A stretch of DNA of 41,745 nt from a virus. Each line of letters starts with the position of its first letter. Within the stretch, counting starts at the first letter, position 1. This document shows positions 1 through 41,745 of this stretch, piece after piece. Under the pieces are notes generated by a model that saw only the letters and a program-made list of their open reading frames with translations, did not search any database and had not been told where the DNA came from. Position numbers and translations under genes: made by a program. The stretch lies in the IMG/VR virus record IMGVR_UViG_3300034167_000100, positions 1-41,745 of that record. One strand, given 5' to 3'.

Positions 1-206
1 CGTCAAGGAACTCGCTGGCAACCACGCCACACAAGCCACACTTGGTCAGCGTCCTACCTACGGGGTCAACCCCATCACGGGGACGCGCAATCTGCTGACC
101 TATACGGAGCAGTTTGATAATGCAATTTGGACGAAAAGTATTGCCACAATAACCGCCAACACTGAAGTTGCCCCAGATGGCACTATGACAGCGGATCGTT
201 TTGTTT
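1..206. repeat. Terminal overlap, left copy (same as 41540-41745)
   Basis: These 206 bases match the last 206 bases of the window except for one substitution, G at 79 against T at 41618. The tail fibre reading frame runs open off the right end and enters here in the same frame. The simplest reading is that the contig is a closed circle (or a circularly permuted/terminally redundant genome) of 41539 bp, with the same stretch sequenced at both ends. The mismatch indicates either variation in the phage population or a sequencing error. Confidence 0.93.
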
Positions 207-1093
207 CGACCGGAGGGGCATATCCGCAGGTTTACCAATACGTTTCAGGGCTTGTGGCTGGGCAGCCCTACACGTTTTCAGTGTGGGTAAAATCTGATGG
301 GACAACACAGGTAGCCCAAACGTTAACTCTTGAAAATTCTTATTCTACCGCTTTTACCCCAACTGCGAATTGGACCCGCATCTCCGTAACCAAAAGCTCT
401 AGCGCGGGCGGCTCTCAAGCGCCAGTTATTCTGACCAACTCTGCAACGGCTCCTGCAAGTTCGTTCTTGATCTGGGGCGCTCAAGTCGAACTAGGCTCCA
501 CAGCCACAGCCTACCAGAAGGTCGTGACGCAATACGAAGTCACAGAGGCTGGCGTTCAGTCTGCATCCTACCTTTTCTTCGACGGCGTGGATGACGGCAT
601 GGTCACGGGTACGATTACACCGGGCATCGACAAGGTGCAGGTGTTCGCTGGGGTGCGGAAGCTGAGTGATGCTGCGACTGCAATCATAGCAGAAACAAGC
701 GTAGATAGTGGAGCGAATGCTGGATCATTTCAGGTAAGAGCGCCAAACGGAGCCTCTAGTGCAAATTATCTTATGGGCGTTAGAGGTTCTGCCGCACAGG
801 CACTTGCGAGCTTTACAACATATACCGCCCCCATAAGCAATATTCTAACTTTGTCTGGTGACTTAGCGGGCGATATTTTTGGTCGTGTAAACTCAGTACA
901 GACTACTATTGTAAATGGAACTGGTGGTGGCAACTTCCTCGCCTACCCGCTCTACCTCGGTCGCCGTGGCGGATCGTCTCTGCCATTCAACGGTCGCCTC
1001 TACAGCCTGATCGTGCGCTTCGGGGCTAACCTCACCACAGGGCAGATCACATCCACCGAAAGCTGGGTCAACGGAAAGACGGGTGCATTCTAA
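1..1093 (+). CDS. Tail fibre / receptor-binding protein, C-terminal part (joined to 40230)
   Basis: This is the downstream part of the gene that starts at 40230. Codons begin at base 2, and the frame is open from the window start to the stop at 1091-1093. Joined across the 206-bp overlap the protein is about 800 aa. Joined residues about 467-609 (bases 89-517) form a beta-sandwich, carbohydrate-binding-like module beginning LLTYTEQFDNA and ending IWGAQVELGSTATAYQ. Residues about 610-800 look like a LamG/concanavalin-type lectin domain (YLFFDGVDDGM near its start and FNGRLYSLIVRF near its end). Such domains in phage tail proteins bind surface glycans. The stop overlaps the next start (TAATG). 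An internal ATG at 185 exists but only because the window cuts the gene; it is not the true start. Confidence 0.8.
   Translation, partial: VKELAGNHATQATLGQRPTYGVNPITGTRNLLTYTEQFDNAIWTKSIATITANTEVAPDGTMTADRFVSTGGAYPQVYQYVSGLVAGQPYTFSVWVKSDGTTQVAQTLTLENSYSTAFTPTANWTRISVTKSSSAGGSQAPVILTNSATAPASSFLIWGAQVELGSTATAYQKVVTQYEVTEAGVQSASYLFFDGVDDGMVTGTITPGIDKVQVFAGVRKLSDAATAIIAETSVDSGANAGSFQVRAPNGASSANYLMGVRGSAAQALASFTTYTAPISNILTLSGDLAGDIFGRVNSVQTTIVNGTGGGNFLAYPLYLGRRGGSSLPFNGRLYSLIVRFGANLTTGQITSTESWVNGKTGAF
89..517 (+). repeat. Carbohydrate-binding-like module, second copy in the tail fibre
   Basis: This segment resembles 40567-41042 of the same gene. The first 45 bases are similar (both encode TEQFDNA followed by a Trp two residues on), and the last 48 bases (470-517 against 40995-41042) match at 44 positions. 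The middle has diverged strongly at both the DNA and protein level. This is a domain duplication with conserved edges and a variable core. Confidence 0.7.
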
Positions 1094-1368
1094 TGGACAT
1101 CGTAACAATCGCTTGCCCGCCTAACTACACCGACAGCAACGTGGTCGAGAATGCGCCGATCTGGTTGGATGCCAACGGCATTGAGTACGCTGTAGCTTCG
1201 GGGCTACTAGAAGGCTACACCTTGGAAGAAGATGGCGAGGTCATCCCCTACATCACAAGCGACCCCATTGAGGCCCAGCCTGACCGCGTGAATGTTGTCG
1301 TCGGCATGGACGGATTAGCTGCTTTAGCTATTATGGGGCTAACTGTAAAGGAAGTTACTGATGTCTAA
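1093..1368 (+). CDS. Small tail-associated protein of unknown function
   Basis: The 91-aa reading frame starts at the ATG overlapping the tail fibre stop and ends eight bases into the next gene, so it is translationally coupled on both sides. The protein is acidic, with no signal peptide, membrane segment or recognised motif. Its position between two fibre genes suggests a role in tail fibre assembly or attachment, but that is inference from context only. No family is recognised. Confidence 0.6.
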
Positions 1369-2374
1369 GAAGCCTACAATCACAACCATCTCTTCAGGGT
1401 ATGCTTCTAATACTCAACTGAATAATAACTTTACAGCTATCCGTGACGCCTTTGACAATACCTTGTCTCTTGACGGATCTACTCCTAACTCCATGACGGC
1501 TGACTTGGACCTTAACGGCAAGGCTCTGCTTAATGTTGGAAACATTGATGCAGATAACCTGACACTTAATGGACAGACTGTTACTGAGCTTACCTCAGTA
1601 CCTGAATGGCGTAGTGCTTGGACTACTGGCAGATCTTACGCTAAGAATGATCTTGTCTCAGAAGCTGGTAATTCCTACATCTGTCTTACAGCGCACACAT
1701 CAGGTACATTCTCTACAGACCTAACTGCTCTTAAGTGGGAACTCTTTGCCGCTAAGGGTGCAGCAGGTGCTGGTACAGGTGATATGCTTGCTGCTAACAA
1801 CCTTTCTGACGTAGCTAACGTAACTACAGCACGAGCTAACCTTGGGGCACAGGCTAACGATGCTACCCTAACTGCTCTTGCTGCTTACAACACCGCTGGC
1901 CTAATCACGCAGACTGCGGCTGATACGTTCACTGGTCGCACCATTACTGGCAACTTGTCGCTGACTGTGACTAACGGCGATGGCGTGTCCGGCAACCCTA
2001 CACTAGCCCCGATCTTGGCATCGCAAGCCGAGGCAGAAGCTGGCACTGATGCGGTCAAACTGATGACGCCGTTAAGGGCAGCACAAGCCATTACTGCACA
2101 AGTTGCAACCGCAACGGCTGGATTGGCTGCGGGTGCGGTTGGGTCGTATATGTTTGGTCAGCCTAACAACACAACCGCATATGCCACTGGAGCAACGATT
2201 GCCGGAAGCCTGCTGTTACCAGTTGGCGCGCAGTCTCTAGATGGCGCACCAGCAACTGCCAGAACAGCAGGAAAGGGGTCGGCACAAGCGGGAACATGGC
2301 GTTGCATGGGAACGCGCTCCACAACTTCTGGGGTAATTGATAACGTAGCAACCCTTTGGTTGAGGATTTCGTGA
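1361..2374 (+). CDS. Tail fibre-like protein with small carbohydrate-binding motif
   Basis: This 337-aa protein has the modular look of phage tail fibres. The N-terminus (about 1-90) is a repetitive, Asn/Leu-rich shaft-type region with [12 protein letters not shown] and [14 protein letters not shown] Trp/Tyr-rich segment at about 84-130 ([11 protein letters not shown], then YICLTAH) resembles the small chitin-binding CBM5/12 fold. A short Gly/Ala stretch follows, and then [21 protein letters not shown], a segment common in tail fibres just before the receptor-binding tip. Codon use changes near base 1890, from the T-ending codons usual in this phage to GC-richer codons, suggesting an acquired C-terminal tip. 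It overlaps both neighbours by a few bases. The match is to the fibre class in general. Confidence 0.72.
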
Positions 2375-2718
2375 TGAACTATCGCAACGCCAAATATATA
2401 GATGGTACACGCATCGACTGTGAAATTGAGCATCCTATCTATGGATGGATTCCGTTTACTTGCGACCCAACGGACACAGGCGCAGCATTTGATGTTGTTG
2501 CGTTATATAATTCAATGATAACTGATCCTGAAACCGCTGCATATGTATATATGCCGCCGCCTTTACCAACCTCTGAGCAACAACAGGCATCCCGTGCAGA
2601 CGCATATAGCGCTGAAGCCGACCCGCTGTACTTCAAAGTCCAGCGTGGCGAGGCAACGAACGATGAATGGCTGGCCAAGGTCGCAGAGATCAAGGCCCGT
2701 TTCCCTTACTCCATCTGA
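2374..2718 (+). CDS. Tail fibre accessory / assembly-type protein
   Basis: The 114-aa protein starts at ATG 2374, which overlaps the stop of the upstream fibre gene (TGATG) and lies 7 bases after a GAGGA ribosome site; an in-frame GTG at 2356 is possible but less well placed. The C-terminal segment ADPLYFKVQRGEATNDEWL followed by KVAEIKARFPY is of a type seen in many phage proteins encoded directly after tail fibre genes, which are often fibre chaperones or distal attachments. The specific function here is not known. Confidence 0.6.
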   Translation: MNYRNAKYIDGTRIDCEIEHPIYGWIPFTCDPTDTGAAFDVVALYNSMITDPETAAYVYMPPPLPTSEQQQASRADAYSAEADPLYFKVQRGEATNDEWLAKVAEIKARFPYSI

Positions 2719-2749
2719 CTTAACCTAAGTCCCAGCAAGGCTCTAATAA

Positions 2750-2995
2750 ATGCAACAAGAAACTAGCCTTCTTGAGTTAGCCAAACTACTCCTTCAGTTT
2801 GCTGTACTTCCTATTGGCGCATTTATGTGGATGCACTTTAAGATGACTCAGGTACATGAGACTGAAATTGCTGTGATGAAGTCTGAGTTTGCTCTTACTA
2901 AAGAGAATCATGATAGGGAACTGAAAGAAATCAAAGAGGGGTTCAAAGCTGTCCTCTCAAAGTTAGACGAGATCCAGAAGGACTTCCGTAAGTGA
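2750..2995 (+). CDS. Small membrane protein with coiled coil, lysis cassette
   Basis: This 81-aa protein has one hydrophobic segment at about residues 10-28 (LAKLLLQFAVLPIGAFMWM) followed by a charged, heptad-like helix (about 32-80) rich in Glu and Lys. The topology resembles XhlA-type or holin-accessory proteins. It ends 4 bases inside the endolysin gene (GTGA overlap), which ties it to lysis. It could be a pinholin or antiholin partner, since a separate two-segment holin candidate lies at 3537. Confidence 0.6.
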   Translation: MQQETSLLELAKLLLQFAVLPIGAFMWMHFKMTQVHETEIAVMKSEFALTKENHDRELKEIKEGFKAVLSKLDEIQKDFRK

Positions 2996-3537
2996 ATATT
3001 AACCAAGCTACTATCAACCTTGTTAAAGAGTTTGAGGGATGCAAACTTGAGGCATACCAAGACATCGTTGGTGTATGGACTATTGGCTACGGCACGACTG
3101 AAGGTGCTGGCCTAGGTGTGGTTCCTAAACCTGGTATGAAGATTACTCAAGAAGAGGCTGAACTGCTCTTGATGTCAGGTCTGAAGAAGTTCGCTGATCA
3201 GATCAAGCCTAAGTTTATGCGTCAAGTTAACGACAACCAATTCGGGGCGTTGCTGTCCTTAGCCTACAACATCGGCCCTTATGCCTTCTCTCGTTCATCC
3301 GCTTTACACATGGTAAATGATGGGCAGTTCATCCAGGCTGCTGACGCTATCCGTTTGTGGAACAAAGCTGGTGGGCAAGTGAACAAAGGTCTTGTTCGTC
3401 GTAGGGAAGCTGAGCGTAAGCTCTTCCTAACCCCTACCTTTACAGTAGCAGACTTACACCCACAAGAACCTACTCAAGTTAAACCTAAACAGTCCTTCAC
3501 ACGCAGCGTACTAGCTGCCCTATTTGGAGTAAAGTAA
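2992..3537 (+). CDS. Endolysin, GH24 lysozyme (muramidase)
   Basis: The 181-aa protein cleaves the MurNAc-GlcNAc bond of peptidoglycan. The T4-lysozyme-type catalytic triad is visible: Glu15 in FEG, Asp24 in AYQD and Thr30 in WTIGYG, with the same 9- and 6-residue spacings as T4 E11/D20/T26. A second conserved region, QFGALLSLAYNIG, lies at about 82-94, and RREAERKLF follows near 137. There is no signal peptide, so export depends on the holin. The start is GTG, overlapping the upstream stop. The last 35 residues are a Pro/Gln-rich tail not needed for the fold. Confidence 0.93.
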   Translation: MNINQATINLVKEFEGCKLEAYQDIVGVWTIGYGTTEGAGLGVVPKPGMKITQEEAELLLMSGLKKFADQIKPKFMRQVNDNQFGALLSLAYNIGPYAFSRSSALHMVNDGQFIQAADAIRLWNKAGGQVNKGLVRRREAERKLFLTPTFTVADLHPQEPTQVKPKQSFTRSVLAALFGVK

Positions 3538-3707
3538 TGTCCTCAATCGAAATCGGTGGTATTGCTCGTGCCCTCGTAGCAGCTCTTGGTGGCTACCTCG
3601 TGGGCCAAGGCTTAATTGACGCTGAGACTGCAACGACTGTTGGTGGTGCAATCACTACTATCATAGTTGCCCTCTGGTCTGTCTTGTCCAAGCGTAAAAC
3701 AGTCTAA
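3537..3707 (+). CDS. Putative holin (56 aa)
   Basis: A short frame starts at the ATG overlapping the endolysin stop (TAATG) and ends TAA at 3705-3707. The protein has two hydrophobic segments, about residues 8-26 (GIARALVAALGGYLVGQGL) and 35-50 (VGGAITTIIVALWSVL), separated by an acidic turn (IDAET), and a short basic tail SKRK. The size, topology and place between endolysin and spanins fit small class II-type holins of marine phages, which form membrane lesions that release the endolysin. Confidence 0.75.
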   Translation: MSSIEIGGIARALVAALGGYLVGQGLIDAETATTVGGAITTIIVALWSVLSKRKTV

Positions 3708-3712
3708 TCCCT

Positions 3713-3949
3713 ATGATCTACTCGTACATCTGTAGCCTCCTTACAAGGGCCATAGGAGCAGTAGCCTTGCTTTGGGCTACATGGGTAGCAGGGAAGCGTA
3801 GTGAGCGTCAGGAGGCCACTGTACGGGCCGCTACGGCCTATGTGGACACTAGGAAGGATATAGACCATGCGACAGACGATCTTGGTGATGATCCTGCTGT
3901 TCTCCGTGAGTGGTTGCGCGAACGTGGTAAACCAACAGGCCGTATGTGA
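3713..3949 (+). CDS. Rz-like inner-membrane spanin
   Basis: This 78-aa protein has an N-terminal membrane anchor (about residues 8-26, LLTRAIGAVALLWATWVAG), then a charged helical periplasmic domain (KRSERQEATVRAATAYVDT). This is the i-spanin layout. It is shorter than lambda Rz. The next gene starts inside it in another frame, which is the classical embedded Rz/Rz1 arrangement. Together the two would bridge and fuse the inner and outer membranes in the last step of lysis, implying a Gram-negative host. Confidence 0.8.
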   Translation: MIYSYICSLLTRAIGAVALLWATWVAGKRSERQEATVRAATAYVDTRKDIDHATDDLGDDPAVLREWLRERGKPTGRM

Positions 3950-4070
3950 CGGTACGGCTAGTGTACGTACAGAACACGCTAACGCTCTAGCCCTGGATGG
4001 TGGAGATAAGTCTGTCGTTACTGGAGCTAAGCTGATCGCCTCTATCGACGCTGCCTGTAAAGGGTATTGA
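3867..4070 (+). CDS. Rz1-like outer-membrane spanin lipoprotein
   Basis: This 67-aa frame starts inside the i-spanin gene in a shifted frame and runs past its end. Residues 1-16 form a lipoprotein signal peptide with a hydrophobic core (TILVMILLF), and the lipobox V-S-G-C places the lipidated cysteine at residue 17. The mature part is about 50 aa and contains two further cysteines. It is the o-spanin partner. The last codons overlap the -35 box of the next promoter. Confidence 0.82.
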   Translation: MRQTILVMILLFSVSGCANVVNQQAVCDGTASVRTEHANALALDGGDKSVVTGAKLIASIDAACKGY

Positions 4071-4095
4071 CAACTTAAAAGATGTGTTGTATAAT
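4067..4095 (+). promoter_or_regulatory. Consensus sigma70 promoter before the large terminase
   Basis: TTGACA at 4067-4072 and TATAAT at 4090-4095, both perfect, are separated by 17 bases. Transcription should start near 4102, some 27 bases before the terminase ATG. The match shows that host sigma70 RNA polymerase is used for the head genes. Confidence 0.88.
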
Positions 4096-4128
4096 TGCCA
4101 CACATAGACAGTTAAGGTTACATTTTAC

Positions 4129-5667
4129 ATGAACGCTACTGTAGACCAGATCAGAGCGGCTGCTGAGAATGACTTGGAAACCTTCATTCGTCTAGTAGCT
4201 CCTGACCAGATGCTAGGTCAGTGTCATACAGATCTTATCTCTTGGTGGATTCGTCAAGAACATAAGACACATCAACTTGTTCTGTTCCCTCGTGACCATC
4301 AGAAGTCTCGTATGGTAGCGTACCGTGTAGTCTGGGAACTTACTAAAGATCCTACGCTACGTGTGCTGTACATCTCTGCTACTGCTAACCTTGCAGAGAA
4401 GCAGTTAGGCTTTATGAAGGGTATCTTTACTTGTGATGCTTATCGTAGGTACTGGCCTGATCATGTGAATGCAGACGAAGGTAAACGGTCTAAGTGGACT
4501 AACTCTGAGATTGCCTTAGATCACCCTATCCGTAAGAAGGAGAATGTTCGTGATCCTTCTATCTTCACTGGTGGTCTGACTACTTCTCTAACTGGTATGC
4601 ACTGTGACATCGCTGTACTTGATGACGTAGTTGTATACGAGAACGCATACTCAGGTGAGGGTCGAGGTAAGGTTAAGAGCCAGTACTCCCTGCTCTCCTC
4701 CATTGAAGGTGCGAATGCTAAGGAGTGGGTTGTCGGTACTCGTTACCACCCCGCTGATTTGTACAACGACCTCATGTCTATGGCTGAGGATATCTACGAC
4801 AAAGAGTTCAATAAGGTTGCTGAAGAAAGCATCTATGAAGTCTTTGAGAGAGCAGTAGAAGAAAATGGTGACGGTACTGGACAGTTCCTCTGGCCCCGTC
4901 AACAACGTAAAGATGGTAAGTGGTTTGGTTTCGATGCCCAGATCTTGGCTAAGAAACGTGGACAGTACTTGGACAAAGGACAGTTCAGGGCACAGTACTA
5001 CAACAACCCATCTGACCCTGACAACGTACCAGTAGGTAGCGACAAGTTTCAGTACTACGACCGTAAGTTCCTGAGACTTGAGAATGGCTACTGGTTCTAC
5101 AAAGAGAACCGTCTTAACGTCTTTGCTGCTGTAGACTTTGCATTTAGTTTGGGTAAGCGTTCTGACTCTACTGCCATTGTCGTTATCGGTGTTGACTCAG
5201 AGAACAACGTACTGGTCCTAGACATTGATCGCTTTAAGACTGATCGTATCATTGAGTACTTTGAGCATATCCTAGTACTGTCTAACAAGTGGTCGTTCAG
5301 GAAGATGAGGGCTGAAGTTACCGTTGCTCAGGTAGCAATCGTTAAGCAGCTTAAGGAACTAATCAAGCAGCACGGTCTATCTATTAGTATCGAAGAGTAT
5401 CGCCCTAACAAGCATCAAGGCAACAAGCAAGAACGTATCGCTTCTATTCTTGAACCTCGTTACGACAATATGCAGATGTGGCACTATCGTGGTGGCAACA
5501 TCCAGATCCTAGAAGAAGAACTATCTACACGTAACCCTGCTCACGATGACGTAATCGACGCTCTAGCTTCTGTAGTTGATATGGCTATTGCTCCAAGTAA
5601 GACTATCCACAGACAACGTAAGAGTAATGTGGTTTGGTCATCACACAAGTTCCGAGGTGCGGCATAA
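4129..5667 (+). CDS. terL: Terminase large subunit (TerL)
   Basis: This 512-aa packaging motor has the two expected domains. The N-terminal ATPase carries a degenerate Walker A at about 54-61 (PRDHQKSR) and Walker B at 160-166 (DIAVLDD). The C-terminal RNase H-type nuclease carries Asp336 in AAVDFAF and the acidic pair Asp473/Asp474 plus Asp477 in HDDVIDAL. It translocates DNA into the prohead through the portal and cuts concatemers. It is the first gene after a consensus promoter, and its stop overlaps the portal start. The small subunit candidate is encoded far away at 39668, although on the same strand of the circle. Confidence 0.93.
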   Translation: MNATVDQIRAAAENDLETFIRLVAPDQMLGQCHTDLISWWIRQEHKTHQLVLFPRDHQKSRMVAYRVVWELTKDPTLRVLYISATANLAEKQLGFMKGIFTCDAYRRYWPDHVNADEGKRSKWTNSEIALDHPIRKKENVRDPSIFTGGLTTSLTGMHCDIAVLDDVVVYENAYSGEGRGKVKSQYSLLSSIEGANAKEWVVGTRYHPADLYNDLMSMAEDIYDKEFNKVAEESIYEVFERAVEENGDGTGQFLWPRQQRKDGKWFGFDAQILAKKRGQYLDKGQFRAQYYNNPSDPDNVPVGSDKFQYYDRKFLRLENGYWFYKENRLNVFAAVDFAFSLGKRSDSTAIVVIGVDSENNVLVLDIDRFKTDRIIEYFEHILVLSNKWSFRKMRAEVTVAQVAIVKQLKELIKQHGLSISIEEYRPNKHQGNKQERIASILEPRYDNMQMWHYRGGNIQILEEELSTRNPAHDDVIDALASVVDMAIAPSKTIHRQRKSNVVWSSHKFRGAA

Positions 5668-7412
5668 TGAGCGGCGAAACTATTGACATCATGCACGTAC
5701 TAGGGCCAGACAACTTGGCTGTAGAGATTGCTAATCGTTGGCGTGAGTGGTCTGAGCTTCGTGTTAGCTGGACAGAAGAGAAGAAAGAACTTCGTAACTA
5801 TCTGTACGCTACCGACACTAAGACTACAGGTAACGCAGTTCTTCCTTGGTCTAACACTACGACCACTCCTAAGCTTACGCAGATCATGGATAACCTCCAT
5901 GCTAACTACTTCGCTACTCTGTTTCCTCAGCAGAAGTGGATGCGCTTTGAACCTGCTGATAGTGCGAGCAACAAGCGTACTAAGATTGACACCATCCAAT
6001 CCTTTATGGAGAACAAGGTACGTCAGTCTGACTTTGTGAACACAGCCTCTGATCTTCTCTATGATTGGATTCAGTACGGTAACTGCTTTGCTACTGTTGA
6101 GTATGAGTCGAACATTGTTAGCAAAGAAGATGGTTCCTTCAATATCGCTTATGAAGGTCCACGGGTAGTACGTGTGTCGCCATATGACATCGTATTCAAT
6201 CCTACTGCATCTTCCTTCCTTAAGACTCCTAAAATCATCAAGAGTATCTTGACCCTAGGTGAGATCAAGAAGAAGGTAGAAGCTGATCCGTCTAATGCTC
6301 ACTTCAAACAAGTCTTGGACAAGATGCTCCATGCTCGTGCTTACGTAGGCAATAGTGATGGTATGTTGGACAAAGCATCTGGCTTCATTGCTGATGGCTT
6401 CTCGTCTATCCAGCACTACTACGAGTCTAACTTTGTTGAAGTGCTTACCTTCTACGGTGACCTCTTTGACTACAACGAACAGACCCTCTGGACTGATCGT
6501 ATCATTACCGTTGTTGATCGTGCGTACATCATCAGCAACCAAGAGAACCCTAGCTGGCTTGGTCACTCCCCCATCTTCCATGCTGGCTGGCGTCCTCGTC
6601 CTGACAACCTATACGCTATGGGTCCGTTGGATAACTTGGTAGGTATGCAGTTCCGTATCGACCATCTGGAGAACCTGAAGGCTGACGTTTTCGACCAGAT
6701 TGCTTACCCTATTATGAAGATTCGTGGTGACGTAGAAGACTTCGACTTCGAACCAGGCGCACGTATCTACCTAGGCGAAGAAGGTGACGTAGGCTACTTG
6801 CAACCTGACAGCACTGCTCTCCAAGCTGACCTTCAAATTCAAATCCTTGAAGCTAAGATGGAGGAGATGGCTGGCGCTCCTAAGCAAGCTATGGGTATCC
6901 GTACTCCTGGTGAGAAGACTGCCTTCGAAGTACAGAGCCTACAGAACTCAGCCTCTCGTATCTTTGAACACAAGACGGCACACTTCGAGCGTACCTTCCT
7001 TGAGCCTGTCCTGAATGCTATGCTTGAGTGTGGTCGTCGTAACCTCTCCTCTACTCAGTCGTTGCGTATGGTTGATCCTACGACAGGCAACACCTTCTTC
7101 AGGGACATCACTAAAGAAGACATCGTGGGTAGTGGTAAGATCAGTGCTGTTGGTGCGCGTCACTTTGCTGAACGTGCAAGGCGTGTACAGAACCTTACCC
7201 AACTGTACCAGATCAAGTTGTCTGATCCGACTGTGGCTGCTCACCTCTCAGGTAAAGAGTTTGCTCGTATCATGGCAGAAGAACTTGGTGAGGCTAAGTT
7301 GTTTGCAGAGAACATTATGATTAGCGAACAACTTGAAACCCAACAGGCTGGTCAAGAAGCTGAAATGAAGAACCAAGACCAGCTTATGCAAGCTCAACAG
7401 ATGGGTCTTTAA
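5667..7412 (+). CDS. Portal protein
   Basis: The 581-aa protein is the predicted dodecameric head portal through which DNA enters and leaves. The start is the ATG overlapping the terminase stop (TAATG) rather than a GTG 33 bases upstream. Features typical of podovirus portals are the N-terminal ELRNYLYATDTK and VLPWSNTTTTPKLTQIM segments and a long helical C-terminal region ending in a Gln/Met-rich tail (about 550-581). The order terL-portal-small gene-scaffold-capsid supports the call. Confidence 0.88.
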   Translation: MSGETIDIMHVLGPDNLAVEIANRWREWSELRVSWTEEKKELRNYLYATDTKTTGNAVLPWSNTTTTPKLTQIMDNLHANYFATLFPQQKWMRFEPADSASNKRTKIDTIQSFMENKVRQSDFVNTASDLLYDWIQYGNCFATVEYESNIVSKEDGSFNIAYEGPRVVRVSPYDIVFNPTASSFLKTPKIIKSILTLGEIKKKVEADPSNAHFKQVLDKMLHARAYVGNSDGMLDKASGFIADGFSSIQHYYESNFVEVLTFYGDLFDYNEQTLWTDRIITVVDRAYIISNQENPSWLGHSPIFHAGWRPRPDNLYAMGPLDNLVGMQFRIDHLENLKADVFDQIAYPIMKIRGDVEDFDFEPGARIYLGEEGDVGYLQPDSTALQADLQIQILEAKMEEMAGAPKQAMGIRTPGEKTAFEVQSLQNSASRIFEHKTAHFERTFLEPVLNAMLECGRRNLSSTQSLRMVDPTTGNTFFRDITKEDIVGSGKISAVGARHFAERARRVQNLTQLYQIKLSDPTVAAHLSGKEFARIMAEELGEAKLFAENIMISEQLETQQAGQEAEMKNQDQLMQAQQMGL

Positions 7413-7651
7413 TGCAAGCTAAATGGCTTAGTGGACTTAATGGTCCAGATCGTGATCGTCGTAAAGTTGAGGTTATGGGATACCGTAACGCCTTTGATGA
7501 TCTAAGACAGATTCTCGAACAGCACTACTTAAAGCGTGATGCTGTACGTGATTACTCCCTTGGTTGGGAGTACAAGCAGGTGGCGGTCAATGAGTACAAC
7601 GCAGTCCTTGACGACATCTTAAACCTAATCGACCTTAACCGTAAGGAATAA
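7412..7651 (+). CDS. Small hypothetical protein between portal and scaffold
   Basis: This 79-aa protein starts at the ATG overlapping the portal stop. It is charged, with no membrane segment. The centre (FDDLRQILEQHYLKRDAV) and C-terminus (NAVLDDILNLIDL) are probably helical. It sits between portal and scaffold in the head operon, so a head-assembly role is likely but not shown. No family is recognised. Confidence 0.6.
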   Translation: MQAKWLSGLNGPDRDRRKVEVMGYRNAFDDLRQILEQHYLKRDAVRDYSLGWEYKQVAVNEYNAVLDDILNLIDLNRKE

Positions 7652-7653
7652 CA

Positions 7654-8430
7654 ATGAGTGTATTTGACCAAGCCCAGCAACCTGAGGGCACAAGTCAATC
7701 AGCAGAGCAACAAGCTAAGACTACTGAACAACAGGAGTCGTATCTAGCTAAGCTCGTCGCGGTAAAGGGCGACAACTGGAAAGATCCTGAAGTGCTAGCC
7801 AAAGGCAAACTTGAAGCTGATGGTTACATTAAGACTCTTGAGGAACAACTCGCAGCAATGCGTGAAGACCTTGGGAAGCAGGAGTACTCTAAACAGTTGC
7901 TCGACCAGCTACAGAATAAGGCCACGGCCCCTACCAACGTGAATACTGTAGTACCCAAAAAGAATAATGGTAGCACTGATACTGACGGCAATACCCAGCC
8001 CCAAGTGAGTGAGGAATCCCTAAAGAGCCTTGTTGAACAGACACTGACCAACCGTGAGAAAGAGTCTACTGTAAAGCAGAACCTTTCCCTAGTTGATACG
8101 GAGTTGGAGAAAGCCTATGGCACTGAAGCTGTAAGCGTTATCCAGAAGAAGGCAACTGAACTAGGTATGTCGGTACAGCGTATGCAAGAGATTGCTGCTG
8201 AATCCCCTACCGCTTTCTTTGCTCTGCTAGGTGAACAGAAGAAATCCTTTAGCCCTATGGTACAAGGATCTATTCGCACTGAGGGTGTCAATATGCAAGC
8301 TTCGACGGAACGTACTTGGTCCTACTACCAAGCCCTTCGTCGGGAAAACAAAACCCTGTACTTCAGCCCCAAGGTACAACAACAGTTGATGCTTGATCGC
8401 CAACGACTTGGGACTAAGTTCGGTCTTTAA
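7654..8430 (+). CDS. Capsid assembly scaffolding protein
   Basis: The 258-aa protein is rich in Gln, Glu and Lys, with predicted coiled-coil stretches (about 58-90 and 115-160), low-complexity linkers and a basic C-terminal end (LMLDRQRLGTKF). Its position directly upstream of the major capsid gene, its composition and its size fit podovirus scaffolds, which drive prohead assembly and leave before or during packaging. The call rests on position and composition rather than a specific motif. Confidence 0.78.
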   Translation: MSVFDQAQQPEGTSQSAEQQAKTTEQQESYLAKLVAVKGDNWKDPEVLAKGKLEADGYIKTLEEQLAAMREDLGKQEYSKQLLDQLQNKATAPTNVNTVVPKKNNGSTDTDGNTQPQVSEESLKSLVEQTLTNREKESTVKQNLSLVDTELEKAYGTEAVSVIQKKATELGMSVQRMQEIAAESPTAFFALLGEQKKSFSPMVQGSIRTEGVNMQASTERTWSYYQALRRENKTLYFSPKVQQQLMLDRQRLGTKFGL

Positions 8431-8447
8431 TTTAACGGAGAGAATCT

Positions 8448-9419
8448 ATGTCTGGTATGACTACTGGTAATATGGATCTCCTTACTCGCTCTGAGATTTG
8501 GTCTGGCGAGCTTAAGGAAATTCTGCGCGACGAAATGCAAGCTCAACGCTACGTGCGTATGCTTGATGGTTTCCCTGATGGCAACCAATTCACCATCCCT
8601 TCGATTGGTCAAGCACAAGTTGACAACTATGTCGAAGATGCTGCGGTTGTATACCGCCCAATGGACACTGGTGAGTTCACGTTCACGATTGACAAGTATC
8701 TGTCGTCGGCAACGTACATCACCAAGAAGGCTGAGCAGGACTCGTTCTACTCGGCAGAGTTGAAGAGCCGTTTTGTTCCTGAACAAGAACGTGCTATCAT
8801 GGCTCACTTCGAGACGGCTACGTTTGCTACGCCTGAAGCTGGTGTCTCGGCTAACTCGGCAGAGAACATCGACAGCGTTGCTCACCGTTGGGCTGGTTCG
8901 GGTACTGGTGCTGTTATCACCGTTGCTGACTTCGCTCGTGCTCGCTTTGCACTGAAGAAGGCTAACGTGCCGGATACGAACTTGGTCGCTATCGTGGATG
9001 CTTCGGCTGAATACACGATCAACACCTTGTCGGACATCGTGTCGGTTGCCAACAACCCCATGTGGGAAGGTATCGTGTCTTCGGGCATCGCTACTGGTAT
9101 GCGCTTCGTCAAGAACGTGTACGGATTCGATGTGTATACCTCGAACTACTTGGCTACTGCTACTGACAGTGCGTTGGCAAACAAGGCTTCTACGCCCGCT
9201 AACGTGGACTTCTCGTCGGTCAACGGTAAAGTCAACCTGTTCTTCTCGGCTGCTTCTACCGCTGCTCCTTTCGTTGGTGCATGGCGTCAGATGCCTGAAG
9301 TCGATTACGAATACAGCAAAGATCAACAACGTCACGAGTATGTTACGACTGCTCGTTACGGCGTTAAGCTGTACCGTCCTGAGAACATGGTTCGTGTTAT
9401 CACGAAAACCAACGTGTAA
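8448..9419 (+). CDS. Major capsid protein
   Basis: The 323-aa protein is predicted to have an HK97-type fold. It has a strong ribosome site (GGAGAG, 8 bases before ATG). The N-terminal segment (EIWSGELKEILRDEMQAQRY), the middle region with FTFTIDKYLSSATYITKKAEQDS, and the C-terminal HEYVTTARYGVKLYRPENMV are typical of T7-like marine podovirus capsid proteins. Codon choice changes here towards TCG, GCT and ACG, as expected for a very highly expressed gene. A gene for a small capsid-associated protein follows directly. Confidence 0.9.
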   Translation: MSGMTTGNMDLLTRSEIWSGELKEILRDEMQAQRYVRMLDGFPDGNQFTIPSIGQAQVDNYVEDAAVVYRPMDTGEFTFTIDKYLSSATYITKKAEQDSFYSAELKSRFVPEQERAIMAHFETATFATPEAGVSANSAENIDSVAHRWAGSGTGAVITVADFARARFALKKANVPDTNLVAIVDASAEYTINTLSDIVSVANNPMWEGIVSSGIATGMRFVKNVYGFDVYTSNYLATATDSALANKASTPANVDFSSVNGKVNLFFSAASTAAPFVGAWRQMPEVDYEYSKDQQRHEYVTTARYGVKLYRPENMVRVITKTNV

Positions 9420-9433
9420 GGGAGGGATAAACA

Positions 9434-9904
9434 ATGTCTTACAACAACGCTGACGGCCTTTTGGTCCTTACTAATGGCGCACAAGGTGCTGTGAACAATA
9501 CTGGTTCCGCTGAATACGGTCCCAAGTTCTTGGTCATCAACATCCCTGCTGCTGCTTCTATTGGCTCGGCTACTGTTGCTCCTGCGGCTAATGATGCTTT
9601 CATTCCCGCTGGTGCATACATCACTAAAGCTACTCTGATTGTTACCACTGCCTTTACTGGCTCGTCTGCTGCCCTGAATATCGGTCTGCAAACTCTGGCT
9701 GGCTCGGCAATTGACGCTGATGGTATTGACGTAGCTATTGCAGTTACTGCCATTGACGCAATCGGTGATGTGGTCGCCTGTAATGGCGCTCTCGTTGCTG
9801 GTGTCCTGACCGTTGGTACGGCTAACGCCTATGTGTCGCTGGACTATGATACCGCTGCCTTCACCGCTGGTGCTGGTGAGTTGGTTATCGAGTACATCGG
9901 CTAA
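9434..9904 (+). CDS. Capsid-associated protein (decoration or head fibre candidate)
   Basis: This 156-aa protein is very rich in Ala, Gly, Thr and Val with almost no charged residues, and looks all-beta. A strong ribosome site (GGGAGGG) precedes it, as for the major capsid gene, suggesting high expression. It lies between the capsid gene and a transcription terminator, a common place for head decoration proteins. The identity is inferred from position and composition; no specific motif is recognised. Confidence 0.62.
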   Translation: MSYNNADGLLVLTNGAQGAVNNTGSAEYGPKFLVINIPAAASIGSATVAPAANDAFIPAGAYITKATLIVTTAFTGSSAALNIGLQTLAGSAIDADGIDVAIAVTAIDAIGDVVACNGALVAGVLTVGTANAYVSLDYDTAAFTAGAGELVIEYIG

Positions 9905-9913
9905 CATGACAAA

Positions 9914-9949
9914 AGGGGTGGTGCTTCTAGTAGGTTCCACCCCTACATT
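9914..9949 (+). terminator. Terminator closing the capsid operon
   Basis: A perfect 8-bp stem, AGGGGTGG at 9914-9921 and CCACCCCT at 9937-9944, with a 15-base loop, is followed by ACATTTT. The U-tract is short, so termination may be partial. It falls after the capsid-associated gene and just before a new promoter. Confidence 0.65.
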
Positions 9950-9956
9950 TTCCCTC

Positions 9957-9984
9957 TTGACAAAACCTACAAACACTGTATAAT
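9957..9984 (+). promoter_or_regulatory. Consensus sigma70 promoter for the tail / internal virion operon
   Basis: TTGACA at 9957-9962 and TATAAT at 9979-9984 are separated by 16 bases. The expected start near 9991 gives a leader of about 45 bases before the next ATG at 10037. Together with the terminator just upstream it separates capsid gene expression from tail gene expression. Confidence 0.83.
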
Positions 9985-10036
9985 TGCATTATTGATTGCA
10001 CCCCCGCCATGTATATACTAATAGGGTACACAGCTT

Positions 10037-10600
10037 ATGGCCAATACTGAGCATAATACACTTACAGATCCGTACTTGCACGAGCCTCGTGGAGCATCTA
10101 CTGCTGCTTCAGGAACTATCTACATTGCTGATGGAGCAGGTAGTGGTGATTGGTTAGAGAATAGTCGTACCTTCAACGGTTACTTGACTTACTCTACTTC
10201 ATCTCCTTACACACACTCAGCTACTACATCAGATACAGTGCTGAACCCTACCTTTACAGCTAGTATCAACAATGGCTTTACGGGACTATCCTCCCCTAAT
10301 GCTCGTATACGGTACGATGGAACTGAGACTATTAACGCTACCCTTGATGCCCGCTTCTCTGTGTCGCAAACCTCTGGTACATCGAAGGATGTCGAACTAG
10401 TATTCTACAAGAATGGTTCTCAGATTGTAGGTAGCCGTATGGTTACCAGCACCACTACTACTGATTGGCATATTCACTCTATCGCTACCGCTGTTACCCT
10501 AGCTACCAACGACTACGTAGAAGTGTTCGTTAAGGCTAGTGCTTCCGTTACTGTAAGCTTTGCATCAGGTCTGTTGAGTATCAAGGGGATTGCAGCTTAA
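10037..10600 (+). CDS. Predicted structural protein, beta-rich
   Basis: This 187-aa, Ser/Thr-rich protein starts 12 bases after an AGGGT ribosome site and is the first gene of a new transcription unit. The C-terminal two thirds (DARFSVSQTSGTSKDVELVF through DYVEVFVKASASVTVSFASG) read as alternating strands of a jelly-roll or TNF-like sandwich, as in head fibre or tail decoration proteins. It ends in a TAATG overlap with the adaptor gene. The function is inferred from composition and position. Confidence 0.6.
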   Translation: MANTEHNTLTDPYLHEPRGASTAASGTIYIADGAGSGDWLENSRTFNGYLTYSTSSPYTHSATTSDTVLNPTFTASINNGFTGLSSPNARIRYDGTETINATLDARFSVSQTSGTSKDVELVFYKNGSQIVGSRMVTSTTTTDWHIHSIATAVTLATNDYVEVFVKASASVTVSFASGLLSIKGIAA

Positions 10601-11337
10601 TGAAAACGACTCTTTTAGAGCTAGTACAAAGTGTACTTTCTGACATGGACTCAGAGGCTGTTAACTCCATCAATGATAGCGTAGAGGCTCAGCAAGTAGC
10701 CTCCGTTATCGAAGATACCTACTACAACATCATCTCTAACCGTGACATTCCTGAGCTTAAGCGTATCATTACTCTTACCTCCTTGTCGGATAGCACTCGT
10801 CCTACTCACTTCAAGTATCCTGACAATGTGAAGCAGTTGGAGCAAGTACGTTACAACACAGCTTTGACTACTGGTATCACCTATACCACCATCCCTTACA
10901 TTGATCCTCTTGACTTCATCAGTCGTCAGTCCACCAATGTAGACGCTACAGCTATCATCCAGGTTCCAGATGTAGACTCCTCTGCTGTGCTGTTGATCCG
11001 TAACGATGTCATGCCTAGCTACTACACCAGCTTCGATGACGAACATATCGTATTCAACTCTTATGTTGCTTCAGTAGAGAATACTCTCCAAGCATCTAAG
11101 ACTATGGCCTATGGTACTGTGTACCCTACCTTCTCCATTACAGATAGCTTTGAGCCACACCTTGACGACAACATGATGCCTTACCTACTGGCTGAAAGTA
11201 AGTCTGTCTGCTTCTCCTTGTTCAAGAGTGGTAGTGACCCTAAGGTAGAGCAAGCTGCTCGTCGTCTGAAGTCATACGTACAGAATGATATGTATCGTAC
11301 TAAGCAAGCTAACAAACGTCCACACTACGGAAGGTAA
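10600..11337 (+). CDS. Tail tubular protein A-like head-tail adaptor
   Basis: The 245-aa protein matches the T7 gp11-type adaptor in size, position (before the nozzle protein) and sequence character: a helical N-terminus (LVQSVLSDMDSEAVNSI), RDIPELKRIITL, a central beta region, and a helical C-terminus with EQAARRLKSYVQNDMY. It would form the ring between portal and tail nozzle. The start overlaps the upstream stop (TAATG). Confidence 0.8.
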   Translation: MKTTLLELVQSVLSDMDSEAVNSINDSVEAQQVASVIEDTYYNIISNRDIPELKRIITLTSLSDSTRPTHFKYPDNVKQLEQVRYNTALTTGITYTTIPYIDPLDFISRQSTNVDATAIIQVPDVDSSAVLLIRNDVMPSYYTSFDDEHIVFNSYVASVENTLQASKTMAYGTVYPTFSITDSFEPHLDDNMMPYLLAESKSVCFSLFKSGSDPKVEQAARRLKSYVQNDMYRTKQANKRPHYGR

Positions 11338-11342
11338 CCCCT

Positions 11343-11675
11343 TTGGAATTTATTGAAGATCCATCAAATCTAACCTGCATTTGTAAGTCTGATAAGTCTG
11401 TCGTTCCCCTCACTATCCAGAAGTCTCGTGATGGCTTCATCTTCTTTGAGGTAGTCACTACGGTAGGTTCCTTGCCTGAAGAGCTTAAAGGTAAGTACTC
11501 CAATATGCCTAGTGCTAAAGCTGCTGTCGCCCAGTACTTCAGGACCAAGAAGGAAACACCTACTGCTCGTCGTGAGAACTTCGGTAGAGAATTTGATGCA
11601 CGTAAGAAGGTAAAAGATGCCGCAAAGCTTGACCCAGAAGACGATCAACACCTTCGTGAAGGGCTTGGTAACTGA
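11343..11675 (+). CDS. Small hypothetical protein, TTG start
   Basis: This 110-aa protein begins at a TTG 8 bases after a GGAAGG ribosome site; no ATG occurs before residue 54, so the rare start is favoured. The C-terminal half is basic and helical (FGREFDARKKVKDAAKLD). It overlaps the next gene by 59 bases. It sits between adaptor and nozzle genes and may help tail assembly. No family is recognised. Confidence 0.55.
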   Translation: MEFIEDPSNLTCICKSDKSVVPLTIQKSRDGFIFFEVVTTVGSLPEELKGKYSNMPSAKAAVAQYFRTKKETPTARRENFGREFDARKKVKDAAKLDPEDDQHLREGLGN

Positions 11676-13767
11676 AGCTGGTGAGCTTACGTTCCCGCCT
11701 GATGCTTCTGTTGATGAGCTTAATTGTGACCTTCGTCGTGATGGTTCTCGTCGTCGTCGTAAGTCTGCTACTGTAGAAAATAGTAGTGTTCTTTCTAGCT
11801 TCACTGTAGCTACATCAGATATTGTACATACAGATAAGTGGATCAACGTGGGTGGTCAAGCAGGTCTTGAGTACCTGGTTATCCAAACTGGTGCTACCCT
11901 CCGCTTCTACAACAAGGCATCTCCTCCCTACTCAGGGAGTGAACTTGCACATACAGTTAACCTAGCTACCTATGAAGTAGCAGGTAGTGTTGGTGCAGCT
12001 AACGTCCGTTGTCAGTTTGCTTCCCTCAAGGGTGTTCTTGTCGTAGCCTCTGCTGCTATCAATACAATCTACATTGAACGTAACAATGTAGCTGAGACAC
12101 TAGCTGTCTCTACCATTGCCTTCAAGGTACGTGACTTCGATTGGATTGGCCCTAAGGCTGAGTACACCTCAAGCAAGGCCACAGGAAGCACTACAACTCC
12201 TCGTAAGTACGACACAGCTAACGCTGGCTGGACAGGCACGTATGGGGCTGCTGCGCTTACTGCGTATGGGTCTTACCCTCCCCTAACCTTACCTTGGTAT
12301 GCAGGAAAAGATAGTAGTGGTAACTTCTCAACGACTGAGTGGAATAAGATCTTCTCAGGTACATCGCTTACAGGCAATGGTCACTTCGTCCTAGACTTCT
12401 TCTCTAAGGATAGGTCCACTGCTTCTGGTATTGCTGGCATCACTACTGAAGTAGAGTCTACTCGCTTCAAGTCTGTCGCTACATTCTCTGGTCGTGTATT
12501 CTACGCAGGTCTGGAAAGTTCCAAGAACTCAGGCACTATCATCTTCTCCCGTTTGATTGAGAATATTGGCGACCTTGGTAACTGCTACCAAGTTAATGAT
12601 CCTACGTCAGAAGACATTAGTGATCTACTGGATACTGATGGTGGTCTTATTACCATCCCAGATGCAGTGAACATTAAGTACCTGTATGCCTTTGGATCTA
12701 ACCTCTACATCTTCGCTGACAATGGTGTGTGGTCGATCAATGGTGTCGATAACGTATTCCGTGCAACTGAGTACTCTATCCGCCTTATCACTAGCGTAGG
12801 TATCCTTACCGCTGAGTCCTTCGTAGAAGCTGAAGGTATTCCCTTCTGGTGGTCCAAGTATGGTATCCATGCTATGACCTTTGACCAATCAACTGGTCTT
12901 CCTCAGGAACAAAACATTGGTATCTCTGTCATTCAGAGTTTCTGGGATAACATCAGTCAAGCAGCCAAGCTTCAAGTTAATGCTATCTATGATAGGATCA
13001 ACAAGAAGATCTACTGGGCCTACCCAAATACTGATGAGCCTAAGACTAACAAGTTCAACAACTTCCTCATCCTTGATACAGTACTCCAAGCCTTCTACCC
13101 TTGGAAGATCTCTGATGAAGCGACAAGCACTGACTACGTAGTAGGCTTTGACTTCTACACTGGCTTTGGTTCTGATCAACTTGTTCTTGATGTGATCTCA
13201 GGTGCAGATGATGTGTTCTCTAATGGTGATGATGTCGTCAGTACGCAGTACACAGACTACAGCACAGGCGACCCAGCTATTGTTCTTCTCATTCGGGATG
13301 GTGCTACGGGCAAACTGACTATGGGTTCCTTTGGTGGTAGTGACTACCTTGATTGGGGAACTACAAACTACTCATCCTTTGCAGAAGCTGGTTATGACTT
13401 CAAGGGTGATCTGTTTACCCAGAAGACATCTCCGTACATCATTACGTACATGAGAACCACTGAAGAAGGTTGGACAGGTAACGAGTCAACAGGATACAAC
13501 CCCATCCATCCTTCGTCGTTGTTTGTGTCGTCATACTGGGACTTCAAGACCACTCCTTCGTCTGATGCACAGCAAGCGTACCGCTTCAAGATTATGCCTA
13601 TCGTAGGTGACCTTAACTCTTGGGTATATCCTACAACTGTCATCTCGACAAAGCTTAAGCTACGTGGTAAGGGTAGGTCAGCCCGTCTACGCTTTGAAAG
13701 TGAACAAGGCAAAGACTTCATCTTACTTGGATATGGTGTAATTGATGCTAAGAACCAACGCTTCTAA
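11617..13767 (+). CDS. Tail tubular protein B-like tail nozzle
   Basis: The 716-aa protein corresponds to the T7 gp12-type nozzle, the distal part of the short tail. The N-terminus, with GLVTEAGELTFPPDASVDEL followed by LRRDGSRRRRKS, is characteristic of this class in podoviruses (contact with the adaptor ring). The rest is beta-propeller-like, with YLYAFGSNLYIFADNGVWSI and IDAKNQRF at the end. The start is supported by AAGAAGG upstream. It overlaps both neighbouring genes. Confidence 0.82.
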   Translation: MPQSLTQKTINTFVKGLVTEAGELTFPPDASVDELNCDLRRDGSRRRRKSATVENSSVLSSFTVATSDIVHTDKWINVGGQAGLEYLVIQTGATLRFYNKASPPYSGSELAHTVNLATYEVAGSVGAANVRCQFASLKGVLVVASAAINTIYIERNNVAETLAVSTIAFKVRDFDWIGPKAEYTSSKATGSTTTPRKYDTANAGWTGTYGAAALTAYGSYPPLTLPWYAGKDSSGNFSTTEWNKIFSGTSLTGNGHFVLDFFSKDRSTASGIAGITTEVESTRFKSVATFSGRVFYAGLESSKNSGTIIFSRLIENIGDLGNCYQVNDPTSEDISDLLDTDGGLITIPDAVNIKYLYAFGSNLYIFADNGVWSINGVDNVFRATEYSIRLITSVGILTAESFVEAEGIPFWWSKYGIHAMTFDQSTGLPQEQNIGISVIQSFWDNISQAAKLQVNAIYDRINKKIYWAYPNTDEPKTNKFNNFLILDTVLQAFYPWKISDEATSTDYVVGFDFYTGFGSDQLVLDVISGADDVFSNGDDVVSTQYTDYSTGDPAIVLLIRDGATGKLTMGSFGGSDYLDWGTTNYSSFAEAGYDFKGDLFTQKTSPYIITYMRTTEEGWTGNESTGYNPIHPSSLFVSSYWDFKTTPSSDAQQAYRFKIMPIVGDLNSWVYPTTVISTKLKLRGKGRSARLRFESEQGKDFILLGYGVIDAKNQRF

Positions 13768-14050
13768 AGACTTTCTTGTTAAGGGCGAGGGCTACATACT
13801 TAGAGTTGAATACAACAAAGACTTCGTAATCTTTCACATACGAGAAATAGACAAGTTCACTAAAGAAGTATTCATTGCTATGAAGTACCAACTTGAAGAT
13901 TGGTATGAGTTTGTAAGTACAATGGGTCACGAATACATTTGGGCTGCTGTCCCAAAGACTAACCTCAAAATTCAAAGACTACTTACTGGACTTAACTTTA
14001 AGTATGTAGGCCAATACGAAAACTTAGTTGTCTGTAGGTACGGAGATTAA
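13745..14050 (+). CDS. Small protein resembling phage gp13-type / GNAT-like proteins
   Basis: The 101-aa frame starts at ATG 13745 (a TTG lies one codon upstream) and overlaps the nozzle gene end by 23 bases. The C-terminal part, NLKIQRLLTGLNFKYVGQYE, resembles the last motif of GNAT acyltransferases and of the small gp13-type proteins encoded before the internal virion proteins in T7-like phages. The full acetyl-CoA site is not evident, so enzymatic activity is doubtful. T7 gp13 is needed for virion morphogenesis; a similar role is inferred from position. Confidence 0.5.
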   Translation: MLRTNASKDFLVKGEGYILRVEYNKDFVIFHIREIDKFTKEVFIAMKYQLEDWYEFVSTMGHEYIWAAVPKTNLKIQRLLTGLNFKYVGQYENLVVCRYGD

Positions 14051-14052
14051 AA

Positions 14053-14514
14053 ATGGGACCATTACTTGGTGTGATAACAGCAGTAGCTGGTGTAGCTAGT
14101 GTAGTTAATACGGCTAAGGCTGCTAAGGCTGCGGGTAGGTCTGCGGACATACAAGCAAGTATGGCTAGAGAACAACAGAAGCAACAAGACCTGTCTTATC
14201 AGCGTCAACAGCGTCAAGCTATTCGTGAGTCACAAATCCGTAGGGCACAGGGTGTCTCTAGCGCACAAGGCTTTGGTGTCGGTAGCACATCCTTGGCTTA
14301 CGGTGGTGTAAGTTCTATTGCTTCTCAGACAGGCTCAGCACTAGGCTATGGCTCACAGATGTCAGGTCTGTCAAGTAACATCGTTAACATGGGTATCGCA
14401 GCTAATGCAGCTAATGCTGATGCTGCTAGGTATACTGCTATGGCAGGTGTCGCTGGAGATGCCTTCAAATTCCTAGGCGGACCAGATAAATTTAGAAAAA
14501 TGTTAGGCTTATAA
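14053..14514 (+). CDS. Internal virion protein, T7 gp14-like
   Basis: The 153-aa protein has a hydrophobic N-terminus (LLGVITAVAGVASVVNTAKA), a Gln/Arg-rich helix (about 38-66, REQQKQQDLSYQRQQRQAI), and a Gly/Ser/Ala-rich C-terminal half. This layout matches gp14-type internal core proteins, which leave the head first and form a channel in the host outer membrane. It stands immediately before two very large internal virion proteins, as in T7. Confidence 0.7.
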   Translation: MGPLLGVITAVAGVASVVNTAKAAKAAGRSADIQASMAREQQKQQDLSYQRQQRQAIRESQIRRAQGVSSAQGFGVGSTSLAYGGVSSIASQTGSALGYGSQMSGLSSNIVNMGIAANAANADAARYTAMAGVAGDAFKFLGGPDKFRKMLGL

Positions 14515-14516
14515 GT

Positions 14517-17500
14517 ATGGAACCTACAGAATTTGGACCGAAAGCACCAGCTAAGGCAGTTACGCCTGAGTTTGGTCCTACTCCTGATCTAACTATCCGT
14601 AAGTCTCCTGCACAGCAGCGGGCAGAGAAGTATCTCTTTGGTTCCTTATTCAACGTAGAACCTGATACTCTCCAGCCTATGGTAGACACTGGTGCTACTG
14701 CTGCTCTAGACCAGACTGCTAACGCTAAGACAGAATCTAACAAGCAAGATGCAGTTAACATCTCCATTGCTAACCCTGTAGAAGATACTCAAGCTGAGAT
14801 CACTGCACTACAGGAAGAGCTTCAGGGTATCGACTACATCAAGCGTTTTGCTACTCCTGCTGTCATTGCTATGCTTAGCTCACAAGACCCTGTTCTACGT
14901 GACTACTCTGTCCGTAGGGTCAAACGTCTTATTGCTGCTAGTGACATTGTACAGAAGCGTGTTGGTGAATCGGAAGACGGTTATCTAGCAGGCGCTGGAG
15001 ACTTCCTAGACACTATGTTGTCGTCACCTAAGGGTATCCTTACCTCTCAGAAGAACCGTGAATACGCAGATAAGTATGCTGAGTTGATGTACTCAAACCT
15101 GAGTGATGCAGACTTTGAGACACAACTGAATGATATGATGACGGAGATGTCGGATACTGGTTGGTTCACTGACACCAATAGGTTCTACCTGAACAACTTC
15201 CTCTCCATTGCTGGTGCTGGTTCTGAGAGCAACATTGCCCAGATGGATAAGATCTTTGGTGCTATTGATACCATCAGCACTGTAGCTGGCCCTATCCTTA
15301 AACCTGTACAGACGTTTAAAGCTGCTCGTGCAGCAGTGACTACGACAACCCTGACCTCAGGTGTACTTGGTCGTGGGGCTTTGGGTGTTGCTCATGGCAT
15401 CACTACTGACATTGCAAACTTGATCGGCTTCAAGACTAACAACGTAGAACTGGTTCGTAAAATCATTACTGAAGCTGCTATCATTGACGATCCACTACGG
15501 GCTGGTCTTGTCCTTGGTAACCACGTAACACCTTCTATCGCTACCTCTACTCTTATGCGTCCAGCATTCTGGAGTGAGACAAGTCATGCTGCTGCTCGTG
15601 TCTTTGAAGAAAGTAGCCAAGTGTTTCGCGCAGCTTTACAGGCATCTAAGATTTCAGGTGAAGCTATTGATGATGTTACCTTTGACACCTTTAAGACTAA
15701 GCTTACCGATTCGGTAAGGAAAGATGCTGTCGATAGTGGTAACACTCGTTACCTAGATGCTGACCTTCTGAAGGATGAAACTGAGAACCTATTCTTGCAC
15801 CAGTTCTATGGTACTCAAAGTGGTGGGTTGTTCAATGGTAACAATGGTCGTCGTGCTGCACAGAACCTAGCTGATCAAATGGGTGGTGAAGTAGTGTCGG
15901 GTGACATTGTTAACACTTGGAAGGTACGTGTAAGCAACAATGTTCCTGCTGATCTAGGTGACCTAACCCTTAGTGATATGCACCTGTATACTTCGACTAA
16001 CCCGGATGATCTTGGGGAAGGTCTGCTTGTACAGTATTTAGGCTCTCCTCTGGCACAGACAACTCCTCGTCTTAATGCTATCCTTAAGGAAGGTGAAGCT
16101 GCTCGTGAGTCTTGGCGTGTAAGTATGCAAGCTCCTCTGAAGGAAGTACGTAGGCTGAACTCTCGTGGTCAGCAGAACCAAGTCTTTGGTATGTTTGATG
16201 AGATGCGTGATGGCTCTCTTGCTGCTCGTCGTACAGCTTTGACACCTAATCAGTTCGTAGTAGAGTTTTTAACCAAGTATGGTAAGCCTCCTTCGGAGAG
16301 CCAAGTAGCCATGTACTTGAAGTACCAAGAGGCTCTTGACGTTGATGCTATGTTTAAGGCTGATGTCACCTTCAAGCTTCAGGTCAAAGATGGTGTCGTT
16401 GTAGACAGTGCCACAGGCTACCGTATTGTGCCTAAGGTGTCTGACAACATGACAGGCACTACTAAGGTATGGGATACTGCTAGCGGTAGGCTAGTAGAAG
16501 CTAAAGACCTACCCGCTGGTACCCGTGTCTTCCAGAACTACGACCCACTTCATCAGAACTTTCCTGGTGACGTACTGCACATGACTGATAGTAGTATCAA
16601 GACTCGTCGTCTGTATCACTCTGATGTTATGGCTCGTAACGCTGGTGGTCCTCGTGACTACCGTAAGTTTGACATTCAGTTCTATGTTAAGCAGAACCGT
16701 GTAAAGAAGTTTGCTGATGGCAGTGAAGTAACTGTGTCTCCACTTACTGTTATGGGTGTACGTACAGAAGCTCAGGCTATTGCGGCTAAGGGCCAACTAA
16801 ACGCTATCATTGATGTGATCAACCAGAAGATTGTTGGCACATTCAAGGATGCAGCAGAACATCGTCTAGCTGTACGTGCTTTGGTTAACGACCCACAGCT
16901 TAATGCCATTATTGTTGACAACAATAAGTGGTTCCCTGACGCTTACAATGCTGATGAGTTTGTTAAGTGGGCTGATGAGTCTGGTGTAGACCTACGTAAT
17001 CAGTTTGACTTCGTTAAAGATGGTGAAGCTATCATCGACTCAACCGCTGTTGGTGGTGTAGCTGGTCGTAAGTACAGTGAAGCTATTGATATGTCCATTA
17101 CGAACCCACGGGCACGTAGGGACAAACTCCTCATTGGCTACGGTGGTGTTACTAACCGTACCTATGGTTCTAAGATGTCTATCGAACAGTCACTTGGTCG
17201 CGGAGTGGCTATCAACAGTGAACGTGCCTATATGTCTGCCTCTATCAATGGTCTTCTGAAGGCAGCTATTGAGCATAACGTATTGGCTAACGTAGCTGAT
17301 CTCAAGGGTCTGTCGCTTAAGCAGAAGTTGCTACAAGCATCCATCAGCGACACAACTAGCATGGGTCGTAAGCTTCTCCTTGAGCAGAAGAAAGTTATCT
17401 TCCGTATGGAGCAGAAGAACATCGGTGATCAGGTCTGGCTTTCAAGTATGAAGAACGTGTCAGACTTCTTGTACAGCAAGAAGCTTATTGGTGCTGACTT

Positions 17501-19037
17501 TGCCGCTGACATTAGTTCTAAGAACCCCCTTGTAGCTCTACGTGGCTTTGCCTTCGATGCTAAGCTTGGTATGTTTAACCCTGCACAGTATTGGGTACAG
17601 GGTTCTCAGGCTCTTAACATCATGGCTGTCTCTGGCTTGGACGGTGTACGTGGTACAGCCCTGTATGGCCCTATCCGCTTCGCTATTGCTAATGGTGATG
17701 CTGCTGTCATTAAGAGTACAGGTGACCTACTTCAGCCTATCTCAGGTCTGACAGGTGATCAGTTCCTTGAGATGGTAACCATGTTTAAGAACAGTGGTCG
17801 TGGTACTGTTGGTGAAAGCCTAGCTGAGTTTGGATCTGATGCAGCACAAGCATCTCGTGTCCTAGGTACAGTTGGTGAAGGCATTGGTGCTGTACGTAGT
17901 GCTGGTCGTGTAGTCTTCAATGAAGGTGAACTTATCCCACGCATTGCTTCCTACGCTACGTCCTACATGGAGTTCTTGAAGAAGTTTCCAGGTGTAGCAG
18001 CTAACAGCCAACAAGGTCGTCGTTGGATTATGAACCGTCAGGATACCCTTACGCAGGGTATGACAGGTGCTTCACGTACACCGATTGATAAGCTACCCTT
18101 TACTCAGTTCATGTCCTATATGTTCCGTGTTAACGAAGCTATCTTCTCAGGTACTCTTGGTGGCAAAGGTCGTCAAGTCTTGACCAATGCTGAACGTACT
18201 CGACTAGCTGTCGTACATACAGTTATGTTCGGTGCATCCTCTTGGGCTGTTACTGGGACAGCTATGGATATATACCGTCATTACTACGGGCAAGAACTAG
18301 ATCCTCAGCTTTATCGACTTCTTCGTAAGGGTGTTATTGATACTCTCCTTACAGAACTAACTGGAACGGAGACTTCTCTGTCTACTCGCTTGAGCAACAG
18401 TGATGGTATATTCATGCTCATGCAAGACATGGCTGAGAAGAATATCATTGAGTTCATGGGTGGTGTGTCGCTAGAGGTTGGTTGGCAAGCAACTAAAACT
18501 GGCATAGGGGCTGTAAAGACCCTTGTCGCATCCTTCTCAGGGGCAGAGGTTACTAAACCGTTTAAGGATGATCTGATTAACTTTGCTCGTGTGTTCTCCA
18601 CTGGCAACATGGCATACAACGCATACACTGCATTTAAGTACGGTGAAGTAACTACACGTGACAATGCTTTCCTAGACAAGATCGACAACAACACTGAGGC
18701 TATCTTCATTGCTCTTGGTGTGCCCTTAGAAGCGCAGGAAGAAGCTTGGAAGTTTAACACCTATAAAGGTTACGACAAAGAGTTTGATAAACTGTCGGCT
18801 AAGGGTATCACCACTGCAACGAACCTGTGGGCAGAAGCCTTCCGTCGAGGGGACTATGAAGAAGCTAAAAAGTATGCTAGAATTATAGCTATGAAGTACA
18901 GTTCTATGACACCGATAGAGCGTCAACGGGTAAACAGACTTGTGTTCACTCCATCGGGTTTCCCCATCACTGACGAACTTATGGTTCAAGCACTCAAGGC
19001 TGAGTCTGGCTTTAGTTCAAGCGTCACAGAAGAATAA
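14517..19037 (+). CDS. Very large internal virion protein (1506 aa)
   Basis: At 1506 aa this is the longest gene in the genome. It lies where T7-like phages encode gp15/gp16, the internal core proteins that are ejected to build the trans-periplasmic DNA conduit. The sequence is largely helical and Ala-rich, with no signal peptide. The region about 980-1150 (MKNVSDFLYSKKLIGADF, then a hydrophobic segment with GMFNPAQYWVQGSQAL) and the region 1180-1260 resemble long phage polyvalent or ejection proteins. No catalytic motif is evident. The identification rests on size and position; the peptidoglycan-cleaving domain is in the next gene. Confidence 0.68.
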   Translation: MEPTEFGPKAPAKAVTPEFGPTPDLTIRKSPAQQRAEKYLFGSLFNVEPDTLQPMVDTGATAALDQTANAKTESNKQDAVNISIANPVEDTQAEITALQEELQGIDYIKRFATPAVIAMLSSQDPVLRDYSVRRVKRLIAASDIVQKRVGESEDGYLAGAGDFLDTMLSSPKGILTSQKNREYADKYAELMYSNLSDADFETQLNDMMTEMSDTGWFTDTNRFYLNNFLSIAGAGSESNIAQMDKIFGAIDTISTVAGPILKPVQTFKAARAAVTTTTLTSGVLGRGALGVAHGITTDIANLIGFKTNNVELVRKIITEAAIIDDPLRAGLVLGNHVTPSIATSTLMRPAFWSETSHAAARVFEESSQVFRAALQASKISGEAIDDVTFDTFKTKLTDSVRKDAVDSGNTRYLDADLLKDETENLFLHQFYGTQSGGLFNGNNGRRAAQNLADQMGGEVVSGDIVNTWKVRVSNNVPADLGDLTLSDMHLYTSTNPDDLGEGLLVQYLGSPLAQTTPRLNAILKEGEAARESWRVSMQAPLKEVRRLNSRGQQNQVFGMFDEMRDGSLAARRTALTPNQFVVEFLTKYGKPPSESQVAMYLKYQEALDVDAMFKADVTFKLQVKDGVVVDSATGYRIVPKVSDNMTGTTKVWDTASGRLVEAKDLPAGTRVFQNYDPLHQNFPGDVLHMTDSSIKTRRLYHSDVMARNAGGPRDYRKFDIQFYVKQNRVKKFADGSEVTVSPLTVMGVRTEAQAIAAKGQLNAIIDVINQKIVGTFKDAAEHRLAVRALVNDPQLNAIIVDNNKWFPDAYNADEFVKWADESGVDLRNQFDFVKDGEAIIDSTAVGGVAGRKYSEAIDMSITNPRARRDKLLIGYGGVTNRTYGSKMSIEQSLGRGVAINSERAYMSASINGLLKAAIEHNVLANVADLKGLSLKQKLLQASISDTTSMGRKLLLEQKKVIFRMEQKNIGDQVWLSSMKNVSDFLYSKKLIGADFAADISSKNPLVALRGFAFDAKLGMFNPAQYWVQGSQALNIMAVSGLDGVRGTALYGPIRFAIANGDAAVIKSTGDLLQPISGLTGDQFLEMVTMFKNSGRGTVGESLAEFGSDAAQASRVLGTVGEGIGAVRSAGRVVFNEGELIPRIASYATSYMEFLKKFPGVAANSQQGRRWIMNRQDTLTQGMTGASRTPIDKLPFTQFMSYMFRVNEAIFSGTLGGKGRQVLTNAERTRLAVVHTVMFGASSWAVTGTAMDIYRHYYGQELDPQLYRLLRKGVIDTLLTELTGTETSLSTRLSNSDGIFMLMQDMAEKNIIEFMGGVSLEVGWQATKTGIGAVKTLVASFSGAEVTKPFKDDLINFARVFSTGNMAYNAYTAFKYGEVTTRDNAFLDKIDNNTEAIFIALGVPLEAQEEAWKFNTYKGYDKEFDKLSAKGITTATNLWAEAFRRGDYEEAKKYARIIAMKYSSMTPIERQRVNRLVFTPSGFPITDELMVQALKAESGFSSSVTEE

Positions 19038-19049
19038 AGGTAACTGCAC

Positions 19050-21731
19050 ATGGCTATTTTCCAACCCATCACTTCCACTATCAATCCGATTGACCCTATT
19101 ATTCCTCAAGGTCAAGGAGAAGCTCCTGTTGCCGCTGGTCTAGCTAGTCTTTCTAAACTCTTTATGAGTGCTGGTGAAGCACCTACTCGTGCCCTTACTC
19201 AAGATGAAGTTCTTGGTCAGCGTTGGGATGAGTATCGTCAAGTATCAGGTAACCCTGATCTTACGCCAGGTAATGCTAGCTTTGCTGATCTACGTAATTT
19301 TGGTAAGATGTTCCCTGAGTTGGAGAGCAAAGTCTTTGAGGCTGCTAAGACAGGTCGAAACCCTGATGTACAGGCTTACGATGCTCAGACTGCTGTACAG
19401 ATTGAGATTGATAAAGCTTGGCAGACATCTTCTGAGGGCATCTACGCATCTGCTGCTTCTCAAAGTTTTGCTACTGCTGAGGAGCAAGCCACCTACCTTG
19501 CACAGTCTAAAGCTGAATGGCTTACTACATCAGCAGAGAACGATAAGCTGAAGCGTGAAGTTGGAACTATCCAGAACTACACAGTTCTTAGCGACAAAGC
19601 TTGGAACAACAACCTTAGCTATGCTCAGACAGAGGCTAACATCTTCTCTCGTGGTCTTGTACAGCTTAGCGAAGCTATTTCGAAAGACCCTACTGCTTCG
19701 CTTAACTTAGATGAAATGGGTGTATCTGCTCTGATCCCTGAACTTCGTGGTACTGTTGTTACTCAGAGCAACTTCGAAGAAGTAGCTGCCATTACTCGTG
19801 GTGCTTTGGCTACTAAGTACCGTAAAGATATTTCTATGCGTACTGGTATTCCTGAGAATGAACTAGGTCAGTCTCCTGAGGGCTGGGATAAAGGGGTCTT
19901 CAACCAGTTTGATGCAACTCTTAATTTGTCTGCCAAGAATGTAGATCCTATAGAGATCCAGAAACGATTGAATAGCCAAGCTTACCAAGACATGGCTGCG
20001 GCGGGTGTACCTGTTCAGTACCTTACGACTATCGCTACCTTGTCTGCGGCTGACCCTGCCTTGTCTGCTCAGCTTATGGCTGGTCTGTCTGGTTCAGCAG
20101 GTAAGTTCACTGAAGAACTCCTAGCTGGTCGCCTAGAGGAAGCCAACAAAGCTTTGAAAGAATCTTCTAAGAAAGATCTCATTGATGCTCGTTATGCCTT
20201 CACTGAGTTGGTCGCCACTATGTCTGGGCAATCCACTGTCGCTAGGTCGTATGAGGAAGTAACTCAAGACCAGAAGGATACTGACATCAAGACAGCTATC
20301 CTTGGCGCTATTACTTCTCACGAAGAGATCCAAAGTATTGATGGTCCTGTTCGTTGGAATGCTCAAGCTTGGAAGCAGACCTTTGAAGTACCTAGTGCTT
20401 CTATTGTTAAGGCTGCTCAAGCTGATCCTGAGTTTGCTTCGAAGACTTCACAGTTCCTGTCCACTGACGTTATGCTGGACCTAGGTAATCTACGTGATGC
20501 AGCAGTAGGTGATCTAGAGAACTTCAACTTCACTGTTGGTAAGAATGGTCAACTGTCCATCACAACTAAATCTGCTGAGACTAAGTTTGTTCCTGGTGCT
20601 CGTGCTATTGGTCTTGCTCAGACTAAAGAAGCTCAGGATGCTATGGCTACTGATCGTCTCAATAAGTTCATTACTGCTAACAAGGCTAAGATTGATGACC
20701 TGAACTACAAGCTACAGGTTCTTAATGGTCTTGGTGTCGTTGGTGAAACATCTAAGAAGATCATCTACGCTGAGCTTGGTATCACAGATGGTACTACAAC
20801 TGCTGCTACTTCCAGTGGGAATGGGTACAAGGCTCCTGATGCTGTACTCCAAGACATCAACTTCATGGGTAAGGTGAAGTCAGTGTCTGCTGATATTGGT
20901 ATCAACCCTAACGATCTCCTACGTGTCATTGAGTTTGAAACTGGTAAATCGTTTAGCCCCTCTGTTCGACCCTACGCTAAAGATGGTAAACGTATTTCAT
21001 CTGCTGTTGGTTTGATCCAGTTCTTGGAGTCTACTGCTAAAGGTCTTGGTACGACAACTGAAGCATTGGCTGGTATGACAGCTACTGAGCAGATGGAGTA
21101 CGTTGGAAAGTACCTAGCACCTAATAAGGGTAAGCTAAAGAACTTCGGTGATGTGTACATGGCAGTACACTGGCCCGCTGCTGTCGGTAAGGATGAGGCC
21201 TACGTCATGTATGAGAAGGGTTCCCAAGCCTACGAAGGTAACAAGAACCTAGATACCAATGGTGATGGTACGGTTACTCGCGGTGAGTCTATCGCAAGTG
21301 TCTTGTCGCGTACTGGTGGTGGAGTTATGACTACCCCGTATACTGCTGAAGCTGAGAAGATGATCCAACCAGAAGCACAGTTACTTCCTCCTGAGCTTAC
21401 AGGGGGTGTTACAGCACCAAGTCCTGATATGGCTACTACCCCCCAGCCAGTACCAGTTGAGGCCCTGCCAGCCACTACACCCGCTCTATCGGCACAAGAG
21501 CAAGCCATACGACAAGAGGCTGAAGGAAAGACAGCAGCTAACACCCCTATTGACCAGAAGGTTATGGACACCATCAAGATGTTGGCAGCTAACCCGAATG
21601 ATGTACGTGTATTCGCTACTCAGGATGAACTGATCCAAGCCTATAACAACCAAGAGCTACGTTTAGGTAGCCTTGTCGTTATCAATGGTGAGGTGAAGGC
21701 TGTAACGCAAGATATGGTTGGAGCTAAGTAA
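19050..21731 (+). CDS. Internal virion protein with lytic transglycosylase domain
   Basis: The 893-aa protein has a long helical N-terminal part (1-600) and an SLT-type lytic transglycosylase domain at about 605-740. The catalytic glutamate is probably Glu630 in VIEFETG, followed by the conserved SSAVGLIQFLESTA (Gly654-Phe658) and YMAVHWPAAV. A perfect 12-residue EF-hand calcium loop (Asp735, Asn737, Asp739, Gly740, Glu746) follows the domain. The tail is Pro/Thr/Gln-rich. As with T7 gp16, it should be carried in the virion and open the peptidoglycan during DNA entry. The downstream start overlaps the stop (TAATG). Confidence 0.8.
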   Translation: MAIFQPITSTINPIDPIIPQGQGEAPVAAGLASLSKLFMSAGEAPTRALTQDEVLGQRWDEYRQVSGNPDLTPGNASFADLRNFGKMFPELESKVFEAAKTGRNPDVQAYDAQTAVQIEIDKAWQTSSEGIYASAASQSFATAEEQATYLAQSKAEWLTTSAENDKLKREVGTIQNYTVLSDKAWNNNLSYAQTEANIFSRGLVQLSEAISKDPTASLNLDEMGVSALIPELRGTVVTQSNFEEVAAITRGALATKYRKDISMRTGIPENELGQSPEGWDKGVFNQFDATLNLSAKNVDPIEIQKRLNSQAYQDMAAAGVPVQYLTTIATLSAADPALSAQLMAGLSGSAGKFTEELLAGRLEEANKALKESSKKDLIDARYAFTELVATMSGQSTVARSYEEVTQDQKDTDIKTAILGAITSHEEIQSIDGPVRWNAQAWKQTFEVPSASIVKAAQADPEFASKTSQFLSTDVMLDLGNLRDAAVGDLENFNFTVGKNGQLSITTKSAETKFVPGARAIGLAQTKEAQDAMATDRLNKFITANKAKIDDLNYKLQVLNGLGVVGETSKKIIYAELGITDGTTTAATSSGNGYKAPDAVLQDINFMGKVKSVSADIGINPNDLLRVIEFETGKSFSPSVRPYAKDGKRISSAVGLIQFLESTAKGLGTTTEALAGMTATEQMEYVGKYLAPNKGKLKNFGDVYMAVHWPAAVGKDEAYVMYEKGSQAYEGNKNLDTNGDGTVTRGESIASVLSRTGGGVMTTPYTAEAEKMIQPEAQLLPPELTGGVTAPSPDMATTPQPVPVEALPATTPALSAQEQAIRQEAEGKTAANTPIDQKVMDTIKMLAANPNDVRVFATQDELIQAYNNQELRLGSLVVINGEVKAVTQDMVGAK

Positions 21732-21991
21732 TGGCTAAGGACTCTCGTCTTGAGAAGATAGGTGTATCAGGGTTTAATAAGCCTAAGGCTACACCTAGCC
21801 ATCCCACTAAGTCACACGTAGTTGTCGCTAAGGAGGGTAGTCAAGTTAAGACTATCCGCTTTGGTCAGCAAGGAGTTAAGGGTAGTCCTGAGGGGTCTGC
21901 CCGTAACAAAGCCTTCAAGGACCGTCATGCTAAGAACATCTCTAAGGGTAAGATGTCTGCTGCTTACTGGGCCAATAAAACAAAATGGTAA
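21731..21991 (+). CDS. Small basic conserved phage protein
   Basis: The 86-aa basic protein has LEKIGVSGFNKPKATPSHPT, KEGSQVKTIRFGQQGVKGSP and a C-terminal KGKMSAAYWANKTKW. Proteins with this pattern recur in marine and other environmental phages near structural genes; the function is unknown. Its high Lys/Arg content would suit nucleic-acid binding. It begins at the stop of the transglycosylase gene and opens a run of five small basic genes. Confidence 0.72.
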   Translation: MAKDSRLEKIGVSGFNKPKATPSHPTKSHVVVAKEGSQVKTIRFGQQGVKGSPEGSARNKAFKDRHAKNISKGKMSAAYWANKTKW

Positions 21992-22032
21992 TGACTACTG
22001 CCAACACACAACAACTGACAAGGAAGAAAATC

Positions 22033-22149
22033 ATGGCTAAGAAACCTATGGGTAAGATGCCTCCTAAGTTCACTCCCTGCAAAGAATGTCCTAACCCTGC
22101 TAAGTGCAAGGCTATGGGTAAGTGCATGATCAAGGGAGCTAAGAAGTGA
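22033..22149 (+). CDS. 38-aa Lys/Cys-rich microprotein
   Basis: The frame starts at ATG 22033 after AAGGAAGAAAATC (a good ribosome site) and ends TGA at 22147-22149, overlapping the next start. The 38-aa product contains four cysteines in the order C-x2-C-x5-C-x5-C within PCKECPNPAKCKAMGKC, and otherwise mostly Lys, Met and Pro. The cysteine spacing could bind one zinc ion. No family is recognised; the neighbours are also tiny basic proteins. Confidence 0.62.
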   Translation: MAKKPMGKMPPKFTPCKECPNPAKCKAMGKCMIKGAKK

Positions 22150-22313
22150 AGGGTCTTTACGCAAACATCGCAGCTAAGAAGGCTCGTATGAAAGCTGGAT
22201 CTAAAGAGAAGATGCGTAAGCCTGGCGACAAAGGTGCGCCTACTGCTACTGCTTTCAAGGCTTCAGCTAAGACAGCTAAGAAGAAGCCCTCTGCTAAGAA
22301 GGGTGGGTATTGA
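22146..22313 (+). CDS. 55-aa basic protein (GLYANI-type)
   Basis: The frame starts at GTG 22146, overlapping the stop of the previous gene, and ends TGA at 22311-22313. The product has KGLYANIAAKKARMKAG, EKMRKPGDKGAPTATAF and a Lys/Ala-rich tail. Similar short proteins are scattered through environmental phage genomes, with no known function. It is strongly basic, with about a third Lys/Arg, and may bind DNA. Confidence 0.68.
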   Translation: MKGLYANIAAKKARMKAGSKEKMRKPGDKGAPTATAFKASAKTAKKKPSAKKGGY

Positions 22314-22316
22314 GTC

Positions 22317-22502
22317 ATGGCTGAGCAAACTAAGAAGCAGTCAGCTAAGATTGCTAAGGTAATGCGAGAGTTCAAAGGTGGTACTCTGCATGGGGGTATC
22401 AATCCCAAAGGGCCTAAGAAGGCTAAAGTAGTTAAGAACCGTAAACAAGCTATCGCCATTGCTCTAAGCTCGGCTGGTGTAGCTAAGAAGAAAGGTAAGT
22501 AA
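22317..22502 (+). CDS. 61-aa basic protein resembling DUF6496
   Basis: The protein contains KIAKVMREFKGGTLHGG and VVKNRKQAIAIALSSAG, a pattern I associate with the DUF6496 family of small phage and bacterial proteins, of unknown function. It is basic and ends KKKGK. It starts 3 bases after the previous stop and ends 1 base before the next ATG, so it is part of the same operon. Confidence 0.7.
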   Translation: MAEQTKKQSAKIAKVMREFKGGTLHGGINPKGPKKAKVVKNRKQAIAIALSSAGVAKKKGK

Positions 22503-22503
22503 G

Positions 22504-23004
22504 ATGGCTAAGGATGACGACAAATACAAAGAAGGCGTGGACTTCGAATGGGTCCAAGGCAACAACGACGAGAACTCTAACTTCAAGACTCGTCGCTTCT
22601 TCACTAAGGCTGAGAAGGATGCTATGAAAGCACCTAAGGCTGCTGCTAAGACCAAGACTAAAGCTAAGGCTAAGCCAGCGACTAATGCTGTACGCCCTGA
22701 AGGTAAGCCCGCTGGTATGCCTAAGGCTAAGAAGGCTGCTCAGTCTACTGCCCGTCCTGAGGGTGCTGCTGCTGGTATGCCTAAGGCCAAAGCTAAGCCG
22801 TTTATCTTAGGTCGCTTTGGTAATCAGGCTGCTGTTCGTCCTGAAGGTACTGCCAAAGGTCTTCCCGCAGGTAAGCCATTCATTCTTGGTCGCTTCGGTA
22901 GCCAAGCTGCTGTTCGTCCTGAAACTAAAGCTAAGGTTAAAGATAAGCCTAAGGCAAAAAGTACTGGGGCTAAGGCTACTTTCCTACTGAAAGGTAAAAA
23001 GTAA
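22504..23004 (+). CDS. Lys/Ala-rich repeat protein (166 aa)
   Basis: The N-terminus (1-45) is mixed, with FEWVQGNNDENSNFKTRRFF. The rest is low complexity: an AKTKTKAKAKP stretch, then four repeats opening with RPE (VRPEGKPAGMPKAK, ARPEGAAAGMPKAK, VRPEGTAKGLPAG, VRPETK). Between them PFILGRFG.QAAV occurs twice. The composition resembles histone H1-like or DNA-condensing proteins. It is the last gene of the late operon, directly before a terminator. A function in packing DNA in the head or taking over the host nucleoid is speculation. Confidence 0.68.
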   Translation: MAKDDDKYKEGVDFEWVQGNNDENSNFKTRRFFTKAEKDAMKAPKAAAKTKTKAKAKPATNAVRPEGKPAGMPKAKKAAQSTARPEGAAAGMPKAKAKPFILGRFGNQAAVRPEGTAKGLPAGKPFILGRFGSQAAVRPETKAKVKDKPKAKSTGAKATFLLKGKK

Positions 23005-23005
23005 A

Positions 23006-23030
23006 GAGGAGCATTTCTGCTCCCCTCTAT
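23006..23030. terminator. Hairpin terminator between convergent blocks
   Basis: A stem GGAGCA at 23008-23013 pairs with TGCTCC at 23018-23023 across a 4-base loop, extended by an imperfect AGAG/CTCT outer stem. On the + strand it is followed by TATTTAG; on the - strand it is followed by CTCTTTACTTTTT. It lies in the only gap between the + strand late operon and the end of the - strand block, so it probably works in both directions. Confidence 0.62.
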
Positions 23031-23033
23031 TTA

Positions 23034-23058
23034 GCACGTAGTGCGTCACCCGTAGGGT
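23034..23058. repeat. Double mini-hairpin element, copy 1
   Basis: Two adjacent hairpins share a GTA loop. The first has GCAC at 23034-23037, loop GTA, and GTGC at 23041-23044. A GTC spacer follows. The second has ACCC at 23048-23051, loop GTA, and GGGT at 23055-23058. The same layout occurs at 39225-39251 with different but still complementary stems. The element lies between the terminator and the stop of the DUF3310 gene. Confidence 0.7.
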
Positions 23059-23370
23059 TTAGTCTTCTAGACTTGCGATCAACATCTCGGCGTAGTGGAT
23101 TACTTTACGTAAATCTTCTACGCCGTTTTTCTGTTTGTACCTACAGGTATACTTGATGATGTTACCTTCACAGAACCCTAGTCCGTTAGCAATGATGAAC
23201 TCTACAGGTTGGATAGCCATGTCCTTGTAGTGAGTACCACCCACTTGCTTAGTCATAGCATCCTCTTCTTCCTCATCTTCCTCATTGTACTCACATTCAG
23301 TGCAGTAGCCATCATCATCTACAAAGTTGTTGCAGTGTTCACAACGATCTTGAATTACCCACTTAGCCAT
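23059..23370 (-). CDS. DUF3310 protein with N-terminal zinc-ribbon-like segment
   Basis: The 103-aa protein has two parts. Residues 8-28 contain two CxxC pairs (Cys10/13 and Cys23/26) typical of a zinc ribbon, followed by a run of acidic residues. Residues 43-100 match DUF3310: GGTHYKDMAIQPVEFI, the central GNIIKYTCRYKQKNG and the C-terminal DLRKVIHYAEMLI. DUF3310 is common in phages; its biochemical role is not settled, although it is sometimes annotated as a nucleotide kinase. It is the last gene of the leftward block and follows PhoH. Confidence 0.82.
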   Translation of the reverse strand: MAKWVIQDRCEHCNNFVDDDGYCTECEYNEEDEEEEDAMTKQVGGTHYKDMAIQPVEFIIANGLGFCEGNIIKYTCRYKQKNGVEDLRKVIHYAEMLIASLED

Positions 23371-23372
23371 AG

Positions 23373-24074
23373 TTATAACCCTTCCTCAAGGAATGCCACG
23401 ACCCAAGCCTTACATATATCAGAACGTACAATGTCGTCAACTGTGAACTCAATGACAGGTACGTCCATACTGTACTTCTTAGCTAGATGGATGATCTTAC
23501 TTAAGCCTGACTGTTCTTTGATGTCAGACTGACGTAGGTCACCATTGATGATGATCTTACAGTTCTCCCCTACCCGTGTAAGCAGCATCTTGACCTCATG
23601 GATAGTGAGGTTCTGCGCTTCGTCTACGATGATGAAGGCATTCTTGAAGCTACGTCCTCGCATAGTAGATAGAGGAGCCATCTCGAAGTTACCGTTCTTC
23701 ACCCCTGTCTCAACGACAGCCTTGCTTAACTGCTCCTCCAGTACCTCGAAGACAGGCAGTACCCAAGGGGCGTACTTCTCCTCTAGTGTTCCTGGAAGAT
23801 ACCCTAAGTCCTTGCCTACAGATACATTGGGACGGGTAATAATTACCTTGTCGATCTGCTTCATAGCATAGGCGTTAGCTGCTGCTGTAGCTGCGATGTA
23901 GGTCTTACCTGTACCTGATGGGCCTAGTACAATTACCTGTTGACTGTTGTTGATAGCCTTGATGTAAGTATCTTGTCGTTCATTCTTAGGGATGAGAGGA
24001 ACAAGACGCTTAGCTCCTTCACTCTCAGCACCCTTGTATTTAGATACTCGCTTAGACTTAGGGGATTCAATCAT
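23373..24074 (-). CDS. phoH: PhoH-like ATPase
   Basis: The 233-aa protein has Walker A GPSGTGKT at 51-58 and Walker B AFIIVDEAQN at 146-155, plus the PhoH-specific surroundings (ITRPNVSVGKDLGYLPGTLE and MRGRSFKNAFI). PhoH proteins are P-loop ATPases related to RNA helicases. They are frequent in marine phages, where a link to phosphate stress or RNA turnover has been proposed but not proved. Its ATG overlaps the glutaredoxin stop (TAATGA). Confidence 0.92.
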   Translation of the reverse strand: MIESPKSKRVSKYKGAESEGAKRLVPLIPKNERQDTYIKAINNSQQVIVLGPSGTGKTYIAATAAANAYAMKQIDKVIITRPNVSVGKDLGYLPGTLEEKYAPWVLPVFEVLEEQLSKAVVETGVKNGNFEMAPLSTMRGRSFKNAFIIVDEAQNLTIHEVKMLLTRVGENCKIIINGDLRQSDIKEQSGLSKIIHLAKKYSMDVPVIEFTVDDIVRSDICKAWVVAFLEEGL

Positions 24075-24328
24075 TACTTCTTTTCCAATTCATTCTCTTG
24101 GTAGACAAAGTAGTCTTCTAGTTCTTGGTAACCACCGATATGTACCTTACCATCAGGTGTATCTGCCCAGATCTGAGGTACTGTATTTAGCTTAGCACTC
24201 TTAAGTAGATAGGGGAAGAGTGGGTGGGTTCGGTAGTTGAATGCCCCGTAAGGGACACCCTTCTTTTCTAAAAGGAACTTGGCTTTGTCGCACCATGAGC
24301 AGTTCTCTTTAGTCAGGATGTAAAACAT
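24074..24328 (-). CDS. Glutaredoxin
   Basis: This 84-aa protein has the redox-active motif CSWC at Cys10/Cys13, the cis-proline region TVPQIW near 49-54 and the glutathione-binding GGYQEL near 65-70. It starts 9 bases after the ribonucleotide reductase stop. Context indicates that it re-reduces the C-terminal cysteine pair of that reductase during dNTP synthesis. Confidence 0.92.
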   Translation of the reverse strand: MFYILTKENCSWCDKAKFLLEKKGVPYGAFNYRTHPLFPYLLKSAKLNTVPQIWADTPDGKVHIGGYQELEDYFVYQENELEKK

Positions 24329-24337
24329 TAGCTACCC

Positions 24338-26254
24338 TCAGTTAAGGTCTACGATTTCACAGCTTCCACCAGCACAGGCAAACGTACTTGTACCCTTGGA
24401 AGTATCCTCAGTCTCGTACTCACTCAGTCGTGCCCAATCAATACGCTCAGGCATCAAGGCTAGTGCCTCAAGATACTCACGTTCAGAGCAGTCTTGGTAA
24501 GGTGCTTGCTGATACGTATGGTCTGAGTGTGGCAAGAATGACACACCTGATACTTCATCGAAGTTCTTGTAGACCCAAGAACCAACTTCCAACCACTCAT
24601 CATCCTTAACAGTGATGGTAACGGAAGGCTTATGTTCACACCAATGACGTTGGTATGTCATCCACAACTTAAGCTGCTCAATAGCAGTCATGTCGTTGCG
24701 AGTGATAGCACCCTCAGGTGACTTCTGTGGGAAGGAGAACACAGTAGTGGTGTCAGGCTTCATCACATCAGGTTCACTTGGGATACCTTGGTCCTTCATG
24801 AACTGGGTCAGAGGGTCTTTATTGTCACCCCGTACAGTGCGAATGTAGTAGTCTGAGTGACGAGCATGAATACCACTAGCAGAATCGACAAGCTGGGAGA
24901 CAGTGCCAGAAGGCTTGACACAAGTGATAGCAGTAGAAGCAGGGATACCAAGGCGTTCAGCCCACTCAGCATTAGTGTTAATAGCGACATTCTTCAGTAC
25001 TCCTAATGTGAAGGAAAGGTTTGTATCGCCATCTTTATCCGACATCAACTCGTTGTCCATGATACCAGTGAGTGACACACCAAGCAGACGTTCTTCTTCT
25101 GTGTTCTTCTGCCATACCTTACGCAGATAGGGGAAGTTGGTGAAGGTAGACTGAATAGTACCAAGGATGGTAGCTAGCCTTACTTTCTCTTCCAAGTCCG
25201 CAAGTGTATCCGTTGCTCGGACAACGACCTCTGTGAGGTTACAGAATTGCTGTGGACGAAGAATGATTTCACTGCACGGATTAGTCCCAAAGTCATGGTT
25301 AGCATCTCGTCGTCCATTCTTAGCTGCTTGCTTCTTGGAGGCGGGACGGGAGAAGATACCACGTTCACCACTCTTACTCTCGACTAACGACAACCATTCA
25401 CGCATGAAGGTTTCCATGTCTGGCTTCTCAGTATACGCAACTGAGTTGTTAGCCAAAGCACGTTGAGCATTCTTCTCCCACCACTGACCTGACTTAGCGT
25501 GACGCATACGGTCATCACTCAGGTTAGACAGAGAGATCATAGCTGATCGACGTACACCACCGACTACCACTACCTCACCAATCTTACACATCAGATCATG
25601 GCACTCAATAGAGGACAGCTTACGTCCTGCTGCTGCCTTGAACGTATTGATGGTGAAGTTGAACAGTTCGACCAGTGGTCCAGGACCAGAGGCACGACCA
25701 CCAAATGTCTTAAGCTTAGCACCCGCAGGACGTACCTTAGAGACATCCCACTGAGGAACCTCACCCGCATACAGCATAGCAATGACCTTACGCAGAGCCT
25801 TAGCCCAGCCTTCTTTGCTGTCGTGTACTACGATCACATCCTCAGAGGGGAACAGTGTCTCAGGAACATCAGGCAACTTGCCTACATACTGTCGTTCAAC
25901 AGAGAAGCCAACGCCTGTACCACACAACAGGATGAACATAGCCTCATCGAAGGACTTGGGATCATCTACTGCCATGTAGGCACAGTTGTAGCCTGAAGTG
26001 TTGTCACGCTCCATAGCAGGGCCAGCAGTCATCAGTGCCCGCATAGATGGCATGATACCAAGGCTAAGGATAGCCTCTTCAATGTCCCCTACGATGATCT
26101 CGTCACGTGTCTTCTTGACTACTACATTCTGCATATAGCGACTAACAGTCTCAGTCCAAGTCTCTCGACGGTTCTCCTCATCAAGCCAACGAGCATAGCG
26201 TGATGTGTGGATGAAGGCCGAATAGTCAGTAGGTAGGTGGTTGTTGTTAGTCAC
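24338..26254 (-). CDS. nrdJ: Class II (adenosylcobalamin-dependent) ribonucleotide reductase
   Basis: The protein reduces ribonucleotides to deoxyribonucleotides with a thiyl radical made from vitamin B12. The key residues are present: Cys327 and Glu329 in NPCSEIIL, Cys338 in FCNLTE (the same 11-residue spacing as C408 and C419 in the Lactobacillus leichmannii enzyme), Cys91 in SGYNCAYM as the other half of the pair, and the C-terminal CAGGSC shuttle cysteines. The proposed start is GTG 26254, with GGAG 9 bases before it; a TTG at 26269 gives 5 more residues. It does not need NrdB or oxygen. Being B12-dependent, it ties phage growth to host cobalamin supply and gives the cobavirus group its name. 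Confidence 0.93.
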   Translation of the reverse strand: MTNNNHLPTDYSAFIHTSRYARWLDEENRRETWTETVSRYMQNVVVKKTRDEIIVGDIEEAILSLGIMPSMRALMTAGPAMERDNTSGYNCAYMAVDDPKSFDEAMFILLCGTGVGFSVERQYVGKLPDVPETLFPSEDVIVVHDSKEGWAKALRKVIAMLYAGEVPQWDVSKVRPAGAKLKTFGGRASGPGPLVELFNFTINTFKAAAGRKLSSIECHDLMCKIGEVVVVGGVRRSAMISLSNLSDDRMRHAKSGQWWEKNAQRALANNSVAYTEKPDMETFMREWLSLVESKSGERGIFSRPASKKQAAKNGRRDANHDFGTNPCSEIILRPQQFCNLTEVVVRATDTLADLEEKVRLATILGTIQSTFTNFPYLRKVWQKNTEEERLLGVSLTGIMDNELMSDKDGDTNLSFTLGVLKNVAINTNAEWAERLGIPASTAITCVKPSGTVSQLVDSASGIHARHSDYYIRTVRGDNKDPLTQFMKDQGIPSEPDVMKPDTTTVFSFPQKSPEGAITRNDMTAIEQLKLWMTYQRHWCEHKPSVTITVKDDEWLEVGSWVYKNFDEVSGVSFLPHSDHTYQQAPYQDCSEREYLEALALMPERIDWARLSEYETEDTSKGTSTFACAGGSCEIVDLN

Positions 26255-26489
26255 CGTGTTTATCTCCAAGGGTTTTATCTAGTAGTTTACATTGCTCAAG
26301 GCTTGGGGTGTGGTACTTAGAAACCTCTTTGCTACCATCATCATAGAAGGTAACAACTCTGGTTACTTCACCCCACCTAGATCTTTCAGAGTAGTTGACA
26401 TAGAACTCTTCGTACTTGTCATAATCCCAAGACCAACCTCTTTCACCATCACCGCTGTTTAAGTGAAGCTTCCACTTAACAGGCGTCAT
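26247..26489 (-). CDS. Small hypothetical protein upstream of the reductase
   Basis: This 80-aa protein is rich in aromatic and charged residues (GWSWDYDKYEEFYV, VVTFYDDGSKEVSKYH). It starts at an ATGA overlap with the preceding gene and ends overlapping the reductase start. No signal peptide or membrane segment is seen. No family is recognised; coupling to the reductase gene suggests co-expression only. Confidence 0.55.
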   Translation of the reverse strand: MTPVKWKLHLNSGDGERGWSWDYDKYEEFYVNYSERSRWGEVTRVVTFYDDGSKEVSKYHTPSLEQCKLLDKTLGDKHGD

Positions 26490-26641
26490 TTCTTCTCATC
26501 CGAATTGCGGTTAGCTTTACGTCGAGCCTTCTCAGCCTTAGTCGTGTACTTGTAGCCCTTACGGTCAGCATCAGCTTTAGCTAATTTAGATAGACCACCA
26601 TTGACAGCAGTGTAGTCTTTAGACTGTGTGTTGATATTCAT
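26486..26641 (-). CDS. Small basic hypothetical protein (51 aa)
   Basis: The start ATG 26641 directly follows a strong GGAGAGGTGAG ribosome site; a longer frame starting upstream at 26695 overlaps the MazG-type gene and is less likely. The product is Lys/Arg/Asn-rich with YTTKAEKARRKANRNSDEKK at the end. The stop overlaps the next start. The function is unknown; the basic tail suggests nucleic-acid or ribosome contact. Confidence 0.5.
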   Translation of the reverse strand: MNINTQSKDYTAVNGGLSKLAKADADRKGYKYTTKAEKARRKANRNSDEKK

Positions 26642-26651
26642 CTCACCTCTC

Positions 26652-27011
26652 CTATCGGTTGTCGCCTGAGCCACGTAGTACGTTACGTCTTGCACGATCT
26701 TCTAGCTTATAGATGTTCATCGTTGCAATCTCCATTAGATCGTAGCCAAGATCTTCTGCTAGGTTAGACAAGTACCAGAGTACATCACCTAGTTCCTTGG
26801 CTACCTCACGATCATCTAGAGTACCATCACGTAGGAACTTCTTCACCTTCTCCGCTACCTCACCTGCCTCACCACATAGGCCAAGGGCAGGGTAGACAAG
26901 CTTGTCGCTATAAAAGGCAAAGGATCGTGCCTTGATCTGGTAGTCTGTAAAGGATAGCACATCTTCGAACTGCTGATCCTTGAACGCTTCGATGTCATCA
27001 CCACTAATCAT
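26652..27011 (-). CDS. MazG-like nucleotide pyrophosphohydrolase
   Basis: The 119-aa protein belongs to the all-alpha NTP pyrophosphatase group. Metal-binding residues are visible as Glu48 and Glu51 in GEAGE, and Glu73 and Asp76 in ELGDVLWYL. These enzymes hydrolyse (d)NTPs to monophosphates; in phages they are thought to balance nucleotide pools or alter host alarmones. The start is the ATG overlapping the upstream stop, with GAGG upstream; a longer start at 27029 is less well placed. Confidence 0.85.
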   Translation of the reverse strand: MISGDDIEAFKDQQFEDVLSFTDYQIKARSFAFYSDKLVYPALGLCGEAGEVAEKVKKFLRDGTLDDREVAKELGDVLWYLSNLAEDLGYDLMEIATMNIYKLEDRARRNVLRGSGDNR

Positions 27012-27193
27012 TCTTCTACCCTCTTCCATTCTTCTAGTTCTGCGTCAAGATTGAAGTAGTCGTCAACGTCAATGAAACCTTCAAGGACTAGGTACTTAAT
27101 GACAAACCTTTCAGAGATGTCATTCTGTTCGAGGAGCAGCATCAGTCCATAGTTATCGACCAGTTCTCTGATCTTACTCTCTAAGTCAAACAT
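27008..27193 (-). CDS. Small acidic hypothetical protein (61 aa)
   Basis: The acidic, Leu-rich helical protein reads ESKIRELVDNYGLMLLLEQN, then ISERFVIKYLVLEGFIDVDD. Similar short proteins occur in cyanophages and other marine podoviruses without assigned function. It starts directly after the phosphoesterase stop and overlaps the MazG-type start by 4 bases. Confidence 0.62.
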   Translation of the reverse strand: MFDLESKIRELVDNYGLMLLLEQNDISERFVIKYLVLEGFIDVDDYFNLDAELEEWKRVEE

Positions 27194-27970
27194 CTACCCG
27201 TACTCCTTTTCCAATGCGGCAAGGCTTACCCATTGGAGATCGTAAGTTCCATTACTGATGTAGCGTTTGATAGCGACACCCTTAGTCCATTCAGCGTTAG
27301 CCTGTCCAGCCCAAGATTCTTCCTTACCTTTAAAGCATCCAGCGACAAGGGCATGGAGAGCCTTAGGTCTAGCATCAGCTTTGACGTAGTAGTGGAACTT
27401 GTGGCTATGACCTACTGTTGCACTACAGGATAGCTTCTCAGTGAGAGAGTAGCCGTGATGCTTAGTAGATAGTGCAGATCCGTAGTTGCCGCTAGCTACG
27501 TAGTGCCCATAGAGGACACCATCATAATCAACTAAAGCAGGGGCTGAGTTCTTGTACTCATGGTAATCATCAAACCAATAGTCAGTCTGTAGGTGGGAGA
27601 AGGAGATACCATACTTGTCACCCTCTAGACGGGGATCGACAGAGATAGCCTTCTTGAGACGATGCTCGTGGTTACCCTCAAAACCAATACGCCAAGGACG
27701 CTTCTTCTTCTTAAGCTTGAAGCGGTCCCAGATGCGTGACTGTGCATCGTTATACGTTTCAATGTCAGCCTGATAGGACTGAGATACAATAGCTTGAGGA
27801 CTACGTGTGTCGTAAGTATTGAGGCTACGCATATCAGCCCCGTCACCTAAGTCTACCACGTAGTCAGGCTTAATGTCTTCAATGAGACTGCCTAGCCAAT
27901 CGAAGCGAATGTTACTTGCACCTGGATCAGCATGAGCGCAAGTATATACGATAGCGGTACGATTTGTCAA
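27194..27970 (-). CDS. Calcineurin-like metallophosphoesterase
   Basis: The 258-aa protein has the five metallophosphatase motifs: His13/Asp15 (CAHAD), Asp40-x2-Asp43 (VDLGDGAD), Gly99-Asn100-His101-Glu102 (GNHEH), His156 (YGHY) and His188/His190 (GHSH), which bind two metal ions. The substrate is not predictable from sequence; phage members may act on DNA, RNA ends or cyclic nucleotides. The start is TTG 27970, supported by AAGGGG 7 bases upstream and a TTGA overlap with the previous stop. Confidence 0.85.
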   Translation of the reverse strand: MTNRTAIVYTCAHADPGASNIRFDWLGSLIEDIKPDYVVDLGDGADMRSLNTYDTRSPQAIVSQSYQADIETYNDAQSRIWDRFKLKKKKRPWRIGFEGNHEHRLKKAISVDPRLEGDKYGISFSHLQTDYWFDDYHEYKNSAPALVDYDGVLYGHYVASGNYGSALSTKHHGYSLTEKLSCSATVGHSHKFHYYVKADARPKALHALVAGCFKGKEESWAGQANAEWTKGVAIKRYISNGTYDLQWVSLAALEKEYG

Positions 27971-28167
27971 TGGTCTGCCCCTTCGTACTCAAGTACAATC
28001 GGTTCGATGGATACCTTGAAGTGGTCGCAGAAGTATATAGCATCTTCCATCTTTTCGAAGATGATCTCTTCTTCGTGAAGTTCACCATCATCTTCCACTA
28101 GGCATAGACAAAGGATGTTATCCTCATCATCTGTCAATGGTCCGTTGAGTACACGATGTATCAGCAT
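27967..28167 (-). CDS. Small acidic hypothetical protein
   Basis: This 66-aa protein starts at ATG 28167, overlapping the endonuclease I stop; an in-frame GTG at 28179 sits on the ribosome site itself and is unlikely. It is very acidic (LVEDDGELHEEEIIFEKMED), with two adjacent cysteines around LCLCL. It ends in a 4-base overlap with the phosphoesterase. No family is recognised. Confidence 0.55.
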   Translation of the reverse strand: MLIHRVLNGPLTDDEDNILCLCLVEDDGELHEEEIIFEKMEDAIYFCDHFKVSIEPIVLEYEGADH

Positions 28168-28565
28168 TCTTTTATCCACTCCTCAGGGATTAGTCTATCA
28201 GCGTAGAGGAACCCGTGTTGCTTACACCAATCCCCATAGGTAGTCTTAGATCCTTTAGTAAGCTTAGCCTTACTGTTGCTGAAGACGAACCTGATGTCAA
28301 GGAAAATGTGTTGCTTCTGGATGAGTAGATGTTTCTTCCTATCAGCAGCGACAAACCTACCCTTTGATTCAATGATGATACCGTTAGGAAGCAGGAAGTC
28401 AGGCGTGTAACTTCTTACCTCATTCACTTCGTACTTGATCTTCTCAGTCTCATACATAACGGGTACAGATAGGCTTGTTAGTTGGAGAGAGATCGTCTCC
28501 TCTAAGCCTGACCTGTACCCTGCCTTCAATGCTCGTTGTCTTACCTTTGAGTGGGCGGGAGCCAT
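28161..28565 (-). CDS. Endonuclease I, Holliday junction resolvase (T7 gp3-like)
   Basis: The 134-aa protein carries the catalytic set of T7 endonuclease I at nearly the same positions: Glu22 (SGLEE), Asp56 (YTPDF), Glu66 and Lys68 (IIESKG), against E20, D55, E65 and K67 in T7. It resolves branched DNA before packaging and helps degrade host DNA. It overlaps the exonuclease gene by 25 bases and starts 7 bases after GAGG. Confidence 0.92.
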   Translation of the reverse strand: MAPAHSKVRQRALKAGYRSGLEETISLQLTSLSVPVMYETEKIKYEVNEVRSYTPDFLLPNGIIIESKGRFVAADRKKHLLIQKQHIFLDIRFVFSNSKAKLTKGSKTTYGDWCKQHGFLYADRLIPEEWIKEC

Positions 28566-29224
28566 ACGTCATCCTCTTTGCGTCGAAGCCAGAGTAGTCT
28601 AGCATTCATGGTAACAAGTTCTTCGTTACCTTCATACGCAGTCATCACACGTTCGTATAGCTCTCCCTCTGTCGTTGCACCATCAAGAAGTTTACCAGCT
28701 TTAACAGGACCGATACCATACAGACCCTCTATGTTGTCTGCCCTATCCCCTGTCAGTATCTGAGTATAGAAGAACAGAGTAGCTTCGAACTCCTTCAATA
28801 CAAAGGTTGCATTCTTTACTGGGTTGTAGTGGGTGCAGGGGATTTGCTTGAAGTCCTTGTCGGTGGATACGATAATGCAGTTGTATGCTAACTCTGTCGC
28901 TCGTATTGCAATGAGGTCATCAGCTTCCTGGCCCTTACTAACGACAGCACCATACATATCTACCATGTAGTTACGTACATCGCTGAGGTGTTCGGGCTTA
29001 GGGGTATCCTTGCGGTTAGCCTTGTAGCTAGGGCTTAGGGTGTAGCGGAAGTTCCCCTTACCTGTTAGGAATACTTCCACTTCTTCTTCACGTTGGGTAG
29101 TGTTGAAGATGATGTTATCCATCAACTCATCAGTCTTTTCCTTAGCCTCATCTAGTGAAGCACCTTCCTTAGCGAAGGAGGCCCTGTAGCAGATAACATC
29201 GCCATCGACTAAGATGATCATCAT
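28541..29224 (-). CDS. 5'-3' exonuclease (T7 gp6 / FEN-type)
   Basis: The 227-aa protein has the PIN/FEN nuclease pattern: Asp7 and Asp9 in LVDGDVICYRA, QEADDLIAI, VSTDKDF, and the helix-three-turn-helix motif GDRADNIEGLYGIGPVKAG. It probably removes RNA primers and supplies nucleotides by degrading host DNA, working with endonuclease I encoded next to it. Two adjacent ATGs (29224 and 29221) could start it; the second has better spacing from AAGGAA. Confidence 0.88.
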   Translation of the reverse strand: MMIILVDGDVICYRASFAKEGASLDEAKEKTDELMDNIIFNTTQREEEVEVFLTGKGNFRYTLSPSYKANRKDTPKPEHLSDVRNYMVDMYGAVVSKGQEADDLIAIRATELAYNCIIVSTDKDFKQIPCTHYNPVKNATFVLKEFEATLFFYTQILTGDRADNIEGLYGIGPVKAGKLLDGATTEGELYERVMTAYEGNEELVTMNARLLWLRRKEDDVWLPPTQR

Positions 29225-29646
29225 TCAGTTCCTTCGTTGTAATATTCCCAGCCTGCATAGTCAGCTAGGTTAGGTGGTTGCTTAGACGGTGTTGCCTCAT
29301 TTTGCGCGTATCTTTCAACATAATCCGCAGCTTTTCTGATCCTTTCAACATCTTCCCCAAACTTTCCTATTGCAGTGTTACAGGGCCAACACAGAATACC
29401 TCTGACAATATTACGTTTGTGGCAATGATCTATATTTGCTGTATCCACTCTTGACCCAGAGTTTCCAGTAAAAAACACCTTGGTGTTACAAATAAGACAC
29501 TTACCCCCTTGTCTCCGTAACATAGAGTCCCTCTCAGGTACTGTCATACCATACCTGTGCTTAGTCATTATACAGGGACCACAAAAATTATGAGTAGTTT
29601 TAGTAACGTTGCAGCAACCATCACTGGTGCAAAGTTTATACTCCAT
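29221..29646 (-). CDS. HNH endonuclease, endonuclease VII-like (between ThyX and exonuclease)
   Basis: The 141-aa protein has the endonuclease VII/HNH fold: zinc cysteines Cys50/Cys53 (CLIC) and Cys86/Cys89 (CWPC), with the active site Asp73-His74-x-His76 in NIDHCH and VRGILCWPCNTAIG. The N-terminus has extra cysteines (6, 11, 12, 22, 25) that may form a second zinc site. It overlaps ThyX by 11 bases and the exonuclease by 4. Such genes are often free-standing homing endonucleases in phages; a role as a junction resolvase is the alternative. Confidence 0.85.
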   Translation of the reverse strand: MEYKLCTSDGCCNVTKTTHNFCGPCIMTKHRYGMTVPERDSMLRRQGGKCLICNTKVFFTGNSGSRVDTANIDHCHKRNIVRGILCWPCNTAIGKFGEDVERIRKAADYVERYAQNEATPSKQPPNLADYAGWEYYNEGTE

Positions 29647-30319
29647 GAACCAAGGCCTCCCAACTGAAAGGAAATAACTCTGACATTACCTTATCAATTT
29701 GTTGTGCAACAAGCCTTGTTTCATACTGCGTATCTTCTTTAAGACGTAGCTTAGCCATATCCGCGAAGGCATCAAGAGAACCAGACCAGTACCACTCAGT
29801 CATCATAGACTGAGGCAGTACCATACGTGCTTGTTCAGGAGCTACTCCACCCTCAATCATACTATTGTAGACCTGAAGAGAGATTAAGTGTATCTCCTCA
29901 GCAGCAAACTTAGGGTGTGTGTACTCACCGCACATATCAAGCACACATGATGTAACAATCTCGCCCTGTGATCCTTGCTTCTTATCCTCAGACTTCTCAC
30001 GCCACACCTCAGGCACATAGAACTCAGGAGGATCGTCTACGTAACGTCTGCTGATCTCATTCCAACGTAGGAACTTATGCTTGACTAGTTGTCGTGCTAC
30101 GAAGATGGGGGCCTTGACATGGAAGGATGCGAAGGCATGACCGAAAGGTGAGTAGTGCTTATGCTTGGCAAGGTAGTTGATCAAGCGTACATCAGCATCC
30201 TTAAGCGTGAGGTATCCATCCACTTCAACCAACTCAGACTTCTTACCAAAGGATACCCGTGCTGCATTCACAACGCTAAGGTCAGTACCCATGTGATCTA
30301 TATATGAGGCTTTAATCAT
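29636..30319 (-). CDS. thyX: Flavin-dependent thymidylate synthase
   Basis: The 227-aa protein makes dTMP from dUMP using methylene-tetrahydrofolate and FAD. The ThyX signature (canonical RHRxxSxNExSxRY) is present as Lys80-His-Lys, then Asn87-Glu-Ile-Ser and Arg-Arg-Tyr93; Lys replaces the outer arginines and Arg replaces the first Ser. The regions YSPFGHAFASFHVKAPIFVA and QARMVLPQSMMTEWYWSGSL are also typical. It overlaps the preceding gene and the HNH gene. Confidence 0.93.
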   Translation of the reverse strand: MIKASYIDHMGTDLSVVNAARVSFGKKSELVEVDGYLTLKDADVRLINYLAKHKHYSPFGHAFASFHVKAPIFVARQLVKHKFLRWNEISRRYVDDPPEFYVPEVWREKSEDKKQGSQGEIVTSCVLDMCGEYTHPKFAAEEIHLISLQVYNSMIEGGVAPEQARMVLPQSMMTEWYWSGSLDAFADMAKLRLKEDTQYETRLVAQQIDKVMSELFPFSWEALVHGV

Positions 30320-30503
30320 TGGCTTTGTCCTTTAGCGGTATGAAATCACCACAGTTAGTAGACATATCTTGGACAGCGATAGGAGCTTCGTCACTTCCCC
30401 ACCACTTGGCTGCATTAGCTACAACTTCCTTAGTGTACTTACGAAAACACTTATCGTTGGCGCACTCAGCCCAGCAGAAGGTCATGTCCTTATAGCAAAT
30501 CAT
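30312..30503 (-). CDS. Small Cys-rich hypothetical protein (63 aa)
   Basis: The start ATG 30503 lies 9 bases after a strong AGGAGG site inside the previous gene; the longer frame from 30533 lacks this. Four cysteines in the first 20 residues (ICYKDMTFCWAECANDKC) suggest a metal site, and one more lies near the C-terminus. It overlaps the ThyX start by 8 bases. No family is recognised. Confidence 0.58.
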   Translation of the reverse strand: MICYKDMTFCWAECANDKCFRKYTKEVVANAAKWWGSDEAPIAVQDMSTNCGDFIPLKDKAND

Positions 30504-30834
30504 CTCTGAAGTCCTCCTCTTTACGATCATCATCTACTTCATCAAGCCATGCGTCTTCATCATAAAGATCACTATCATCAATGTTCTCTTCAAGATGTAC
30601 ATCATGCCCAGCAATCTCTAAGGCTTTCTTCATACCCTTGATGAAGTTCTCCCACGTATCTATGTCCATGTCCTCATCGGCTACTTCATCTAGCACACCA
30701 CCAAACTTATCGTCCCGTGAGGTAGACCATACGTGCTGACCATTCTCATAAAGATGGATAACGAAGTGAGTACCAGAACCGCAGCACTCACAGTACCAGT
30801 TGGTAGTCTTAAGTGAGATTGTATAAGAAGCCAT
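30490..30834 (-). CDS. Acidic hypothetical protein with N-terminal Cys cluster
   Basis: The 114-aa protein starts with TTNWYCECCGSGTHFVIHLY, where three close cysteines may bind metal, and continues into a very acidic C-terminal half (IDDSDLYDEDAWLDEVDDD). The tail could imitate DNA or serve as a protein contact. It lies between the ssDNA-binding candidate and a small Cys-rich gene. The function is unknown. Confidence 0.6.
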   Translation of the reverse strand: MASYTISLKTTNWYCECCGSGTHFVIHLYENGQHVWSTSRDDKFGGVLDEVADEDMDIDTWENFIKGMKKALEIAGHDVHLEENIDDSDLYDEDAWLDEVDDDRKEEDFRDDLL

Positions 30835-30850
30835 TCTGGTACTCTCCTAG

Positions 30851-31327
30851 TTAAGCTGCTTGGTCTTTTTCATACTTGATGTGGTTGATGATCTTAACCT
30901 CAACCAAGGAAGTACGGCTGTACATCTTACCATCCATACCCTTGAAGGTAGAGATAAGATTGGTAACCTCAGCCACTGATCCGTTACCAATATCACCATG
31001 ATCAGCAGTCCAAGCCTTACCCTCAGCATCAAGCACCTTGGGTGGGCCACCTGCCTTAAGCACAACAGTACCATCCTTGGTCACGACCTTATGCTTACGC
31101 TCGTACTTGATGACAAGCTCACCATCCATCAGTCGCTTCTGTACTGGCTTCTTCTGTGTGCCAGCTTGTTGCAACTTCTGGAACTCTTCCTTACTCAGGA
31201 TCTGAGACAGTGTGTAAGCACCTTCACACTCTACGTATGCGTCTTGGTAACCCTTCAGGTCACGTTTGTCTTCGAAGATACGTGCCCATTCGATGGGTCC
31301 AGTGGTCGTTACAGATTTTAAAGCCAT
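30851..31327 (-). CDS. Putative single-stranded DNA-binding protein (T7 gp2.5-like)
   Basis: The 158-aa protein has the size and position (beside the DNA polymerase) of gp2.5-type ssDNA-binding proteins. It opens with ALKSVTTTGPIEWARIFEDK, has a beta-rich centre with basic residues (ELVIKYERKHKVVTKDG), and includes the segment NGSVAEVTNLISTF, which resembles the gp2.5 core of marine podoviruses. The C-terminus is not the usual long acidic tail, so the assignment is moderate. Confidence 0.65.
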   Translation of the reverse strand: MALKSVTTTGPIEWARIFEDKRDLKGYQDAYVECEGAYTLSQILSKEEFQKLQQAGTQKKPVQKRLMDGELVIKYERKHKVVTKDGTVVLKAGGPPKVLDAEGKAWTADHGDIGNGSVAEVTNLISTFKGMDGKMYSRTSLVEVKIINHIKYEKDQAA

Positions 31328-31344
31328 AGTTGTATTCCCTTTGA

Positions 31345-31779
31345 TTAGTGGGTATCTTTACCCGTGGTCAAGTACTTAGCAGCTTTTTCTAGGATGTCAA
31401 TAGAGTCATTGAACATACCTAACGCTCTGTTACATTGGTTACAGAGTAGTCCTCTTACAGTGCCAGTAGTATGGCTGTGGTCAACAGAGAAGTTCTGAGT
31501 ACGTCCAGATATTTTGTTATCTTTTGTACCACATATAGCGCAGCAATAATCTTGAGCCTTAAGCATAGTCTCATAAGTGGCTATGTCTATACTGTAACAA
31601 TGCTTCAGACGTTTATTCCTAGCCGAGTATGCTGCTCTTTCCTGATTATTCTCTGCCCATTTTCTTTTAGCTTTAGTATCACACTCCTTGCAACGATAGC
31701 TCTTACCATCTTTAGCTGTCTTCATATTGAAGAAGCTATCTAACGGTTTTGTATTGTTGCAGACTGTACACTTTTTCAT
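31345..31779 (-). CDS. HNH endonuclease with its own promoter (downstream of DNA polymerase)
   Basis: The 144-aa protein has an N-terminal zinc finger (Cys4/Cys7 and Cys30/Cys33) and an endonuclease VII-like HNH domain (Cys80/Cys83, Asp100-His101-x-His103 in SVDHSH, Cys113/Cys116 in VRGLLCNQCNRALG). The start is ATG 31779, 5 bases after GGGAGGG; the frame extends upstream to a TTG that is part of the -35 box and is not the start. Intergenic placement with a private promoter is usual for free-standing phage homing endonucleases. Confidence 0.85.
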   Translation of the reverse strand: MKKCTVCNNTKPLDSFFNMKTAKDGKSYRCKECDTKAKRKWAENNQERAAYSARNKRLKHCYSIDIATYETMLKAQDYCCAICGTKDNKISGRTQNFSVDHSHTTGTVRGLLCNQCNRALGMFNDSIDILEKAAKYLTTGKDTH

Positions 31780-31806
31780 GTTAACCCTCCCATTAGGCAT
31801 ACTAGA

Positions 31807-31836
31807 AGTATACCATACATTAGTGGGTTTTGTCAA
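31807..31836 (-). promoter_or_regulatory. Promoter of the HNH gene
   Basis: On the - strand, TTGACA at 31836-31831 and TATACT at 31812-31807 are 18 bases apart. Transcription would start near 31800, about 20 bases before the HNH ATG. The -35 box lies in the loop of a perfect 9-bp inverted repeat (31818-31852). Confidence 0.72.
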
Positions 31837-31852
31837 GGGAACACCACTAATG
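31818..31852. repeat. Inverted repeat around the HNH promoter
   Basis: CATTAGTGG at 31818-31826 and CCACTAATG at 31844-31852 are exact inverse complements separated by 17 bases. One arm includes the DNA polymerase stop codon; the -35 box sits between the arms. It could be an operator, an RNA hairpin ending the polymerase message, or the scar of insertion. Confidence 0.6.
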
Positions 31853-32884
31853 AGTGTCCCCCCAAGACTTGCCGATATCAGTTGATCCAGCTAGTGGGCA
31901 GAGTATACTCAGTTTCTTTCCAGTGTCAACAATAGATTGACGTTGGATAGTACCTAATAGTTCTGCGTCTAGCATAGATCCTTCTACTTCTGTCTGCCAC
32001 TCATCATGGGGCCAAGTCACTAGCTTGTACTTGATACCCATCTTAGTAGCAGCCTTAGTCCAGGATATGGCTGAGTGTTTCATAACGACAGCCTCACCAT
32101 TCTGTAGCATCCCCGCCAATGCCTTATGCTCAGATGGTACGGGAACCTTACGACCATCTAATCCTCTGAACCACCCACGATTAGCTATGTATGGTATCAT
32201 CTTCTTCTTAAGGTCAGCTAAACCTTGAATGGAGTTAGTGAAGTTGTCGATAGCTTCTGTCGCTTCACGTTGGTTAATCTTAAGGACATTAGCTACTTTA
32301 GCTACACCAGCACCAAGTAGGAAGGCGTAGATGAAAGTCTTAGCCATGTCCCGTGTCACGTGAGAGATACCTAATGCCTTACGGTTCACGTTGTGGATGT
32401 CAGTCTCGTCTTCCTTCTTACCCGATACGATAGCGTGGATGTACTCCTCAGACTTCATCAGGTGGGCTAGCACACGTAGCTGGATACCCTCAGCATCTGT
32501 GCCTACTAGGTAGTTGCCTTGCTCCACAGTCCACAGGCTACGCATACGTCCATCATATTCAGCTTTCACTATGTCTACTGCTGTCGTAGGTGTGCCGTGG
32601 TAAGCAGCAGGGATGTTGGCTTGGTTAGGTGCGGAGTGAGCCATCCTTCCTGTCCATGCCCCCATGTGGGTGAACCTACCATGTATCCTACCATCAGGTT
32701 TAACGTGACCTATCCACTCCTCAAGGCTAGAACGTCTACCCTCTAGGGTCAGCCATTCAGCTAGGTTCTTAGCTCCTTGTGGTGCATCGTCAGGTAGGGT
32801 GGAGAGGTTGAGTTCATTGCACATCCACCCATACTTAGCGAACTTTTCTCCACGCTTGGTTTCCTCTGCTGTTCCTTTGCTCAC
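31847..32884 (-). CDS. DNA polymerase (family A), polymerase-domain reading frame
   Basis: This 345-aa frame holds the palm, fingers and thumb parts of a T7-like DNA polymerase: motif A with Asp130 (VGTDAEGIQLRVLAHLM), motif B with Arg178, Lys182 and Tyr186 (RDMAKTFIYAFLLGAG), motif C with His293-Asp294-Glu295 (WPHDEW), and the usual C-terminal W..TH. It begins at GTG 32884, 7 bases after GGAG, inside the end of the exonuclease-domain frame, in the +1 frame relative to it. Related phages encode one continuous protein of about 600-650 aa. Thus it is either a true second subunit or the product of a frameshift. Confidence 0.88.
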   Translation of the reverse strand: MSKGTAEETKRGEKFAKYGWMCNELNLSTLPDDAPQGAKNLAEWLTLEGRRSSLEEWIGHVKPDGRIHGRFTHMGAWTGRMAHSAPNQANIPAAYHGTPTTAVDIVKAEYDGRMRSLWTVEQGNYLVGTDAEGIQLRVLAHLMKSEEYIHAIVSGKKEDETDIHNVNRKALGISHVTRDMAKTFIYAFLLGAGVAKVANVLKINQREATEAIDNFTNSIQGLADLKKKMIPYIANRGWFRGLDGRKVPVPSEHKALAGMLQNGEAVVMKHSAISWTKAATKMGIKYKLVTWPHDEWQTEVEGSMLDAELLGTIQRQSIVDTGKKLSILCPLAGSTDIGKSWGDTH

Positions 32885-33776
32885 GTTCCCACTCCATATG
32901 CCCTTTAGTCTTGTCTACTGGGGTCCACCCAGCTTCCCATAGTCTGTCGATCCTTTGCTGAGGGGACGAAGGTTCAAACTTCTTCCAATCATAGCAGACT
33001 AACTCATCACCTACCACGTAGCTAGTGACGTACTTCTCCTTAGCGTTAGCTACAGTAGCGTACAGTGTACCATCAGGCTTGACCCTATACTTCAGTCGGT
33101 TAACTTCTTCAAGCTTAGGTGGGAAGTCTTCTTGGAAGCCAGCCTCTAGGTCATCCATTGATAAGCGTATCTCAGCCAGCATATCCTCAGCATCAGGTAG
33201 GTTAAACTTGAAGCCGTTGTCTGTCATCTGTTCGCATAGGATCTGGATGTCATGCTCACATCGTAGTGCTACCTGCCACTCAGGATCAGTGATGATACTC
33301 TCAAACTTCTTGAAGAGTTTCACTGTGACCTTAACGTCCTGCGTACAGTAGTCGATCATCTCCTGTGTTAGTGCGGAGAAGTCTTTGAAGTGTCCCTTGA
33401 ATAGGTTGAGCCGCTTGCCCCATGCGTCCAGGCTATGCCCATCCTTGATGCTGTAGTCCACTATCCTACTAACGACCAATGTATCTACGATCTTACTCAT
33501 GTCGATACAGTATATCTTCAGTAGTCGGTTGATCACTGGTGCATCAAAGCCTATCCCGTTGTGGAAGACTAGGGTATGTACGCCACTGACGTATAGCAAG
33601 AACCTCTCCCTCTCCTCCTCTATATGGCTGACGTTAAGGAAGGTGTTAGTCTCGCCCGTGTCGATGTCCTCAGTACAGATGACCCAGATACGTGTAGCAT
33701 TCAGGTCATCCGTCTCTATGTCTAAGGCTACCCTCTTACTGTGTTCCCTCATCATCGTCATCTTCGTCGTCCCCAT
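32835..33776 (-). CDS. DNA polymerase (family A), 3'-5' exonuclease-domain reading frame
   Basis: This 313-aa frame holds the proofreading domain: Asp19 and Glu21 (VALDIETDD), FHNGIGFDAPV, and YCTQDVKVTVKLF. The segment FEPSSPQQRIDRLWEAGWTP links to the thumb. The frame ends 50 bases inside the polymerase-domain gene after an unrelated-looking tail (about 17 residues from EQRNSRGNQAW). A single-base (+1) change near 32875-32884 would join the two. The exact start is uncertain: ATGs also occur at 33755 and 33752. It overlaps the upstream small membrane-protein gene by 41 bases. Confidence 0.87.
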   Translation of the reverse strand: MGTTKMTMMREHSKRVALDIETDDLNATRIWVICTEDIDTGETNTFLNVSHIEEERERFLLYVSGVHTLVFHNGIGFDAPVINRLLKIYCIDMSKIVDTLVVSRIVDYSIKDGHSLDAWGKRLNLFKGHFKDFSALTQEMIDYCTQDVKVTVKLFKKFESIITDPEWQVALRCEHDIQILCEQMTDNGFKFNLPDAEDMLAEIRLSMDDLEAGFQEDFPPKLEEVNRLKYRVKPDGTLYATVANAKEKYVTSYVVGDELVCYDWKKFEPSSPQQRIDRLWEAGWTPVDKTKGHMEWEREQRNSRGNQAWRKVR

Positions 33777-33954
33777 CTGGGTTAAGTAGTACGTGTATCA
33801 TCATCTCTAGTACGTGGATAGGCCAGAAAACTGAGTCCATTGTTACGTTCAGTGTACTGTACTCCTTTATGTTCCTGAAGTGGATGACTGTCATCTGGTG
33901 TATGTTGTAAAGGAATGCACCCATAGTATAGAGGATGATTGCTACGTAGATCAT
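33736..33954 (-). CDS. Small membrane protein between primase-helicase and polymerase
   Basis: This 72-aa protein starts at an ATGA overlap with the primase-helicase stop. It has a hydrophobic segment at 1-17 (MIYVAIILYTMGAFLYN), a second at about 40-58 (DSVFWPIHVLEMMIHVLL) and a strongly acidic tail (DGDDEDDDDEG). The function is unknown; it may anchor replication proteins to the membrane, which is only a guess from context. Confidence 0.58.
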   Translation of the reverse strand: MIYVAIILYTMGAFLYNIHQMTVIHFRNIKEYSTLNVTMDSVFWPIHVLEMMIHVLLNPDGDDEDDDDEGTQ

Positions 33955-35555
33955 TGGTTACCTGCATACTTCTCAGCCAGTGTGAATGTATCGGAGTTGA
34001 AGAACAACTGTCCAGCAAATCCCGTAGTGCCTGTCGGCCTGTTCTTTAATACCAACAATTCCGTGGTGTTACGTGCATCATTATCCTCTGACATCTGGTC
34101 CCTCTTAAGCTTGATTACAACGGAGGCCCGCTTACCAATCATGCGACAGTCACGTATAGCCCCATCATCATTCTCGTGGGCAATGGTTACGATACCCACG
34201 TTAAGCTCAGCGGCTAGTCGTGATAGCTTAGTAGATAGCTGCGACAAGAACTGTTCGACACTCTCATCTCCTTGTCGTGAGTAGGCTAGGTCTTGGATAG
34301 GTTCGAAGAAGATGTACTGCACACCACAGGCTTGCGACAAGAACCTGATACGCTCCAGTATCTCAAGAGGATCTTCGTCTACCCCTATAGTAAACTGATA
34401 GAGGTTCTCCTTCTCAGTCATGGTACGTACAGCATCATCAACCTCTGTCTGGTTAGTGATCAAGTCCTTACGTGTTACGTTCTTGTCCAAGAGGTATGAG
34501 GCCAGGCCTAGTAGACCACGCTTCTTCACCTCTTCCATGTGACAGATAGCGATAGGTACATCCTCATGCTTCATCAGTAGATTGTACTCTAGGTAGCGCA
34601 TGAACTCAGTCTTACCGATACCTTCAGGTGCTTGGAAGACTGTGAAGTGACCACGCATAAGGCCAAGGATCACATCGTCTAGTGCTTGGATACCCGTAGA
34701 TAGGTAGCTGCTATCATCTTCGTCGTGAATGATAGAGAGGAATTGTTCAGTCGTATTGAAGATGTTCTCAGGGATATACTTCTGTGCATTCCACCATGCG
34801 TTGGAGTAATCCTTAGCTGCACCCGCCTGAAGGAACTCGTTAGCATCCTTGTACTTGTCGTGAGGTACATTGTATACCCTGTTAGGGAAGATGTTAGCTA
34901 GCTTCTGAGCGACACCATCACTCTTCCCATCACTGTCGAAGGATAGGTAAATCTTCTCGAAGCTATCCAACCAATCCTTACACTTCTCAAAGAGCTTACC
35001 TGAGGGTGTCGCTGAAGGTAGGGATACGACAGGATACTTAGAACCTAGCATCTGGTAAGCAGACATAGCATCTAGCTCACCCTCAGTGATGGTCACTGCC
35101 TTAGCACAGCCAGCATTGAACTTGTCCATACCAAAGAGTTCATCAGTCTTGAAGCCTGGCTCAGTACGGAAAGACTTGGGCAAGGTACGTGTCTTCTTAC
35201 CACCATGAGGGTAGACATACTCCTGCTTAACAGGTTCCCCGTTAGCATCTATGTATGTTAAGCAGTTGTAGTACTGCATCACATCCTTGTTGATGTCACG
35301 ATACCCTCGTACCACTGGTGTCAGGATACTCTCAACGACAGACAATGTAGTAGGGGAGTTAGCCACCTTCATCTCCTTCTTGATAGCGAAGACAGTAGGA
35401 TACTTCTCACTAGCCCAAGGTAGTAGTGTATCCTTACTGCTAGGGTATGTCCTACTACATGAGTGACAGAAACCATAGCCCTCTGTGTTGTAGGAGAAGG
35501 CATCAGTTGAGTAGCATCCATCGTATGGACATGGTTGGTGTGGTAGTTCAGACAT
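33951..35555 (-). CDS. Primase-helicase (T7 gp4-like)
   Basis: The 534-aa fused protein has an N-terminal zinc-binding domain (Cys9, Cys14, Cys30, Cys33), a TOPRIM primase domain (Glu158 in TEGELDAMS; Asp207 and Asp209 in SFDSDGKSD), and a DnaB-type helicase domain with Walker A at 310-316 (PEGIGKT), IFFEPIQDLAYS as the Walker B region, and a C-terminal VIKLKRDQ. It unwinds the fork and makes primers for the polymerase encoded just downstream. It starts after GGAAAGG, with a possible promoter 55-80 bases upstream. Confidence 0.92.
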   Translation of the reverse strand: MSELPHQPCPYDGCYSTDAFSYNTEGYGFCHSCSRTYPSSKDTLLPWASEKYPTVFAIKKEMKVANSPTTLSVVESILTPVVRGYRDINKDVMQYYNCLTYIDANGEPVKQEYVYPHGGKKTRTLPKSFRTEPGFKTDELFGMDKFNAGCAKAVTITEGELDAMSAYQMLGSKYPVVSLPSATPSGKLFEKCKDWLDSFEKIYLSFDSDGKSDGVAQKLANIFPNRVYNVPHDKYKDANEFLQAGAAKDYSNAWWNAQKYIPENIFNTTEQFLSIIHDEDDSSYLSTGIQALDDVILGLMRGHFTVFQAPEGIGKTEFMRYLEYNLLMKHEDVPIAICHMEEVKKRGLLGLASYLLDKNVTRKDLITNQTEVDDAVRTMTEKENLYQFTIGVDEDPLEILERIRFLSQACGVQYIFFEPIQDLAYSRQGDESVEQFLSQLSTKLSRLAAELNVGIVTIAHENDDGAIRDCRMIGKRASVVIKLKRDQMSEDNDARNTTELLVLKNRPTGTTGFAGQLFFNSDTFTLAEKYAGNQ

Positions 35556-35608
35556 CTTGATAGCCTTTCCTTAGAGTAAGGTATATGGAGGGTGGCAGGA
35601 CAAGCCTG

Positions 35609-35636
35609 AGCATACAGCCGTTTCTCTACCTGTCAA
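35609..35636 (-). promoter_or_regulatory. Possible promoter for primase-helicase and polymerase
   Basis: On the - strand, TTGACA at 35636-35631 and TATGCT at 35614-35609 are 16 bases apart, in a 70-base gap just before the primase-helicase gene. The -10 box matches 4 of 6 consensus bases. It overlaps the end of a 39-aa frame. Moderate support only. Confidence 0.42.
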
Positions 35637-35745
35637 GCACTAATTTTACTAGGCCCATGACAGTCAAGATAACGATAGGAAGTAGCAAGTGTATGTTCAG
35701 AACGAACAAGACTACAGCCACCACATACATACTAGAATGATCCAT
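35626..35745 (-). CDS. 39-aa single-span membrane peptide
   Basis: The frame starts at ATG 35745, 7 bases after AAGGGG, overlaps the end of the preceding gene by 14 bases, and stops TAG at 35628-35626. The product is almost entirely hydrophobic from residue 6 to 33 (MYVVAVVLFVLNIHLLLPIV as the core), ending with KLVLDR. The good ribosome site and absence of any other frame in this gap support a real gene. The function is unknown. Confidence 0.5.
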   Translation of the reverse strand: MDHSSMYVVAVVLFVLNIHLLLPIVILTVMGLVKLVLDR

Positions 35746-35968
35746 AGAGATACCCCTTTGCTACCTGATCCTCAAGATAGAATAGATCATCCTCAGCCTG
35801 GCCCATGAGAGCCTCGCTAGATAGCCAATCAGCTTCTGCTATGGCTGAGGTAAGGTGACCACGTATGCTGCTTGTAAGGCGCTCCTGCTGCCTCTCCGTG
35901 CCATGTCCTACCCTAGACGGGCAGTTACGGCCTTGGTTACAGTCGTGTGTGCATGGTGGGCAGGTCAT
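35732..35968 (-). CDS. Hypothetical protein with N-terminal Cys motif
   Basis: This 78-aa protein has four cysteines in its first 16 residues (CPPCTHDCNQGRNC), which may bind zinc, and a helical acidic C-terminal half (EADWLSSEALMGQAEDDLFY). The start overlaps the preceding coiled-coil gene by 4 bases. No family is recognised. Confidence 0.55.
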   Translation of the reverse strand: MTCPPCTHDCNQGRNCPSRVGHGTERQQERLTSSIRGHLTSAIAEADWLSSEALMGQAEDDLFYLEDQVAKGYLYGSF

Positions 35969-36219
35969 TCCTTTTTCTCCAGTTCAACCAGCACTTCGCC
36001 AGCATACTTGGGCATACAGTGGTCAGCATACCACCGCAGCGCCTCCACCGCCTTGGTCAGCTTGGCTTCCAACTGTTCAGCATACGCCTCTGCTTCCTTT
36101 GCATCGTCTGTCGCAGCGGTCAGCCGTTCGTTCAACTGTTCGATGCGGGCTGCTTTAGCCAAATCCCTTTGTTCCCACAAAGCTCTGAGCTTCTCATAGG
36201 ACTGTGTAAGGTCACTCAT
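35965..36219 (-). CDS. Coiled-coil hypothetical protein
   Basis: Nearly all of this 84-aa protein is one predicted amphipathic helix or coiled coil (IEQLNERLTAATDDAKEAEA, then YAEQLEAKLTKAVEAL), followed by RWYADHCMPKY. The composition (GCC, GAG, CTG-type codons) is GC-richer than that of the core replication genes. It overlaps both neighbours by 4 bases. Similar short helical proteins are common in phage accessory regions, with unknown function. Confidence 0.58.
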   Translation of the reverse strand: MSDLTQSYEKLRALWEQRDLAKAARIEQLNERLTAATDDAKEAEAYAEQLEAKLTKAVEALRWYADHCMPKYAGEVLVELEKKE

Positions 36220-36407
36220 TCAAAGCACCCCTCTGCTGCCATGTCATGTACCAAGTTGGGGAAGGAATCGAAGTCATGCAGCACCTTCCCACCCTTATGT
36301 GCCACATACCCTTGCGACCAATCAAACTTGAACTCCCACCCTGCGAAGGAGTAAGACTTACCCACTTCGAAGTGATCCATAGCCGACATGATCTGTCCAC
36401 GTGTCAT
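36216..36407 (-). CDS. Small hypothetical protein (63 aa)
   Basis: This protein starts at an ATGA overlap with the methyltransferase stop. It is rich in Phe, Gly, His and Lys (VGKSYSFAGWEFKFDWSQGY, then KVLHDFDSFPNLVHDM) and looks like a small compact globular protein. No family is recognised. It is translationally coupled to the methyltransferase homologue, so a partner role is possible. Confidence 0.55.
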   Translation of the reverse strand: MTRGQIMSAMDHFEVGKSYSFAGWEFKFDWSQGYVAHKGGKVLHDFDSFPNLVHDMAAEGCFE

Positions 36408-37114
36408 TGTTTTACTCCCATCTTGTTTGCTTCATAGACTGCAATGGCAAAGCCCCTTGGCGTAGCACTGCGGATGTTCTTAGTCTTCATACTCTTGCCA
36501 CCTAGCTTAAGGTGCTGCTTGCTATACCCTTCGACAGGTGCGACAGCCTTATGCACTGGCATATTGAACCCATTACCTGTCCATAAGCAAGTCTTCTTAG
36601 GGTAGGCATCACGATCCGCGATGTACTCAGGCCAACGTGGGTGCTGTGCCTCAGCCTCTGCGATGTAGCCCCCGTATTGGTAGGGGTGGAAGGAATGGTC
36701 AGGCTTACGCCACAGGGTAGCAAGCACCGACACAGGGTTCTCTACAAAGAATGGCACAGCCAATAGATCGAAGAGAGTGGCGCACCTTGTAGCCCTGTTT
36801 GCTGCGGTAACCTGAAAGCGTGGGTCAGCCTCTGCCTTAGCCTTGAAGTGCCTTGCACCCGACACAGCCATGTCAGTGCATACTGGGAAGGCCATGCCAA
36901 AGGCCACCGACCCATCCCGATAGGCATTGTATAGGTCAAGGAAAGTAGCCGTCTTGAACAGGTCACCATGCTTGTAGTGGATGGACCCACCACCCTCATA
37001 GTGTACCACCTTGGTGTCGTCGTGCTGGATGTCATAGCAATGACACTCATACCCAGCCTTAGCCCAAGGCTTAACCGCCTCACCTGTGTAGTCGTATAGC
37101 GACAGAACAATCAT
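36404..37114 (-). CDS. DNA (cytosine) methyltransferase-like protein
   Basis: The 236-aa protein resembles a phage family related to C5-cytosine methyltransferases. It has a SAM-binding start (VLSLYDYTGEAVKPWAKAGY), a motif IV-like FPVCTDMAVSGARHF with Cys79, and motif VI as Glu125-Asn126-Pro127 (FFVENPVSV). The C-terminus has KTKNIRSATPRGFA. It is shorter than full C5 enzymes, has little room for a target-recognition domain, and has Val between Pro and Cys in motif IV. It may modify phage DNA against restriction, or may have another SAM- or nucleotide-related role. Confidence 0.72.
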   Translation of the reverse strand: MIVLSLYDYTGEAVKPWAKAGYECHCYDIQHDDTKVVHYEGGGSIHYKHGDLFKTATFLDLYNAYRDGSVAFGMAFPVCTDMAVSGARHFKAKAEADPRFQVTAANRATRCATLFDLLAVPFFVENPVSVLATLWRKPDHSFHPYQYGGYIAEAEAQHPRWPEYIADRDAYPKKTCLWTGNGFNMPVHKAVAPVEGYSKQHLKLGGKSMKTKNIRSATPRGFAIAVYEANKMGVKQ

Positions 37115-37305
37115 TCGTCAGGCCCTCCCACTATCCACGCATCTAGCGCAGCACTAAGTTTCTGATGGTAGTAACTTACTTGCTCCACCTCCCACTTCAC
37201 ATCCTCACCCCGACAGGTGGCATGGTAAAGGCTAACCGCCTGTTCGTGTACTTCCCTTGCCATCAGCACTATCTGATATGCCTTAGCGTCATGCTTGTAT
37301 GTCAT
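37111..37305 (-). CDS. Small helical hypothetical protein (64 aa)
   Basis: The 64-aa product is mostly helical and polar (AKAYQIVLMAREVHEQAVSL, then WEVEQVSYYHQKLSAALDAW). The start follows GGAAAGGATAAGACA, a reasonable ribosome site, and the stop overlaps the methyltransferase ATG. No family is recognised. Confidence 0.55.
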   Translation of the reverse strand: MTYKHDAKAYQIVLMAREVHEQAVSLYHATCRGEDVKWEVEQVSYYHQKLSAALDAWIVGGPDE

Positions 37306-37309
37306 TGTC

Positions 37310-37531
37310 TTATCCTTTCCGCTTTGCGGGTTTAGATGATACCCAAAGCAAGGTAACAGGCTTGCCTTGGCTTAAGCTATGCTTGCCGATATACCTAGCG
37401 ACAGCATAAGATGCTTGGCTGTCTCTGTTACCTAGCCCACTGTCCCAGAAATAAGGCACACCTTCCACCTTAACTGTAAGGTTACCTTCCCCGATAAGAA
37501 ACTCTGCGCTTGCTGTCTGTTCGTATAGCAT
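37310..37531 (-). CDS. Small hypothetical protein (73 aa)
   Basis: This 73-aa protein starts 6 bases after a clear AGAGGTAAGG ribosome site. It appears mixed alpha/beta (FLIGEGNLTVKVEGVPYFWD, then ASYAVARYIGKHSLSQGKPV) with a basic end. It is the first gene after an 80-base gap containing a 9-bp inverted repeat. The function is unknown. Confidence 0.55.
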   Translation of the reverse strand: MLYEQTASAEFLIGEGNLTVKVEGVPYFWDSGLGNRDSQASYAVARYIGKHSLSQGKPVTLLWVSSKPAKRKG

Positions 37532-37561
37532 TGCCTTACCTCTTGTTTGATTGCCTTGTCA

Positions 37562-37594
37562 CTATCCTTGCCAGTACATTACCGACAAGGATAG
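37562..37594. repeat. Inverted repeat in the gap before 37531
   Basis: CTATCCTTG at 37562-37570 and CAAGGATAG at 37586-37594 are perfect inverse complements with a 15-base loop. A TTGACA lies next to it on the - strand (37605-37600), with a poor -10-like TAATGT at 37581-37576 inside the loop. The repeat may be an operator over a weak promoter or an RNA hairpin. No U-tract follows on either side. Confidence 0.5.
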
Positions 37595-37611
37595 AAACCT
37601 GTCAACCCCTC

Positions 37612-37695
37612 TTATAGACCTAGACCTAGGCCAATCCAGGCCATGACTACAGGTATCGCGAAGAGTGCGACCGCACCCACGACATCATCAAACAT
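37612..37695 (-). CDS. 27-aa hydrophobic peptide
   Basis: The frame starts at ATG 37695, 8 bases after AAAGGA, and stops TAA at 37614-37612. The product begins MFDDVVGAV and continues as one membrane-spanning stretch (ALFAIPVVMAWIGLGLGL). It fills the gap between two genes and has a good ribosome site, but is so short that chance cannot be excluded. Confidence 0.38.
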   Translation of the reverse strand: MFDDVVGAVALFAIPVVMAWIGLGLGL

Positions 37696-37715
37696 TTGTT
37701 TAGTCCTTTACTTGG

Positions 37716-38425
37716 TTAGTTTACCACAAAACCGCTTGCATCATGCTTAGCTTTACCCTTGGCATACAAGGCAACGACAACACCCTTGGGATCAAGGAAG
37801 CGCATATCGTCGCGGTCACCGTCGATAGTAGGCAAGCCCAAGTATTCTTGCGGGATGTTTTCCTTGCGACGAAACACCACGGCGATGTTTAACCCGTTAA
37901 CCTTGGCGATAGCGTGTTGTTTGGCGTAAGCTTCACTTGCCCCGCTATAGGACCACGTTAGGTGATAGTTACTAGGCAAGCCCCTACGATTAGCTATCTT
38001 GGTGTAGTCATAGAACGTCACGCTAGGGAATGCTTCCATGATGTTAGTGTAACCCTTCACCCCCGCTAATTCCCAACGAATGTCACTAGTCCCGTTTAGT
38101 CTAACGCAAGGATGAATACCTCGCTTGCTACAGTATGCGACAAAGCTTGTCATATCTGCAAACAATTGTTCCATGAACCCTTGCCTATCGCTGGCATACC
38201 ATTGTGTCTTACGTGCCCGCCCTACCTGTACACTAGACATCTGCCCCGACCTGCCGTATTCAGACACCCGTCGATACACTTGGCTTGCTCCGCCATAGGG
38301 CAGACGTTTACCCCTGCACTTTTCCACGGCGTCAAGTACATGATAGCGGTCAAATACTCTGACCCGTCACCCTTGATTGTCTTAGCATTGCTACCGCAAG
38401 ATAGTAGGTTACCCTTCCACGACAT
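37716..38425 (-). pseudogene. Conserved Cys-rich phage protein, split by a -1 frame change
   Basis: Two overlapping frames together make one protein of about 236 aa. The first (from ATG 38425, after AGGGG) gives residues 1-61 with VCPMAEQAKCIDGCLNTAGRG; the second continues QMSSVQVGRARKTQWYASDR, then CVRLNGTSDIRWE, FPSVTFYDYTKI and a C-terminal DPKGVVVALYAKGKAKHDAS. This is a family widespread in phages, possibly the one called DUF7227, of unknown function. The frames join at a run of four G (plus-strand C at 38244-38247), where one extra G would restore the gene. It is either a sequencing indel, a recent mutation or a recoding site. Confidence 0.75.
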
Positions 38426-38455
38426 AACATTCCCCTATGTTAAGTTACCTTATGA

Positions 38456-38473
38456 ATAGGCCCTTAGGCCTAT
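38456..38473. other. Intergenic hairpin
   Basis: ATAGGCC at 38456-38462 and GGCCTAT at 38467-38473 form a perfect 7-bp stem with a 4-base loop (CTTA). It lies between the stop of the 57-aa gene and the ribosome site of the Cys-rich gene on the - strand. There is no U-tract, so RNA stability or processing, rather than termination, is more likely. Confidence 0.5.
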
Positions 38474-38485
38474 CTGTAAGATCAC

Positions 38486-38659
38486 TTAGTACCCTATCCA
38501 CGCCAGAACATCTGCGGCCCTGTATGTATCTTTCTTGCCTAGGTCATTGAAGAAGTAGGTAACCAAGTAACTATCAGGTTCAATCCCGTGCCGCTTCAAC
38601 TCTTTCATGGCACGGTCTAGGTCTATCGTCACATCCTTGGCGCTTTCTGAGTAGGTCAT
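38486..38659 (-). CDS. Small hypothetical protein, first gene of the leftward block (57 aa)
   Basis: The start ATG 38659 follows AAGGGGAAAACAAA, a strong ribosome site; a longer frame from 38728 has none. The 57-aa protein reads VTIDLDRAMKELKRHGIEPD, then YLVTYFFNDLGKKDTYRAAD, probably helical. As the first coding gene after the control region it would be made earliest if the leader is read through. First genes of early regions often act on the host, but nothing in the sequence specifies this. Confidence 0.58.
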   Translation of the reverse strand: MTYSESAKDVTIDLDRAMKELKRHGIEPDSYLVTYFFNDLGKKDTYRAADVLAWIGY

Positions 38660-39109
38660 TTTGTTTTCCCCTTGGTTGCTTGCTTTCGATGTATTCAACT
38701 TAGGACAAGGTTTTGAGGATGTAAACAACTATTTTCACAAAACCAGGATAAATCGTATAAGTGATTGAAAGCATTAGAAAAGAAAAGTGTAGGGGAAAGG
38801 ATAACGACAGATGTTGCTGATTCGTTATATGTTCTACGGGTATGGGTAAAGGATACACGCGCGCGTAGGATACTACGGGTTCAGCGACACAGGAAAGGAA
38901 CCTTGTAAACTTGTAACGACAAAGAGAGGGGGAAAGTGTAATGTTGTAATAATTGCATACACATAGGGATGTGTGAATATGAGTGGAACGAATTTGACCT
39001 GCAATGCAGAATATAGGTAAGCATACCTGACCTATTATACTGTGACATTAATACCACAAGGTGTTACATCCAGGCCACAGTGATATAAATGCAACAGGTG
39101 TGTGCTTTC

Positions 39110-39148
39110 GGGGACACACGTTCGAGGGGCAGAGCAGGGGGTTGGGGG
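39110..39148 (+). other. G-rich run, potential quadruplex
   Basis: Four G-runs of at least four bases lie on the + strand at 39110-39113, 39126-39129, 39137-39141 and 39144-39148, with loops of 12, 7 and 2 bases. No coding frame requires them. A four-layer quadruplex is possible in single-stranded DNA or in rightward RNA. Confidence 0.45.
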
Positions 39149-39224
39149 TGGCCCTATACATGTACAAGACGTGAAGAAATTTTCTCATAGAAATTCCTGA
39201 CATCACAAGAATCTGTAGCGTCTA

Positions 39225-39251
39225 GCCCGTAGGGCGTCACTCCGTAGGAGT
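39225..39251. repeat. Double mini-hairpin element, copy 2
   Basis: GCCC at 39225-39228, loop GTA, GGGC at 39232-39235; spacer GTC; then ACTCC at 39239-39243, loop GTA, GGAGT at 39247-39251. It has the same loop, spacer and order as 23034-23058, but an A:T pair is replaced by C:G in the first stem and one base pair is added in the second. The stems have changed together, so structure is conserved. Confidence 0.7.
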
Positions 39252-39303
39252 TCGAGGAGTAGTTAGCCCTACCAGTAACCACCTCTAGGAGCTTACGACA
39301 AAG

Positions 39304-39334
39304 AAAAACCCTCCCAAGTGTTACCTTGGAAGGG
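39304..39334 (-). terminator. Strong leftward terminator in the leader
   Basis: On the - strand, CCCTTCCAAG (39334-39325) and CTTGGGAGGG (39318-39309) form a 10-bp stem with one mismatch and a 6-base loop, followed directly by TTTTT (39308-39304). It lies about 200 bases downstream of the leftward consensus promoter and 640 bases before the first leftward gene, so it would end the transcript early unless overridden. Confidence 0.8.
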
Positions 39335-39484
39335 TGTATGTGTACAAGAATGACTTTGAAGTAGAACTTTGAGGTAATTCCTTTAAGGAATAGACCACTC
39401 CTTCTAGTATGATACTAAGAAGTAGTTGTGTACCTTGGAAGGTAGTACTTTAAAGTACTTACTTAAAGGATAGACAACTCCTTT
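39323..39484 (-). ncRNA. Structured leader / possible small RNA between leftward promoter and terminator
   Basis: Transcription from the leftward promoter (start near 39524) to the terminator gives an RNA of about 220 nt without a gene. It contains two copies of a repeat: ACCTTGGAAGG at 39323-39333 and again near 39432, each followed by a TTAAGGAATAGAC-type element and CTCCTT (39382-39404 and 39461-39484). AAGGA and TCCTT within each copy can form a hairpin. The first ACCTTGGAAGG is one arm of the terminator, so the second copy could compete for pairing. Coordinates cover the repeats only. Confidence 0.45.
39444..39459. repeat. Perfect 16-bp palindrome
   Basis: AGTACTTTAAAGTACT is exactly self-complementary. 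It lies within the leftward leader, some 70 bases downstream of the promoter -10 box. It could be a dimeric protein site, or a stem in one half of the tandem repeats. The other repeat half contains the similar ATTCCTTTAAGGAAT. Confidence 0.6.
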
Positions 39485-39530
39485 TCGTAGTTACTTATAG
39501 TAATAGATATACCCCGGAGGCAACAAAGAA

Positions 39531-39559
39531 ATTATACACACATTTTCTACATCTGTCAA
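39531..39559 (-). promoter_or_regulatory. Leftward consensus sigma70 promoter (early block)
   Basis: On the - strand, TTGACA at 39559-39554 and TATAAT at 39536-39531 are both perfect, with 17 bases between. It faces the replication block and is divergent to the promoter at 39595. A DnaA-box-like TTATACACA (39532-39540, + strand) overlaps the -10 box. Confidence 0.88.
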
Positions 39560-39594
39560 GCCCCTATCTGCACGTCTACTGAAGATAAAGGGTG

Positions 39595-39623
39595 TTGACA
39601 AGGTATCTGAGCCATGCTATACT
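39595..39623 (+). promoter_or_regulatory. Rightward sigma70 promoter (small terminase, tail fibre)
   Basis: TTGACA at 39595-39600 and TATACT at 39618-39623 are 17 bases apart. The expected start near 39630 gives a leader of about 38 bases before the ATG at 39668. The two -35 boxes of the divergent pair are only 35 bases apart, so binding at one may influence the other. Confidence 0.82.
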
Positions 39624-39667
39624 TACGGCAATTGTATATTCATAGTCCATAGTAGGGTGCTTCAACC

Positions 39668-40195
39668 ATGATGTTCTCCCCAAGCCAGCTTAAAGGTGAC
39701 AACAACAAGACCTTCACTAAGTCTCTCTTCTTCGAACTCTGTTACATGGACCCTTCACGGGCCTTGTTCACGTTGAAGGAGCAGGACATTGAAGTAAGGG
39801 GTCAGACATTCTTGTCGTTACAGAAACTATACATCAGCCTGGTCCCTAACGATCCTACTGAGTATGAGTTTGCTATGACCATCTTCGGGTCGTGGGATGT
39901 ATGGCAGGATCTGAACAAGTCACCTCTCCTTAAGCCTTCCATTGCTAGGTGGCGTAAGGAAGCTGAGGTCAAGGTTAAGTCTGAGGCTATCAAGGCTATT
40001 GCGGAAGAGATGAGAAGTGGTGGTCGTTCCTCCTTCGGGGCAGCTAAGCTTCTCCTTGAACGTGGATGGTTGGACAAGGAAGCTGCCTCTCAAGCTAAGC
40101 GTAAGCTTATTGAGAAGGAAGAGGAGGAGATGGACAAGCAAGCCCTCTCCATGCTCAATGAAGATGCTCAGCGTCTAGGGATCAAGGTAAACTAA
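39668..40195 (+). CDS. Putative terminase small subunit
   Basis: The 175-aa protein is helical and charged. Residues 85-150 contain LLKPSIARWRKEAEVKVKSE, IAEEMRSGGRSSFGAAKLLL and a long basic/acidic helix (KRKLIEKEEEEMDKQAL), a composition like DNA-binding, ring-forming small terminases. A large terminase is present but no other small subunit candidate is seen. It is the first gene after the rightward promoter. A second ATG follows the first directly. Identification by size, position and character is moderate. Confidence 0.6.
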   Translation: MMFSPSQLKGDNNKTFTKSLFFELCYMDPSRALFTLKEQDIEVRGQTFLSLQKLYISLVPNDPTEYEFAMTIFGSWDVWQDLNKSPLLKPSIARWRKEAEVKVKSEAIKAIAEEMRSGGRSSFGAAKLLLERGWLDKEAASQAKRKLIEKEEEEMDKQALSMLNEDAQRLGIKVN

Positions 40196-40229
40196 CTAGA
40201 CCTACGTAGCCTACTCCAAGGGAGTTCTT

Positions 40230-41745
40230 ATGCCTAACATCAATGACACATATGCCAGTGTACTAGCTGCTTACAGCGGCAGTGTGAATGATAAGCGTAG
40301 TGCCCGTCTCACTGAGTACTTGGGTTACGCTAAGCCTTTGTCGTTGAATGATATGGAGAAGGCTGCTCTAGCTGCTCTTGGTCACAGTGGTTCCCTTAAT
40401 GATGCTTGGGACTCCTACCTTAGATCACTAGGTGGTTCAGGGTTTACAGCTAAGGCTGATCTTTTGTCGTCTACCTTCTACGGTAACCCAGTTCCTGGTC
40501 TATTTACAGCATCTGAACCCGGCACTTGGTACGATCCGTCATCTGTCGCTAACCTAGATTGGCGCAGGAATTTGCTGACGTTTACTGAGCAGTTTGATAA
40601 TGCGGGTTGGATTAAGGGAAACTTCACTGGAACCGTTTCTGCCAATACATCCGATACAACTGACCCGCTTGGCACGAATACAGCCGACAAGTTAGATGCA
40701 ACAGCAGCTAACTCGTTCATCGTTCAAGAGATTTCCACTATTGCAACAGGATACACTTACTCGTTCTATGCTAAGGCAGGAACAGCGTCTTCGGTGCGCG
40801 TCAATGTCTTCGACACATCAGATCATCGGGCGATATTTAGCCTAACTGATGGATCAGTATCGGCAGTTGTCGGTGTGACCAATACCAATGCGATAAGTCT
40901 TGGCAATGGCTGGTGGCGTCTATCTATAAGCTACACTGGTGCGGTAGCTACTAGCAGCGCCCGTGTGCTTTGTCCAAACACTGGTTCAATTTACATCTGG
41001 GGCGCACAGCTCGAACTAGGCTCCACCGCCACAGCCTACCAGCGCATCACTGATGTGAACACTGAAGTAGCTGAGCGTTTCCCAAACAACACACTGTTCC
41101 AAGACAGCGCAGGGACCACGCCTGTAACTGGCCCCAACCAGACTGTCGGCTTGATGCTGGATAAGTCTCAGGGGCTGGTGCTGGGATCGGAGTTGGTTGC
41201 GAATGGTGACTTCTCTGGCGGTTCAACAGGCTGGAGTGTCCCCGCAGGATGGTTAATTACTGGGGGGGCAGCAGTCGCCGCAGCAACTAATGCTAGCCTT
41301 CTTGGCGGGGGCTTAACACCTGTATCAGGCCGCACCTATCTCGTAAGTTTTGATGTCGTCAGCTACACATCAGGAACTTTATACGTCACTGTCGGTGGCA
41401 ATTTCTCTGGAAACCCTGCCCTAACTGGCGCTGCAATGGCTGTTGGGCGGAAGTCTGTTTATGTTACCTCTGGGTCTAGTCCGTCTAGAGGTGTAGAATT
41501 TTACGGTGGGACTATTGCAGCCACTATCGACAACATCTCCGTCAAGGAACTCGCTGGCAACCACGCCACACAAGCCACACTTGGTCAGCGTCCTACCTAC
41601 GGGGTCAACCCCATCACTGGGACGCGCAATCTGCTGACCTATACGGAGCAGTTTGATAATGCAATTTGGACGAAAAGTATTGCCACAATAACCGCCAACA
41701 CTGAAGTTGCCCCAGATGGCACTATGACAGCGGATCGTTTTGTTT
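40230..41745 (+). CDS. Tail fibre / receptor-binding protein, N-terminal part (continues at window start)
   Basis: The frame opens at ATG 40230, 7 bases after AAGGGAG, and stays open to the window end, continuing in frame at base 207 after the overlap (about 800 aa in total). Residues 1-110 are helical and use the codons common in this phage; they probably attach to the tail. Residues 113-271 are a carbohydrate-binding-like module (TEQFDNA at the start, GAQLELGSTATAYQ at the end). Residues about 320-441 are another CBM4/9-like module (VANGDFSGGSTGW ... IDNISVKEL). A further module and a lectin-like domain follow in the part at the window start. Codon use changes to GC-richer after about 40555. 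Confidence 0.82.
   Translation, partial: MPNINDTYASVLAAYSGSVNDKRSARLTEYLGYAKPLSLNDMEKAALAALGHSGSLNDAWDSYLRSLGGSGFTAKADLLSSTFYGNPVPGLFTASEPGTWYDPSSVANLDWRRNLLTFTEQFDNAGWIKGNFTGTVSANTSDTTDPLGTNTADKLDATAANSFIVQEISTIATGYTYSFYAKAGTASSVRVNVFDTSDHRAIFSLTDGSVSAVVGVTNTNAISLGNGWWRLSISYTGAVATSSARVLCPNTGSIYIWGAQLELGSTATAYQRITDVNTEVAERFPNNTLFQDSAGTTPVTGPNQTVGLMLDKSQGLVLGSELVANGDFSGGSTGWSVPAGWLITGGAAVAAATNASLLGGGLTPVSGRTYLVSFDVVSYTSGTLYVTVGGNFSGNPALTGAAMAVGRKSVYVTSGSSPSRGVEFYGGTIAATIDNISVKELAGNHATQATLGQRPTYGVNPITGTRNLLTYTEQFDNAIWTKSIATITANTEVAPDGTMTADRFV
40567..41042 (+). repeat. Carbohydrate-binding-like module, first copy in the tail fibre
   Basis: This segment pairs with bases 89-517. Both edges are conserved at DNA level (the last 48 bases match at 44 positions), whereas the centre differs in sequence and length. 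It encodes residues 113-271 of the fibre. Confidence 0.7.
41540..41745. repeat. Terminal overlap, right copy (same as 1-206)
   Basis: This is the right-hand copy of the 206-base redundancy that closes the sequence into a circle. It differs from the left copy only at 41618 (T against G at 79); both variants leave the fibre reading frame open. Confidence 0.93.

Follow-up and report, generated by a model that had tools for sequence, protein, structure and literature searches.

The region at positions 39300 to 39559 of the window (the whole 41,745-nucleotide stretch of viral DNA analyzed here, IMG/VR record IMGVR_UViG_3300034167_000100) is best read as a small-RNA gene of the Veravirus-type cobaviruses, located between a putative small-terminase gene and the predicted packaging cut. 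The window comes from a podophage that belongs to the cobaviruses (Zobellviridae, Cobavirinae), marine phages with a global distribution (PMC6775973); at the DNA level, the annotated phages nearest to it are ICBM2 and CRP-5 (both Veravirus). We give about an even chance to the view that this stand-alone gene at the right (packaging) end yields a stable, structured non-coding RNA, made by the host polymerase, that acts as a molecule. The host sigma70 RNA polymerase would start at about 39524, head toward the genome end, and be released at the terminator near 39300, without reaching the cut site (about 39168) or the terminal repeat. With a hairpin at its 5' end and the terminator hairpin at its 3' end, the RNA should be stable, and because its promoter has the consensus sequence it should be abundant. 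The terminator would set the 3' end of the RNA and also prevent a strong transcript from running into the cut site and repeat. The RNA is probably the functional product, and its most likely mode of action during infection is in trans, as a structured RNA that regulates or binds protein; its transcription, abundance and trans action are predictions from the sequence.

In the window, the sigma70 promoter TTGACA-N17-TATAAT (39531–39559, minus strand) that would drive the small RNA matches the consensus at 12 of 12 positions, and the RNA start is placed near 39524 from the sequence. Only one more exact TTGACA-17-TATAAT exists in the window, at 4067–4095 on the plus strand, just 5' of the large terminase gene (4129). 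The predicted non-coding RNA of about 220 nt (39300–39524, minus strand) was recognized by its fold, the absence of a conserved ORF, and the conservation of its 5' end and terminator. It carries a 5'-terminal hairpin, UGCCUCCGGGGUA (39510–39522, minus strand), that is weak in the window and stronger in many relatives, and ends at an intrinsic terminator (39300–39335, minus strand) composed of an 11-bp stem (39335–39308; stem dG -18.7), a 6-nt loop and the T-rich tail TTTTCTTTGT. From the RNA end to the first leftward ATG (38660) there are about 640 bases. The original prediction of a leftward sigma70 promoter, with a strong terminator about 200 bases on and 640 bases short of the first leftward gene, was thus borne out. 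The RNA from 39524 to 39300 (225 nt) folds at -60.9 kcal/mol with a z-score of -3.58, and none of 200 shuffled sequences folded as well; the z-score drops to -1.72 once the 3' 42 nt are removed, and the excess is largely that of the terminator. When this region alone was scanned with consensus patterns, the number of sites was not above that in shuffled sequences, so that the proof against chance lies in the conservation among relatives.

Inside the RNA, the two-copy repeat and the 16-bp palindrome described earlier were both recovered. The first copy of the repeat (family D1) forms the AAGGAGTTGTCTATCCTT hairpin (39463–39489, minus strand), and the second (39383–39409, minus strand; 27 nt) is 81% identical to it; the palindrome, AGTACTTTAAAGTACT, was read from the sequence at 39444–39459. 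The hairpin AAGGAGTTGTCTA at 39463–39489 is found as its reverse complement, TAGACAACTCCTT, in the RNAs of related lineages (L011, L012, L014 and L043), as if it had been inverted. An upstream copy of the 5' arm of the terminator, claimed near 39432, also exists (39431–39447, minus strand; family D4, 88%). Its supposed role as the switch of a conditional terminator, pairing in place of the downstream arm, did not hold, and by energy the copy makes no working anti-terminator. Pairing probabilities are 0.84–1.0 for the terminator and about 1e-6 for the alternative, and when the alternative was forced the fold reached -51.7 instead of -60.9 kcal/mol, a cost of 9.2 kcal/mol. In foldings of the growing transcript, the terminator was preferred already at 215 nt, with its 3' arm still incomplete. 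Of the relatives, only L003 and L005, the closest ones, showed the arm copy. A conditional terminator was rejected on the energies, on this non-conservation and on the position at the genome end.

Relatives were collected in two IMG/VR scans with the neighboring protein, which gave 43 loci and then the best 80 of 297, with partial overlap; many of these loci are metagenomic fragments. Counting isolates, there were 82 distinct upstream regions with a length of 400 nt or more, and promoter and terminator occur together in 73 of them, by simple search criteria under which some of the apparent absences may be misses, e.g. L129, where the promoter is present and the terminator hairpin is seemingly enlarged by an insertion. 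This presence in close relatives favors a real feature. The unit is absent from, among others, SIO1, ICBM1 and ICBM3 (Siovirus), MEP401 and L130. The CRP-4-like lineage (CRP-4 and L131–L133) has TTGACA-17-TACCCT in place of the usual promoter, and L134, in which the same sequence accompanies a terminator, is included in the 73. RNA length among the relatives ranges from 103 to 254 nt. For ICBM2, which infects Lentibacter SH36, an RNA of about 260 nt is predicted, with its end about 100 bp short of the terminal repeat. Terminator arms were compared directly, the MAFFT hairpin alignment being too gapped for pair counts. For 28 distinct 6-bp stems, an arm forms 6.0 of 6 pairs with its own partner (by construction, as the stems were selected as paired) and 3.6 with the arms of other loci; to judge from these sequences, the stems change in a compensatory way. 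Of the covariation that was to be looked for in this region, compensatory change was seen in the terminator stems; the arm copy of the alternative pairing was seen in the closest relatives only. Many of the relatives' terminator hairpins (e.g. L066, L076, L047 and L084) have in common an apical CCUUGG-N6-CCUUGG and a tandem U-U internal loop; CCTTGG recurs also in the terminal-repeat regions of several lineages.

Identity within lineages was compared in seven lineages, six of which gave data. Nucleotides 1–30 of the RNA are 90–100% identical and the terminator stem 92–100%, against 69–93% for the 17-nt promoter spacer and 65–89% for the spacer to the next gene. Because conservation is usually higher at the start of the RNA and in the terminator stem than in the promoter spacer, the RNA itself is probably the product, and selection would seem to act on the RNA and not on the act of transcription alone. 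In lineages A, B, E and G, the interior of the RNA is more conserved than either spacer. It is not so in D and H, and this, together with the strong variation in interior and length, speaks against the small-RNA reading, as does the absence of the unit from the sister genus Siovirus. The 5' hairpin was recognized in 29 of 31 representative RNAs, with stem sequences that differ by lineage (these were not counted statistically). We could not find a conserved reading frame in the RNAs of relatives, a shared seed or target among the lineage RNAs, or a common core fold across them. A coding leader was rejected: the sole ORF of at least 12 aa in the window RNA (25 aa, GTG start) is present in L003 and stopped early in L005, and the ORFs of the other RNAs differ. 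The motif CAGATTCT was likewise rejected as an RNA seed; it lies within the RNA in many lineages, but 3' of the terminator in the window and L003.

On the other side of the promoter, a divergent promoter (TTGACA-N17-TATACT, 39595–39623, plus strand; 11 of 12 positions) points toward a gene at 39668–40195 (plus strand) that encodes a phrog_8035 protein (unknown function); a divergent promoter with at most two mismatches is found in 35 of 81 distinct regions. Homologues of phrog_8035 in other Zobellviridae, namely CW02, CVT22, VR7901 (KpnP_VR7901), GX1 and GP100, are encoded directly 5' of the large terminase gene, touching or overlapping it, and in the cobaviruses tail genes lie between the two. 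On this synteny the protein is probably the small terminase. The assignment rests on gene order because a fold search with its AlphaFold model (mean pLDDT 72) gave no PDB match with E < 1. The large terminase of these phages is of the T7 type. In L095–L097, the promoter is separated from the small-terminase-like gene by another gene, and the promoter-RNA-terminator unit is still retained.

The gap between the terminator and the early genes contains, by homology, the packaging junction, that is, the cut site and the terminal repeat. PacBio reads had revealed direct terminal repeats at both ends of ICBM1–3 (PMC6775973). The repeat of ICBM1 is 172 bp, and that of ICBM2 (159 bp) is annotated at 40749–40907 of its record and starts inside a block, TTAGAAAATCTTTAGTCGC|ATTGTACATACAGCAGGCTACCCCC, that the window carries too. 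From the homologous sequences at the mapped ICBM2 end and in VpV262 and RIO-1, a terminase cut-site box, AGGAATTTCTATGAGAAAATTTCTTCACGTC, was placed at 39169–39198 (minus strand), with the cut at about 39168/39169, and a direct terminal repeat is predicted at 39000–39168 (minus strand), where it is present in a single copy in the assembly and its inner end is approximate. A cut-site-like box stands directly 5' of the annotated repeat in VpV262 (no mismatches to the box pattern) and RIO-1 (two mismatches), and related sequences exist also in CW02 and CVT22. In ICP2 and GP100, sequences resembling the cut motif were rejected, being without the C-rich flank present at mapped cut sites. In the predicted terminal repeat there are iteron-like repeats, TTGCATTTATATCACTG, GGCCTGGATGTAACACC and TGGTATTAATGTCACAG (39000–39100, minus strand), which are possible candidate binding sites for a phage protein, and relatives carry a palindrome, GTTATAnTATAAC, in that region. 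In virion DNA, the promoter would therefore lie near the right end and be aimed at that end, and the replication genes would occupy the opposite end, beyond the second copy of the repeat. In VpV262, a Vibrio phage of another genus (L145, 2047–2242), a sigma70 promoter matching 11 of 12 positions is followed by about 150 nt, a terminator and then the right terminal repeat; the same order in this phage suggests that the location matters. The unit was not seen in RIO-1, CW02 and CVT22.

The original prediction had left a choice between a small RNA and an early leader set by antitermination. The conserved promoter, 5' end and terminator support the former, and the genome end and the folding energies are against the latter. 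Because the terminator is separated from the early genes by the cut site and terminal repeat, the promoter is unlinked to these genes on infecting linear DNA. An attenuated leader with read-through into the replication genes would have to work at least on concatemeric or circular replicating DNA; on concatemers, no other gene separates the promoter from the early genes that it then faces, so that read-through may occur there, and the window showed no strong early promoter. The negligible and non-conserved alternative pairing argues against such a leader, and so does the existence of TTGACA promoters right 5' of the early genes in several relatives. A universal separate early promoter could not be upheld, however, as TTGACA-type sites occur in only 12 of 49 regions and in none in the window, and therefore the case against the leader rests mainly on the genome end. 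We consider the leader improbable. To a similar degree improbable is the idea that the region is an insulator only, in which the divergent promoter region gives rise to the promoter as a by-product, the terminator shields the genome end and the RNA is functionless: the terminator does stand just 5' of the cut box in most relatives, but a by-product would not be expected to keep a near-perfect promoter in 73 of 82 regions or a 5' end better conserved than the adjoining spacers.

The main rival to the small-RNA reading is a role in cis at the junction, where transcription toward the concatemer junction and the polymerase stop would help the terminase find or mature the end, or open the DNA for end-proximal replication. 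Such an element would work like the right-end promoter and concatemer-junction pause of T7, here with the host polymerase and an intrinsic terminator. This role would explain the placement of the unit between the probable small-terminase gene and the cut, the same order in VpV262, and the distance from the terminator end to the cut-site block, which is 43–49 bp in 37 of the 62 loci that were measured, not all of them distinct; conversely, a purely trans role for the small RNA leaves its constant location beside the cut site unexplained. However, the spacing is 141 bp in the window and more than 700 bp in L029 and L025, two lineages that retain the unit despite an inserted gene, the unit is missing in Siovirus, CW02 and CVT22 with the same type of cut box, and the conserved 5' end of the RNA is not expected from an element acting in cis. 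On balance the cis role seems possible, though rather unlikely. The genes inserted between terminator and cut box (L029, 2915–3574; L025, 3082–3780) are endonuclease-like (phrog_3322, endonuclease VII / HNH-like), possibly homing into the packaging junction. That the RNA is a dedicated component of end maturation or packaging in a T7-like phage that uses the host polymerase only, as an RNA cofactor of the terminase or through a programmed polymerase stop by which the end is passed on to the terminase, would be unlikely. Least credible is a structural part in the packaging motor by analogy to phi29: the similar size, the end-proximal position and the adjoining terminase-associated gene fit, whereas a T7-type large terminase and a probable small terminase are present in these phages, the sister genus has no need of the RNA for packaging, and the RNA varies more than twofold in length and has no common core fold.

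The small-RNA gene was compared with known systems. At the gathering score, an Rfam search of the window and nine loci, with the pRNA model included, gave no hit other than a tRNA in VpV262, and relaxed-threshold matches to PyrR, ncr1575, MIR1027 and ctRNA_p42d were far below the cut-offs. The intergenic sRNAs of lytic phages, a general class (review, PMC12197685), likewise have their own promoter, a structured RNA, an intrinsic terminator and no ORF; here, an own promoter, an intrinsic terminator with compensatory stems and no conserved ORF were found. The present unit differs from this class in its fixed place between a terminase-associated gene and the cut, the absence of an Rfam match, and conservation at the genus level. 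T7 resembles the unit in its way of working, with a right-end promoter aimed at the terminal repeat and a polymerase stop near the junction by the terminase genes (PMC3276506 and general knowledge), but here the polymerase is the host sigma70 enzyme instead of the phage's, an intrinsic terminator lies 5' of the cut, the RNA is conserved and the spacing is not the same in all loci. According to one review, packaging RNAs are so far unique to phi29-like phages (PMC11476376). The pRNA of phi29 (174 nt, genome positions 147–320) is also a short RNA with a host-type promoter near a genome end. This situation is different from that of the cobaviruses, in which the terminase is of the T7 type and the RNA is variable in length, shares no fold, matches nothing in Rfam and is dispensable in the sister genus. 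Attenuators and leader antitermination have in common with the assembled contig a promoter, a structured RNA, a terminator and genes in the same direction; here, however, a genome end intervenes and there is no competitive anti-terminator and no conserved leader peptide or riboswitch. The main text of the cobavirus genome paper describes predicted terminators, chiefly a bidirectional one between the arms, and does not mention promoters, small RNAs or intergenic elements, though its supplements may list the terminator of this RNA (PMC6775973). In a text search we found no literature on a cobavirus sRNA or transcriptome.

In short, the unit looks like a previously undescribed phage small-RNA gene in an unusual, packaging-linked location. 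The map is corrected in that the 640-base gap 5' of the replication genes is predicted to contain the packaging junction and not to be a leader. Conserved and apparently abundant, the RNA gene next to the cut site offers a definite target for RNA-seq and knockouts. Either it would represent a new phage regulatory or decoy RNA, or it would demonstrate a coupling of host transcription to packaging in phages that have no polymerase of their own.
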